Assembly (NCBI GenBank): GCA_963575745.1
Contig: CAUYUJ010001359.1
Span: 466,018 to 530,017, forward strand
From: Prorocentrum cordatum
Lineage: Eukaryota > Sar > Dinophyceae > Prorocentrales > Prorocentraceae
Direction of reading: 5' to 3'
DNA length: 64,000 bases
Of the stretch, positions 1 to 64,000 are shown piece by piece (position 1 is the stretch's first letter; each line of letters begins with the position of its first letter). The notes under the pieces were generated by a model. The model was not told where the DNA came from. It did not search any database and worked only from the letters and a program-made list of their open reading frames with translations. Position numbers and translations under genes: made by a program.

Positions 1-350
1 CATCGTGCCAAGACGTCCCAGATGGCCCTCCAGACGGCCCAAGAGAGGCCTCCAGGAGGGCCCCCAAGAGGCCCAAATCATGGATCTCCTCTTTGGGTTT
101 TTTGAAGGATCTGGGCGTTCTCGCCTTGTCGGCTTCCCGACGCTCCAGGACTGGCCATGCGGCCCCCCAGGATCGCCCCAGGACGGCCCCGGAGGCCACA
201 CGCGCAGGCCCTCAGCCTGGAGGCCCTGCCCTTACTCGGGAGCCTCCCGGCCCTTCGAGAAGTTTTCTCCGAGCCTTCCGCCAGGACGCAGGACACTCCC
301 CAGAGGGCCGGAGGGCTGCTGAGAAGCCCCGCCGCCTCCTGAGAGGGCCT
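1..350. repeat. GGCC/TCTTGG-type dispersed repeat, minus orientation
   Basis: Short units such as AGGCCTCCAGGAGGGCCC and CCCAAGAGGCCC are the reverse complement of the GGCCTCTTGGGCC-type repeats that fill 42-45.7 and 50.8-51.3 kb. Around 78-150 the reverse strand carries the same AT-richer linker (CCTTCAAAA and ATCCATGATTTGGGCC) seen between blocks elsewhere. Frames open here are translations of the repeat; no gene is recognised. Confidence 0.6.
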
Positions 351-409
351 CCTCGGATGCCACTCCCGGGAGGTCGCACATTGACTTTGCCCGTGTCCGA
401 AGTCCTGCT

Positions 410-480
410 TAATCCGGCTTGATCCCGCTCGATCCAGTTTAATCCCGCTCAATCCGGCTTCATCCCGCTGAATCCGCGGC
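410..480 (+). repeat. 10-bp minisatellite
   Basis: About seven imperfect 10-bp units of the form NAATCCCGCT or NGATCCGGCT follow one another. No coding signal is seen in it or in the flanking GC-rich stretch to about 790. Confidence 0.7.
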
Positions 481-793
481 CCAATCCGGCGTGACAGCCG
501 CCCAAATGGGGCTTCATCCTCCCCAGTCCTTCCGAGTAGTTGCCTCCCAGTGGTTGCCTCCGAAGGCCTTCTCCTTCTCACTTCCCACCCTCGGCTCGCC
601 GCTGACGTAAGCACAGGTTGGCCGAGCCACGGGAAGGCGCGGGGTCGACCGCGCGGGAGTTGCCGCGCGGGCTGCCCGAGCATGGCCGCGCGTGGGCGCC
701 CTGCTCTCTCCGCGCGGCTCGTGGCGCGCTTGCTGCCCGCGTGAGTCAGCCGCCGCGTGGGGCCATGGCGCCCTTTCGCGTGAGGTGTATGAT

Positions 794-955
794 GGTCAGG
801 AGGGGAAAAAACACACAGACACAATTAATCGTCGATCCCCAGGAAAATATAGGAAAATATGGGAAGTTGGGGGGAAGACAGAAACCCAGAAAATATGGGA
901 AAATATGGTGAATAGTTTTATTTGTGTGTATTTGTTTGTGTGTCCTGTGGCCCCT
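794..955 (+). repeat. Dispersed repeat B, copy 1
   Basis: This block begins GGTCAGGAGGGGAAAAAA and carries CACAGACACA, CCCAGGAAAATAT and GGGAAGTTGGGGGGAAGAC before a GTGTGT-rich end. A second copy, with the same motif order, lies at 60605-60760, and a weaker one near 23880-23975. AT content is above that of its surroundings. It is noncoding as far as can be seen. Confidence 0.7.
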
Positions 956-1314
956 TCAGATGGTCCAGCCTACTTTAGCCTTGGCCCCCAGGAGGGACAT
1001 CGAGCGCCGAGGAAGAACCGACATGGGAGGTTGTCACGTGTCGGGCCTGGGAAGGTGATACTCCTTCGACGCTTCGCCAGCGTGGCGGGCACGCACCGTC
1101 TCGATATTTTCCGGGGTGCTCGGAGTTGTTTCTGGAATGTGGTCCTTGAGCACGACGGGAGCAACATAATGTGAGACTCCTTTCCGATGCGTCGCTCGAT
1201 GGAGGTGGTTTCGCCCCTGTTCTGAGGTGGGCCATCCCGATCCGAGCTCACTGAGTTACCAAGGGCGCGCTTACAGTCGGACCGAGGCACAAGGTCGAGG
1301 TCGGTTCGGGGAGG

Positions 1315-1440
1315 GTACCCTACTGTTCTTCGTGTTTACTGGATGGTCTTGCGCATCATGGGGAGGGTACCCGCGGATGTTCTGTGTGTTTTGGCCGACG
1401 GAGAGTCGCATGTTCTTGACGGATGTTCTTCTGGCCTAGG
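1315..1440 (+). repeat. Dispersed repeat A, copy 1
   Basis: This block has the order TTCGGGGAGGG, TGTTCTTCGTGTTTACTGGA, GGTCTTGCGCATC, GGGGAGGGTACCC, GATGTTCTGTGTGTT, CATGTTCTTGACGGATG. The same order is found at 18405-18545 and 60245-60385, so it is a dispersed element of about 130 bp. A short open frame runs through each copy, but with different stops and substitutions, so coding is unlikely. Confidence 0.7.
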
Positions 1441-3189
1441 TCCGATTGTAGCCAAGCCGCTGCACTGAAAGGTGAGCGGGCCAGTGCAGAGCTAAGCGGG
1501 AACACGTTAGGTGATATGAACTGAAGCAAAAGTTGCAAGTTCGGAGAGGAATTGCCTGGCAGTACCTGCCGAGAGGGATGACAAGGAGGGAGGATGAGAA
1601 GGACGGGATGAGAAGGAGGAGGCAGGAGCAGGAGGAGGAGGCAGGTGTAGGATGGCGTCACCTAGCTCTCACGCGATGTTTTGGGCCCTGCCGCTCGCAT
1701 GGCGCTCCCGTGGGGGACTCCGCGGTGCTATGAGAAGAGGGAGCAGAGACGAGAGAAGGGAAGAAGAGGAGGAGATACGGAAGGATGAGGAGGGGGACGA
1801 CGACGACGACGACGAGGACCCTAGGAGTTTAGGTTGGCCTCGTGCCCGCCCGCCAAGGGAAAGGAACAGAACACCAACGACGACGAAGGCGAACGACTAC
1901 CGCGACGACGATAGACGGGAGGAGGAGGAGACGAGCATCGGATCTCCGACAGTGTCAAACTGACAGGCGTCAGGCTACACGCTTCTGCAAAGAGGTGGCC
2001 GATGCCATCTCGTTGACGGACGTGTGGCCATTCAATGAAGGAGCCATCCTCAAGATGTGAACAGTCCTGCCGAGAGCACGCAGGACAGCCCCCCCCCCTG
2101 CAACACTGCGATGAACCCAGGGAAAGCCTGGACAGGCGCAGCCCCCACCGGCGGGTGACCCCGAGGAGGGAGGGGAGGAAGGAACGGAGTGCGAGGGCAC
2201 GGAGGGTCGCTGCCAGGCCCTGCCCCGGCCTCGCGACGACGGCCCCGGGAGCCCGCAGGCACCCCCGCGAGACACGCGCCGCGAGCCCCGGGACGCAGGG
2301 CGGCCGGGCTTCGAGCCCCCCCACCAGCGGCTCACACGCCGAGCCCACACGCCACGGGGGCGGCTCACGACCGCGGACACTCTGCCGCGGGCGGCGCGGG
2401 TCGCCCCGTGCGCTCGGCTGCGCCGCACCGCTGCCGATGGCCGCACCGCTGCCGATGGCTGCCGTCGGCACAGCGTCCCTCGGGTCGGGCGAAAGGGGGG
2501 GTTTGGGAAAGGGGGGGTTACGAAATCTGCTGCATGTAGCTGGTTTCGGCCCCGCCGCCGGGCCCATTCCTCGATACATGGGCGCCTTCCGGCGCCAGGC
2601 GACGCCGGGAAAATCAGCTACGTGGGCGCCCCAGCGACACGGCCTGTGCAAGGGAGGCCAGCATCCCGAAGAGGCCGCGCTCGATCCGCACGTGACTCCC
2701 ACTGCGCCGCAGCTGCTGCAGCCATTCCGCTGGTCTCCAGGGGCTCCGCGGGCTGCGCTTCTGGCGCCTCGGTCAGCGCACTGCTCCTGAGCGGGCTGAG
2801 TGGGACGACCGCCGAGGCCGTGCTGCTGAGAGGTGCGCACTCATTCTCGGGCAGGCACATGTGCTGCAACTCCGGAGGCATCTCGCTCCGCCTCGGCGAG
2901 CTTCTCAGCCGAAATCCTCCCGGCACGGGCCTCGATCTCTGGAGATGTCACCGCCGCCGCCACCGCCAAAAGGCCAGCCTCGAGTCGCTCGGCTCATGCA
3001 TCCTCTGCGGGCGGCGCTCCCCGGCCGACCGAGTTGGTCGGCGAGGCAGCCGCTCCTGCTCAGGGTGGTTCTTTTCGCCCGCGACGAGAGAACTTGGGCG
3101 GGGCTCGGCGAGAACTAGAAGGAGGCGAGGGCGGCGCGGGGAGCGCCTGGCGCGGACTCGCGGGGCCCGAGGGGACCTGGGCCAGGTTG
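1441..3189. other. Gene-poor stretch, nothing recognised
   Basis: Long frames on both strands here follow from high GC (about 2050-3180) and from short GGA and GAC runs (1585-1640, 1745-1930). None shows a recognisable domain, and the two strands are open over the same bases, as expected from composition alone. Confidence 0.5.
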
Positions 3190-5104
<1,915 letters not shown>

Positions 5105-5110
<6 letters not shown>

Positions 5111-6480
5111 GGAGGAAGGGCGGAAGGGAGGACGGAATCAGGAGGAGGAGATGACGAGGGAGGAGGAGGAGGAGGAAGAAGAGGAGGAGGAGGAGGGGGA
5201 GGAGGACCAGAAGGGGGAAGGACGTGTCTCTGTTTGATCCTGGCCCCCTCCCTGGCCCTCCGAGGGCGGCTGCGCGGCCGCGAGATCCAGGCTTTGCGGC
5301 GCTCGGCAGAGGGGGACAACTGAGACATCTTCGGCCCTCCTCCTCCATTTCATCCTCCGCCTCCTCATCCTCCTCCGTTTCCTCCTCTTCCTTTCTCTCC
5401 TTCCCGGCTCTTGGAGCCGCGGCGTTTGGAGCGTCTCAGTTGTTGTACGCGTCGGCCACCGCCCCCCTCTCCCTTGACGGTGGCCCTGACGAGATTCTGG
5501 GGAGAGATTGCCTTTTCGGGAATGAGGGTGCAAACCCGAAGTGCTTGGCTACTGCTCCAGTGGTGGGACGGGGCTGTGCTCGGGTGGTGGCCGCAGTGCC
5601 GCTCAGCGATGGGCTGTGTACCAAACCTCGCACGGTGCCCCGATCGAGAGGACAGTCAAGCCTACATGGACGATGGTGTGGTTTGTGTGTCAAGCGCACG
5701 CAGCTTTCGCCTTCCAGTGGCTCTTCAGCCTATTTGGCATTGCAAAGAAGCATCGGATGAAGGTCGCTCGCATAGATTGGTTTCTGAACAGTGCCCCCTC
5801 CACCCCCCTCACTTCCCCCGGCCTTCCCCAAAACCATGCGGGTCGCAAGCGCGCCCCGTTCCGGCCGGTGTTGCCGTCGGCGCCGTCGTTGTGGTAGTGG
5901 TGCGCACTGCTCTGCTAAGGACGCACGTCCTTGGTGCAGAGAACGTCATCACCACCAACCCTCTCCTCATCCTCACCCTCCTTCTCCTCGTCCTCCTCGT
6001 CCTCCCCCTCCCTCTTCCTTGCCTCCTCGTCCTCCTTCTCGTTCTCCTTCACCTCCCCATTCTTCTCGTCCCCTATCCTCCTTCCCCCATCCTCCTCGTC
6101 GTCGTCCCCATCCTCACCCTCCTTCTTCGCCCTCACCCTCCTCCTCGCCCTCCGAATCCTCCTCTTCCTCCCTGTCCCTCGTGATCGCCCTCCTTCCAGG
6201 GGCGGCCGCCGATAGTTCAGCTGGCCGTCCGAGCTCAGGATGGAAGGTGCATCTCCCGAGTGCGCGCGCGTGCGGCCAGTGGAGGAGTCCGAGGACGACG
6301 GGCCCGTCGCGCAGAAGGCTGCGGATAGGAGGAGGAGGAAGAGGAGGAGGACGACGAGGAGGAGGAGGCGGAGGAGGAGGAAGGAGTAGGAGGAGGAGGA
6401 CGGAGGAGAAGGAGGCGGAAAAGGAGGAAGAGGAGGAGGAGGCGGAAGAGGAGGAGGAGGGAGATCAGCAGCAGCAGCAG
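5105..6480. repeat. Alternating GGA (purine) and CTC (pyrimidine) tracts
   Basis: GGA-rich DNA at about 5105-5220 and 6325-6480 alternates with CTC-rich DNA at 5335-5405 and 5955-6190 on the same strand. The opposed pairs could fold back on each other or form triplex DNA. Between them (about 5410-5950) are short frames with no recognisable domain. Confidence 0.75.
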
Positions 6481-7489
6481 GAGAAGGTGGAGGTAGGGTG
6501 GTCGAGGAGTGGCGGCAGGAACAGCCAGAGAAGGAGCAGTGGACGACGACGCGAAGCTGGGGGGAGATGATGAGGAAGAGCAAGGACTTGCTTATGGGAC
6601 TTGCGGAGGGGACGAGTAAGAGAACGGGGATGAGTGAGAGTGACGACGAGGAGGAATAGGAAGAGGAGAGAAATCACGAGCAGGAGGAGGAGGAAGAGGA
6701 AGAGGAGGAGAAGCAACATGATCAGGATCAGGAAAACGAATGCGAGGAGATGCAAGGGCAGGATTTGGAGCAGGGGGCGAAGGGGGAGGACAAGTTTCGC
6801 GTGACCGACACGGCTGAACAGAACAGTGCTCGCCGAGAGATGTAGCGCTTTCTCCACGTATTTTCTGTCAGGTGAAAGCAGTGACCATGAGTACCACGCG
6901 CGTTATGCCACCCTCACCCAGAAGGCGACGACGCTCAATTGAATTTGCCGCTGGTAGACGTCAGCGTCGAGCGCAGGTTGGGCACCACCCTCGACGACGC
7001 ATAGATAATGGGACAAGTACGCTCAAACGATCCCACCGTTCAAACCTTACCTCTCGTCGCCAGGACAAACATACATACGACTCCATGCCATGGCTTCACG
7101 ATCGTAGCCTACAGCGCCGGCACATGATGGGCATAACGCAACAACAATGCAACAACACAATTGGTGATGCGACTGAAAGTGATGACCGTGTGCAAACAGA
7201 CCACGGATACACAGTATCGATGTCCGCATACCGAACACTGCGCATATGCACCGGCCACGATGGGCAACATTTCGAGCACATGTGCCTTGTCGATCACATG
7301 GCCACCACCATGAACCGTATGGGAAATACACCGTGGAATTGGCAGCGTTACCAAGGCGCTTCGCGGAAACGGATGGGGCGTTGGAAATGTGGACCCAACC
7401 ATGCCGTTGTGTCAGGTCTCCGTTTCGAATCCGCAGCGTCGCGCGTGTTCCCATTCACCCACCCACCCGCTTACCTCCTCCCACTCCTC

Positions 7490-8082
7490 CCTCCGCTTCC
7501 GCTCTGCGTTCGCATGCCTATTTCGGCATTCGCCTTACAGGTCTCGTGCCCCGATAGGGAGTCACACCTGTGGCCACAATGGGCACAATCGCATGTGGGC
7601 AGGTGCTCATGTGTGCAAACCCCTCAGGCGGCGCGGACGCAGGCGAACCCGCGACCATTTTTGCGGATCCTTCACGCCGATCGTGGCCCCACACGGAGCT
7701 CCACTCAGCGGGCGTTTCTGCACGCGGGTCCGCCCCCATGCGAGCACATTCATCACGCAGACCGTGGCCCCATGAGGGAAGTTCCACCTGCGGCTTCAGT
7801 GGGCGCAGATGCATACGGACCCGCACCCATTTCGGCGCACAGCTCACGCGTTTCCAGCCACAAAGGAAAGCCGAGCTCACGGTTTCCGCGGGCAGGTTCG
7901 CATGTTGGCCTCGTCCATATCGGCACACCAATCACGCGCATCGTGCCTCACGGGGGGGTCCACCTACGAACTCACTGGTCCCGTTCGTATGCGGGTCCGC
8001 GCCCACTTCGGCACACCTCGCACGCGGATCGTGTCCCACAAGGGGTTCCACAGGTGGACAACGGACCGGCGCATGCGCAGCC
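7490..8082 (+). repeat. Diverged minisatellite related to the 77-bp satellite
   Basis: Repeated phrases such as TTCGGCGCACAGCTCACGCG, TTCGGCACACC, CCCGCGCCCA and CCACAAGGGGTTCCAC recur every 75-90 bp. They match, at lower identity, the units at 45.85-47.0 kb and, in reverse complement, 48.84-49.5 kb. A 495-codon frame (6872-8359) crosses the array, but its protein changes character from end to end and has no domain I recognise. Upstream, 6850-7480 is unidentified. Confidence 0.5.
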
Positions 8083-8505
8083 TACGAGTCAACTGGCGCC
8101 GCTGCAGCACAACGGCTTTGTGATTATGTGGAACATTACTTTCATTGCCCTGTGTGGCTCGATTGGCAGCGATCGCGCCTCTGGCATTCCGTCACTCATC
8201 ACCGCTTGGCTCACGCCGTCTTGGGCGTTGACATGGACGACCAAGCTCTTTGTCTTCCAGCAGCTTCTACCGATGTACTGTATCGAACAGTCAACCACAT
8301 CCGACACCGTAGGTTTCGGGACGCTCAGGCCCGTTCAGCATACATCAAGCAGTTCATGAACCAGCTTTTGCACGAGGCCTGTCGGGGGCACGCTCGGCTC
8401 CGCCAGGTGTGTCAGGGCAGCGGCAGCGCCCGCCCACTACGACGACCACGCGCCGATGAGGCTGCCGCGCGGCCAGCCCGTCGAGTCCGACGACGATTGC
8501 AATAA
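8083..8505 (+). pseudogene. C-terminal tail of a truncated LINE ORF2
   Basis: The frame ending at 8505 contains RLCDYVEHYFHCPVWLDWQR followed some 40 residues later by DVLYRTVNHIRHRRF. This matches the layout of the C-terminal Cys/His segment in LINE-1 of this window (GDDILHYFACP, then IDALHATFNAQR) and, more loosely, LINE-3 (DSMEHCWQCP). No RT or endonuclease motif precedes it; the upstream sequence is minisatellite. It is best read as a 5'-truncated insertion. The frame remains open over about 140 codons, so decay may be recent. The family assignment rests on motif comparison within the window and my knowledge of dinoflagellate LINEs. Confidence 0.5.
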
Positions 8506-8699
8506 CACTTCCTCCTCGCCTATCCTCTGCTTGTTTTCACCTCGTCCTCGTGCCCGCCGACGCAGCTCTACACTCGCAGAGTGATCCGACGTCTCAGAGC
8601 GAGTGGGGCCACGGCGAGGGCGCGGGACTGCTTCCATCTTCGATCCGACCTCTACGCCCCTTTCGTTTCTAAACGCCAGTGCGGCCGCGATCCTTACAA

Positions 8700-10930
8700 G
8701 ACACGTTTCCGACGGCATGCCCGACAACGCCTGCGTCGACACCGACAGGATCTCTGGCGCCCCGACTGCGAGTGCACCGACGCCGGCATCAACGCGAGCA
8801 CCGGCGTTGGCTTTGGTCAAGACTTCCCGCCTAATTTCATCTCTGCGCCTACGCCGGCAACAACGCCAACGCCACGCCAACGCCGACGACAACATCGATG
8901 CTCATATTAACACTAGCGCGTACGCCAACGTCAGCCCTACAATGCCTTCTTCGGCAAGCCTTTGGTCCAGACCTTCATCATTGCGCCTACGTATTGGCGC
9001 CAACACCTATGCCAGTACCAGCGCCAACGCCTACACTACCATCGACGCCGGCATCGACCTGGATACCAACTCCGGCGCCTACGCCAGCACGAGCGCCAGC
9101 GCCTCTATCAGCAGCGTCGCCAGCATCGACGCCGACACCAGCCCTGGCGCTTACAGAACCGTCTACACTGGCAGCGACGAGAACGCCGAAGCCTCCCTGG
9201 ACTAACAGTACTGACATCTACATCGATGCCCTGACGATGACCGCATGCAGCATGGCTGGGGGCACTTCGAGTGAGGTGTCGCGCTGGGCTCCAGCACACT
9301 GCACGCCACGACCTCCAAGGAGGGCAGGTGCATTGTGCAGCACGCCGGGAATCCAGCGCGCGGCAGGGCCGGTCCACCGTCTAGAACGCTGCATTCCGCG
9401 TCCGGGTCCTGCACCGCAAGCGCCTACACCAGCGCCGACGCCAGCACCGATTCCAGCACGAGCGCCAGCGCCTACAGCAGCGCCGACGCCACCACCGACG
9501 CCAGCACACCGAACGGTGAGTTGCCCGGCGCACGGGTGTCCCAAGAGCGCTCGGCGGCGCCTTCGCCTGCGCCGACGCAAACACCCACGCCAGCATCAAC
9601 GCCTGCGCCAGCACCAGCACCAGCGCAAGCGCCTACACCAGCGCTGACGCCACCAACGGCGCCAGCTGTTCGGTGCACAGGTGACCAAGGCACGCACGCT
9701 GACGACTACGCCAACGCCGACGCCATCACCGACGCCAGCATCAACGCTTGCGCCTGCGCGGGCACCATCGCAAGCACCTACACCAACGCCGACACCAGCA
9801 CCGACTCCAGCACGTGCGCCAGTCCCCACACCAGCGCTGACACCAGCGCCGACACCAGCGCATTGGTGAGCTGCGCGGCTCACCGGTGTCCCAGGTGCGC
9901 ACGCTTGCTTCTACGCCAGCGCCGACGCCAGCACCGACACCAGCATTAACGCCGGCACCGACGCCGGTACCAACGCTAGCGCCTACACCAGCGCCTACGC
10001 CAGCACTGACGCCAACACGAGCACCAGCGCCCACACCAGCGCTGCGGCCACCACCGACGACAGCGCGCCAGTAAGCTAATTACCCGGGCCACCAGTGTCC
10101 CAGGAACGCACGCCGGCGCCTACGGCAGAGCGGACGCCAGCGCCAGCATCATGCTTTTTGGCACCGAAATTCGTGACATGTTCGTTGCGTCTTGATTTGT
10201 AGATGCGGGTACTGGCTCTGAAATTCATGATTTGCTCTATGCGTCTTGAAGCTCCTGCGGATCTGGCGCAGACTCTAAACGTCACGGAGTTGGTGCGTCA
10301 CGGAATTCTGCCCTATCTATCGTGTGACGCTACGCTTGCGTCAGCGCCGAAACCAGTACCGACGCCAGCATCAACGCCAGCGCCTCCACCAGCACCGACG
10401 CCAGCACCAACGATGGCGTCGACGCCAGCAAAGACGCCAGTATTTGGGCCTGCGCCTACGCTGGCGCCAACGCCAGCGCCTACACCAGCGCCGACGCCAG
10501 CATCGACGCCAGCAGCAAGGGTGCACCGGTGAGCTGCCCAGCTCACCGGTGTTCCCTCCAGCTTGGTCGCTAGTACCAGTCCCAACACCAACCCCGACTC
10601 CCCCACTCCGACGTCCAACACCGACGCCAGCACCAACGCTACGCCAGCAAAAATGCAGGCTGGCATCGACACCAGGACCAACGCCAGCATTGCAAGCGCC
10701 TACACCAGCGACAACGCCCGCACCGACGACAGCACGAGCACCAGCGCCCACCCCAGCGCCGACGCTAGCGCCGACACCAGCGCACCGGTGAGCTGCGCGG
10801 CTCACCGGAGTCCCAGGAGCGCACGCTGGCGCTTACGCCAGACGCCACCAAGACACCAGCATCGACACCTGCGCCGACGCTGGCACCAACGCAAGTGCCT
10901 ACACCAGCGACAACGCCAGCACCGGTCCGT
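8700..10930 (+). repeat. GCCAGC/GCCGAC minisatellite with hairpin punctuation
   Basis: Around 2.2 kb is built from 6-bp-based units such as ACGCCAGC and ACCAGCGCCG. On the plus strand it reads as Ala-Pro-Thr-Pro or Thr-Ser-Ala repeats and on the minus strand as Gly-Val-Gly-Ala repeats, in several frames. At intervals of about 150-260 bp (near 9510, 9665, 9865, 10075, 10525, 10785) the array is interrupted by a conserved motif, GGTGAGCTGCCCGGCTCACC or relatives, followed by GTGTCCCAGG and CGCACGC. The frames are broken between units, so a coding role is not supported. Confidence 0.75.
10525..10550. repeat. Perfect 11-bp stem hairpin in the GCCAGC array
   Basis: ACCGGTGAGCT (10525-10535) is exactly complementary to AGCTCACCGGT (10540-10550) with a GCCC loop. 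A related hairpin with a 9-bp perfect stem, CCGGTGAGC and GCTCACCGG, lies at 10785-10808 with a TGCGCG loop, and weaker versions lie near 9865 and 9510. Confidence 0.85.
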
Positions 10931-11173
10931 GAGTGGCACGTATGGTCCGCCCCACCGCCTCCCCCTGGGGGCCCCACGCCTGGGGTGGCAGGGGACCGCT
11001 CCGTTCTCCCCCCCCCTCTTTCTGCTGCTGTGGCCTCCTCCCTCCCTCCTCTTCCCCTCTCCCCTGTCTCTTGCCTCCTTCCTCCCCCCCTCCTCCCCCT
11101 CCTTCCGCTGTTGCGGCCCTCTCCCTCCTTCCTCTTCCCCTCTTCTCCCGTCGTCGTCGTCGCCGCCGCCTCC

Positions 11174-11234
<61 letters not shown>

Positions 11235-11244
11235 GGGGCGGTCC
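10930..11244 (+). repeat. Pyrimidine-rich tract and (GTC)n microsatellite upstream of LINE-1
   Basis: About 190 bp of CTCC/CTTCC sequence is followed by a nearly perfect GTC run (11176-11233). The spliced leader of LINE-1 begins within a few bases of its end. The tract could act as a polypyrimidine stretch for splicing into the downstream AAG; that role is inferred from position only. Confidence 0.7.
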
Positions 11245-11245
11245 T
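11228..11245. repeat. Target-site duplication, left copy (LINE-1)
   Basis: The 18-mer GTCGTCGGGGGCGGTCCT occurs here and again at 16027-16044, directly bracketing LINE-1. The last T is shared with the first base of the spliced leader. Exact identity over 18 bp at this location is hard to explain by chance. Confidence 0.85.
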
Positions 11246-11266
11246 CCGTAGCCATTTTGGCTCAAG
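11245..11266 (+). other. Relict dinoflagellate spliced leader at the 5' end of LINE-1
   Basis: All 22 nt match the dinoflagellate SL consensus (DCCGUAGCC at the start, GGCUCAAG at the end, with T in the D position). It is followed by TGGCAATATC and not by a GT donor, so it is not an SL RNA gene but a copy of an SL already joined to an mRNA. Confidence 0.95.
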
Positions 11267-11433
11267 TGGCAATATCGGGCAACCCCCGCCTCGAGGGCTG
11301 AGGCGGCCGCGCGCGATTGCAGTCCTGGAGAGTGCCCCTGGACAGGGACTGCGGCATTGTGCATTTCTTTCTCACTCACGCATTTTGCTGAGTATCGTAA
11401 ACACCATCCCTGAAGTTCCGTTTTCGTGCAGCC

Positions 11434-12341
11434 ATGGCGGACATGGCGGGGATCACGGAGCTCCTCCGCAAGATGAACGAGAGCCAGACGGCTCAACATC
11501 ACGAGTTGCTCGCGAAGGTGACTGCCACGGAGGCTTCGGTGCAGGCGCTGCAAGGCCTGCAACCGCAGGTTGCTGCGCTCGAGACACTGTCACGGTGCTC
11601 GATCAGAAGGTGGACGCGAAGTGCGCCGAGTGCATGGAAGCGGTGAAAGCGCTGCAGGCTCAGTTCTCTTCTCGGCCCGCGTCATCTGCTGGCTCCGCCC
11701 GAAGCTGGTCGACAGGTGCAAAACGTCGTCGTGGTGAAGGCTCAGAGGCTTCTACTATCGCCCCTGAGATGGGTGGTGGACCGACGGACACGCAGAATGT
11801 GTGTCGCAGGTGGGTTGGGACTTTCCCGAGGAAGGTGCTCGACGTGACACGCAAACAAGTTTGGAACGAGATTTTGGTGAAACTACCTCCGTCTCTTCCA
11901 GCTGCTGATGCATCGCCACACTTTCATCGCTCTTCGCAGAGTTTCAGTGTGATATGGTCTACTGAAGAACAAGCTCGTGATTTCTCTACTTGGTTCGGCA
12001 TGAACTGTGTGACCTGGAAGGACCCACGTTGTGGAAATGTAACGCAGCTCCGTTGCCGTGGCGATCCCCCTCATGAAGTTCGGATGCGACAGCGTCACCT
12101 TGGACAGGCGTGGATGCCGTTGATGAAGCTACTTCGTGCACATCGTGACTGGTCCCCTCGGTGCAAGCTTGGATGCTCAGGCTTCTCGAATGCGATCACA
12201 TTGACAACGGACAAAAACGTGTGGGACCTCATACGTGTGGACTCTGACGGCCACGCGGAGTGGGTTCAGGATGACTGTGAGGACTGGGGCATCACGGCGG
12301 ACTTGGTGAAGCCAATCATCGACACGCTCAACCTCCTCTGA
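11434..12341 (+). pseudogene. LINE-1 ORF1 protein, one frameshift
   Basis: The first frame starts at ATG 11434 and gives a helix-prone N-terminus (ITELLRKMNESQTAQHHELL, then VTATEASVQALQ) that looks like a coiled coil. A single-base slip near 11581-11590 moves the frame; the rest reads DTVTVLDQKVDAKCAECMEA and continues to a stop at 12339-12341. The later part has a conserved feel (FSTWFGMNCVTWKDP, KLGCSGFSNAITLTTDKN) but no domain I can name. Its position directly before an endonuclease/RT ORF suggests the nucleic-acid binding partner protein of a LINE. About 300 residues if the slip is ignored. Confidence 0.65.
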
Positions 12342-12353
12342 CAGGCTCCAGTA

Positions 12354-15300
12354 ATGAATGAGGACTGCCGCTTCTTTTCTGTTCCCCCCTCGCACTCGCA
12401 GCCGAGTGTGCCTTCTCTGCCTCCTCCTGTCTCTTGGGTGCCTAGCAGTCGTTTCAGCATTGGGTCGTGGAATTCAGCTACTCTTTTTGGTGCCGAGAGT
12501 GGGGACCGTAGGCATCAAAGCCAGACCTTTAACACGTTTTTGAGGCGAGCAGAAAAATTCGATGTTTTGCTAATTCAAGAATCTCACGGACACTTAGGGG
12601 ACTTAGATACTCTCTCTCGCCTCCTCCCTCACCACAATTGCTTTGGCTCCTTCTGCGTTGATGTGATCTCTGGGGGCGTCTTTATATGCGTCCACGAGCG
12701 TCTTCATATGCAGTTCGACCAGATTACACCGATGAATGTTGTTGGTGGCAGATGTCTAACAGTTGATCTCCATGGGCCCCGAGGTGCTCTTCAACTCTGT
12801 TCTCTTCACCTCCCCCCTAATGACTCGATGACTGGTAAGAAAGAATTCCTATCGTGTGTATCGCGTGCTCTTGACCCTCGGCATGTGACCGTGTTCATAG
12901 GCGGTGACTGGAACTTTTGCGCGATGGGCGAGGCCCGTCAACATGTCGATCCAGCTCTGGATCGCACGCCGCGCTGCTCGCTCGCCACGGAGTTTGGTTG
13001 TCTGTTTGCTCGCTTCACTGAGTTTGGACAGGGGAATCATACGCATTGCATACAACGTGATGGTAAACTTGTCAGCACTGCTCGCATTGACAGAATTTTC
13101 ACATCTCTCCCATCCTCCGTTATCTTGGACCTCTCTCCGGCTGCTGGCGTTGAATGGCAGCCCGCAGAGCTTCGCGATGTTAGTGATCATGTACCTGTCT
13201 ATGCTATCCTCGCTGTGCAGTCCCCCAACTCGTGCGCTGTCATTTCTAGGTGGGTGTGCCGTCAGCCTGCGTTCACGGTGAAGGTAGAAAAGCTGATTGA
13301 AGAGATGGGAGTCTCCGAGGATCCAGCGACAGCAGTTTCTGAGGTCAAGTCGATAATGCATTTAGCGGCGTTGGACATTAAGAATGAACCGTGCTCGGCT
13401 AGTTCGAAAACTATCGGTCACAAAATATCGTGGTGTATGATGTATGATCGTGCTCGTCGTCGAAATGATTTGGGAAAACAGCGCCAAGCTGTTCGCCGCT
13501 TTCCGAAGCTAGAATATTTTGTAGACGATGATGCGAATCTAGTGGGCCCTGACGCTTTTTACGCGTACCTGGCCGAGATCAGCCGTCTGGAACTTGATGG
13601 CGATCGTCAGGAGCTTTTAAATGATAAGGACCTTCCCCATCAGGCAAGGACCTCGGGACTTGCAAGAATCGAACGTCTGGCTCGCGCTTGGGCCCCCCGT
13701 CACAAGCAAGTACTCTTGCAGGGAATTGTGGGCCCAAATGGTAACGCCCACGCTGACCCCCAAGTTTGTGCTAACCTGCTGCAGGATCACTGGGCGAAAG
13801 TTGCCCAACCTTTTCGTTCCTGCCAGGACAGTATGCGTTCTTTGCGTACGTGGATTCAAGCAGCCCCTCAGGACATTCTTTGGACAGTCGATGAAGACCT
13901 TTTTGATCAGCTTCTAGATAAGTCTCGGGATTCTGCCCAAGGATTGGATGGTATTCCGTACTCTGGGTGGAGGTTTGGTGGACCGAGGGCTAGGGGTATT
14001 TTATATGCACATTATCGTCACATCATTGACACTGGGCAGATTCCTGATGAGTTCAATGATGCTTTCCTGGCCTTTCTTCCCAAAGGAGCGCTGGAGGCAG
14101 AGCCGACTCGCGCGCCTGAACATACTCGCCCGCTGGCCTTAGGGAACACGGACTGTAAGTTGATATGCAGTGCTCTCGCACAGCCGCTGAATATTGTGGC
14201 ACGCCGCACCGTCGATAGTGAACAACGTGGTTTTGTGGGAGGGCGTTCCCTGGTGGATAATGTCTTAGCTCTGGATTGGAGATACACCCAATATGCTGCT
14301 TATGAAAATCCCCCCTCTCCTGGCATGGCCTTTTATGATATCAAGTAAGCTTTCCCCAGTATCTCACATGAGTGGATTATGTATGTATTGCATGAAATGG
14401 GTATCCCTGATTGGTATTGCCGAATCGTGGAAAACCTATACGATAACATGCACAAGCACGTGCGCTTTAAGGGTCGCATCTTTGGCAAGTTCAAGGTTGA
14501 GCGTGACATTAAACAAGGTTGTCCTATTTCGGGTCTCCTGTTTGCTCTGGGTCTTGATCCTTGGTTCAGGAAGATTCGGCAAATTCTTGAGGTAGTCCGC
14601 GCTCATCCTTGCGCCTACGCTGATGATCTTGGCATCGTTGCCTATGATCTTGGTGCTGCCCACTCTGTCATGGTGCACGAGTTCGTTCTGCTCGCCAAGT
14701 GCACGGGCCTGTTCTTTCACCCCGCGAAGTGCCAGTTTGTGTTGCCGCGCGACCGTGCGGAATGCGCCTTCCGCAAAGACTGCAGGGAAAAACGAATCCG
14801 CCTCAAATCCTCCAAAATCGGTCGTGCTGGGCTTTACCTTGGGGTCTTCCTGGGTCTCGAGGGTGCTTCTTTGAGATGGCAAGGCCCGTGTCGGGCCCTC
14901 CTCCGTCGTGCCAGGTATGTTATAAGCTTCTGTTTAGGCCTTGCAGGAAATATTCACATGTATAACGTCTACTGTCAGCCCGTCCTACAACACGTTGCCC
15001 AGTTTTACCCCATCACTGATACTGTTCGAGTTGCTGAGCGCGAGGCTCTCCAGCAACTTCCAGTGGCTCCGCGGTTCTCGCTGTCCAGTGCGATTCTATG
15101 TGACCTGAAGCTTTTTGGTATCACATGTGAAGCTCGAGCAGTGGAGCCCAGCGCCCGTGCCGCCCTGTTCCGCGCCGCTCTGCGTTCTGATGAGTTTGCT
15201 CACGGTCGAGAATATCTGGAAGAGTTTACTCGACATGATGGTTGTGAGCTGTTTTATGAGATATCCCACGTACCGGAGTTCGTCCTTCATTCAAATGCGT

Positions 15301-15951
15301 ACCAACTTCGAGTCCTTTATCGACATGCCCTGTATCCCCACTGAGCTCATTGATGGCCTCCAGAGTAAAATTGTGAGATTCCTGTCTCGTCACCTCTACC
15401 CCCTCCCCTCTGCACGCTCTTTTGGTGCCCGTCTGAACTACTGGTGCCCCCTCTCCCCTCAGCAATGTGATTTAACGATGACACGACTATGTAGGATTGG
15501 TCAGAAACTCGGTTCCTGTGTAGCGAGCTCAGTGTTAAAGACGCTGTGCAATGCTGGGGCCACTTCTCGTCGGTTCCGTGCGGGCCGTGCTGGATGCAGG
15601 TTTGGTTGCTATGCAGTAGGAGGAGACGACATCCTCCATTATTTTGCGTGCCCGAATCTGGTCCCCCGTGTCCGTGAGTGTCTTCCACGCCTTCCCCCGT
15701 GCTGGGGTACGGATCCTATCTCCTCGTTTGTCCTCGCGCTTGTCCCTCTCATCGATTCTGATTGCCTGCTCAGTGTCGGTCTAGCCATAGATGCCTTGCA
15801 TGCCACTTTCAACGCCCAGAGGTCTTCTGGGTCTGTCGGTCCCAGGTCAGCCCGGCTTTCACTGTCTGCCCGACTGCGGGCTCAAGCAGTCCGATGCTCT
15901 GTAGCACGACCTCTAGTACGAGGTCTTCGAGGCGCGGGGTTGGACGGTTAG
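12354..15951 (+). pseudogene. LINE-1 ORF2: endonuclease-reverse transcriptase, stop and frameshift
   Basis: The N-terminal domain is an exonuclease-endonuclease-phosphatase fold: SIGSWNSATLFG, LLIQESHGH (catalytic QE), FIGGDWNF, ARIDRIFTSLP and VSDHVPV appear in the expected order between 12450 and 13205. The reverse transcriptase follows with GLDGIPYSGW and FLPKG, motif A (YDIK, then AFPSIS), motif B (IKQGCPISG, near 14511) and the catalytic YADDLG (near 14619). A TAA at 14346-14348 splits motif A in the middle, and a frameshift near 15340 moves the C-terminus to another frame, which ends with a Cys/His segment (CYAVGGDDILHYFACP). The start at 12354 is the first ATG after ORF1. One stop plus one slip suggests recent death. 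Confidence 0.85.
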
Positions 15952-16026
15952 CGGACGGACGTTCTTGCCCTCTTCTCGCCCTTTTGCCCGCTCGCCCTCG
16001 TCTCGTTCTTCCAAGCCGAGTCATGT

Positions 16027-16044
16027 GTCGTCGGGGGCGGTCCT
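16027..16044. repeat. Target-site duplication, right copy (LINE-1)
   Basis: Exact second copy of the 18-mer at 11228-11245. Sequence to its right (GCCTTCCTTGCG) would then be the original continuation of the (GTC)n locus. Confidence 0.85.
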
Positions 16045-18100
16045 GCCTTCCTTGCGTTTGCGCCCCCTTCTGGGGGGTGGCGTCCGATGGTAGTGGCGCG
16101 GTACTCCGTCCCCCCGCCCCTCGCCTCCCGCGTTTCCTCCCTTTGCTTTCCTTCTCCTCCTGTGTCGATCGGTCGCGGGTGATTTAATTAAAATAGTGCA
16201 GGCGGGCTCTTTGCCCAGCTCGGGGCGCTCGCCCACTCAGAAGCCTCTGCCCCTCCGTTCCGCTGGGGTGGACGCCGCTAGCGGCTACGGTGCGCCACGA
16301 TCGTCCTACCAATTCCCTTTTTTAGTGTTCCTTGCTCCAGATTGGGACTGTTAGTTTTGTCCGAGTGTGGATGGCCCGTGGAGCTCTTGGCTGTGACCTA
16401 GCGTCCATCTGATCTCGTTTCTCCGGCGCCCTGTCCCCTTCCCTTCTCGTTTCTCTTTGTTTTTCTTTCTCTCTTTCTATCTCTCTCTCTCTGTCTCCTC
16501 TTGCTACCCTTAGATCGGCAATGCAATGGTTCACTTGCTGTGCTGAGTGGGGTCGCGCACGTCCCTCGGCTTCTCAGATTATCCTCCCTCCTTCTGCGCT
16601 TCTGTGGCCAGTGCTTTATTTTTCCCTGGCAGGTGCCAGAGTTTAAAGCAGTCGCGCGTGGGACAGCCAAAACGTTGGCGGCTGAGTTACCCTCGCTCCA
16701 TCGTCGGCCTCCTCTGCTCCGCCTCCTGTTTGATTTTTTTTTTTTTGCAGACCCACCGCGCGGTGGTCGCGTAGCGATGCGCCCGCATCTGCGTCGCGTT
16801 TGCGGCGCATCCGCAGAGACATCCGTGCGCGCGCGTGTCCAGTCGCGCAGCGAGGCGCCATCATTTTCGCGGATCGAGACCGCGGCGCCGGGAAAAAACA
16901 ACAAACGCAAAAATGATTCACGGTCCAGTTGGCGCGTTCACGTGTGGGCGGGGCGGGAGCGGGCATATTTGCGCACGCCCGTCACGCGGACAGCGGTTCT
17001 ACAGAGAAATCAGCGCGCTTCTGCACCACCGCCCCACAGCCCCTATAACCGCACTGGCTCACGGCTCGCAGTGTTTGATGATAGGACTAGGCCCTGCGCT
17101 ACACACGGCTGCACAGGGTTGGGCCCTTAGGCGGGGATCGAGTCTCTTCTGGCAAAACATTTAGCGTGTGCGTGCCCACCCACCGTATTCGGTGTGCCGC
17201 TTCCGCAGAAGAGGAATAACAGTGGCGGGATAACAGGAGTCTCGTGAAACGGAGTTGACGTAGGATATGTCCTAGAAGAGAGCAGGATAGGTGGAGTTGG
17301 AGGAGACGGTCGAGGAGGAGGATGAAAAAGAGAAGGAGGAGGAGGCACAGGAGCCAACCACGTGGTGTGCGGGAATTCTCGCGCAAGACAGGTACGGACA
17401 TTCCCTGATGTGGGGGAGCTCCTGGCGCGGACAACGCAAACAAAACAGTGTATGAACCTCGTCCGTCTCCAGTACAGTGCACGGGGCCCTTCTTGTTTGG
17501 GGGGAAACAGGCGTGCATGTTCCACATGTGGCGTACGCGATGCAGCCAGCCCCGTCGTAGCTGGTTCATTTTCTTCTATGCAGGAGGGCCACTGGATATC
17601 GTGTGGCCACGCTGGGGTGTCCCCCCTGTTCTTCTGGGGTGATCCCCTTCTGTTCTTGGAGTGCTCCACACCTGAAGAGCCACGCAGTCGAGCGCATGCC
17701 TAAATATGATGCAGCGCAGGATGTTGCGAAGCTGCGCAGTGAACTTCAATGCGTGCGATATGCATCACACGTGGAGGAACTGACGTCATGACATGTACGG
17801 CGCTCGTTGCGAACTTACACCACCAAAGGTTCAGTCAAGATCGTTCAGAGCAACGCATAGCGACGCGATGCGCAAGCCAGGGACATAGCACAGCAACATA
17901 TCGCACAGCAGCGCAAATCATATCACGACGCCGCAGGGCAAAAATCAACGTCACAGCAACACAGCACACGAGTCCAAATTAGGCACACCACTCTATTGCA
18001 CAGCGCTGGGGTACACACAACACGAGACTCACGCAACTCATGCGGTAAACGTTTCCGCACACATACACGCATGTATGGCCAATCCCGTCTCTGGGCCAGG
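16045..18100. other. Gene-free stretch, nothing recognised
   Basis: Contains pyrimidine-rich DNA (16430-16505, CTCT repeats), a T run (16734-16746), and a short purine tract (17270-17350). Short frames on both strands have no recognisable domain. The part at 17800-18010 is rich in CA-type words (CACAGCAACA and relatives). Confidence 0.4.
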
Positions 18101-18104
18101 CCTT

Positions 18105-18400
18105 TTGCGTCCTTGTGGGGTCGTCTTGGGGTGCTTCTCGAGTGCCTTCTGGAAGGCCTCGTGGGGGCCCCTTGGAGGCTTCTTGGATGCCCCTTCTTGG
18201 CGGTCTCTGGAGCATTCTTGGAGGAAAGGGCTCATCATGTCACTTCGAGTTCCCCCTCTTGGGCTCGTGGAGTCGTCTTAGGGGGGCTCGGGCCCTCTCG
18301 GGGGCCTCGGTGACCGTCTTAGAGCGACTTTTGGGGCCTCTTGGGCCGTCTTGGGTGCTCTTGAGACCGAGAAGCCGGGCACGACTGGACCGTACAATCA
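18105..18400 (+). repeat. GGCCTCTTGG-type dispersed repeat
   Basis: Units such as GGGGTCGTCTTGGGGTGC, GGAGGCTTCTTGGATGCC and GGGCCTCTTGGGCCGTCTTG belong to the family that dominates 42-45.7 kb. It runs directly into dispersed repeat A. Confidence 0.65.
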
Positions 18401-18404
18401 GGCC

Positions 18405-18545
18405 TGTTCGGAGAGGGTGCCCTCGTGTTCTTCGTGCTTGTTGGATGGTCTTGTGCATCTTGGGGAGGGTACCCTGGGATGTTCTGTGTGTTGTGGCAGG
18501 CGGGAAGTCTCATGTTCTTGAAGGGTGCTCTTCGGTCCGAGGTCC
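18405..18545 (+). repeat. Dispersed repeat A, copy 2
   Basis: Matches the copies at 1315-1440 and 60245-60385 in motif order: TGTTCTTCGTGCTTGTTGGA, GGTCTTGTGCATCTTGGG, GAGGGTACCC, GATGTTCTGTGTGTTG, CATGTTCTTGAAGGGTG. Confidence 0.7.
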
Positions 18546-19610
18546 CGCTATATGCTGAACTCGCTCTGACCTGTTCTGTTTCGTATGATGCTTGCCTCCT
18601 GGGCTTGCCCCGGGGGTTCCAAGACTTCCCAAGGTGCGCCCACGAGATCGCCAGGACGGAGCCTGAGACTATCTGGGGCCATGTTGGAAGTGTGGAGCCC
18701 CAAGCCACCCTCCCGAAGCCTCTGAACAAGGTACGCGAGCCGCACTGAGAGCGCCACAAGAGCACAGGGAATTCCAGGCCCTGGGCCGCTTGAGGAGTAT
18801 GCCCAACACTCAACACAGAACTCGAAGGGACCCGAGGGCACTCCACTCAGTGCAGGTGGCACGCGTGCCAGGAGCTGAAGTTGATTTACTCGACCACCTA
18901 ACGCGCGTTATGCAGTCTCCGACCCACCCACCCACCAAGTAGATAACATAACGCTCTCCACTTCATCCACCCCGTTGCAGCAGCGCCTGTAGGGTAGCGC
19001 GTATGCTGTTCGTAGTGTTCGCGCAACGTGTTATGTTATGTGCCAGCGAACCCACCCACCCACCCAGCCACAACGCGCGTTATGTGGTTTCGCAAAAGCT
19101 TGAGCTCCAGGGGAAAGCCCCCCCGAGGCTTGGACACCCCTTGCCCCACTGGGGTGCTGGGGCGGGGCCGGCCGCCAGGGGGTCCAACAGGTTCCAAGAC
19201 GTCCCTAAGAAGGCCAGAGATCGCCCTAAAATCGAGTCGGGCCTGTCCCTCCACAGGAGGAATGGTCAAAAATAGTCTGGAGACGATGTTGGGACTAGTT
19301 TTGAGCGTGTTTGCAATTTTTCAAGTTCATTTAGCATTTTTCGGCCAAAGTCAACCTGTCTGACATGCCCGACCTAACCCTGAAACGGCTTCCTGAGGCA
19401 AGCGCCCTAGGACGGTCCGAGTGGCCTCCGAGCCGACTCGAGACGACCAAAGGGTCTTCGGTGGCTCACAAGAGGCTCCAAGAGAGGCTGCAAGATGCTT
19501 CGAGGGAGGCACAACGCATTCAAAGTTAGACAATGTCAGAAACCGTATGTCTCCCAATGTGTTTTGCTTCCGATGCTTTCTGCCTGCGATGGCTCCGTGA
19601 GCGCTCAGAA
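18546..19610. other. Gene-free stretch, nothing recognised
   Basis: Contains two short CCCACCCACC runs beside CGCGCGTTATG-type words (18900-18930 and 19050-19085), which are partial repeats of one another. No frame with a recognisable product. Confidence 0.35.
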
Positions 19611-19625
19611 TGACAAGCAGCGGGG

Positions 19626-19839
19626 GATCGCCAGGCTAGTAAGGCAGAGGAAGCCAGGAAGGCCGCGAAGGAGGCTGCGAAGGCCAAGAGGGCAGCTGAG
19701 GCTAAGAAGGCAGAGAAAGCCAGGTTGGCGGCCGAGGAGAAGGCAAGGGCGGCCGATGAGGAAGCCAGGAAAGCAGAGGAGACCAGGAAGGCTGAGGAGG
19801 CCAGAAAGTCCGTGATCAACTTGGTAATTGGTGTTACGA

Positions 19840-19901
<62 letters not shown>

Positions 19902-20554
19902 GATGATGATGATGATTATGATTATTATACTGATGATGATGAGGAGGAGGAGGACGAGGATTCTGACGTTGATTATGGTGACTTCGATGCCGACGAGGAT
20001 GACGAAGTTGATGGTGCTGAGGTTGATGAAGATGCTGATGTTGATGATGACGACGATACTGATGCTGATGCTGATGATGATGTTGATGGTGAGTCTACCA
20101 ATGGCGATGCTCCTGATGATTATCGTGCTGACGAAGCTGATGATGGCGATGACGACGACGGCGACGATGACGATGATGATGATGATGTTGATAGTACTGA
20201 TGGTGATGCTGTTGATGACGATGACGGTGCTGCTGATGATGGTGATATTGATTATGTTGATGATGCTGATGATGATGGTGATGATGATGATGTCAATGCT
20301 GATAAGAGGGGGAGGAGGAGCAGAAGGATGATGATGCTGATGAAGATGCTGGTGGTGATCCTGCTGATGCTGATGATAATGCTGATGCTGGTGATGATGA
20401 AGCTGATGCTGATTCTCATGATGATGACGATGATGGCGATGGTGATGCCGCTGCTGATGATGTCGACGATGGTGATGCGGATGATGACGCTGCTGCTGGT
20501 GATGCTTGTGTTGCTGACGATGATGTTGAGGAGCAGGAGGAGGATGAGGAGTAG
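19626..20554 (+). CDS. Possible exon: Lys/Glu/Ala helix followed by Asp-rich tail
   Basis: One frame, open from about 19626, reads first as a charged helix built on KAEEARKAAKEAAK-type repeats (about 60 residues) and then, after SVINLVIGVTN, as a long Asp-rich stretch with scattered Ala, Gly and Val, ending at a stop shortly after the GAGCAGGAGGAGG run. No ATG begins this frame; if real it would be an internal or terminal exon. The non-repetitive 5' half with consistent heptad-like charge is the best argument for coding. The Asp-rich half is a GAT array similar to 3190-5110, whose frames are open by composition. Function unknown. Confidence 0.25.
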
Positions 20555-20560
20555 GCCTGC
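19838..20560 (+). repeat. GAT trinucleotide array
   Basis: Begins as near-perfect GAT repeats (19838-19915) and degrades into GAT/GCT/GAC triplets to about 20560. Same triplet class as the larger array at 3190-5110. Confidence 0.85.
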
Positions 20561-20619
20561 GCAGACGGCGGTACCTTGGCCGTCAATGACGCTTGGCAAG
20601 ACCGAAGAGTGAGGAATAA

Positions 20620-22130
20620 TGAAGCCATTCAAGAAAATCAGATGCCTCATTGACGTTGGTCTTTTCGGCCAGCCCCTCGGGCCCCCCCAGACGGCCAAAG
20701 GCCGCCAAGAGCGCCTCAGGACGGCCCCGTCTGAGCATGTTGGAGATTGAGGCCCATGGCCACGCTCTGGATGCCTCTGGGAAAGTCACGCGAGGAGTCC
20801 CAAGAGCGTGCGGGAGCGCACGAGAGCGCTCAAGATAGCCTGTTTCGGGATTCGGGCGTGGAGCAATGAGGGTGCGATAAATGGGGGAGGGATGAAGACA
20901 GGTGCACCTTTCGTGCCCTGAAGGGACCCTGAGGGCCCCCTGGGGCCCAACAGGGGCACGACGGGTGCACGTTCCCCCCTCCCCACCTGCAGGGGACCTG
21001 AGGGCACAGGCACGGCTGTGGATTCACCTGTCTGCATCGCGTTCCCAATCATATTGCCAATATACATATAACGGGGGACTGGGTCCAGCGGCCGGGGGCT
21101 GGAGCCTCGACCGCAAATGTGAGGCCCAGGGCCCGGGCCCGCCTCTGGGAGGCCTAAAATCGCCCCGGGGAGCCCTCAGACAGCAATCCCAGCGGCGAGG
21201 CCGGCGCTGGTGCTGCTTGCCCAGGGACGCGCTGTCATTGGCTCCCGCCGCCACCGCCGGAACGCCGCGTGGCACGCTCAGCGAGTCCCGCCAGGCGGAT
21301 TCGCCCATGCGTCCGCGGCGGACATCGCGCGGGCCTCTGCAGGCTCCAGGCTCGGCAGAGGCGGCGCTGAGCCCACCTCGTGCGGAACCACGCCGACAGT
21401 GGGCGTGCAGCTGGACGCACAGGCCCAGCGCGTGGACGCCTCGCCCCTCCCCGCTGGCGCACCCCAGGAGGCTGCTGCTGGCATCCTTGCCCAAGCGCGC
21501 GCCCCTCCGCTTCGACGCCTCTGCCTTTGCCCGCAGCCTCGGCGTCGCCAGCGCGCGCGACGCCCCCGACGAGTGGCGGAGGAGGGCGGCCCTGCAAGGG
21601 GCGAGGCTGCAGGGGGCGAGGCTGCAGGTCCTCCTCGGCGAGTCCTTCGCGCAGCAGTTCTGAGGGAGCAGCCGGCGAGCAAGACCCGCAACTGGACGGC
21701 TTCGTTTCTGGCTCGTCGGACTGGCGTTCGTTGGCGGCGCAGGGGGGGGGGGGGGGGGCGTGCCGGGGCTGCCCCGAGCCAGCCGTCTCCGGCGGCCTGC
21801 GCGCCCGCGCGAGCCGACCTCTCAGCAGGCGCCGTCGGCGTCCCTGGCTCCTCGTGGCGCCAACTGCCCCGAGGCCCCTCGTTCGCGTCGGCTCGAAGGT
21901 GCGTGCGTGGCCAGACCTTCGCCGAGTCCGGGCTCATCGGATCGGCTTGGGCTCATCGGATTGACTCGGTCTACATTTCGTTTGGTTCGGCGGCACTCGC
22001 CCCCGTAGTGCCTGTCCTGTTGCCGCGCCTCGCCCCCGCGAGCGTTTATAATTTTACCTCGCCGCGGTGGGCATCGCCCGCCCCCGAGGCGGCGGCCGCG
22101 CCCTGGTGCGCCCCCTGATATCTCCTGATA
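20620..22130. other. GC-rich stretch, no gene recognised
   Basis: Strongly GC-rich with overlapping long frames on both strands (about 21200-22120). It contains a 17-base G run at 21742-21758. No domain is visible in any frame and the frames overlap antisense to one another, as expected from composition. Confidence 0.35.
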
Positions 22131-22530
22131 TATCCTCCTCCTCCCTCCTCCTCCTCTTCCTCCTCCGCCCCCTCCTCTTCCTCCGCCTCCTCTTCCTGTG
22201 GTCCTCGGATGGTTCTCGGGGGCCCTCCCCCCTGGCTCCAGCTCGGGGTCGCGGGTTGCGGGCAGCTTGCGGACCTTGCGCGCGGACGCGCAGTTGTGCT
22301 TGGTGTCGCGCGCGCGCGGGCGCCCCGCAGCCTTCCGCGGGCCTCCCAGGGCTTGCCAGGGCAGCCGCGCCTCGCGCCTCGCCGTGGCCTGGGCCGAGAA
22401 GGGGCTGGCACCTCTCCCAAGGGGGGAGGAGGATGGGGGGGAGGAGGAAGAGGAGGAGGAGGACGACGAGGAGGAGGAGGAGGAAGAGGAGGAGGAGGAG
22501 GAGGAAGAGGAAAATGGGGAGGGGGAGGGC
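22130..22530. repeat. CTC tract facing a GGA tract
   Basis: Pyrimidine-rich CTC DNA (22133-22200) and purine-rich GGA DNA (22428-22530) lie on the same strand about 230 bp apart, forming an imperfect inverted pair around a GC-rich centre. Confidence 0.7.
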
Positions 22531-22639
22531 GGAGGGGTAAGCTGGGTGCGCTCGCGTGGCATCTGACGTCCAAGACGTAGATCTCTTTTCAATTTGCACA
22601 GCCGGACGTCGTAGCAGGGCATGGCATTACATGGCATAG

Positions 22640-23340
22640 CGTGGTGGTGAAGATCAACGCGTAGCCTGACATAGCGTGGCGTGGCGACGCCCCAAAATGT
22701 GGGGTACTTTCGCGGCCCCAAAAATCCACGAATCGACGCCGAATGTGGAATCACTCCCGATGGCTGTTTCGGTTGGGCATTCCTTAGATTTTGAAGCTGA
22801 TTTGGAAGGACCGAAAACCATGCCGTGGCACGGCTCTGGAAATAGTAACGCCAGCGCTGCAGCGGGAACACGATTTGGAACGAACGGAAACGCGGAAATG
22901 AGGCCAGCGATGCATCGGGAGCACGATCCAGAGGACGAGCGCTGCAGCGGGAACACGATCTGGAACGAACGGAAACGCGGAAATGAGGCCAGCGATGCAT
23001 CGGGAGCACGATCCAGAGGACGCGTAGCCTGACATAGCATGGCGTGGCGGCGATCAATATCGAGGGAGGGCTTCTGCAACCCAGGAAATCAACGAATCGA
23101 CACCGAATGCGTAATCATTTCCGATGGTTGTTTCGGGGGGGGGTCCTTAGATCTTGAGGCGTATTTGGAAGGACCTGAAACCATGCAGCGGCATGGTTCT
23201 AGAAATAATGACGCCAACGCTGCAAATGGAGCACGACTGAGAACGAACAGAAGCGCGGAAATGATGCCATCGCTGCAACGGGAACACGATTCAAAACGAA
23301 CGGCAACCCGAAAAGGAAGGCAGCGTTTCAGCAAAGCAGA
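22640..23340 (+). repeat. Diverged tandem duplication with a nested 84-bp duplication
   Basis: The block starting GTAGCCTGACATAGCGTGGC (22661) is repeated from 23025 (GTAGCCTGACATAGCATGGC) with recognisable order: ACGAATCGACGCCGAATG, CGATGGCTGTTTCGG, CCTTAGATTTTGAAG, TTTGGAAGGACC, AAACCATGC. Within the first block a unit of about 84 bp (GCTGCAGCGGGAACACGAT to GATCCAGAGGACG) occurs twice in tandem with near identity (about 22855-23020). The frames across it are not conserved between copies. Confidence 0.8.
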
Positions 23341-23384
23341 ATTTTGAAACAAGAACAAGCGAGAGTAGTATTCATATTGTTTAA

Positions 23385-23495
23385 TTGTGGAGGAGGAGGA
23401 GGAAGAGAAGAGAAGGAGGAGGAGGCGGAGGAGGAGGAGGCGAAGGAGGAGGAGGCGAAGGAGGAGGAGGAGGAGGAGGAGGAGGAGAACAACAC
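23385..23495 (+). repeat. GGA microsatellite
   Basis: Imperfect GGA/GAG triplets with occasional GCG. A 13-base C run follows at 23583-23595. Confidence 0.85.
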
Positions 23496-23699
23496 CGATA
23501 ACTACCGCTGCCCTTCCCTCGCCGCCACTGTCAGATTCGCCCCGGCACTCTGGCCAGGGTCCCGGGAGAGGTCTGGGGCACGCCCCCCCCCCCCCACCAG
23601 AAGGGGGTCGCGTGGAAGCGCGAAGACCACCAAGCTTTGCGCACCCCACGATCCGATTGCGAACAAATGGCAACTTGGCGAAAATCACGACTGGAACCC

Positions 23700-23820
23700 C
23701 AGAGCCCATCTTTGTGTGTAATTTTTCGAGCCGGATCGATCTGTGAGGGTCCCAGGGCCCGAGATCGGGCGAGAACGCCCGGCGTGGAAAAGTTGCACGC
23801 CGGGATCTGCGGGCAGCGCG
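23700..23820 (+). repeat. Dispersed repeat C, copy 1
   Basis: TTTTTCGAGCCGGATCGATC, TGTGAGGGTCCCAGGGCCCG, AGATCGGGCGAGAACGCC reappears in reverse complement at about 54215-54300. In one frame both read LCVI(S/F)RAxSICEG, but the flanking reading frames differ, so a noncoding dispersed repeat is preferred. Confidence 0.6.
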
Positions 23821-23994
23821 GACCGCGAAGTTGTGCGTCGGCGACAGCGCGGGCATGCCCCCATGTTCGGGAACGGAAGGTAGACATAGACACTAATACG
23901 TCGCTTGCCAGGAAAATGGGAATTGATGGGAAGTAGTGGGGAATAACACCGAGAAGATATGAGGAACTATAGGGGGATCCTGGGTTTTGTGTCG

Positions 23995-24105
23995 AGGAGG
24001 GAGGAGGGAGGAGGGAGGAGGGAGGAGGAGGAGGAGGAAGAGGAGGAGGAGGAGGAGGAAGAGGAGGAGGAGGAGGAGGAGGAAGAGGAGGAGGGAGGAG
24101 GAGAC
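23995..24105 (+). repeat. GGA microsatellite
   Basis: GAGGAGGGAGGAGG repeats with GAA interruptions, followed by GGTGGTGGTGGTTG at 24157-24170. Confidence 0.85.
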
Positions 24106-24479
24106 GGCCGCTGACAGCGCCGACGCTGACGGCCTTTCTGTTTCCTTCTTCCTGGTGGTGGTGGTGGTTGAGGTGCCCGTTGCCGCCGAACGCGCGAGCT
24201 CTGGTCCGGTCCTGTGGCCCGACGGTCCTATTCAGACACTACGTCCGTCGCGCCTCGCGCCTGGGCCCCGCCGCCCCGGCGCGTTGACAAGGTTTTAACA
24301 GCTTTTCGCGCCGCTACCAGCAGCCAGGGCGAAGTCACCCCGCTGCGTTCACTTCATTGGAGGAGGAGGAGGAGGGAGGAGGAGGCGGTGGAGGGGGACG
24401 ACGACGACGACGACGACGGTTCGGAGGAGGATCAGGTATGGTGTGGTATGGGTTGGCTCTGAGGGCGATGTCAAGCCTG

Positions 24480-25330
24480 AGTCAAGACTCGAGCTCCGAC
24501 TCACGATCGGTCTCGTCGCAGTCGTCGCCCGCCGAACGCTCGAGGGCCAGGTGCCCGAGCTCGCGGACCGCGGTGAGGCCGCTCTCCCATAGCCCCAGCG
24601 CTCGCAGCAGCTCCGTTCGCCCTCCCAGGTCGGGAGCAACGCGTGGCCTCGCCACCGGAAGGATGCACGTGCAAAGTCCTCCCACCCCTCGCCCACCCCG
24701 TACCCGAGCTGGTGCGACGGACCTCGCTCGGTCCAATTAGCAGGCGGGCTCGGGCTCTGGTCGGGCTCCTGAGGCTCGGGGTCCACACATTCAGCCTCGG
24801 GGCCACGCGAACGCCAAGATGCCTCAATCGTCATCATTGCCGATTTCTTCAGCATCAATGTGGACAGTGGCAGCCCAGCGGGCCGCTTCGGCCGCCAGTT
24901 CCTCGGAACCGCGTCAGAGCTCGTATTGGTCACTGCCTACTCCGTGCAGGGCCGCTCCCTGCTTCGCCAGGCGGTCCGCGTGGGCGTTATCCTTGAGCTC
25001 CATGGGGGCAGTGCGCCTTCGTCTTAAACATCTGGAAGTCGTCTCTGGTGAGCGCTCCTCGGAAAGGACTCCACATATGGGCCTTCGCGCAATTGCTTGA
25101 GGTCCCCCCACCCGCCCCAAGGCGGTGCGACCCAACAGTGCCTGCACAGTCGACGAACACATTGCAGGAGGGTAAAGGCACAAACTTGCAGCATCGAGAT
25201 CGCATAGTCCTCTGCATCTCGCACTGTCTGCTTAGGGCAAACGCTGAGGGGCAGTGGCCTGCACGCAGCTGTAACTGTGTTCCCGAACTCATTGGTTCGA
25301 CCACCCATCTCGGGCTGCAAAGAGGGGCAT
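24480..25330 (-). pseudogene. Minus-strand LINE relic with RNase H region
   Basis: Read on the minus strand, one frame gives FVDCAGTV, then AHMWSPFRGALTRDDFQMFK, TKAH, and after a frame change LKDNAHADRLAKQGAALHG. This is the arrangement of an RNase H domain in dinoflagellate LINEs: the TDC-like segment, KxKAH, and the DxADxxAKQG end. Downstream on the same strand the frames continue with no clear stop-free unit. No RT motif was found on the other side; the relic is truncated by the GGA array at 25468-25514. It lies opposite in orientation to LINE-2, whose 5' end is about 400 bp away. Confidence 0.5.
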
Positions 25331-25467
25331 CCTCCTGCAAGGCCGAGCCATAAGTACAAAGAGTGCCATTCAGCGCGGGCCTGTTGTGTATGGGCTGCTC
25401 GGGCTCCCCTGGCACTGGGAAGACCCATTCCGGCGAAGGGAGCAGGCCTTGAGCGAACATCTCGCCC

Positions 25468-25711
25468 AGGAGGAGGAGGAGGAGGAGGAGGAGGAGGAGG
25501 AGGAGGAGGAGGAGGATGAGGGCAGCCGCCAGTTTCCCGGCCGGATGGGCGCCGCTCGAAGCTCCTTTTCGGGCTGAGTTTCTTTCTCTCCTCCCGTTCC
25601 TCATCCTCCTCCTCCTCATCTCATCCTCATCCTCTCCCTCCTCACCCTCCCCTCCTTCACCGCCTCCTCCCATCCTCCTCCTCCTCCTCCTCCTACTCCT
25701 CCTCCTCCTCC
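25468..25711. repeat. GGA tract followed by CTC tract
   Basis: GGA repeats (25468-25514) and, 60 bp on, CTC-rich DNA (25590-25711) that abuts the target-site duplication and spliced leader of LINE-2. The CTC part is pyrimidine-only over long runs. Confidence 0.85.
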
Positions 25712-25726
25712 TCCTCCTCGGCATGG
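25712..25726. repeat. Target-site duplication, left copy (LINE-2)
   Basis: TCCTCCTCGGCATGG here is repeated exactly at 31998-32012. One unmatched G (25727) separates it from the spliced leader. Seven of the 15 bases lie in the CTC microsatellite, so the informative part is shorter than for LINE-1. Confidence 0.7.
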
Positions 25727-25727
25727 G

Positions 25728-25749
25728 TCCGTAGCCATTTTGGCTCAAG
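25728..25749 (+). other. Relict dinoflagellate spliced leader at the 5' end of LINE-2
   Basis: Exact 22-nt match to the SL consensus with T in the variable first position, followed directly by ATGTTTGATG. No GT donor follows, so this is a retrotransposed SL, not an SL RNA gene. Confidence 0.95.
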
Positions 25750-25853
25750 ATGTTTGATGTGGAGGCTTTCAGCCTCCAGGCCTGCAGGGATTGCTCTACC
25801 GAGCACGCGCAAGACGTTTCAGTCTGGAGTCGGGCGGCGCGGCGCGGCGTGCC

Positions 25854-27060
25854 ATGGCTCCTGGCGGCAGCGGCGGCGGACAACCTGGTGGCCCAGCGGC
25901 TTCGAAGAACTGGAAGTGCACGTCGTGCGGCGACAAGAACTTGGGATGGCGTGCGCAGCGCAGGCAGTCTGATTGCTGCGCGTACCGTCCAACTCCTCAC
26001 CTTGTGCCTGGCCCTCCTGGCGGTGTGCAACCCCTGCAAGGCCGCTGGCAGAATGGGCCCCCTGTCGACTGGGCCTGGGCGGGGGCCTAAGCTTCAAGTC
26101 GATCGAGGCGCAGGTGACGGAGGCGGTGGCAAAAGCTACGGCAAGCGCGGATCTCCTGGAGGTGGAGGCGGTGGCAACGGCGGGGGCTCAGGGAAACCAG
26201 CTCAGCCGAAGTACGTCACGCCCACAGAGGAGGTGCGCAGCAAGTATCTGGAGCTCAGCGACGCAGACTTCGCAGTGTTCAGTTCCTTGTGCATCTCTCC
26301 TGCCGACCAGCACTCGCTACGGCAGGCCAGGCTTTGTTGCAGCAGCAGCTTGGGTGGCTCTTTCCCAACAAGGCCATCAAGAGCGCGCAAGTGCTGGCTG
26401 TCGAGGCGGGCAAGAAGCTCTCGAGGGCAAGGGAGGACGGCGAGCGCAAGGATCAAGTAGCAGCAGCAGATGCAGTCTGTGCCACGATCAAGCAGCAGAA
26501 GTACATCCAGGAATTGGAGGTCGAGGTCAAGCAGGCTGTCGCCAAAGCCAAGGAGGTCAAGGAACGCGAGGAGCTCGCCAACCAGCTGAAGGCCGACGAA
26601 CACGCTATGGAAGCCGAGCCCGAAGCCCAAGAAGACGCTGTTGCAGCAGCCTTGGCAATCAGGCACGGCTACTTGGCGCAGGTGGTGGTCGACCAGCTGG
26701 ACGGCGTCGATCTGGGGAAAGCAGCAGGGCCTCTCCAAGATCTTCTTCGGTCTCTGGCAGCGGACAACGCTACCCCGCCCGAGGCAGCCAAGCGCGCGGC
26801 CCAAGCCGCCCCATCTCCTGTGGCAGCAGGAGACAAAGGCGGCAAGGGCAGCGGCAAGGGCAAGGGCGGCATCGACTACGACCCCTACGCCGGCGTGGAG
26901 CTGGAAGACATCACGCAGTTCCAGTTCACCACGGACGCGTTGGAAGCTGCTCTGGCTGAGTTTAGCGACGGCGACGGCAAGAAGCGCGAGGTGCTCGAGC
27001 TTTTCGCCGCTACGCTGGGCAAGAAGGCAAGGTTGGGGCAATGGCAACGAGGGGGGGGGA
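25854..27060 (+). pseudogene. LINE-2 ORF1: zinc finger and coiled-coil protein, frameshifted
   Basis: The most likely start is ATG 25854 (APGGSGGGQPGG), followed by NWKCTSCGDKNLGWR with two Cys pairs characteristic of the small zinc finger of dinoflagellate LINE ORF1 proteins. After a shift the frame gives a Gly-rich linker (SYGKRGSPGGGGGG) and YVTPTEEVRSKYLELSDADF; a second shift leads to a long charged helix (VLAVEAGKKLSRAREDGERK and EVEVKQAVAKAKEVKEREEL), then a Gly/Lys-rich stretch (GDKGGKGSGKGKGG) and ITQFQFTTDALEAALAEF. At least two frameshifts are needed. Role by position: RNA-binding ORF1 protein. Confidence 0.6.
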
Positions 27061-27179
27061 TGTTCAGGGTGTGCACTGTCGACGTGAGTGCCTATGGGAA
27101 CCTGGGCAACTGCATGAGCGGGTCGGTGCCTGACAGTGACCCGGTCAGAATGCAAGAGACCCGGCTTTCGGCTGCACGC

Positions 27180-30100
27180 GCGACGGACGCTGAAGGGGGT
27201 CGTCGTCGTAGGGGATGGCGAGCAACAGGAGCAGCAGCGGTGCCTTCTGAAGCAGGTGGGCTTGCAACAGGAGGACTTCCGCGGACTTCCCACGTTATCC
27301 CGCATGTCTCATGGGTTGGCGCCTATGTTAGGCTCACCGCAACCTAGTTTTCGCGAAGGTCGAGCTTTTGCGCTTCATGTGGCAGGGCTTCTGCCTGGCT
27401 GCTGCCTGGAGGGGTAGTAGTGGTGGATGCGTGCCCGGAGAGCGGCGTTGGCGTCAAACCACACAACGACACGATACTCAAGGACGTGGCAAGAAGGCTA
27501 CGAGAATACGGCAGGCCACATGTGATTGGTGGTGATTTCAGTTGTGCGCGCGAGAAGCTGATGGCGAGTGGCGTTCTGCGCTTCTTTCGTGGCAAGATCG
27601 CGGGCGCGCTCGCTCCGACGTGCATTCAGTCGATGAGGGCGATTGGCTTTTTCATTGTCGCAGGGCCTAGAGGCGCGCAACATCGAGGTGTAGGAGGACT
27701 TGGCGGCGTGGCCACATCGGCCTGCGATGCTCTCGCTCAAGGCGGAGAAGAAGAGGAAGTACCTCAAGCTGGTCGTGTTCCCGAAGGCGTTCCCTCGGCA
27801 TCGACCGATCGGTTGCAGCAGCAAAGACCACGAGCCAGACTGGACCAAGGCAGCCGAGCGAGTTCATCAGACGGTGGCCCAGCCAGGACAGCTTTCAGGG
27901 GCGCGGCAGGCCTTCATGGAGCAAGCTGAGAATGAGTGGATTGACGTCCACCAGAGCAGCGAACATCAAGGTAAGCACCGAGGTCGAGGACACGAACCAC
28001 AAGTTCGACAGGTGCGAGACTTTCCAGTTCCAGGGTCTCGCTGGCCTCGTGTGTCTGCAGCGGCTACCTGGCTGCCTGGCTGTTCAGGGTGGCGAACGAA
28101 CTGCTGGCGACGCCCGTGCTGGAGCAGCTTTTCGCCCGTCGCCAGGCACTACGCGGTGTGCGCAGGCTGTTGCCCAAGGCGCCAAGTTCGTCCAGGGTAA
28201 GCCCCCCTGGCCGCGAGGCCCCGCCGTGCTCGCGCCCCGGGGCTTCTCCTGTGGCGAGCCCGTGGTGGCACCCGCTCAACAGCTTGCGCTCGTGCGCTGC
28301 GGACGTGGCTACGCTTGCAACTCTGGGATCTGGCGCCAAGCGGGCGGCCGCAGAGATCGCGGACTTCGACGCGGCCGGGCGTGGCAAGAAGTTCGAGGAC
28401 TGGGTCGAGAAGCAGTCGTTGGGTGGAGGTGGAGGCCTCCACGCTCTCACTGAAGTCCCCGCTGGCTTCGACCCCCGCCCTGCGGGGGCTGGCGCGGGCG
28501 ACCAGCCCCACGCGTCGACGGACCTGGCGGGCGAGGCCAGCGCGCTCGAGATGGAGTTGAGCCGTTGGCGGCGTTGCGGTTTGCTTCGGGAAAAGATCCG
28601 ATGGCCGAAAGATCTTGGTGAACGACCGCCGAAGCCCACCCTCGACGAGTTGAAGAGAGCGCTCGTGACCTTTCCTGTGCAGACGGGCACGTCCTTCGAC
28701 GCAATCAGCCCGAGGCGGCTCCTCGAGCTGAGCGACGCTGTTTTGGGTATACCGGCTGTCATCATTTCTGCGATTGAGCATGAAGCGGAATGGCCCGAGT
28801 GGGTGGTTTGATACCAGTCACCAGAGAAGTGGCAGGCGCAGTTTTTCGTTTGCAGACGTTTTTGGAAGCAGTGGATCTGAGGGTGGCAGCCTCCAAGTCC
28901 AGGGCCCTGGCCAACGTCCCAGAAGCCAGGCGCGCAGTCGAGAAGAAGCCCGGGGGTCCGATGGGCATGAAGTTGGTGGCCACGGATAGAAACCTCGGGG
29001 TAGACTTCGCGCGTGGACGTCGAGTGCCTCGAGCCGTTCGTTGTGTTAAACTGGCAGCAGCGGGGCTTCGGATACGGCGGGTTTTCTTGCTCGAAGGAGG
29101 TGCGGGCAGACGACGAGCAGTTCGCAAAGTTGCTCGCGTTGGCTTGGAGGCCTCGGTCAGCTATGGTTTCAACGTGACAGGCTGCGCTTCAGAGGAGCTG
29201 AACAAAGTCCGAAGCTAGGTTTTCGCCGCAGTGGCGCCGACGACTGCAGGGCGTTCTCGATCCTTGACTTCGATGCTGGCCACGGCCTCGGACCCGATGA
29301 TCAGAGCTACGGCGTGCCCAGTCCTGACTCTGCCAAGGGCGGTCTGGGAGCAGTGGATACCGCAGCACATCGCGGAGTACTGCCTGGGCAACTGCCAAGC
29401 GGAGTTTTGGAGCCAGGTCAAGGGCAGTTTGTCAGCAGTGCGCATGACGTTGGCGCGTGTCGGTTGGACCATCCTCAAGCCGAGTCTGTGGCAAACGCAT
29501 GAAGGAGTTCAGGTGCAGGTGTTTGAGGTTTCCCCTTGGGCCGTCAAGCGATTGCTTTGGAGAGCGATTGAAGCATGGCAATGGAACCAAGTAGGCAAGC
29601 AAGAGGGGTTACAACATCTCGCCGCTGGAGGTGTTCTCGAACCACTTGTGCGACTTACGCGCAGCGGCGCCGCCAAGTTGAATGGTTCTCTCGGCAAGCA
29701 AGGCGTGTCCACGGTGGATGTCAAGAAGGTCCAAGCGCCTGCTGTTTGCGCAGCTGCGGTGCCAGTTCTTACGCCGGCGGTGCCCCTTGCAGCTCGTCAG
29801 AAAGATGTTATGGCAGCAGTTCCTGTTCCCCGTGGCGGCCGCGTTCAGGATGAAGGCGTCGAGGCGTCATGAAGCCAGTGCAGGTGTCAGCTACCTCGTT
29901 GGGCGATCTTCGGCAAGCTGTAGGCGCACGTTGGTCAGGTTTGTTTCGCAATTTATCTGGGGACGTTTGCAGCTGCGCAGGGGAGGTGCAAGAAGGCTCC
30001 ACTCCAGATGACGGTGGTCCGAGTGGAGTTCCCGGTGCTCTGCAATTCGTTGGTCTAGCGTGTGTGGCAGAAGGTGGCGAGTTGCGTCGGGACGCTGCGT

Positions 30101-30580
30101 CGCCACGCACGGGCACAGGCCTGTCTGAGTTTTCCGTCGCGTGGATTGCTCGAGCAAGCCCCGTCCGATCACCGAATGCAGCTCGGAAATCGCAGCCTTG
30201 CTGAGACCAGCAAGGCCGTTCTGAAGGCGATCAGGCTGGCGGCGAAGGAAAGGGGCTACTTGGAATCTTTGGTGCAAGGAGGACAAAGGTCTCAAAGCCG
30301 TAAGTACGAATGTGGATATGCAGCAGATCCTCTGCGCCTCATGCGCGGCAAGTTGGGGGGCCCTGCTACGTCGGCATTGTGAATGTGAAGGATGGCCCCC
30401 CAGAGCTTCGTCTATCTGATCCAATAGCTAAGTTGGTTTCGCGAGCAGACGAGGCACCTGCGCGTTGTCTTCTTGAACGTGGGCTCTGGCCTATGCCACA
30501 GGGTATTGCACTGCCTCCAAAAGCTGATCATGTGTGTTGGCTTGGTCAAGGAGCTGCTGGTTGGTTGCCGTCAGGGGCGC
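27180..30580 (+). pseudogene. LINE-2 ORF2: endonuclease and reverse transcriptase remnant
   Basis: The endonuclease is recognised from VVDACPESG, ILKDVARRL, HVIGGDFSCAREKLMASGV and IGFFIVAGP (27420-27680), equal to the GDWN and final strands of the EEP fold. The RT N-terminal region appears at 28640-28800 (GTSFDAISPRRLLELSDAVL, EAEWPEWVV), and then the frame jumps near 28810-28840 directly into the post-catalytic part (DLRVAASKSRALAN, MKLVATDRNLGVDFARGRR). The palm with its Asp-Asp box, normally some 200 residues, is absent. Further frames (29231-29872) read through the thumb and connection region. Many shifts separate these pieces. Confidence 0.65.
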
Positions 30581-30584
30581 TGTA

Positions 30585-31050
30585 TCTGGGTGGCTCAGCG
30601 TACGAGGGGGAGCTTGAGAGGTACAGCGCAGTTGAATGGGCCGTAGTGGCATTGAAGACTACTTCAGATGAGCTCGACGTTGGGATCTCAGGCGTGCAGA
30701 ACGAATTTGTCGTGGACATGGAGGCGAGTTGGCCGCCTTGCTGCGCTTGCTCAAGTACGCGGCACCTCCAGTGACTGCCGTCACCGACAGCTCGTTCGTG
30801 ATCAAGGGGCTCGCGGAGCACGGGCCAGCCAGGACCGCCGCCGATGGGCATGCTTGGGCCGACTTGCGGAAGCAAGTTTGGTACCTGGTGGAGGAGTTTG
30901 GAGGTCTTGGCCCCGGCGGGCTCACGGTAGTCAAGATTGCGTCACACGTGCCCAAGGAGAACCTGCAGGAGTGCGACCTCAGCAACAGGGACTGGCCTGG
31001 CAACAAGTACGCGGACATAACAGCGAAGAGCGCAGCGGCCTCCTGCTGAA
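30585..31050 (+). pseudogene. LINE-2 RNase H domain remnant
   Basis: YLGGSAYEGELERYSAVEWA gives the first strand and helix, and after a frameshift near 30730-30750 comes AALLRLLKYAAPPVTAVTDS with SSFVIKGLAEHGPA (TDS aspartate), VKIASHVP (His region) and GNKYADITAKSA (last Asp). Spacing fits an RNase H type I domain. It is joined in order behind the RT remnant. A Cys motif (VACAACGAAASCKQ, GREC; about 31410-31485) follows, typical of the C-terminus of these LINE proteins. Confidence 0.6.
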
Positions 31051-31569
31051 TCCGTGGAGCTGACCGCAATCGCCCACGGGACGCTCATCAACTCGCCGAG
31101 GGTGTTGCGACGTGGGCCGCACCAGTTGGCGCCAGCACTGGCGGTGAGGACACGACGCATCGGAAGTCGAAGCCTAACAAGCCAGCGCCGAAGTCGGCAT
31201 ACAAAGCATTTTCAGAAGCTCTTCGGCGCGACCTGCGTGGAGAGCCAGGAGAACGCTGGCGCGCAAGATGCAGGTGGCCTGAGAGGAGCTCGGAGTGTTC
31301 TGGCGACATCGTGTCTGCAGCGTTGGCCCTCAACCTCAAGCTGCGCAAGCCGCGCATGCTGGTGAAGTTGACGCTTGTTCGAGACGCAGAGCTCACGAGG
31401 GACCTTCCGCTCGTGGCTTGTGCGGCCTGTGGGGCAGCTGCCTCCTGCAAGCAGTCAACCTTCGGTCGAGAATGTGGACGCCCCAGTGCCAAGGGGAAGC
31501 TAGCCGCGGCAAGGCTGGCCACAGGACTTGCGCCCACCGTTTCAGCGAGAGTCATGGTCGACTTGAAGA

Positions 31570-31850
31570 GGACTGGCGATGGAGACGGTCGTCCTGGCGC
31601 ACCTGCGGGAGTGCCAGGGGCTGTCGGTGAGGGGGGTGGTCGTCCTGGCGCGCCTAGGGGCATACCAGGGGCTGTCCATTCTGGTGTGCAGTGTATGTCG
31701 GGCGGAGAGCAATGTGGCTCTGCCGACCCGACGGGGGTGGGCCTGCGCCGCGACTCCGCTTGCCAGGACCAGAGTACGTCGGGCGGAGGGCGTTGGAGCT
31801 CTGCCGACTCGACGGGGATGGGCTTGCGCCGCGACCCCGAGCGGGGCCGC
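31570..31850 (+). repeat. Two short tandem repeats in the LINE-2 3' region
   Basis: GGTCGTCCTGGCGC and CCAGGGGCTGTC recur with a period of about 60 bp (31585-31680). Then a unit of about 88 bp with GTCGGGCGGAG, CTCTGCCGAC, CGACGGGG and TGGGC(C/T)TGCGCCGCGAC is duplicated (31696-31850). Confidence 0.75.
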
Positions 31851-31962
31851 TCACCGAGAAGGGCGACTTCGGGTTCGCGAAGCAGGACTTCATCACGGTC
31901 GGGGGGCCCCACCTCGCAAGGGGGGCCTCCCGCGGACGCGCCCGCGGCCGCGGGAGCGCGTC

Positions 31963-31984
31963 GGGCGGTCGGCACCGACCGCCC
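31963..31984. repeat. Perfect 10-bp hairpin near the LINE-2 3' end
   Basis: GGGCGGTCGG pairs exactly with CCGACCGCCC across a two-base CA gap. It lies 13 bp from the deduced 3' end of the element. Confidence 0.85.
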
Positions 31985-31997
31985 TAGGACACGCCGA

Positions 31998-32012
31998 TCC
32001 TCCTCGGCATGG
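31998..32012. repeat. Target-site duplication, right copy (LINE-2)
   Basis: Second exact copy of TCCTCCTCGGCATGG. To its right the frame leads into the endonuclease of LINE-3. Confidence 0.7.
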
Positions 32013-32254
32013 AAGAGAGGGGTCCTGGAGGCAGCGGCTCTCCTGGATGTGCCTTGTTCCGCTCCCTCGATGGCCCCAGGGGAGTCTCCCCCGACTGCCC
32101 CGGACTCTGCCAACAGGGGGCGATGCAGCTCTCCAAGACGCAGTTGGAGCCGCGTGTGCTTGCTCTCTTCCAGACGCCGACGGATGAGGGCGCGTGGTCT
32201 CTCTAACACGTTGTTGAGGCCCTGGTCGGCTCCCAGCTCCGCCAGCGTTGCGCT

Positions 32255-33110
32255 CAATTCCATTAGCTGGAATGCGAATGCTCTCTTCCATCACCACCCT
32301 CCTACAATATCTCAGAAGTTCAATTACCTCGCCTCCCTCATGTCTCCGACGAGTGTTGTGGCAATCCAAGAGACCCACGGCACAGAAGAATAAGCTCGTA
32401 ACTTGGTTCATTTTGTTCACAAGCCGCACGAGTGCCACACCTGCTTCAAGATGATCCCCGCCCCGTCATCTATAGAGGAGGACGTGGTCTGCATTCCTGA
32501 CCCGTGCGCTGCAGGTGCCATCACGCTGATCCCTCGTGCATCGAATCCAGAGGTTGTCTTGGAGACGTCTCCTGAGGTTCTGGTCCCCGGCCGTGCATTA
32601 TGGGCAATCATGGTTTTTGATGACGGAGACTCCTGGGCCGCCCATTACAATATTCACTATCTTGGGCTTGCCACAGAGCAAAAGAAACATATTACGAACC
32701 ACATCGAACATCATCGTGAGATGGCCGCCGAAGATCCCCAACATAAACTTGTCGTCGTCGTGGGCGGCTTCAACGTAGCTGCCGCCCCGCCGATCCCCGT
32801 CGACCCTGCCCAGTTCCAGGACCCTGGCATAGGTTGCCAGACGTGGCGAGGCACGCAGGACGCCGTGTGGCGCAAGTGCTTCTCTTCTTTGGTTGAGATC
32901 CAGCAGCAGGAACCGACTCGCATCTACGCCCCAAATGCCACGATGAGCACCATAGATAGGGCGTTCACTTCGCTTCCTGCTCGGGTGGCCTTACAGCTGA
33001 ATATTTGTGGCCATGCCTGCGGCCTGGCGGAGGTGGTCTACTCTAAGAAGCTTCCAGACCACGCTGCTATCATAATGGACTTCAGAGTTGCCTCAAAAAA
33101 AGGCCCCGAC
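32255..33110 (+). pseudogene. LINE-3 endonuclease domain, in-frame stop
   Basis: SISWNANALFHHHPPT and VVAIQETHGTEE are the first catalytic elements of an EEP endonuclease. A TAA at 32391-32393 interrupts the frame, which then continues in phase (LVHFVHKPHECHTCF, ITLIPRAS, HKLVVVVGGFNVAA in place of GDWN, MSTIDRAFTSLPARV, LPDHAAIIMDF in place of SDH). The GGFN and LPDH variants show loss of active-site residues relative to LINE-1. Confidence 0.7.
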
Positions 33111-33284
33111 TCCAGAGGCATCCAGAAGGATGTATTTGAAACCGACACGTACCATATATTCATGAAGGCCCACCTGGAAGCCAGCAACATCGAGAACCTG
33201 CCCCCCCCCCCCATCAGGCTGCTGCATTTTAAGTCGCTCTTGAAGGAAGCGGCCAGGTTTGCTCGCAATAGTCTGCTGCATGGT

Positions 33285-35824
33285 GCACACGGCGCTCAGG
33301 ATAGCTCTTCTCTCCTGGGCAGAATTATTTCATGCAGATCTACTGGGCGAGCTGTATGGCGACAACACTTTCGACTCGGCTCTCGCCTCGTCGGCGCGTA
33401 TCCCCATCGCCGCTCGCTTCTTGGACATCTGTCAGGTTTCGAGGCGCCTTTGGCTCAATGAGCCTGCAGCTTTTTCGGAGATGCTGGACCGGTTGGAGGA
33501 GCAATCGCACTTCGAGAAACTCAAGAGGCTGTCCCAGAAAATTTCGAAGATTCCTGATGGTTCGGAACGTAAGCGGCTCCGCCAGCGACTCCAGAGATTT
33601 CAGAAGAGAGCTCGTCTGCGGGCCCCGTTCGACAAACGACTTTTCACTCGAGGCATCCGAGAGGACGAGCAGGTGGTCACGGAACCGCCTGATATGGCTG
33701 CTAGCATTTCTGGATACTGGCGTGAGGTCTTAAGCGACAAGTCCACGCCTCATGCGCCTGCCCAGGCCTGCATAGAGCGGTTCACGTCGCACGTCGACTT
33801 GGGCCAGATCCCACCGCCGTCGCAAAAGCTGATGTCTGCTGTTTTGCGTCGCTTCTCGCGCAGTGCACCTGGTCCTGACTGCATTCCGTACGCTGGTTGG
33901 CAGAAGACCCCGCGGGCTCTGGAGGTTCTGACTGAGATGATGTTCTGGCTCCTGGACGGTGGATGGGCGATTTCAGGATTCAACGATCTCCTGGGTATTT
34001 TTTTATCCCTAAGGGCGAGGAGGAGGATGATTTTGCTGGTGGAGGGTGCGTTCGCGAATGCAGTCAGCTTAGACTCCTGGGCCTCAAGAGCACCGACAAC
34101 AAAATCATCACCGCCACGTGTATGGTCTCGTTCTCCAGGGAGTGGTCCAAGGTTGCCAACGGCCTCCAGTGGGGCTTCATCCAGGGGCGTCAATTTGGAA
34201 CCAATTTATTGAAGTGGACGCGCACGCCCGAGCCTATGCCATGCAACCCAGCGCAGAGTTGGACCTACCTGCGCTGGTCGCGTTCGATTTTGCACAAGCT
34301 TTCTCATCGGTTTCTCACCGATGGATGCGTTTGATGTTGAAGGCCATTCGCCTGCCAGAAGCGTTGGTCGACTTTCTGGTGTTGCTGTGCAAAAGGGTCA
34401 ACTGTTTCTCGGAGTTCGGGGGGGCTTCCGATTTATGTGTCCGATTATGTCTAGGATTATCCAGGGCTGCCCGGCGTCTGGAACGATATTCGCTGTCTGC
34501 ATGGACCCCTTTGTTTGCGACTTCGACTTTTCTATCGAGTCGAAGGCACGGGGCATTGTCCGCCTGTGCGCGGACGACGTCGGGGCCGCCATTTTGAAGC
34601 TGCAGTTCATGGTCCAGCTCGTCAGGATTTTCAACGACGCCGACAAGATCGCCGCTCTCGTGCTGAAGACCTGCAAATGCAATGTCCTGATGCTTGCTGG
34701 ACCGTGCTCCGAAGCCCTCGCTAATGAACACAAGCAGCGGTTTTCTTCTCTGGTCCCATCCTGGTCTGGATTCAAAACCGTCAGTCTACTGAAGACTGAA
34801 GTACATTGGTATGTTCCTGGGCCCTGAGGCAGAGCTTTGTTGCTGGTTAGCCCCGTTATTGAAGTGGCGAGCCCGCGCATGTTAACTGTCTGGAGTCGGC
34901 GCGGCCTCGACAGTTTCATCCAATGTATATTCTTCCCGCGCGGCCTCCGCCCTTTCCTACGTGGCGCAGTTTGTGCCGACGCCGGCTGACCTGCCCCGCT
35001 ACGGAGCGGCCGTGCTCGCCCGCGTCTTCCATGTGCCGTATTGCGGCTTCGCTCGAGTTGCGTGGTATAACTGGGGAGAGCGGGGAGGTCCGAGGGTGAG
35101 ATCATTGGAAGTGGCATGCTTATCCGCCAGAATTCGCGCAGCATCGACGACGTTCGAGCGGAGAGACTCCCTCAACTTTCTCTTTCGGGCTGCCCGACGG
35201 CAGCGACCCATCGTGGAATGGCTGATGGGAAAGTATTCGCTTCCGCATTGGAAAGCCAAGGCGCTGCGCCAGCACTTCGCAGATGCATTCCACGGGTTCC
35301 CAGAGCCCAAGCGATACCCGCGATCGAAGGATGTGGTTTCTGAGCTCCAGAGGTCATTTCGCGAACATGTTTCCCAAGGTCTGAGCCCCCCAAAAAACAA
35401 GCTTCAGAAGCAACTTGTAAATAAGCTGACGCCCATATTTTATCCTGAGCCCCCGCCAACTCTGTTTAGGGCTCGTCTTCTTGACTGGTTCCCTGGTGGG
35501 AGGCCTCGCATCCTTGCCGTCGAGTGGGAGTCCGTTCGTCTTGCTCTTGCTTCCTTGCCAGTCTCTCCGGCCTCGGCCGCCGCTCGGACGTCATCGAAAA
35601 ACTGGCTTACTCAGTGTAGGTTTCAACAGACATCGAATGCGCACTGCATGCTGGGTTGCACGGAATGTATGCGTGGCTCAGATAGTATGGAACATTGTTG
35701 GCAGTGCCCCATCTTTGGTTCTCTCCTTGTCTCGATCGTTGGTCCCCTCGCTCCGCTCCCTCTCGATCGCCTGGGTGTCGTCGCTCCGTCGAAACAGGCG
35801 ATGCTGGTCCCCGCATGTGGATAG
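33285..35824 (+). pseudogene. LINE-3 reverse transcriptase and C-terminal tail, frameshifted
   Basis: The N-terminal RT region reads LSQKISKIPDGSERKR and APGPDCIPYAGWQ in one frame; after a slip near 34000 come FIPKGEEEDDFAGG and LQWGFIQGRQFG; then motif A VAFDFAQAFSSVSHRW in a third frame; then motif B IIQGCPASG and the catalytic box LCADDVG (Cys in place of Tyr) in a fourth. The tail in a fifth frame (34961-35824) ends with CTECMRGSDSMEHCWQCP. The order of motifs is complete, so the domain is degraded by slips and not by deletion. Confidence 0.7.
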
Positions 35825-35984
35825 CTGCTGCACAATGAAATTCTTGCATAATCCCAGTGTGCTCGTCGCCCTCTCTCTTTAGCGGAGGCACAGGGCCTCC
35901 CCCCGACTGTCCGCCATGAGCTGCGGCGGTGAGCTCGAGCTGGTCACCCGCAGGACTGCCCCGCGCCCCCCTTTGGCCACGCGG

Positions 35985-36028
35985 CAGGAGGAGGAGGAGG
36001 AGGAGGAGGAGGAGGAGGAGGAGGAGGT
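35985..36028 (+). repeat. GGA microsatellite
   Basis: Near-perfect GGA units. It begins about 160 bp after the last LINE-3 codon. Confidence 0.9.
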
Positions 36029-36059
36029 GCCCGTTCCAAAAGAGCGCGGTGACGGTACC

Positions 36060-38400
36060 ACCTCCTAAAGTGCACGGTAACTGCAACCCTGGGCCTCGCC
36101 CCAAAATCCACCGCCTGCGGTAGTCAACTCCTACTCACCCACCTCGTAGCCGTGTCATCGCAGCGCTCCATCTCGCCTTGCAGGCGAAGGCGTTGCAACG
36201 CCGCCTGTTGCTACCCGTTTAGACGCGCACCCACCTACCGACTTACCTCTGCGTCCCCCTGACTCCGCTTCCTGCGTACTTTTGAGGCCTCCTATTCCTC
36301 CTTCCTCCTTCCTTGCGAACAAGGGGTAAACCACCTGTGAGGACTAGAGGCGAACGCTTACTTTTCTTGCCCCTCCCCTCCTCCCCCCTGTTCCCCTTCC
36401 TCCCTTTCGTCCTTCCGTGTCCCTCCCTCTGAACGCTCGCCTTTTAAGCTTTTTTAAGTTACGGGCGAGGCCCTTACCACCCTGGCTGTTCTCTTCAGGC
36501 GCCCCCCTCCCCCCCCACCCTACCTAGGTCATTATGGTACCTCGTTTTCTACATGCTTGTCTCACCTTTTTTTCCAATGCGCCCCCACCTCCCCGTTGGG
36601 TTCAGCCGCGGGGAGGTGGCAGGACAGGTCTGCATGGCTACAGGACAACCGCGCCAGCCACGAGAGAGCGAGGACGGAGGGCGGAGGACGGAAGGGGAAC
36701 CGGTCCTCTTCGCCCACCTCGCCCTGCCCCTCCCAAAATCGGAAGCTGGGCGGGGGCTGCTAAAGCCGTGGCTGCTAAAACGACCCTCCCGGAAGGAAAA
36801 AACAACTTCCCCGAATGAGGCGCGGCACGCGAAACGGTCAACGGGCTTCTTCCCGGACGATTTAGCAGCACCTGCCCAGCTTCAGGGGCCAGGATCTCCT
36901 TCCACCGTGACCCGCGCTCTTCACTGCAGCCGTTTTCCTCGCGATTCTCCTTCCCGTTGGTAAGTCCAGGTTTCGCTAGGGATTGGGTTCCCTGTGCAAA
37001 AAAGAAAGACCCTTCAAAACCATCCCGAAGCCTTCCGAAAAGTCTCCTGGAACCCTTCCCGCAGGGTTTGCAGAGTGTTTCGGAGGGTTTCGGCTGTTTT
37101 GGAGGGGAACCAGTCCCTAACGCAACCAGGACTTTCTAATTCTACCCCCCGATACTGTTCCGACCTTTGCCCGGACGTCTTCCAGCTGGCGCCCTGGCCG
37201 ATCCACCTCGCGCTCTCGAGCCTGGGAGGCGAGCGGAGGCGGCAGACCCAGCGGGCAGGCCGGAGCGTGTCTGTGGAACTCTGCTGCGCGCCCTCCTCCC
37301 CGCCCACCTCTTTTGCAACGGCTGCTTCACGCATGTCGTACTCTCCGTCTCGCCCCGCACCATGTTCCGGCGCGCCCATCATGTTCTCAACATCCCGTGT
37401 TCCGCGCAGGCAGAAACGCTGGCTGAGGAAGAGGAGGCGCGGCGTGATGCCGAGGCAAAGCGCGCAGAGGAGAAGGCGAAGGTGGTCGCCAAGCGGGATT
37501 CCCAGAAGGATCTCGACAGGACTTTGCACAGCCAGGGGTGCAGGCTGGGGTTTTCGAGGTATACAGTTTGTTAACCTGGGTCGCGCATGGCTACCGCCTG
37601 GCTTGGAAGCGTTACAGATGGTGATGGATTCGGCACTCTAGAGTACATTCCAGGATCCAACGCGAGAGCTTTGGGGCGAGAACCAATCGCGTCCACGGTC
37701 TCGAAGGCACAGGCTCTGAGCGCAGTGCCACCTCCGAGCCACGGCCCGCGCGCTCGTTTGCAGCAAAGCCCGCCTTTCCTTCCTTGATTTTCCCGCCCGC
37801 CCGACTCGCCCGACCTTGCTCGTTTGGGTCCGCCCTGTCGGTTGCATAGAGAACCCGCCCGCCCGATTTAACGTCTGCCTTCCCAACCCGCCAGTTCATC
37901 AGGACCCGCCCGCCCGACCCGCCCGTTAGGGTCCGACCACTCACTCTCGTGTCGGTTTTAACGTTCTTTTCGTGCTCCTCGTCCTTCTCTTCGTCGTCCT
38001 CCTCAGTCTAGTTATTGTTACTGTCCTCCTCATCATCCTCCACGCCGTAATTTATTTCGTACTTCTTTCAGTCGTTTTCTTCGCCGTCCTCGTTCTCTCC
38101 CGCCTCGTCCTTCTCGTCCTTCTCGTCGTCCTCCTCGAGAGCCTCGTCCTCCTCGTCCGCCCCGCTCTTGCCTTCCTCATCCACACCGTCCTTCTCATCT
38201 TTTACGCTGCCGTCCTCCTACCCTTCCTCGTCGATCTCGTCGTCCACCTCAGCATCATTATCGTGCTCGTTCTCCTCGTCTTCACCTTCCCTCGTTCATT
38301 TTTCCCGGTCTTTTCGAATGTGTTTTTTCTCGCAGTTCTCGTGGTCTTCCTCGCTTTGAGGGGAAAGAAGCGGCTCGTTTTATTTGGTCAGGTTTTTTTG
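36060..38400. other. Gene-poor stretch; one possible short exon
   Basis: Mostly pyrimidine-rich DNA; 37970-38350 is CTCGTCCTT-type sequence whose plus frame reads as an artificial all-hydrophobic protein. One possible exon starts after CGCGCAG at 37410: AETLAEEEEARRDAEAKRAE, then EKAKVVAKRD, a charged helix. It has no partner exon that I can identify. Confidence 0.3.
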
Positions 38401-39063
38401 AGTGGGCCTTCCACATGGTTTCGGAGAGACCCCTAGATGGGTTACTCAGCCAAGTGGCCATGAAACGTTCACACTCTCTCATCTCTACATGGTGCACCTT
38501 CTCGTGGTATCTGCGATGTTTCAGTTAAGGATGTCAGATGCCGGGGACGAGAAGATGGTGCAGGCGATGGACGCCGACATCGATGAAGTCAACAGCCTGC
38601 TCCACGAGTTCGACGGCGAGGACTGCAGCAGCCTAAGCGCATGTTAGTTTGTCGCCTCGGCAGTGTAAACATGCCCCAGAGGTCTGCCTGCGGACACCAA
38701 CAAGCCTGTGAGGGTTATTTCGGATGATACCACCTTCGTGTTCACATCGTATTCGTACGAAGCTGTGCGCCGTCCTCGTGCAATCCGTGAGCACCGAAGC
38801 TGTATATCGCTCGTGCTTGTACGCAAACGATAGCAAGCATTGGCGATGTTGATTATGTCCTTGGCGACAAGGGAGGCGGAGCCATCGTCGTCCGCGGGAT
38901 CGCGTATGCGGTACAGGCTGCCGTCTCCTTCGTCTTCAGCAGAAGAAAGAGACTGTCAGGTCACATAACCCCCGCGCCGGTTTGCCCCAGAGGCCCACCC
39001 CCCATTTCCAGCGTGGAGACAGCCAGTGCAGGCTTGGGTGATTTATGGTCGACGGTTGGGGCC

Positions 39064-39175
39064 ACGAGGAGGAGGAGGAGGAGGAGGAGGAGGAGGAGGA
39101 AAGGGAGGAGGTGGAGGAAGAAAAGGAGGAGGAGGAAAGGGAGGAAAAGGAGGAGGAGGAGGAGGAGGAGGAGAA
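39064..39175 (+). repeat. GGA microsatellite
   Basis: GGAGGAGG units interrupted by AAA and GTG. It leads into the GGGGCC array. Confidence 0.85.
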
Positions 39176-39215
39176 CCGTGTGTCTCTTCGGGGGCGAGCA
39201 TCTGGGAGGCGACGG

Positions 39216-39460
39216 GGCCGGGGCCCCTGGGCCCCTGGGCCCCTGGGCCATGGCTGGGGCCAGGCCCAGGGCCAGGAGCGGGGGCAGGGGCTGGAGCGGG
39301 GGCCGAGGCTGAGGACGGGGGGCCAGGGCCGGGGCCCAGGCCGGCGGAGGGGGGGGCACCGCCGGGCTGGGGCCGGGGCCAGGGCTGGGGCCGGGGCCAG
39401 AGCTGGGGCCGGGGCCCGGGCCGGGGCCAGGGGCCGGGGCGGAAGCCAGGGCCGAGGCGG
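39216..39460 (+). repeat. GGGGCC-type minisatellite (G-quadruplex prone)
   Basis: Units such as GGGGCCGGGGCC, AGGGCTGGGGCC and GGGCCCCTGG fill about 245 bp; the plus strand has dozens of runs of three or more G separated by two to six bases. Overlapping frames on both strands are composition-driven. Confidence 0.85.
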
Positions 39461-40015
39461 AGGTCTTCCTTCTCCACAGGGGGGGCGGTGTTTTGACCCG
39501 GGACCCACCTCCTACCCCCCCCCTCATTACCCCCCCCTACCCCGTCAGGGAGGGGAAAAGGGGAGGGACTCGACTTAACTACGACGTTTCTTTTACCACG
39601 TTTCTTCTCGCTGCTCGTTGTTTGAGTTCCTTTGGACTGGCGACGACGACGAAGACGACGACAGCGTCATATTCGGGAGTCCTGAATGACCAGCAGGGCA
39701 CAGTTGTTCGCAATCATTGCTGCGTGCGCGATTTGGATGTGAGCATGCGTCTGCAGGCGTGTAGCGAGACACAGACACCGTTACCCTGCCACCCATGTCC
39801 CGCGTAATTGTTCCTTGCATCCGCGCCCCGATCTATCTTCCAAGATCGGTTGATCAGCTTACCCCTTGATGCTAGAGGCGCAAGCACGAAACGGTGTTGC
39901 ATAGGCAACGGGGCGGCTGGGCATAAGTAACGAGGCGGCGCGGCCATAGCAATTTAGTGCCCCAATTCTGGCTGAGCTACTCTGGCCTAATTGGAGCCCA
40001 ACTTCTGCCTTTACA

Positions 40016-40501
40016 ATGTCTGCCAGTGTTTCAGACATATGTGGCAGTTCCTCGGAAGCAGCTGAGGAGGATCAACAAGTTTGTCAAATGATTGAAGAGG
40101 TTGATGCGGCAATTGAAAGTTACTGTGCAGATCCAAGTGTTTACACAATCGCGGTGTTTTCTTCTGGGATGAATCTCAAGCTGTGGCTCGTATGGACGTG
40201 CTCCTGTACTCTCCAGGTAGTGATGCCTTGGATTGTGGGTGAGGCGAAGTGGCCAGCCATAAAACACACATATGCCTTAGATGATGCGGATGGATTTTTC
40301 CCTTGTCCGAATGAGGCGGACTGGGGTGTAAAGCTTACGTGTGCAGTTGTGTCATGGTATCTATCGTCGACTTTGGTGTCGGCGCTCAAGCGAAGTTACG
40401 CAATGGCGGTCATACACTATGCAACCGCTTGCGGCAAGTCCGGTCACCGTGTCAGCCCATCATGCTCGAAGGGGGCTGTTCGAAGAACGTCAGAAGGCTG
40501 A
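40016..40501 (+). CDS. Hypothetical membrane protein exon
   Basis: This frame starts at ATG 40016 in a low-GC island quite unlike the surrounding repeats. The N-terminus is acidic (SSSEAAEEDQQVCQMIEEVD), followed by a hydrophobic segment (LWLVWTCSCTLQVVMPWIVG), a loop with Asp and Cys (YALDDADGFFPCPNEAD), and a second hydrophobic stretch (LTCAVVSWYLSSTLVSAL). The last part after about 40410 looks less protein-like, so the exon may end there. Balanced codon use and membrane-protein pattern support coding; no family is recognised. It could be joined to the frame at 47856-48386 by splicing. Confidence 0.4.
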   Translation: MSASVSDICGSSSEAAEEDQQVCQMIEEVDAAIESYCADPSVYTIAVFSSGMNLKLWLVWTCSCTLQVVMPWIVGEAKWPAIKHTYALDDADGFFPCPNEADWGVKLTCAVVSWYLSSTLVSALKRSYAMAVIHYATACGKSGHRVSPSCSKGAVRRTSEG

Positions 40502-40839
40502 AACGTGTGCACCGGGCCGAGTCATAAAGGTATTTTCTGCGTTGATGACTGGAGCAACCGTCAGAGTGCCGTCACATGATATGCCTTGGCCGTCGATCAT
40601 TTGAGATCGGCCTGGGGCGGAGAAGGAGGATGAAGGAAACTATGATGATGGTGGTGGGAATGGAAAAGAGAAAGACGGACATACGCAGGAGAGCCTCGTA
40701 GTGGACGAGTGCGATGTAGAACATCATGTTGGTGATAGTGTTGAGGAGGAGGGGGAAGAGGAGGTGCAAGTGGTAGAAGATGAAGATGATGAAGAAGACG
40801 GTCGTTACTGATGGTCTTCTCGTCCTTGCTTTTGGGGAG

Positions 40840-41060
40840 CTTTGCCGGTGCTCACGTGGGCCATCTTGAGGCTGTCTTGGGCACCAGCGGGGCAGTCATG
40901 GGAGTCCCCTGGGGCCGTCTTGGCGCCCTCTTTTGGGCCGTCATGGGGCTCTCTTGGGCCGTCGTGGGGCTGCATTGGTCGTCTTAGGGGCGTCGTGCGG
41001 TCATCTTGGCGCGGTCTTGGGTCGTCGGGCCGCTCTGGGACGCTCTGGGACGCTCCGTGC
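40840..41060 (+). repeat. GGCCGTCTTGG-type dispersed repeat
   Basis: GGGCCGTCTTGGCGCC, GGGCCGTCATGGGGC and GGGCCGTCGTGGGGC words in tandem, ending shortly before the GGA tract at 41096-41170. Confidence 0.65.
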
Positions 41061-41095
41061 GAACTCGTCCTGTCTAATCTGAGCATCACCTCGAG

Positions 41096-41172
41096 GAGGC
41101 AGGAGGGAGGGAGGGAGGGAGGGAGGAGAAGGAGGAGGAGGAGGAGGAGGAGGAGGAGGAGGAGGAGGAATG
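41096..41172 (+). repeat. GGGA/GGA microsatellite
   Basis: GGAGGGAGGGAGG passing into GGA repeats. Similar purine tracts lie at 41607-41655 and 43668-43723. Confidence 0.85.
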
Positions 41173-41849
41173 ACTGAAAGGATTCCGATGGGGAAAGTGC
41201 ACAGCACCAAAACTAGGTGCCAACAAAGCACCGCGGCATGACACATAGCGTCAGAAGGTCCACGAACCATGCGGGAACCACAGGCACAGTAAGGAACTGT
41301 CTCTCATGAGGGCAGTGTCGAACCTAGGCTGCTGCCTGTTCTTGGCGGGCGCCGGACCCCGAGACAGACATGGCCGCAGCAAGCCAACTACTAGGCATTA
41401 CACTAATCTTGAGCGGGGTAACAGAAGGCTCGAACCCCTGCCCAACAAGTTGCCTCCTTTGGGTCAGACCGGGCAAGCCAGAAGCTGGATCCCCGAAACA
41501 TGCAGGATCGGTAGCCCTTACCCTGCACCCCGCGTCGCTTCAATCATTGAACCCGCGGCGAAGAGCGCTCCAACCAAGGTGGTTGAAAGCTATATGCCGT
41601 GGAAGAAGGAGGAGGAGGAGGAGGAGGAGGAGGAGGAGGAGGAGGAGAGGGAGGAGGCTTTTGGCTGTTGGCAGTTACCTCAGGCAGTATGTGTCGAATG
41701 GAATGTCTGCGCCGTGTCCGTCTGCCGAGCCTGCTGGCGGGCCAGTTCCTGGACGGGTCGGCTCGCGTTGGCGGGTCGCTGGGCGGGGGTCGCAGCGCGT
41801 GTCTCACGGCATGCTGCTCCTCCCCGCCATTTCTGATTTCTCTCTTATC

Positions 41850-44720
41850 GAAGGCGAACTCGGAGGCCATCTTGGGCATCTTGGGAGCCATCTGGGAGCC
41901 ATCTGGAGCAAGAGAACCTTTGAAACCGCCTCTGGGAGAGCTCTTCGGGTGGCCGGCGGGCTGGGCCGAAGCCCCATGGTATATTCTTTTGGATAAAGAA
42001 CCAAAACCCCAAACGGTAGCGTCTAGCACGCCGGGCACCCTTGTGACAAGCACAGGGGGCGGCGGATCGAAGACGCCTACGGCGAGTCACCGCCGCCCCC
42101 TGCCTTTAGGAATCGCCGATGTGGCCGAGCGTTGCGGCAAGGGCTCTGCCAGTCTCTCGGACCATACGTTCCCCTTGCCGTTGCGGAAACCCGTTCGGGG
42201 AACATTTGGGAGAGGATGGCGGGAAATCAGGAGGCGGAGGAGGAGGAGGTACAAGGAGGGGGCATCTTGGGAGCGTCTGGGGGAGCTTCCTGGAAGCCTC
42301 TTGGAGGCATCTTGAGTGCCTCCTTGGGCCTCTTTGGGGCCTTGAGGGGGCTTCTCGGAGGCCTCTTTGGCCGTCTTAGGGCATTCCTGGCCCGTCTGAC
42401 GCCGTCGGAAGCAGTCGTTGGGCCGACTTGCGGCCATCTTCGCGTGCTCCAGGGCCGTCTTGGAGGCCATCTCGGGTGTCTTGGAGGCCTCTTGGGCCGT
42501 CTTGGGGCCCCAAGGGGGCCTCTTGTGCCGTTCTGGGGCCATCTTGGATGCCTCTTGGGCGATCTTGAGGCGATCTTCGGGGGCTCTTGGCCGTCTCGGG
42601 CCGTCAGAGGGCCGGAAGGACGCGTATGCCAAAATCCGTCGCAAGTGTCAGGAAAACCAATGATGTTGGCCTCGTCGGGCCTTCCTGGAGGCCCTCTTGG
42701 AAGCCTTTTGGGCCATCTTGGAGACCTCTTGGGGGCCTCTTGGGCCGCCTTGGGCCATCTTGGAGCTATCTTGGGCCGTCTTGATGGCCCCCTGGCCCGT
42801 CTGACGCCGTCGGAAGCCGTTTGGAGGGCCTCTCTGGGCCGACTTGGGGCCCTCTTGGCGTGCTCCAGGGCCGTCTTGGAGACCATCTAAGGCGTCTCGC
42901 ATGCCTCTTGGGCCGTCTTGTGGCCCTTTGGGGGCCGTCTTGGGGGCCTCTTGGGTCGTCTTGGGGCCATCTTGCAGGCCTCTTGAGCGATCTTGGGGCG
43001 ATCTTCGGGGGCTCTTGGGCCGTCTTGGGTTGTCGGAAGGCCGAAAGGACGCTTCATTATGCCAAAATCCTTCAAACACCTTCTTGGAAAATCAATGATC
43101 CGTAAGGGCTTCGCCCCCTGCCGCCGGCCCCCTCTCTATCAGAATGGGATATATCAGAGTCGCGTCGGTGCGTCTCGGCGCTGCCTTGGCGCATCTCGGA
43201 AGATCATGCGGGGGCGGATGGGAATCATCAGCGCATATTGAGACGTTGGCGTTATCGAAAACGCCTACGGCGAATCACCCATCTTGGGCGAATTTGGAGG
43301 CCATCTCGGCCATCTTGCAAGCCATCTGGGAGCCATCTGGAGCAAGAGAACCTTTGAAACCACCTCTGGGAGAGCTCTTCGGGTGGCCGGCGGGCTGGGC
43401 CGAAGCCCCATGATATATTCTTTTGGACAAAGAACCAAAACCCCAAACGGTAGCGTCTAGCACGCCAGGCACCCTTGTGACAAGCACAGGGGGCGGCGGA
43501 TCGAAGACGCCTGCGGCGAATCACCGCCGCCCCCTGCCTTTTGAAATCGCCCATGTGGCCGAGCGTTGTGGCAAGAGCTCTGCCAAGCTATCGGGCCATG
43601 TGTTTCCCCGAGCTTTTGTAGAAACCCTTCGGGGAACACTTGGGTGAGTGCGGGGAAGACCAGGAGGCGGAGGAGGAGGAGGAGGAGGAGGAGGAGGAGG
43701 AGGAGGAGGAGGAGGAGGAGGAGGGGGCACCTTGGGAGCCTCTGGGGGGCACTCTTGAGGCCGCCTGGGAGCTTCCTGGGAGCCTCTTGGAGGCATCTTG
43801 AGAGCCTCCTTGGGCCTCTTGGGGGCCTTGAGCGGGCTTCTCGGAGGCCTCGTTGGCCGTCTTGGGGCATTCCTGGCCCGTCTGACGCCGTCGGTAGCAG
43901 TCTTGGGGGACTCTCTAGGCCGACTTGGAGTCCTGTTGGCGTGCTCCAGGGCCGTCTTGGAGGCCTTTGTCGGCGTCTTGGAGGCCTCTTGGGCCATCTT
44001 GGGGCCATCCGGGATGCCTCTTGGGCGATCTTCGGGGGCTCTTGGGCCGTCTCGGGCCTTCAGAAGGCCGACAAGAAGCAAATGCCAAAGTCCGTCACAA
44101 GTGTAAGGAATCAATGATGTTGACCTCTTCGGGCCTTCCTGGAGGCCCTCTTGAAAGCCTTTTTGGCCGTCTTGGAGACCTCTTGGGGGCCTTTCGGGCC
44201 GCCTTGGGCCATACTAGATCTATCTTAGGCCGTCGTGATGGCCTACTGGCCCGTCTTACGCCGTCGGAAGCCGTTTGGAGGGCCTCTCTGGGCCGACTTG
44301 AGGCTTTCTTGGCGTGCTCCAGGGCCGTCTTGGAGACAATCTAGGGCGTCTTGGAGGCCCACTGGGCCGTCTTTGGGCCATCTGAGGGCCATCTGAGGGC
44401 CTCTCGGGCCGTCTTGGGGCCATCTTGCAGGCCTCCTGGGCGATCTTGGGGCGATCTTCGGGACTCTTGGGCCGTCTCGGGCCGTCGGAAGATGGAAAAG
44501 AAACACATGCCCCAATCCTTCAAAAACCAAGTAAAAATAAATGATATCGACCTCTTCGGGCCTTCCTGGAGGCCCTCTTAGGGGGCCTCTTGGGCCGGCA
44601 GGTTCTTGCCTCGCCGCCGACAGCCCCCATCCCCACCAAGCCAATCCTGTCGCTCGATACTTCCTTGGGCTTTACCCTTGGCTGGGGCTCCACTGGCGGT
44701 CTCGTATCGGCGCAGCAAGG
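41850..44720 (+). repeat. Tandem segmental duplication, about 1.43-kb unit
   Basis: The run ATCTGGAGCAAGAGAACC occurs at 41901 and again at 43335, 1434 bp apart, and several hundred bases around each match almost exactly (for example AACGGTAGCGTCTAGCACGC and ACAAGCACAGGGGGCGGCGG). Beyond that, both units carry a GGCCGTCTTGG repeat block in the same order. The second unit has gained a longer GGA tract (43668-43723). Confidence 0.85.
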
Positions 44721-45680
44721 CGCGGGCATGTGTTTTCGAGGCGGGATATGTTGAAATTCATCGGAGGAGATGTTTGCAAGACCTCATTGGGCGGGAGATC
44801 TGGGAATGGGAATAACGGACCCCCGCGATAGAACAATAATCCCCCATGATGGGGATGGTTATCATGATGGTCGCATGCTGCGTGTGGAAGCATCGCGCAC
44901 AAGGGTAAAATGATTGAATCTTCATTTCAAACAAATAATTCTTGTTGGTCTCCGGAAACGGTTCCGCGCGTTCTCGCCTCGACGCCGGCTACATTTTCTC
45001 TGAAAACGAGGCTCCCGCTCGAGCGTTGGTTTGAGCCTAAATGTGGGCCCTTGGAGGCCTAGCTACGACAGCAACGGCTCCGGTTTGATATTCCCTCACA
45101 ATTTACCCGGAGACACCGTCTTGGGCCATCTTCGAGCCGTCTTGAGGGCCTTTCTGGGCCGATTCGGGGCCGCCTTGGGGTGCTCCAGAGCCGTTTTGGA
45201 GGCCATCTCGGGCGTCTTGAAGATCTCTCGGGCAGTCTCTTGGGACCGTCTTGGGGGCCTTTTGGGTGGTTCGGGGACCCTCTTGGAGGCCTCTTAGGCG
45301 CTCTGGGGGCGATCTTCGGGGGCTCTTGGGCCGTTTCGGGCCGTCGATAGGCCGAAGAGACGCAAATGCCCAACTCCGTCAAAAGCCAAAGGAAGATCAA
45401 TGATTTGGGCCTCGTCGAGCCTTCCTGAAGGGCCTCTTGGAAGCCTCTTGGGCCGTCTTGGAGACCTCTTGGGGGCCTCTTGGGCTGTTTTGGGCCATCT
45501 TCGAGCCATCTTTGGCCGTCTTGGTGGGCTCCTGGCCCGTCTGACGCGCTCGGAAGCCGTCTTGAGGGCTTCTCTGGGCCGACTTAGGGCTCTCTTGGGG
45601 TGCTCCAGGCCCGTTTTGGAAGCCATATTGGGCGTCTTGGAGGCCCATTGGGCCGTATTGGGCCCTCTTGGGGCAGTAGG
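42255..45680 (+). repeat. GGCCGTCTTGG higher-order repeat with conserved linkers
   Basis: Blocks of 10-30-bp words (GGGCCGTCTTGG, GGAGGCCTCTTGG, GGCCCGTCTGACGCCGTCGG) are separated by AT-richer linkers at about 42600-42665, 43030-43090, 44045-44115, 44480-44540 and 45335-45400. Each linker has the order GCCGTCGGAAG, AAAGACGCAAATGCC, AAATCCGTC and AATCAATGAT. Related blocks lie at 1-350, 18105, 40840, 50755 and 52770. Frames across it are repeat translations. Confidence 0.8.
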
Positions 45681-45853
45681 TGGAACCTGTGGGTGCGGCG
45701 CACGATCGGGCCGGGGTTCCCCGGGGGCCCTTTGGTGTTTTTCCCAACCATCCTGTGGTGTTGGGTCCTCGTTTTGAAGAGACGGTGCCCCGCGTTCCCC
45801 TCCTCCTTCCTCCTCCCCCTCCTCCCCCCTCCTTGCCTCTGCTCTCGGCACAC

Positions 45854-47020
45854 CTCTCACGCGTTTCGTAGCCCCATAGGGAGCTCCACCGAAGGCCCCA
45901 GTGGGGGTGTTCGCATGCGGTTCCCCCACCCAGGGCAGCGTTTCGTGGCCCCATAGGGAGCTCCACCGAAGGCCCCAGTGGGGGTGTTCGCATGCGGTTC
46001 CCCCACCCAGGGCAGCGTTTCGTGGCCCCATAGGGAGCTCCACCGAAGGCCCCAGTGGGGGTGTGTCGCATGCGGTTCCCCCACCCAGGGCAGCGTTTCG
46101 TGGCCCCATAGGGAGCTCCACCGAAGGCACCAGTGGGGGTGTCCGCATGCGGTTCCCCCAGCCAGGGCAGCGTTTCGTGGCCCCATAAGGAGCTCCACCG
46201 AAGGCCCCAGTGGGGGTGTCCGCATGCGGTTCCCCCAGCCAGGGCAGCGTTTCGTGGCCCCATAGGGAGCTCCACCGAAGGCCCCAGTGGGGGTGTCCGC
46301 ATGCGGTTCCCCCACCCAGGGCAGCGTTTCGTGGCCCCATAGGGAGCTCCACCGAAGGCCCCAGTGGGGGTGTCCGCATGCGGTTCCCCCACCCAGGGCA
46401 GCGTTTCGTGGCCCCATAGGGAGCTCCACCGAAGGCCCAGTGGGGGTGTCCGCACGCGGTTCCCCCACCCGGGCAGCGTTTCGTGGCCCCATAGGGAGCT
46501 CCACCGAAGGCCCCAGTGGGGGTGTCCGCATGCGGTTCCCCCACCCAGGGCAGCGTTTCGTGGCCCTATAGGGAGCTCCACCGAGGGCCCCAGTGGGGGT
46601 GTCCGCATGCGGTTCCCCCACCCAGGGCAACGTTTCGTGGCCCCATAGGGAGCTCCACCGAAGGCCCCAGTGGGGCTGTCCGCGTGCGGTTTCCCCAGCC
46701 AGGGCAGCGTTTCGTGGCCCCATAGGGAGCTCAACCGAAGGCCCCAGTGGGGGTGTCCGCATGCGGTTCCCCCACCCAGGGCAGCGCTTCGTGGCCCCAT
46801 AGGGAGCTCCACCGAAGGCCCCAGTGGGGGTGTCCGCATGCGGTTCCCCCACCCAAGGGCAACGCTTCGTGGCCCCATAGGGAGCTCCACCGAAGGCCCC
46901 AGTGGGGCTGCCCGCATGCGGTCCCCCCACCCAGGGCAGCGTTTCGTAGCCCCACAGGGAGCTCCACCGAAGGCCCCAATGGCGGTGTTCGCATGCGTCT
47001 CCCCTACCCAGAGGTAGCGC
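45854..47020 (+). repeat. 77-bp satellite array, about 15 copies
   Basis: CCCCATAGGGAGCTCCACCG, then AAGGCCCCAGTGGGGGTGTC, CGCATGCGGTTCCCCC and AGGGCAGCGTTTCGTGG recur with a period of 77 bp (occasionally 76 or 78). Since 77 is not a multiple of three, each frame passes through all phases, producing overlapping frames on both strands; it is not a protein gene. Copies are 90 percent or more identical by eye, so homogenisation is recent. Confidence 0.95.
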
Positions 47021-47109
47021 CACCGAAAACGATATTCATATTTGCGGTATTCAGAACTGCATATGGTTGGGCCCTCGCCAGGCTAATTAAGGGAGTCCCC
47101 AGTCTTATT

Positions 47110-47720
47110 TCCGTGCGTGGTTTTGCCTGTGTCTTGCATGTTTGGTTCGTTTGTTATGTGGTCTTGTTTCCTTGGTTATTTGGTCTTGCTTCCTTTGCTC
47201 CTTTGTCCTGCTTCCTTGGTTATTTGATGTTGATTATTTGTTTCCTTGATCTTGGTTCATTGGCTCCTTGTCTTGCTTCCTTGGTTATTTGGTATTGGTT
47301 CCTTGGTTATTGGATTGTTGGTCCTTGGCTCCTTGGTGTTCGTTCCTTTCAGCCTCACAGCGCAATGCCAAGGAGTGCCAACGAGTGCCAAGCAATGCAA
47401 AGCACTGCCACGCAATGAAACGGAATGCCTAGCAATATGCCAAGCGATATGCCAAGCATTGCCAAACAACGCAACGCAATGCCAAGACACGCCAAACAAG
47501 GCCAAGTACTGCGAAGCCAATGCCAAACAATACCAAGTCAATCAATGCCAAATAACGCCAAGGAGTGTGAAGCAATAGGCCAAACAACGCCAACCAACAC
47601 CAAGCAACACCAAGCAATGCCAATCAACGCCAAGCAATGCCAGGCGATACCACTCTGTGCAAATCAATGCCAAGCAATGCCGAGCGACCCAAGCAATGTC
47701 AAGCGTCGAGATTGAGCAGT
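47110..47720. repeat. Two opposed short-repeat arrays (CTTGGTTATTTGG and CCAAGCAATG)
   Basis: From 47110 to 47350 the plus strand repeats TTCCTTGGTTATTTGG-like words; from 47362 to 47720 it repeats GCCAAGCAATGCCAAG-like words. The first is roughly the reverse complement of the second (CCAAATAACCAAGG against CCAAATAACGCCAAGG at 47547), so the pair may fold back. Confidence 0.7.
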
Positions 47721-47855
47721 GCCAAAGAACGCCGTGCCGTGCATTGCTGCACGCTCTTTAGGACTGTGCCGACTTGCTTTTGCAAAGTAATGCTCGCACT
47801 TCGGGTCTCGCCGCTCTCATTTGCTGGGGTTCGTGGCCTCTGAACCCCAGAACCG

Positions 47856-48386
47856 TTGCTGCTTACGAGGGGAAGGGGGGCGGCGGTGCAAGCCCTCGAG
47901 TATGGCGTGTTGAGGGAGGGGCCTAGAAGATTTCAGAAACTATACCAGACAGCCCTTGACATTCTACCATGCCTCGGCGTGCCAGGGGTCACGGCGGCGA
48001 ATTCGATGAAGAATAACATAAGCATCATTAGTGCGTTGATTCTGTCGTTAAGCTGTGTGTTCACGATAAGTGCAACGTTCTTCCTTTTTTTAGACGATCC
48101 ACAAGTCGCGTCTATCTTGACGAACGCTGTTGCGGTCAACTTTATACCGGATGCGGACGTCAGTTTCGGAGGCATGGTGACTGCCCATGCTCCTAAAAAA
48201 CGGATTGCGCGTTTTTGTACGCTTTGGCAGGAAAGCGATGATCGGGACCGCATGATGCGAATTCTCGAGCTCCCTTTGAGGGAGCGCTTCAAGAAGATTC
48301 CACAACTTTGTATCACTTCATTCGTTCTGGACCTATTCAAGGTGTTTGTATGTGTAGCGCCTGTGCTGACAACAGTTTGCATTTGA
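47856..48386 (+). CDS. Hypothetical membrane protein, probable last exon
   Basis: The convincing part begins near 47925 and runs to TGA at 48384-48386. It reads NISIISALILSLSCVFTISA followed by TFFLFLDDPQ (membrane segment), then SILTNAVAVNFIPDADVSFG, a polar region rich in Arg and Asp (WQESDDRDRMMRILELPLRE), and a last hydrophobic helix (FVLDLFKVFVCVAPVLTTVC). The phrase ILTNAVAVNFIPDAD resembles a pattern, roughly LNAVALxFILDxD, that I associate with large dinoflagellate membrane/channel-like proteins; this is from memory and unverified. The frame at 40016-40501 lies upstream on the same strand and may be an earlier exon of the same gene. Confidence 0.45.
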   Translation: MLLTRGRGAAVQALEYGVLREGPRRFQKLYQTALDILPCLGVPGVTAANSMKNNISIISALILSLSCVFTISATFFLFLDDPQVASILTNAVAVNFIPDADVSFGGMVTAHAPKKRIARFCTLWQESDDRDRMMRILELPLRERFKKIPQLCITSFVLDLFKVFVCVAPVLTTVCI

Positions 48387-48839
48387 TGTTCGGTGTATTG
48401 TTTGTTTCGCAAGCGGGGAGTATCTTCAGGGTTGCTCAAGGCAAGATGACCCATGCACACGTCGTCCAAGTACGGCCTCTTGGCATGGGTCCACAGAGGG
48501 TTTGCTTCCAGAGAGATGTTTCACTGCGTTTGCTTGTAGAGCCGCTTGGACAAACTGCCGAGGCCGCGTGGGTGAACGGGGCGGCTGAGCTCGATTAGCA
48601 ATCGTGTGCAGCCCCACCAACCCTCTGGACGTACGTGGTGTAGTCTACCGGCTTATCCAAAACACAGTTCTTTCCCACCTCAGGGAGGATTTCACGCCTC
48701 CTCGTACTCTCTTCCCTGGGGTCTGAACCATGTTCTACAGCTCTTACATGCTTTTGCCTGTTCACCGATTAGTTTTCAAAAACTATCCTGGCGAAGGACC
48801 CAACCATGTGCAGCTGTGTGTGGGTATCGTCCTCGGTGA

Positions 48840-49500
48840 ACCTCTTTCTGGGGCCACGACGCGTGTGACGGGCGTACCAGAATTGGCACGGGTACGCCAT
48901 GCGGACGCTGCCACTGGAGCCGTCGGTGCAGCCCCATGTGAGGCCACGAAACGTGTGAGGGGTGCGCCGAAATGCAAGGTGGAACCACGTGCGGGCGTTG
49001 CCACTAGGGCATTTGGGGGCCACGAAACGTGGAAGGGGTGCGCCGAAATGAAGGGTGGAACTGCATGCGGAACCTGGCACTGGTGGGGCCCTGGGTGGAG
49101 CACCCTATTGCCACGGAACGTGTGAGGGGTGCGCCGAAAGTGAGGCGGAACTGCATGCGGACCCTGCCACTGGGGCCTTGGGCGGAGCACCCTATGGGGC
49201 CGCGGAACGTTCGAGGGGTGCGCCGACATGGGGGGGAGGAACTGCATGCGGACCCTGGCACTGGGGCCTTCTGCGGAGCGCCCTATTGGGCCACGGAACG
49301 CATGCGGACCCTGCCGCTGGGGCCTTCGGCGGAGGAGCCAATGGGGCCATGAAACGTGTGAGGGGTGCGCCGAAATAGGGGTGAAACTGTATGCGGACCC
49401 TGCCTCTGGGGCCTTCGGCGGAAGACCCTATGGGGCCACGAAACGTGTGAGGGGTGCGCCGAAATGGGGGTGGAACTGCATGCGGACCCTGCCCAGCGGA
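48840..49500 (+). repeat. Minisatellite related to the 77-bp array, inverted
   Basis: ACGAAACGTGTGAGGGGTGC, GCCGAAATG, GGAACTGCATGCGGACCC, TGCCACTGGGGCC and GGCGGAGCACCCTATGGGG recur with a period of about 75-85 bp. The reverse complement of the 77-bp unit shares CCACGAAACG, CGCATGCGGAC, CACTGGGGCCTTCGG and GGAGC in the same order, so the two arrays are one family in opposite orientation. Confidence 0.8.
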
Positions 49501-50385
49501 GCGCGCGCGGCTGGCGTTCGTTCTTACCTCCACATGCTACCTCCTCCACTTCCTCCTCCTCCACTGCGTCCGACGGAGAGGTGTGCAGTGGCGAGCTGTG
49601 CCCGCTGCTCTGGCCGCTCAGCCCCGCCACCCCCAGTGGCCCCCCCAGGCGCGGGGCCGAGCTCGAGGGGCGGGCAACAGCGGCGGACGTTCGCGACGCG
49701 GGGCGCGCCTCGGAGGGGTCTCCGCGCCGCCTGCGCGCCGTACGTGAAAGGTCAGAGGCCAACAACCTCTGTACACGTACGCGGTTAGCTTCCGCTGGAA
49801 TTTGTTTGAAAGCGGAGGTTTGGGCACGCAAGACCGCGGAGGGCGTACGTGTACAGTTATGTCGTTGCTCGCTCAGAAGGGCGTGGGGGTCCTTGGCCTC
49901 CCAGGAGTCCCACTCTCTGAAGACCCTCAGGACCTCCCAAACCCCACCGCCCGAGAGGAGGACCTCTGACACCTTTCGACCTCCGCCTTCCACGGGGAGG
50001 CGGAGGAGGAGGAGGAGGAGGATCAGTTCCCCCTCCCCCAGAGCCGCTGCTGCCGGGACTGCACGGCTTGGCATCGCTCGGACGTGTGCATTTTTTGCCC
50101 CGGCGAGGACCATCGATGGGCATCCTCGATCATCGGGCCAACAAAAACACACGTGAAACCGAAACGTGCACGGCGAATGGACGTCCGAGCGATGGCGAGG
50201 AGGGGGGCGCAGAGATCGCAGTGAAGCGGAGATCCCCCACCGGGAAAACGGTCTGGGTGTCGTGTCGGGGCCGCGCGTGCGGTTGAGGCGAAGTTGCGTG
50301 CGCGGGCGAGAGAACTGGTCCAGCCGTTGTTCGTGTGAAATCAGAGTAAATGTTCGTCCGCACCTCTTGGTTTGCGGATGGTGCC
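49500..50385. other. GC-rich stretch, nothing recognised
   Basis: Overlapping frames on both strands, with a short GGA run at 50000-50020. No domain is seen. Confidence 0.35.
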
Positions 50386-50500
50386 TCGCGGTTGTCACGC
50401 AGTTGTCCGGATGGTTGTCCCGTGGTTGTCCTGTGGATGTCCGACGGTTGTCCCGATAGTTGTCCCGATGGTTGTCCCGATGGTTAACCCGTTGCTCCTA
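50385..50500 (+). repeat. GATGGTTGTCCC minisatellite
   Basis: GGTTGTCCCGTGG, GGTTGTCCCGATAG and GGTTGTCCCGATGG words in tandem, period 10-14 bp, followed by a low-GC stretch with a TA-rich run at about 50676-50702. Confidence 0.75.
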
Positions 50501-50754
50501 TGATTGTGGAGATGGTGTTCCCGATGTTGGTCCCGATGCTCGATTGTTTGGTTGACAGTGATATCGATATAAACGTCGTGAGGCCGATAGATACATGGAT
50601 CGCCAAATAGAGTGAAATTGATATCGACGTGTAGATCGTGATGTCGGTGGTACATCGTGAGGTTAATGCGTGTGTATATATATAACTATATATATATATA
50701 TGTATTCATGTATCGAGTGGCTTACGACCTATCCCGCCACAGTGCCTGGGTTGT

Positions 50755-51350
50755 GGGTCAGAGGCCTCTCGAATGTTCGTTTGGATATCGTGGGAGGCCA
50801 CTCGGGGGCCGCAGTTCTGAGGCCTCTTAGGGAGCCGTTCAGGGGGCCTCTTGGGGCCCTTGGGGGGGCCTCCTCGGGGCCTCGTGGGGCCTCTAGGGGG
50901 CCTCTTGGGCTCTCTTTTGGGCCTCTTGGGGGCCTCCTGGGGGCCTCTTGGGGCGGAAGGCTCGGATTGTGTGTGTGTGTTCCCCCTCTTGGGCACCTCT
51001 TGGGGCCGTCTTGGGGCCCTCTTGGGCGATTTTGGGCGCCTCTTGGGCAGTTGTTGTGCCCTCTTGGACCGTCTTGGGGCCCTCTTGGGGACCTCTTGGA
51101 CCGTTTCGGAGCGTGAGAACGCGAAAACATGTTTTTATTCACGCGAAAACGCGTGAACAAGGAACATCAATGATTGGTGTTGCCTTGTTGGGCCCTCTTG
51201 GGGGTCCTCTTGGAGCGCTCTTGGGGCTTCTTTGGGACCTCTTGGGCCGTCTTGGGGCCATCTTGGAAACCGTGGAGCGCTCTTGGGCTGTCTTGGAGGC
51301 CTCTTGGACCCTCGTGGGCGCTTTCTGGGGTCTTGGGGCCCTCTGGCTGC
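50755..51350 (+). repeat. GGCCTCTTGG-type dispersed repeat with linker
   Basis: Two blocks of GGGGCCTCTTGGGG words are split by a linker at about 51105-51175 that ends AACATCAATGATTGG, like those of the 42-45 kb repeat. Confidence 0.7.
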
Positions 51351-51538
51351 TGGGATAGCCACATAGGGCAGCCCAAGAACGCGCGGGACAGCCCATGAAA
51401 TTAGAGAATTTGGGGCCCCAGCCTTTCGAATCTAAGAATCCCCCAGTCCTGCGTACAGAGAGCAGAGAGCACATGGGAGCCTGGGGGTAATTCTACTTCG
51501 TGCCTCGAGACACGGTGGCGGATACATGTGTATGCATA

Positions 51539-51680
51539 TATACATACATACATACATACATACATACATACATACATACATACATACATACATACATACA
51601 TACATACATACATACATACATACATACAAACATACATACATACATACATACATACATACATACATAGATACATACATACA
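51539..51680 (+). repeat. CATA tetranucleotide microsatellite
   Basis: Nearly perfect CATA units with one CAAA and one GATA interruption. It reads as Tyr-Ile-His-Thr in every plus frame. Confidence 0.95.
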
Positions 51681-52270
51681 TCTCGGAACGTGTCTGTGGC
51701 CACTGGAGGGGCCAGGCACGAGCAAGCGACGCCTGTCGCGATCAAATCAAAAACCCCCCTAGCCACGGCCCCCCCTTTCAGACGAAAAACGGGGGGGAGC
51801 GGCCGAAACGGCTCACCTGGATACCCCGCCCCTGGCCAGGAACAAATCGTTGCTCTGTCGCAGGGCCAGAACGGGAAGGGACCGGTGGCCTCGGGCAAGC
51901 AGCATGCGCCCCAGCGCTTGCTGAGCCGGCTTCCGAAGACGAGAGATGGAGGGTGGAAGGCGGCAAGACGGGGCAGCGGGGGAGACGAGAGGGACGAGGG
52001 AGGGGCGGACCAAGGAGAGGGGGAGGGAAGGGGGGAGACAGAGACAGAGGAAGCAGCAAGGGACCAGGGATGCCAAGGAAGCGGCGAGAGTAACAAAGAA
52101 GCACTTGCACAATCATGTCAGATTGTCGTCCCTACTGTCTGGATCTCTGGATCCATCGGCGTGAGACACAGAGCAACGGGAATCAAAATCTGGCGGGGCA
52201 TTCCTCTACCAGTCCGCAGAGGACCTCTACCGCAGCTCCCTCAGACGGTCCAGCCGGTTCTGAAGCTCAC

Positions 52271-52620
52271 GATACATACATACATACATACATACATACA
52301 TACATACATACATACATACATGCATACATGCATACATGCATGCACACATACATGCATGCATGCATGCATACAAACATACATACATGCATACAGGCATGTA
52401 TCCATATATACATACATACATACACACATACATACATACATGCATGCATGCATGCATACATACATACATACATGCATGCATGCATGCATGCATGCATGCA
52501 TACACACACATATATACATACGTACATGCATGCATACACACATGCATAAATGCATATATGCATACATGTATACATGCATACATGCATACATGCATACATG
52601 CATACATGCATACATACATG
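52271..52620 (+). repeat. CATA/CATG tetranucleotide array
   Basis: CATA units mixed with CATG. The 590 bp between the two tetranucleotide arrays holds no recognisable gene. Long frames on both strands here are repeat translations. Confidence 0.95.
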
Positions 52621-52769
52621 TTTGTATATGTATATAGAGAAATATGTTTGTGCTCTATATATGTATATTTGTGTATCTATAAATATATTCTACACATGGT
52701 GCTACGATGTGGTATATATGTAAGGGAGCTGGCCCCCTGCTGGACCTCGCTCGTATATGGGCTCCCCTC

Positions 52770-52990
52770 TGCCTCGGGCGGCTTCCCTGGGAGGCCCCCG
52801 GGGGTCCGAGACCGCCCGAGAGCGCTCCAGGATCATCCAAGATGTTTTCCACACAGCCCAAGAGATCTCCAGGACACCCCCGAGGCAGCCCAAGACTGCT
52901 CCAGCGCGGCTTTAAGCCGCCTCCCGACGGCTCAAGAAGCCCCCAAGAGGACCCAAGAGAGCCCCCCAGGACAGAGCCACCTGGAGGCCC
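52770..52990 (-). repeat. GGCC/TCTTGG dispersed repeat, minus orientation
   Basis: GGCCCCCGGGGGTCC, CCAAGAGATCTCC and CCCCCAAGAGGACCC words; near 53015-53040 is ATCCATGATTTGGGGC, which matches the linker end seen elsewhere. Confidence 0.5.
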
Positions 52991-53219
52991 TCCAGAATCA
53001 AACATAATAGCAGCACAGCAGGGGAATCCATGATTTGGGGCTTCACCCTGGGGTGCGAGGGGCGAGCGGGGCGATCTCTGGGCGGACCCGGTACCATGCT
53101 GCGCGCGCGCGAAACTGGAGAGGATTGGGGTCGCGAACCCCAGGCCACTCGCTCGTGGGCCCCGCCAGAACAACACGCCTCAGTCTCTCGAGCGAGGTTG
53201 GACGTTCAGGAGCAGGCCC

Positions 53220-53241
53220 CTTGAGCCAAGATGGCCACGAA
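53220..53241 (-). other. Possible degenerate spliced leader, minus strand
   Basis: On the minus strand this reads TTCGTGGCCATCTTGGCTCA followed by AG, matching the SL in 19 of 22 positions with three transitions. The core GGCCATCTTGG is, however, a frequent word of the local dispersed repeat, which weakens the case. No retrogene is recognised behind it. Confidence 0.25.
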
Positions 53242-53583
53242 TGGATGTGCATGAACCCCTGCCTCGCGGGGGGGCGGAGGCTCGGGTTGGCGTCACCCCA
53301 ACACACTCACACTGTGCGTGCGTCGCCCCCCCCGGCCCGACGCGCGCACCGAGAACTCTTGCAGGTATGCTCCGTGGCGGGCGCTTTCTGGCCACACCGC
53401 TCGGGAAAAGACATACTACAGCATGGGTATACTGTATGTGCGGGTCGGACGCGCGCCTCCAATGAGGACATATGGTATCAGTATGTCTCTATGCCGCCGC
53501 GCGCGCCACAGACTCGGCTCCAGAGGGCTCCCCGCGCGCCGTCCGCGCGCCGTCTTCGCTGGCCGTGCTCAGCAGCCAGCGGC

Positions 53584-53595
53584 CATGGGCAAGAA
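53584..53595 (+). CDS. RPL23A: RPL23A split gene, coding exon 1 (MGKK)
   Basis: ATGGGCAAGAAG followed by a GC donor (GCGCGG) equals the first four codons of the intronless copy at 58696. Joined to 57317 it keeps the frame and gives MGKKAAAAEPAVEGG. Preceding bases (CTGGCC, then AGCAGCCAGCGGCC) resemble the 5' leader of the intronless copy (CTGGCCAGCAGCAGCG). The exon is only 12 coding bases, so the call rests on frame, donor type, order and leader similarity, and is less certain than the later exons. The resulting intron 1 is 3.72 kb. Confidence 0.6.
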
Positions 53596-54214
53596 GGCGC
53601 GGCGCGGGCCACCGCACCGCCCACCGGGAAATCGGCGGCCAGAGGAAGAGCGGCACCCTCATCGATTGCACGTAAGGGTTACCTTTCGCTGGAGTGACCT
53701 TTTGTGCGGGCCCATTGGGGTCTCCCGATCGCCGAACGCGATGCGCTAGTAGGCCGTGCCGTGGCCGCCCGCCACCGTGTGGGCGGTGGCCAGTGGTCTC
53801 CGTCTCCCCATGGGCTCCCAGTGTTTTCATCTGGTCCCAGGCTTCTTACACGACCGGCCTTGACGCCTCGGGTTCAAGTCGGGGGGACGGCAGCTGGCAC
53901 AGCATTTTTCTCCCAATGCGGAGTCTCTCCCAATGCGGGGAAATGCTGGTCATAGTGTACCAGTTTGGCGGGGTCCTGACTGCTTGCTCTCATCGTGTTT
54001 TACCCCGTCCGCGGTTCGAGGGCCTGCTTGATTTTTCAACTACGGTGCGTGCTCCTCTTGATCGGGTACGACACCTTCATCCCAATGTTCAGTACGCGAT
54101 GCGCTAGTAGCGTATTGCGCGCTTGTGTGTTGGTCCCCCCGCGGCCCCCAACAAGCCGCGCACCAAAGGTCACTCTTACCCAGGGTCACTCTTGCGTGTA
54201 GCCGACCTCAGATC

Positions 54215-54300
54215 TGGGCGAATCAATTTTCTCATACCAGGCGTTTTCGCCCGATGTCGGGCCCCGTGACCCTCGCAGATCGATCTGGCTCGAGAAATGA
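54215..54300 (-). repeat. Dispersed repeat C, copy 2
   Basis: Reverse complement matches 23700-23820: TTTCTCGAGCCAGATCGATC, GCGAGGGTCACGGGGCCCGA, CATCGGGCGAAAACGCC. Confidence 0.6.
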
Positions 54301-55019
54301 CGCAGAACGATAGGGGCAAGGACAGCAGTCGTGATTTATCACAAGGTGCAATTTTTGTTGCGTCGTCGGATCTCAGGGCAGGGGTCGGGGTCTTCCTCTC
54401 TGTTGTGTCTGGGTTGTTCCGCCCTCTCTCCCTCTGCCCTCCCTGTACGCGTTTCACCTCCCTGTGCGCATTTGACCCGATGCACTTGTCCTACTTGCTC
54501 TACGCTCGTCTGCCACTCGGGGGACCGCTCCGTCACCAGAGCTGGCACGCAGACTCCTTGTGTGGCTCTCTCTCTCTCTGTCTCTTTGTCAGATTCGTCT
54601 TTCGGTTTTTTCCCTGGTTTGCCATCTCTGGCAGCGGGCTGGGCGGGCAGGGAAGGGGCAGCGCTCTCTGAAGGGCTCATGCCCGCAACCGTAAGGCCGC
54701 GCAGGGGGCGGAGGGGCGAGGGAAGGAACATGGAGCATGGATCGGTCTGCCTCCGAAGGGGCAGATAAAACAACAAAAACAAGCGGGCAAAGCCAGGAGT
54801 GAAGCACGGATGCAGAATACGGACACAGCCACGGACAATTAGGAAGCGCGCTTGAGCGCGAGCCGTGGGTTGTACGTACACATCCCTGCCGCAGAGGCTC
54901 CGGCACACTTCAGCAATATGTGGCGGGGGCAGGAGGCAGAGGAGAGGAGCATTTGGGCAAGAGGCTGGCCCTTGTGACCCTGGAGGCGGATGCCCGAGGG
55001 ATGCTGGGGAGGATGAGGA

Positions 55020-55394
55020 GAAGGAGGAGGAGGAGGAGGAGGAGGAGGAGGAGGAGGAGGAGGAGGAGGAGGAGGAGGAGGAGGAGGAGGAGGAGGAGGA
55101 GGAGGGGAAGAGGAGGAGGAGGAGGAGGAGGAAGGAGGCGAGACAGGACGAGGAGGATGCGGCGGAGCAGAAGGCAAGAGTAAATCACATGTCACGGTGC
55201 GGCAGCGGCTGCTCTTGCCGAAGGGTGTTCAGGGAGCACATTCACGGCCCAGCTCACTTCAACCAAACCCAGACCAAGCTCATCAGGCAGCAGGATGGGG
55301 AGGAACGTGGGGAGAGGGAGGGGGAGGAGGAGGAGAAAGAGGAGGACGAGGAGGCGGAGGTGGAGGAGGAGGAGGAGGAGGAGGAGGGACCAGT

Positions 55395-55435
<41 letters not shown>

Positions 55436-55490
55436 CAGGAGCAGGAGAAGGAGGAGAAGGAGGAGGAGGAGGAGGAGGACCAGAGTACAC
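55020..55490 (+). repeat. GGA microsatellites with a GCA run, within RPL23A intron 1
   Basis: GGA repeats at 55020-55136 and 55315-55390, a GCA run (55394-55432) and GGA again to 55482. All plus frames are open, giving poly-Glu, poly-Gly or poly-Arg. Confidence 0.9.
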
Positions 55491-55879
55491 CTAGGATGAA
55501 TCAACGCTGCCGCCGCACTCCCTCACGTCCGATGTCCCCTCCCCATCGTTCCCTACAACCGTTCCTTTGCATTGCAGGAGAAGCGCCGCCTTGAGAGACG
55601 AGCGTCCCACGGATCCGCCATTCAGGCGAAGGCCCCGTTCTGCACAGGGAATTGGCCGCCATCCCCGCTCGGATAAGATCGGGGGCGACCAAGAGGAGGG
55701 TGATGACTGGGGGGGCGGGGTGGATATCATGGCGGGGGCCATGATATCTCCCCAGATGTCATGGCGCCTCTTCTTGTCTCAATACGTCCCAGCCCCCCCC
55801 CCCCCGCTGGGCCGCGCACACGCCGCTGGTCATGATTTGCGCCCCCCCCCCTCTTGGACGCCCCCTTCTTGGCCGCCCG

Positions 55880-56182
55880 CGAGAAGTGCCAAAAGGTAGC
55901 ATAGCAGGTTTCAAGGACGCGTCCAGCGAGACAAAGAACGCACCCTGCATCCGTGTAGTCGCTGCGCGAAAATTCATCAATGTAGCGTAGAATGGCTTTC
56001 ATAAGTGATGATGGCCCCACTTTGAAATTGAACTGACATATGTCCGTGTGACTGTTGCGCATGGTTTGTACAGTTATGCTTCTGGTCATCCAGTCTGAAG
56101 AGGTCTCAAGGTAAAATGCCACTTCTGGCAAGGAGCCTCTCTCCATCCTGTAATTGTCGGATAGTTTAAGCTTTGTCATCAT
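55880..56182 (-). CDS. Hypothetical exon antisense within RPL23A intron 1
   Basis: This low-GC stretch on the minus strand starts at ATG 56182 and reads TKLKLSDNYRMERGSLPEVA, FYLETSSDWMTRSITVQTMR, SHTDICQFNFKVGPSSLMKA and ILRYIDEFSRSDYTDAGCVL, with ordinary amino-acid composition and no repeats. After about 55880 the frame enters GC-rich, simple sequence, where an exon boundary is likely. No family is recognised. The contrast in base composition with its neighbours, also seen at 40016-40501 and 47925-48386, is the main evidence for coding. Confidence 0.4.
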
Positions 56183-56397
56183 TGATGGTGGGAAAGCTTC
56201 AGTCGAAGCGCCTGGCCCGCCCTACCGACAAGATTTGCAGTGCGACCTTGGGGAGTTTCTTCTGGGGGGGGAGAGGAGAAGGAGAAGGAGGCGGAGGGCA
56301 GACGGAGGGGGAGGTGGGGGAGGAGGAAGCTGAATGGGGCAGGATTGAGGGGAGGCTTAGGGGTGGAGGTTTGGGGGAACGTCGAAAAGGTAATTTC

Positions 56398-57310
56398 TCC
56401 TCCTCCTGCTCCTCCTCGTTCTCCTCCTCCTTCTCTCCCCCTCCTCCCTACTCCTCGTAGTCCTTTTCATCTCCCTCCTCCCCGGCATGCTACTACTGGT
56501 CCAATTCTTGATGTTGCTCTTGTTGATCGTATTCCTCCTCCTCCTCCTCGAGCTTGTATGTTGTTATTTGTGTTGTTTTTGTTGTTGTTTCTCTCTCTCT
56601 CTGTTTCTCTCCCTCTCAATCTCCGTCTCTCTCTCTCTCTCTCTCCATCTCTCTCTCTCTCTCTATCGCGCCCCTCTGGCTCGTCCTCATTCTGGCGTTT
56701 TTCCTCCTACTCATCCCTCTTGGTCTTCCCTTGCCTGGTCCTCCTCCCCATTGCTCCTCTGCCTGCATATCCTTCCGGGTTCTCCCGCGCCCCCCTGATT
56801 CTCCCGACTGCCCCCGCTCTCTCCTCGCCTCCCCTCCCCGTTTGCTCTCCTCCTCCTCCTCTTCCTCCTCCTCCTCCTCCTCGCCTCGCCTCCTCCTCCT
56901 TCTCCTCCTCCTCCTCCTCCTCCTCCTCCTCCTCCTCCTCGCCTCGCCTCGCCTCGCCTCGCCTCGCCTCGCCTCGCCTCGCCTCGCCTCGCCTCGCCTC
57001 GCCTCGCCTCCTCCTCGCCCTCCTCCTCCTCCTCCTCCTTCTCCTCCTCAACCTCCTCCTCCTCCTCCTCCTCCTCCTCCTCCTCCTCCTCACATCGCCT
57101 CGCCTGGCCTCGCCTCGCCTTGCCTTGCCTCGCCTTGCCTGCCTTGCCTTGCCTTGCCTTGCATTCCCTCCTTCTCCTCCTCTACCTGCCTCGCCTCGCT
57201 GCGCCGCCTCCTCCATTTTCCTCCTCCTCCTCCTCCTCCTCCTTTTCCTCCTCCTCCTCCTCCTCCTCCTCCTTTCCTGCTCTCCTCTTTGGCTCCTCCC
57301 CCCCCCACAC
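56398..57310 (+). repeat. Long pyrimidine tract with CGCCT pentamer array
   Basis: CTC repeats (56398-56470, 56845-56937, 57015-57092, 57220-57280), CTCT repeats (56588-56670) and a near-perfect pentamer TCGCC array (56938-57009) give about 900 bp of mostly pyrimidines leading directly to the exon 2 acceptor of RPL23A. It probably serves as an extended polypyrimidine tract. Confidence 0.85.
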
Positions 57311-57316
57311 CCCGAG

Positions 57317-57492
57317 GCCGCCGCCGCCGCGGAGCCCGCCGTCGAGGGCGGCAGCAAGGGCTCCAAGAAGGCGTCCAAGGTGGCCAAGGCCGTGAAGAAG
57401 ACTGTGGCGCGGAAGCAGAAGAAGGTGCGCACGAACGTGCACTTCTTCCGGCCGAAGACCCTGATCAAGAAGAGGGACCCCAAGTATGCCAG
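57317..57492 (+). CDS. RPL23A: RPL23A split gene, coding exon 2
   Basis: Ribosomal protein L23a of the large cytosolic subunit (universal uL23 family, which binds 23S/28S-type rRNA near the exit tunnel). The exon codes for a short Ala-rich start (AAAAEPAVEGG), the basic eukaryote-specific extension ([20 protein letters not shown]) and the beginning of the core ([19 protein letters not shown]). It follows an AG at 57315-57316 and ends CCAG before a GA donor at 57493. From GAG 57344 on, it differs from the intronless copy by four synonymous changes only. The two-base phase at its end is completed by the first base of exon 3. Confidence 0.85.
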
Positions 57493-57824
57493 GAGCCCCC
57501 ACCGACCCCCCTCTTGGCGGAGGGCGAGGTCGAGACCACGGCAATTGGCCTCTTCGGAGGGGGGCCCTTTTTTGCCACGGGTCGGACGCAGCTCGGAAAA
57601 TTGGTGCGTCTGGACACTGGGAGGGGTCCAGGGTCCGATTTTCAGATGTTCTAGAAGTGACCCTGGCCCAAGATGCCCCCATGATTTCCGAGGCGGCCCC
57701 CACGACAGCACCCCTCACGAGGCCCAGAGGGCCCCGGGGGCTCCGATACGGAGCGAAAAGCTGGGGGCACCTTTTGGCCAGGGGACACCTTGAGCAACCC
57801 CCGAGATTTTGAGCTGCAGTCGGC

Positions 57825-58112
57825 TCACTTCGGCGTGCTCCGACCCGCTGTGTTGCCCAAAGATTCTCCCCTGACGGGAGCTTTCCGGAACGCTCTGAGA
57901 AGGCCGCGGCGCCCGAGACATCTTCAGAACCGCCGGATCTGAGGTATTCTCGATCTATCCTCACCGGGATTCGTCCTCGTCCTGGATTCGTTTTACAGGG
58001 GGCCGATTCTGCCGTCGTCTCAGTTCGTCGTGCTCCGATCTGCTCTGCTGCCCAGAGATTCTCCGCTCCTGGGAGCCGCGCCTGGCCAGAGAGAGAGAGA
58101 GAGAGAGAGAGC
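57825..58112 (+). repeat. Direct duplication in RPL23A intron 2 and GA run
   Basis: CACTTCGGCGTGCTCCGACC, CGCTGTGTTGCCCAAAGATT, CTCCCCTGACGGGAG is echoed 200 bp downstream by CAGTTCGTCGTGCTCCGATC, TGCTCTGCTGCCCAGAGATT, CTCCGCTCCTGGGAG. The second copy is followed by a GA dinucleotide run (58089-58111). Confidence 0.7.
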
Positions 58113-58695
58113 TCGTGCTCGTCGGCCGTGCTCGTGCAGGCCACCCTCTGCGCCGCTCCTCTGCCGGCGGGTATCGCCGCCGCCGCTTCTGGAGGCAACC
58201 CTGGGGAGGGTCAAAACCCGTGCCTTTCTCAGAATCGACCACCCGCTTGGGACGTCCCCATATTTCATGTTCCTGGCGCGTGCGCAGTCAGAGGCTGGTC
58301 CGTCTTCACGCTCCACTACCGTCAACACATCAGTCCAGATAAAGGCTGGCCGAACTTCCACATGTTGCTGTCGCTCCTGTGTTTAGGGGCAACGATAGGG
58401 GGTAGGCATGGGGGTGGACGCATCGAATTCCGATCGCCGATTGATCGCCGATAGGGGCCCGATAGCCCCACCCCGCCCAGGAACGTGCGGATTTGCTATC
58501 GGGGACCTATCGCCGATTCCAGGTCGATGTTTCCCTCCCTATGCCGATTCCAGATCGATGTTTCCCAAGTGTGTCCCAAGTGTTGTTTCAACACGCTTCG
58601 CTATGTTCCCCGGCTCAAGCCAGGTAGGCTCAATACTCGGTTTCGGAAAGCTCTCCACGCTGCCTGGGGAAACGCCAGCCTGGCCAGCAGCAGCG

Positions 58696-59163
58696 ATGGG
58701 CAAGAAGGGCACTGAGGCTCCCCCCGCCGAGGGCGGCAGCAAGGGTTCCAAGAAGGCGTCCAAGGTGGCCAAGGCCGTGAAGAAGACCGTGGCGCGGAAG
58801 CAGAAGAAGGTGCGCACGAACGTGCACTTCTTCCGGCCGAAGACCCTGATCAAGAAGAGGGACCCAAAATATGCCAGGAAGTCCGTGGCCCAGCGGGACA
58901 AGATGGACAAGTACCGGATCATCCAGTGCCCAGTGACGACCGAATCGGCCATGAAGAAGATCGAGGAGATCAACACCCTCGTATTCTTGGTGGACATCCA
59001 GGCGACAAAGTGCAAGATCAAGCAGGCCGTGAAGGAGATGTACGACGTGCAGTGCGCCAAAGTGAACACCCTCATCCGGCCCGACGGCAGGAAGAAGGCT
59101 TACGTCCACCTGACCCAGGACTACGACGCGCTCGACGTGGCGAACCGCATCGGCATCATCTGA
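58696..59163 (+). CDS. RPL23A: RPL23A, complete intronless (retroposed) copy
   Basis: A 155-residue uL23 protein from ATG 58696 to TGA 59161-59163, full length compared with other eukaryotic L23a (about 155 residues). It has the basic N-terminal extension ([20 protein letters not shown]), [18 protein letters not shown], the core strands ([40 protein letters not shown]) and the rRNA-contacting C-terminus ([30 protein letters not shown]). The start is chosen by homology; the frame is open upstream but with unrelated sequence. All introns of the split copy are missing exactly at their junctions. Only synonymous changes distinguish it from the split exons after codon 11, so it appears to be under selection and is probably functional. 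Confidence 0.95.
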
Positions 59164-60244
59164 GCGTCGTCTGGCGGCGCCCCGCAGACCTCAGGTGTGG
59201 AGGAGAGCCCGCAAGCCACAACAAAATCAAATGTGCCACACGTGTTCCAGCCGCTTGCGGCAAACCCCCGCCTCCGTCTACTCGCAGCGTTGGAGCACAG
59301 TGAGGCTGGTTCTATCGAGCTTTCCAAGAGAGCCTTGGCAGAAACATACGCAGCGCGCTACGCTGCTGTAGCAGGGCGTGGCCTTCGCGTTGCATGGGAG
59401 CATTTCTTCGGGCGTTGATTCGAGATTTTGGTCTTTGGGTTTTATTATGAGCATTTGTGGTCCACCTGGGGGCACGTGGGGGACCTCTTGAGGTCCGTGC
59501 GGGCCATCTTGGGCACGCGATGGTTCTACCGAGCTCTCCCGAGGATTCTCGGTAGAGCCCTCTATGGGGCTGTCTCGGCGGATATGCTTCAGTCCTGGAG
59601 GATTCTCGAGCTGTCTAAGCTGTCTTGGGCCGGCATGGTCACGTTGGCGGGGCATCTCGGAGCCGTCGTGGGGCTGCCTGGAACCTTCACGACTACCATA
59701 CATTCGTTTCGCAACAGTAGAGCGTGGATTGGTTCAGGAATTACTTGCTGCGGCGCGCGACCGCAAGAATTGTGACGGTCATTAATACTGCAATACTGTA
59801 GGCCCAGGCGCGGACACCCTTGAGAGACAAATCTTAAGTTGGAGACGAGTTCGAATAAGAATTGCCAGGGTTAGCAAGGCGTAACAGGTACACTGGGGCC
59901 CGCATCAGAATTGGATTCGAGAGGATTTCGGATAAGATGTGCCAGCAGCCAGAAAGGAGTATGCAAAATGCCAGGATGCCCAGAGCCTCGGGCACCAGCC
60001 GGGACACCCTTCTGGATGTTCCCCCCCCTCTCCTTTTTCGGCACACGACCCCCTCTTCTCGGACCCCTTTGAGGAGGCCTCTAATGCTTCGGGTAGGAGA
60101 TTGACTACAGAACTGATGCACCCCGAAACTGATTTGGTCTTCGGGTTACGAAAATACGCAGAATTCCCGTAGACCCACGAGAGTAGACGAGACACCAGTT
60201 TTGGGATATATCAATTTTGTAGTCCATCTCCTACGGCCGGACCG

Positions 60245-60385
60245 AGGTCGCCTCGGGAAGGGTAACCTACTGTTCTCCGTGTTTGTTGGATGTTCTTTGC
60301 ATCTTAGTGGAGGGTGCCCTCGAATGTGCTTCACGTTGGCTGGTGGAGGATCTCGTGTTCTTGGAGGATGTTCGTATGTCCTGGG
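60245..60385 (+). repeat. Dispersed repeat A, copy 3
   Basis: Same motif order as 1315-1440 and 18405-18545: TGTTCTCCGTGTTTGTTGGA, CTTTGCATCTTAGTGG, GAGGGTGCCC, TCGTGTTCTTGGAGGATG. It is the most diverged of the three. Confidence 0.65.
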
Positions 60386-60604
60386 TCTGGCCGTACTCTC
60401 TGATGCTGCAGTTCGCCCTCCTGTGCCAAGTCCCGCCCCGATCCCGCCCGTGAGCACGCACGAGTAACCCCCCCACCGCTTGCAGCGAGCGCCCGCCGAG
60501 AGGGTGTGGGGCCCAAGGGATGCTCCACGGTGGCCCAGGGCCTGGGAGGACTCCCTTCACACGCACAGCTTCTGGAAGAAGTGGAATCAGAAGAGGAGTA
60601 AGAA

Positions 60605-60760
60605 GATCAGGAGGGGAAAAACACGCAGACACATATACACGCCGATTCCCAGGAAAGTATGGAAAGTATGGGAAGTGGCGGGGAAGACGGACATGCAGAG
60701 AATATGGAACAATATGTGGAATCTAGATACGTTCGTCTACATATTGGCGTGTCCCTGGGT
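60605..60760 (+). repeat. Dispersed repeat B, copy 2
   Basis: ATCAGGAGGGGAAAAACACG, CCCAGGAAAGTATGG, GGGAAGTGGCGGGGAAGACG, GAGAATATGGAACAATATG matches copy 1 at 794-955. Confidence 0.7.
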
Positions 60761-60998
60761 CCATGCAGAAGACACGCAATAAGCATAAACTCTCGGAGGT
60801 CCGCGAGGATTTCTTGGGCCGGCGCTTGATCGCCCCCCCGGTGCGCGGAGCGCGCCGGGGGCGGCACCAGAGGCGTTGCCAGCGGGGTCCAGCGCCGATC
60901 CAAGACACCCGCGCGGAGCTCAGAAAGTTGTATGTCTGTGCAGTGTGGTGTTCTTCGATGCTGTGCTTCCTCCTCCGCTCTCTCCCTCCTGCCCCGAG

Positions 60999-61086
60999 GA
61001 AGTCCGTGGCCCAGCGGGACAAGATGGACAAGTACCGGATCATCCAGTGCCCCGTGACGACCGAGTCGGCCATGAAGAAGATCGAG
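60999..61086 (+). CDS. RPL23A: RPL23A split gene, coding exon 3
   Basis: 88 bases code for the end of an Arg codon followed by [20 protein letters not shown] and TESAMKKIE, matching the intronless copy at every residue with two synonymous changes. It is preceded by CCCCGAG (AG at 60997-60998) and ends ATCGAG before a GA donor (GATTGG, 61087). Joined to exon 2 it restores the AGG Arg codon, and to exon 4 it continues in phase zero. The 1.2-kb intron behind it holds purine-rich sequence and unremarkable frames. Confidence 0.88.
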
Positions 61087-62291
61087 GATTGGAGGAGGAG
61101 GAAAATAGGATGAGGCGGAGCAGGAGGTGGATGAGCAGAAAGGGGAGGGGAGAGGAAGTGGTAGCTGGAGGAGGAACATGAGGAGGGGGAACCAAGTAAA
61201 TGAGGGACCGAAGAGGCCGGGAACGGGAGGAGACGCCAGCGCAGGAGAGGCAGTGGAAGGAGGGGCCAGTATATGCGGGAGGAATGCAATAGAAGAGGAC
61301 ATAGGTGGGGGTGGAAGCGGTCGCGGAGGGAGAGAAAGAGAATGAGAAGGATCAAGAGGAGGCAGAGGCGGAGGCAGAGGCGGAGGAATAGGAGTTGGAG
61401 GTAGAGGAGGATGAGAGGCAGGACGTAAGAGGGCGGCAGTCACATGGGCTTGGCAAGGCAAGGCCGACGATAAGGACAGCGTCGCTCGCGAATGTCTGTA
61501 TCCTCCGCCAGAGGGCTCGAGGAAGGGGAATACGGTGACTTTCGCAGAGTGGTGTGAGGAAGGTGGAGGATAGCAAAGAAAGATCATCAACGTGATGGAG
61601 GTAAAAGTGGATTAGGAGGGCTGAGGGGGGGTTGGGGCGTGGGCTGCGAGAATATGGGAGTGAGCGGATTTGCACCCAAGGTCGTTGCATCGCTCTTTGA
61701 TGAATGCGTCGACGAGCAGAGGGTGCGTGGCAGGATGGAGGTGATGGTGGTGGTGGCTGGCTCTGGCGGTGGTGGTGGTGACGGTGACTCAGCTTCGCAT
61801 CAATTATCAGAGCAGATGTTGAAGCGGATGGACAGGTAGTTCTTTTCCCGTTGATAGTGTGTCGGGGGATCATTTCCGTTGACAGGGTCTCTGGGGGTTA
61901 CGGTCAGGAATGTTTGTTTAGCGCTTAACGTATCGTGCCGCGGGTTCTGGCACGTCCCAGTCACCAAGCATCATCGTTCCGAGGTGTTTTTAGCCTGCCG
62001 CCATCTTGCCAGGTCTCCAGACCTGGCATGTCGCGATGGCTGCCGCCGCGACACGCTGAGCAAGAGCTGTATCGCTACAGCCGGTCCTTGAACTCCGTGC
62101 ACCCTCTCGTGTAGGCCGACCTCCTGTCACCCGTGCAGCGCACGTCAGCGTGTGACAGCGTCTCTTGCAATGCGCGTTGTTGCTATGTTGGCTCTCCTCC
62201 TCACCCTGCCCAGGCGCGCCTGAGCGCGCCGCTTTGGGGCCAGGCCCGCCGCTGCCGGTCAGCAGACAGCTCTGCCCGCCTGTCCTCCGAG

Positions 62292-62387
62292 GAGATCAAC
62301 ACTCTCGTCTTCCTGGTGGACATCCAGGCGACCAAGTGCAAGATCAAGCAGGCCGTGAAGGAGATGTACGACGTGCAGTGCGCCAAG
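62292..62387 (+). CDS. RPL23A: RPL23A split gene, coding exon 4
   Basis: 96 bases, exactly 32 codons, give [20 protein letters not shown] and [12 protein letters not shown], identical in protein to the intronless copy with five synonymous changes. The acceptor is CTCCGAG (AG at 62290-62291) followed by G, and the exon ends GCCAAG before a GC donor (GCGTCT, 62388) and a CTC tract. The remaining 33 codons ([12 protein letters not shown] and onward) are not found between here and 64000, so the last exon should lie beyond the window. Confidence 0.88.
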
Positions 62388-64000
62388 GCGTCTTCCTTCC
62401 TCCTCCTTCTCCTCCTCCTCCTTCTCCTCCTCCTCCTTCCCCCCATTCCTCGCTTCGTTCCCTCGTCCCCTCACTCCAACTCGAACGGTAGCACTGCGAT
62501 ACGTAATTATCAGCATGTGTAGCATGGCAAACACGCGGGTCGAGGGTGCTATCCATGGGCGTTTGGCTCAAGGGTGGCCACCACAGCTATCGCTTTACAA
62601 CGCTCTACGATTAAACATAAACACATATCGTTCCACCAACTGCCGTCATGGCCCGCGAGGCACGCTGCCTTGTCCTTGGCTGTCGCTCTACATCGTCATC
62701 GGCGATTTCCCGCTCTACAATCCGATCTACGTCTATGCTGCTGATGCTCTTCGCCGAGGCAGGCGCCGCATCTTCAGGGAACAGCGGGGCCAAACCGGCC
62801 CAGCCGCCATCGCGGGCACAAGAACACGAGTACAGCTGCCACAACCAGTACGAGACCAACAAGGACGGCGCCCCCCGCTTCTTCTTTCCCGAGCTGGTTC
62901 GAACTATGTTCGACAGTGTCGGATCGTCCTCGTCGCCACAGCCCCCTCTTGGGGGGGGCCTTTTGATGTCAAGCAGTCGCGCGAAACGACACATCCGCGG
63001 CGACGGCGCAGGATCCCGAGCTAAGCGCAACTGCGTTGCGACAGCCCGAGGGAGACAAGGACCAAAACGTTTCGCCTCCATTGCGCTCGCTTGGCTATGT
63101 CAAGCAGACGTTAGGTTCGACGGTCCCGTCGTCGGCGGTGGCCGAACGTCCCGAGCCAAAAGCAGCTATGTTGCTAGAGCCGGGGGAAGCACGCGCAGGA
63201 AAGAACGAGACTGCTCAGGAGTGTCGGGCAATTGTGTTGCCCGCCTGCCGAGGGAATGTCGCACGAGTCTGGGGTTGCCCGCTGTTGCTTCCCCGGGACA
63301 CACTCTCAACGTTCCCAACGCACTCCCTGTACCATGACAGACCTGGATCCCCATGCGTGTTCTTGATTCTCATCCAAGTGGCACTGCGCCGACGAGCTGG
63401 AGCGCCACCACGTAGCGGGACGCTCCGAACGCAACCTGCAAGCCAATCGCGCGACAGAAGGGAAGACCCAATGCGCTGATGGGGAGGGGCGCGCCAGAGA
63501 CCGACACCCACGGCAGCTGCGAGGATCGCTACCTGAGTATCGCCGCTGGCGCTTGCCAGGGCTGTCGCGCCTCCACGACACCCGGATGGGGCCCCAGTCC
63601 GGATGGAAGTCCATCGGGATCGGAGTCGGGTTGGCCCCCCTTTTTGCTGAACAGAATTTGCTAACGGCGTGTCTTCATATATTCAATTCAAGTAGCTCCA
63701 TCACTGCAGGTGCCCTGGCCCAGTTCCCCTCCAGCGTACCTCCCGGGAGCAGCATCATATGCGCGCCGGCGCTATTGCAAACGCTAGCGGCAAGGGGCTC
63801 GTTGCCAGCGGTGCAGTTTGCGCGTTGCGCGTTGCCGGCTACGCGCGTGCCGTCGAGAGCCCGTTGCGTATAGTGTTGCCAGCGTTTCCAGCCAGACAGT
63901 CGAAGCCCACCGGTTCGCGTCCGCCGCACATCACGTTGTCAACGTCGTTGCGAATGTTGCTGCCGCGACAACGAGGGCCCCAGCTTGCGTCCAGCGCACA
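62388..64000. other. RPL23A intron 4 or downstream sequence, nothing recognised
   Basis: After a CTC tract (62393-62440) there are frames on both strands without recognisable domain. A few short repeated words (GTTGCCAGCG, GCGTTGC) appear near 63780-63840. I searched by eye for the missing RPL23A C-terminus and did not find it. Confidence 0.4.

What the first reader, a model, noticed from the sequence alone, without database searches (positions are those of the whole stretch)
11228..16044. LINE beginning exactly at a spliced leader and bounded by an 18-bp target-site duplication
Seen: a perfect 22-nt dinoflagellate SL at 11245, the 18-mer GTCGTCGGGGGCGGTCCT ending on its first base, and the same 18-mer exactly at 16027, 75 bp past the end of ORF2. 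Known: SL relics mark retroposed dinoflagellate mRNAs. Inference: the SL trans-spliced transcript of the LINE itself was the template, reverse transcribed to its very first base and inserted whole. The host trans-splicing reaction would thus supply the 5' end of a mobile element.
Basis: partly seen in the sequence, partly recalled or inferred. Interest (0 to 1): 0.92.

Follow-up and report, generated by a model that had tools for sequence, protein, structure and literature searches.

The report
LINEs capped by host spliced leader
A family of jumping genes in a red-tide alga starts exactly at the short leader that the host cell splices onto its messenger RNAs, which suggests that the host's own RNA processing rebuilds the front end of the jumping gene each time it copies itself.

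Summary
The LINE (endonuclease + reverse transcriptase) starts at a perfect DinoSL between 18-bp duplications. Thirteen paralogous empty sites (two identical) carry that 18-mer once, with both flanks and no LINE.

All 16 close full-length copies found start at the SL (15 perfect). Of 18 copies tested, 16 have their own >=17-nt duplication, against 16 of 306 swapped-flank pairs. The 3 truncated copies examined (of 5) lack the SL. The SL shows 1 mismatch in 336 sites; the body averages 5.2%. Seven of 16 copies carry SL plus an inner relic cut exactly after the SL's own AG; that state changes at least 5 times on the copy tree. In L010, SL and relic are joined after an internal AG.

Best reading: each round, a transcript starting upstream is trans-spliced onto an AG in or near the old SL, then reverse-transcribed into a trinucleotide repeat, so trans-splicing renews the 5' end. 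At least three further LINEs (L027, L081, L082) also start at the SL; the genome holds 14,218 exact SLs. No cDNA was tested.

The parts
11150..11232 (+). pre-insertion (GTC)n-rich microsatellite, left flank
   Evidence: sequence; a similar tract stands in the empty paralogues
11228..11245 (+). left target-site duplication GTCGTCGGGGGCGGTCCT
   Evidence: single copy in 13 of 13 empty paralogues
11245..11266 (+). complete dinoflagellate spliced leader, 5' end of the LINE
   Evidence: start point of all 16 close full-length copies found
11267..11433 (+). 5' UTR; holds the internal AG (CTCGAG^GGCTG) at which copy L010 is joined to SL + relic
11434..12341 (+). ORF1 (302 aa in most sister copies), frameshifted near 11.6 kb here; only sub-threshold Pfam matches
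12354..14348 (+). ORF2, endonuclease part (Exo_endo_phos); ends at an in-frame stop in this copy
14379..15344 (+). ORF2, reverse transcriptase part (RVT_1)
15345..15951 (+). ORF2, C-terminal part, in another frame here
15952..16026 (+). 3' UTR ending ...CCGAGTCATGT, no poly(A); same or nearly the same 3' end in the sister copies, followed by NTC-rich target
16027..16044 (+). right target-site duplication
25712..25726 (+). left duplication of the second SL-headed element (TCCTCCTCGGCATGG)
25728..31997 (+). second SL-headed element (family B), starting at a perfect SL; degraded; no Pfam hit in the six open stretches tested of copy L079, LINE-like motifs by eye only
31998..32012 (+). right duplication of family B

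Best explanation
This is an endonuclease/RT LINE whose 5' end is made by the host. (1) A copy sitting in a trinucleotide repeat is transcribed from somewhere upstream (inferred). (2) The host's SL RNA is trans-spliced onto an AG at the element's front: usually the AG ending the SL copied in the previous round (giving one SL), sometimes the AG inside that SL, CCGTAG^CC (giving SL + 15-nt relic), rarely an AG further in (L010). The upstream leader is discarded and a fresh complete 5' end is added (the products are shown; the reaction is inferred). (3) The mRNA is reverse-transcribed to its first base at a nicked, mostly (NTC)n, target, giving duplications of mostly 17-22 bp (products shown, mechanism inferred). 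The new copy carries a ready acceptor with it, so it needs no promoter or ribozyme of its own to define its 5' end.
For: 16 of 16 close full-length copies found start at the SL, 15 perfect over 21 nt. Own duplications >=17 nt in 16 of 18 copies, against 16 of 306 swapped pairs. Empty site in 13 of 13 paralogues, 12 distinct. Of 21 close 3' ends 5 have no 5' match; the 3 of these examined start inside the element without SL, 2 with clear duplications. SL 1 mismatch in 336; body 5.23% from the majority base; only 12 of 4745 21-column stretches equally conserved; unambiguous duplications 3 mismatches in 200. Inner relic in 7 of 16, >=5 changes on the tree, no more clustered than shuffles; sisters L022/L023 differ. 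L010: SL + relic joined after CTCGAG. Genome-wide 1202 of 1339 SL-relic tandems start exactly after the SL's AG. Further LINEs start at the SL: L081 (EN + RT), L082 (RT), L027 (ORF2 similarity).
Against: No transcript data. The first 60 aligned columns after the SL are also well conserved (2.0%), so constraint could explain part of the SL's purity. 8 of the 39 starts read have an imperfect outermost SL (L086 4 mismatches, L026 and L090 3, L024, L093, L094 2, L023, L095 1), and both family B copies fetched have decayed SLs. L096 has a mutated outer relic above a perfect inner one, against a simple age gradient. One or two extra bases stand between duplication and SL's CCGTAG in 11 of 18 copies, one of them normally the SL's variable first base. 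7 of 30 sampled SLs follow GGA-strand repeats, which offer no pyrimidine tract for splicing (by eye). Duplications of L081 and L082 lie in pure (CTC)n and cannot be delimited.
Confidence: 0.87

Rival explanations
1. The SL was captured once, long ago, and has since been copied as an ordinary part of the element, whose internal promoter starts transcription at its first base.
For: Every close full-length copy found has it, and the 5' UTR next to it is also conserved, as an internal promoter would be. Divergent SL-headed sequences share that 5' UTR.
Against: SL-relic tandems cut at AG cannot arise by copying alone; the relic state changes >=5 times among 16 copies. L010 lacks the first 29 nt of 5' UTR yet has SL + relic. 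SL divergence is far below that of the body. The SL's first base varies (T, A, G).
Confidence: 0.07
2. Double SLs come from one trans-splicing event with a tandem-SL donor RNA, as proposed for Fugacium tandem-SL genes (PMC6616646), and not from repeated rounds.
For: Tandem-SL genes are reported in Fugacium (passages).
Against: Concerns only the doubles; the 5' end would still be host-supplied. Perfect outer SLs above mutated inner relics occur (L096; a few of the 100 places listed).
Confidence: 0.2
3. The LINE targets SL RNA genes, as SLACS/CZAR do (recalled), so the SL belongs to the target.
For: SL stands at the 5' junction.
Against: The 13 empty sites hold no SL (best match 10 or more mismatches); the 3 truncated copies examined lack it; the duplication lies outside the SL.
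Confidence: 0.01
4. The RT jumped from LINE RNA to a free SL RNA during insertion (template switch, like L1-U6 chimeras, recalled).
For: Would give SL at the 5' end of full-length copies.
Against: A jump onto SL RNA would first copy its intron part; in the family A copies the element's own 5' UTR follows the SL or relic directly, and relics begin at AG.
Confidence: 0.03

Closest known systems
DinoSL-tagged retrogenes of dinoflagellates (mRNA recycling; Slamovits & Keeling 2008, not read, as cited in passages of PMC3229502 and PMC12014239)
   Same: Genomic SL, relics truncated after nt 7 at AG, repeated rounds
   Different: Here the SL heads the autonomous element itself, with target-site duplications, empty sites and its own RT; it recurs in the LINE's own cycle
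Trypanosomatid L1Tc/ingi LINEs (PMC8190864, passages)
   Same: LINEs living in an SL trans-splicing host
   Different: [quoted passage not shown] no Rfam family reached its gathering score in the window
Hydra transposable elements with SL-bearing Iso-Seq reads (PMC12220107, passages)
   Same: TE transcripts are trans-spliced (about 30% of TE reads)
   Different: That is RNA evidence only; the two passages seen do not report SL-headed genomic copies
SLACS/CZAR (recalled)
   Same: LINE joined to SL sequence
   Different: Those insert into SL RNA genes; here the SL arrives with the element
Microsatellite-targeting LINEs (recalled; PMC4640811 abstract mentions such targets for another endonuclease type)
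   Same: Insertion into simple repeats
   Different: Targets are (GTC)n, (ATC)n and (CTC)n in one family with an AP-like endonuclease; specificity not tested biochemically

Membership tests
LINE (non-LTR retrotransposon) | reverse transcriptase domain | tested here: met
   RVT_1 5e-11 in the window, 3.4e-23 in copy L015; PDB LINE-1 ORF2p 3.6e-5
LINE (non-LTR retrotransposon) | AP-like endonuclease in the same element | tested here: met
   Exo_endo_phos 8.8e-7, above cut-off, in the window; just below cut-off in copy L009
LINE (non-LTR retrotransposon) | variable-length target-site duplications, 5'-truncated copies | tested here: met
LINE (non-LTR retrotransposon) | no long terminal repeats | not tested
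   No LTR seen by eye; the repeat finder was not run
LINE (non-LTR retrotransposon) | poly(A) or simple-repeat 3' tail (not universal) | tested here: not met
   3' end GAGTCATGT abuts the duplication; no tail
named LINE clade (L1, CR1, ...) | placement in an RT tree | not tested
   Only similarity searches were run
DinoSL-tagged retrocopy | genomic SL or relic at the 5' end | tested here: met
DinoSL-tagged retrocopy | relics start after the AG at SL nt 6-7 | tested here: met
   7 of 7 relics in family A; 1202 of 1339 tandems genome-wide
Trypanosomatid L1Tc/ingi type | HDV-like ribozyme at the 5' end | tested here: not met
   no Rfam match at gathering score in the window
SLACS/CZAR | insertion into SL RNA genes | tested here: not met
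   13 empty sites hold no SL

The most novel reading that the evidence does not exclude
In this dinoflagellate a whole community of LINE families has given up defining its own 5' end. Trans-splicing onto an acceptor inside the SL left by the previous round rebuilds the 5' end at every cycle, so read-through transcription from any upstream site suffices. In one class the SL is the entire 5' UTR (ATG directly after it: 1823 of 14,218 SLs; not all of these are shown to be LINEs). The same machinery would make the SL-tagged host retrogenes, answering which element does that.
Probability: 0.55. Interest if true: 0.88.

Novelty: new variant of a known kind. Interest (0 to 1): 0.8.

Why it matters
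LINEs must keep their 5' end through every copying round, usually by an internal promoter or a 5' ribozyme. Here host trans-splicing appears to do this, which makes any transcribed insertion a potential source and gives the genome many portable splice acceptors. A review (PMC6050394, passages) says it is unknown which element type mediates dinoflagellate retroposition and favours LTR elements; SL-headed LINEs with young duplications (3 mismatches in 200 nt) are a concrete candidate. The copies also record, in their SL-relic structure, which acceptor was used.

Tried and rejected
SL as part of the target, or insertion in SL RNA genes: rejected by the empty sites and the truncated copies examined. 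5' ribozyme: no Rfam match at gathering scores in the window; a permissive scan of 11200-11460 gave only two chance-like hits. 5' UTR structure: no excess stability, z 0.41. Protein relatives of the window's endonuclease part: none at E <= 0.001 among the 8000 best candidates. Ten open stretches 2.7-3.9 kb behind six SLs (the first on contig 1, less L029, L033 and L035) gave no Pfam RT or endonuclease, so the share of SLs that head LINEs stays unmeasured; one of the six (L106) resembles L081 at protein level. Family C was read only at its 5' end; that it is a LINE is not shown. Phage records with the 5' end: none. No duplication was found for the third SL at 53241. Six open stretches of family B copy L079: no Pfam match. 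In one search the window's ORF1 was read one base out of frame; one search used copy L009 instead. Counting TCC tracts before all SLs did not complete.
Full report
OBSERVATION. A perfect 22-nt DinoSL lies at 11245-11266 and the 18-mer at 11228-11245 and 16027-16044 only. Between them lie an ORF1-like frame, an endonuclease (Exo_endo_phos) and a reverse transcriptase (RVT_1); the RT resembles human LINE-1 ORF2p weakly. The copy is broken: frameshift in ORF1, in-frame stop and frameshift in ORF2.

SOURCE. Contig 1 (3,562,531 bp) and window GC 59.6% fit the P. cordatum assembly (4.15 Gbp, longest 3.56 Mbp, GC 59.7%; PMC10666404, passages); proteins named P. cordatum appear among the relatives of L081.

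COPIES, 5' END. A search with 11228-11800 listed 42 matches at 40 places (40 of 59 candidates scored). All 40 places were read at their 5' end (window included). Thirty-nine start at the SL or, for L090, at SL relics; one is truncated inside the element. The outermost 21 nt are perfect in 31 of 39: 15 of 16 in the close family (family A, 81-100% identity over nearly the whole query), 3 of 5 (L024-L028) and 13 of 18 (L083-L100). L093 and L094 share their flank, so they are probably one insertion duplicated. In 20 copies fetched with 500 bp upstream, blastn found no homology to the window upstream of the SL except trinucleotide and pyrimidine-rich low-complexity runs; for the other 18 only about 55-95 bp upstream were seen, by eye.

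DUPLICATIONS. Of 18 copies with a readable 3' end, 16 have >=17 nt anchored at both ends; among 306 swapped-flank pairs 16 do, as expected from shared repeats. L012 (score 0) and L015 (8) failed that test; L012 has a 14-nt match by the other method. In the 11 copies with unambiguous duplications there are 3 mismatches in 200 nt; 7 copies in long repeats were left out of that count. Targets are mostly (GTC)n, (ATC)n or (CTC)n.

EMPTY SITES. The window's right flank belongs to another repeat family (40 of 375 candidates scored). The 13 paralogues whose match begins at the query's first base were fetched; places beginning at base 3 or later were not. In 13 of 13 the 18-mer occurs once within the 361 bp read (0-1 mismatch), the sequence before it is homologous to the window's left flank, and no SL is present (best 10-11 mismatches of 21). 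L109 and L110 are identical.

TRUNCATED COPIES. A 3'-end search gave 21 copies at >=82% identity (40 of 115 candidates scored); 16 are the full-length ones and 5 have no full 5' match. Three of the 5 were read: none has an SL at its truncation point; C17367 and C10386 have clear duplications, C14466 does not. The SL is therefore the end of a complete copy and not a target feature.

RENEWAL. On 4766 aligned columns the 16 copies average 5.23% from the majority base; the SL has 1 mismatch in 336; 12 of 4745 21-column stretches are as conserved. A simple binomial gives 3e-7 at the body rate but 0.008 at the rate of the first 60 columns (2.0%), and ignores relatedness. The SL's divergence fits the age given by the duplications (about 0.75% per copy; P 0.28). 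Seven of 16 copies have SL + CCATTTTGGCTCAAG; this state needs at least 5 changes on the tree, within the range of 2000 shuffles, so it is not stably inherited. In L010 SL + relic is joined after CTCGAG within the 5' UTR. Genome-wide there are 14,218 exact SLs (pattern read backwards: 0), 1202 exact SL-relic tandems and 1339 with any spacer of 0-12 nt before TTTTGGCTCAAG, so 90% of these start exactly after the AG at SL nt 6-7.

GENERALITY. Family B (window 25728-31997) has its own 15-bp duplication, and the two copies fetched start at decayed SLs. Of 30 listed places of a family C 15 were fetched, and 15 of 15 start at the SL (14 perfect); its coding content was not tested. Of 30 SLs taken in contig order, 21 follow trinucleotide-periodic sequence, against 35 of 522 stretches further upstream (6.7%) and 2.9% of 5000 random window stretches. 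L081 is a LINE with a 1864-aa open frame whose first ATG directly follows the SL, with EN and RT; L082 has an RT; L027 has ORF2 similarity to family A. SL+ATG occurs 1823 times, about 173 expected from base composition. L058, a WD40 protein gene, carries the SL and a 16-bp duplication, linking a host retrocopy to a duplication of similar length; its target is not a microsatellite.

MECHANISM. Because the SL's own AGs serve as acceptors, the transcript must begin upstream of the copied SL; nothing conserved was found there, so promoters are external or lie inside the element and start upstream (open). This speaks, for these elements, against the idea that the relic SL is itself the promoter (PMC6050394, passages), since a start within the SL would not leave its first AG in the transcript.

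LITERATURE. Searches, and passages, showed SL relics on retrogenes, SL on Hydra TE reads and LINEs in dinoflagellates, but no LINE whose genomic 5' end is the SL. The library holds open-licence papers only; the 2008 original and most hits listed were not opened.

Noticed in passing
window 25728-32012: Second SL-headed element with 15-bp duplication; its flank downstream (about 32240) looks like another LINE endonuclease (by eye).
   Followed up: partly
window 53220-53241 (-): Decayed SL (3 mismatches) heading a sequence without detectable duplication.
   Followed up: partly
L025-L027 against window 11245-11437: Other SL-headed sequences share the first ~150-190 nt of 5' UTR at 77-80%; the ORF2 of L026/L027 is only 25-33% identical to family A (no hit for L025). 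Looks like a shared or exchanged 5' module.
   Followed up: partly
L081 (G000 C1:620962): LINE with a 1864-aa open frame starting directly after the SL, which would be its whole 5' UTR.
   Followed up: partly
L107, IMG/VR contig, 2746-2766 and 2893-2913 (-): Two exact DinoSLs in a virus-labelled contig, one before a 254-aa ORF without Pfam match: perhaps captured host cDNA.
   Followed up: no
L082 (C1:888022) and C1:893877: Two SL-headed sequences placed head to tail in one (TCC)n tract.
   Followed up: no
L015 3' end: Element 3' end ATGTATCATC repeated three times before (ATC)n, as if the RT had slipped at the start of copying.
   Followed up: no
L090: Copy starting with CTCAAG + relic instead of a full SL, like the CTCAAG pattern described in PMC12014239 (passage).
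   Followed up: no
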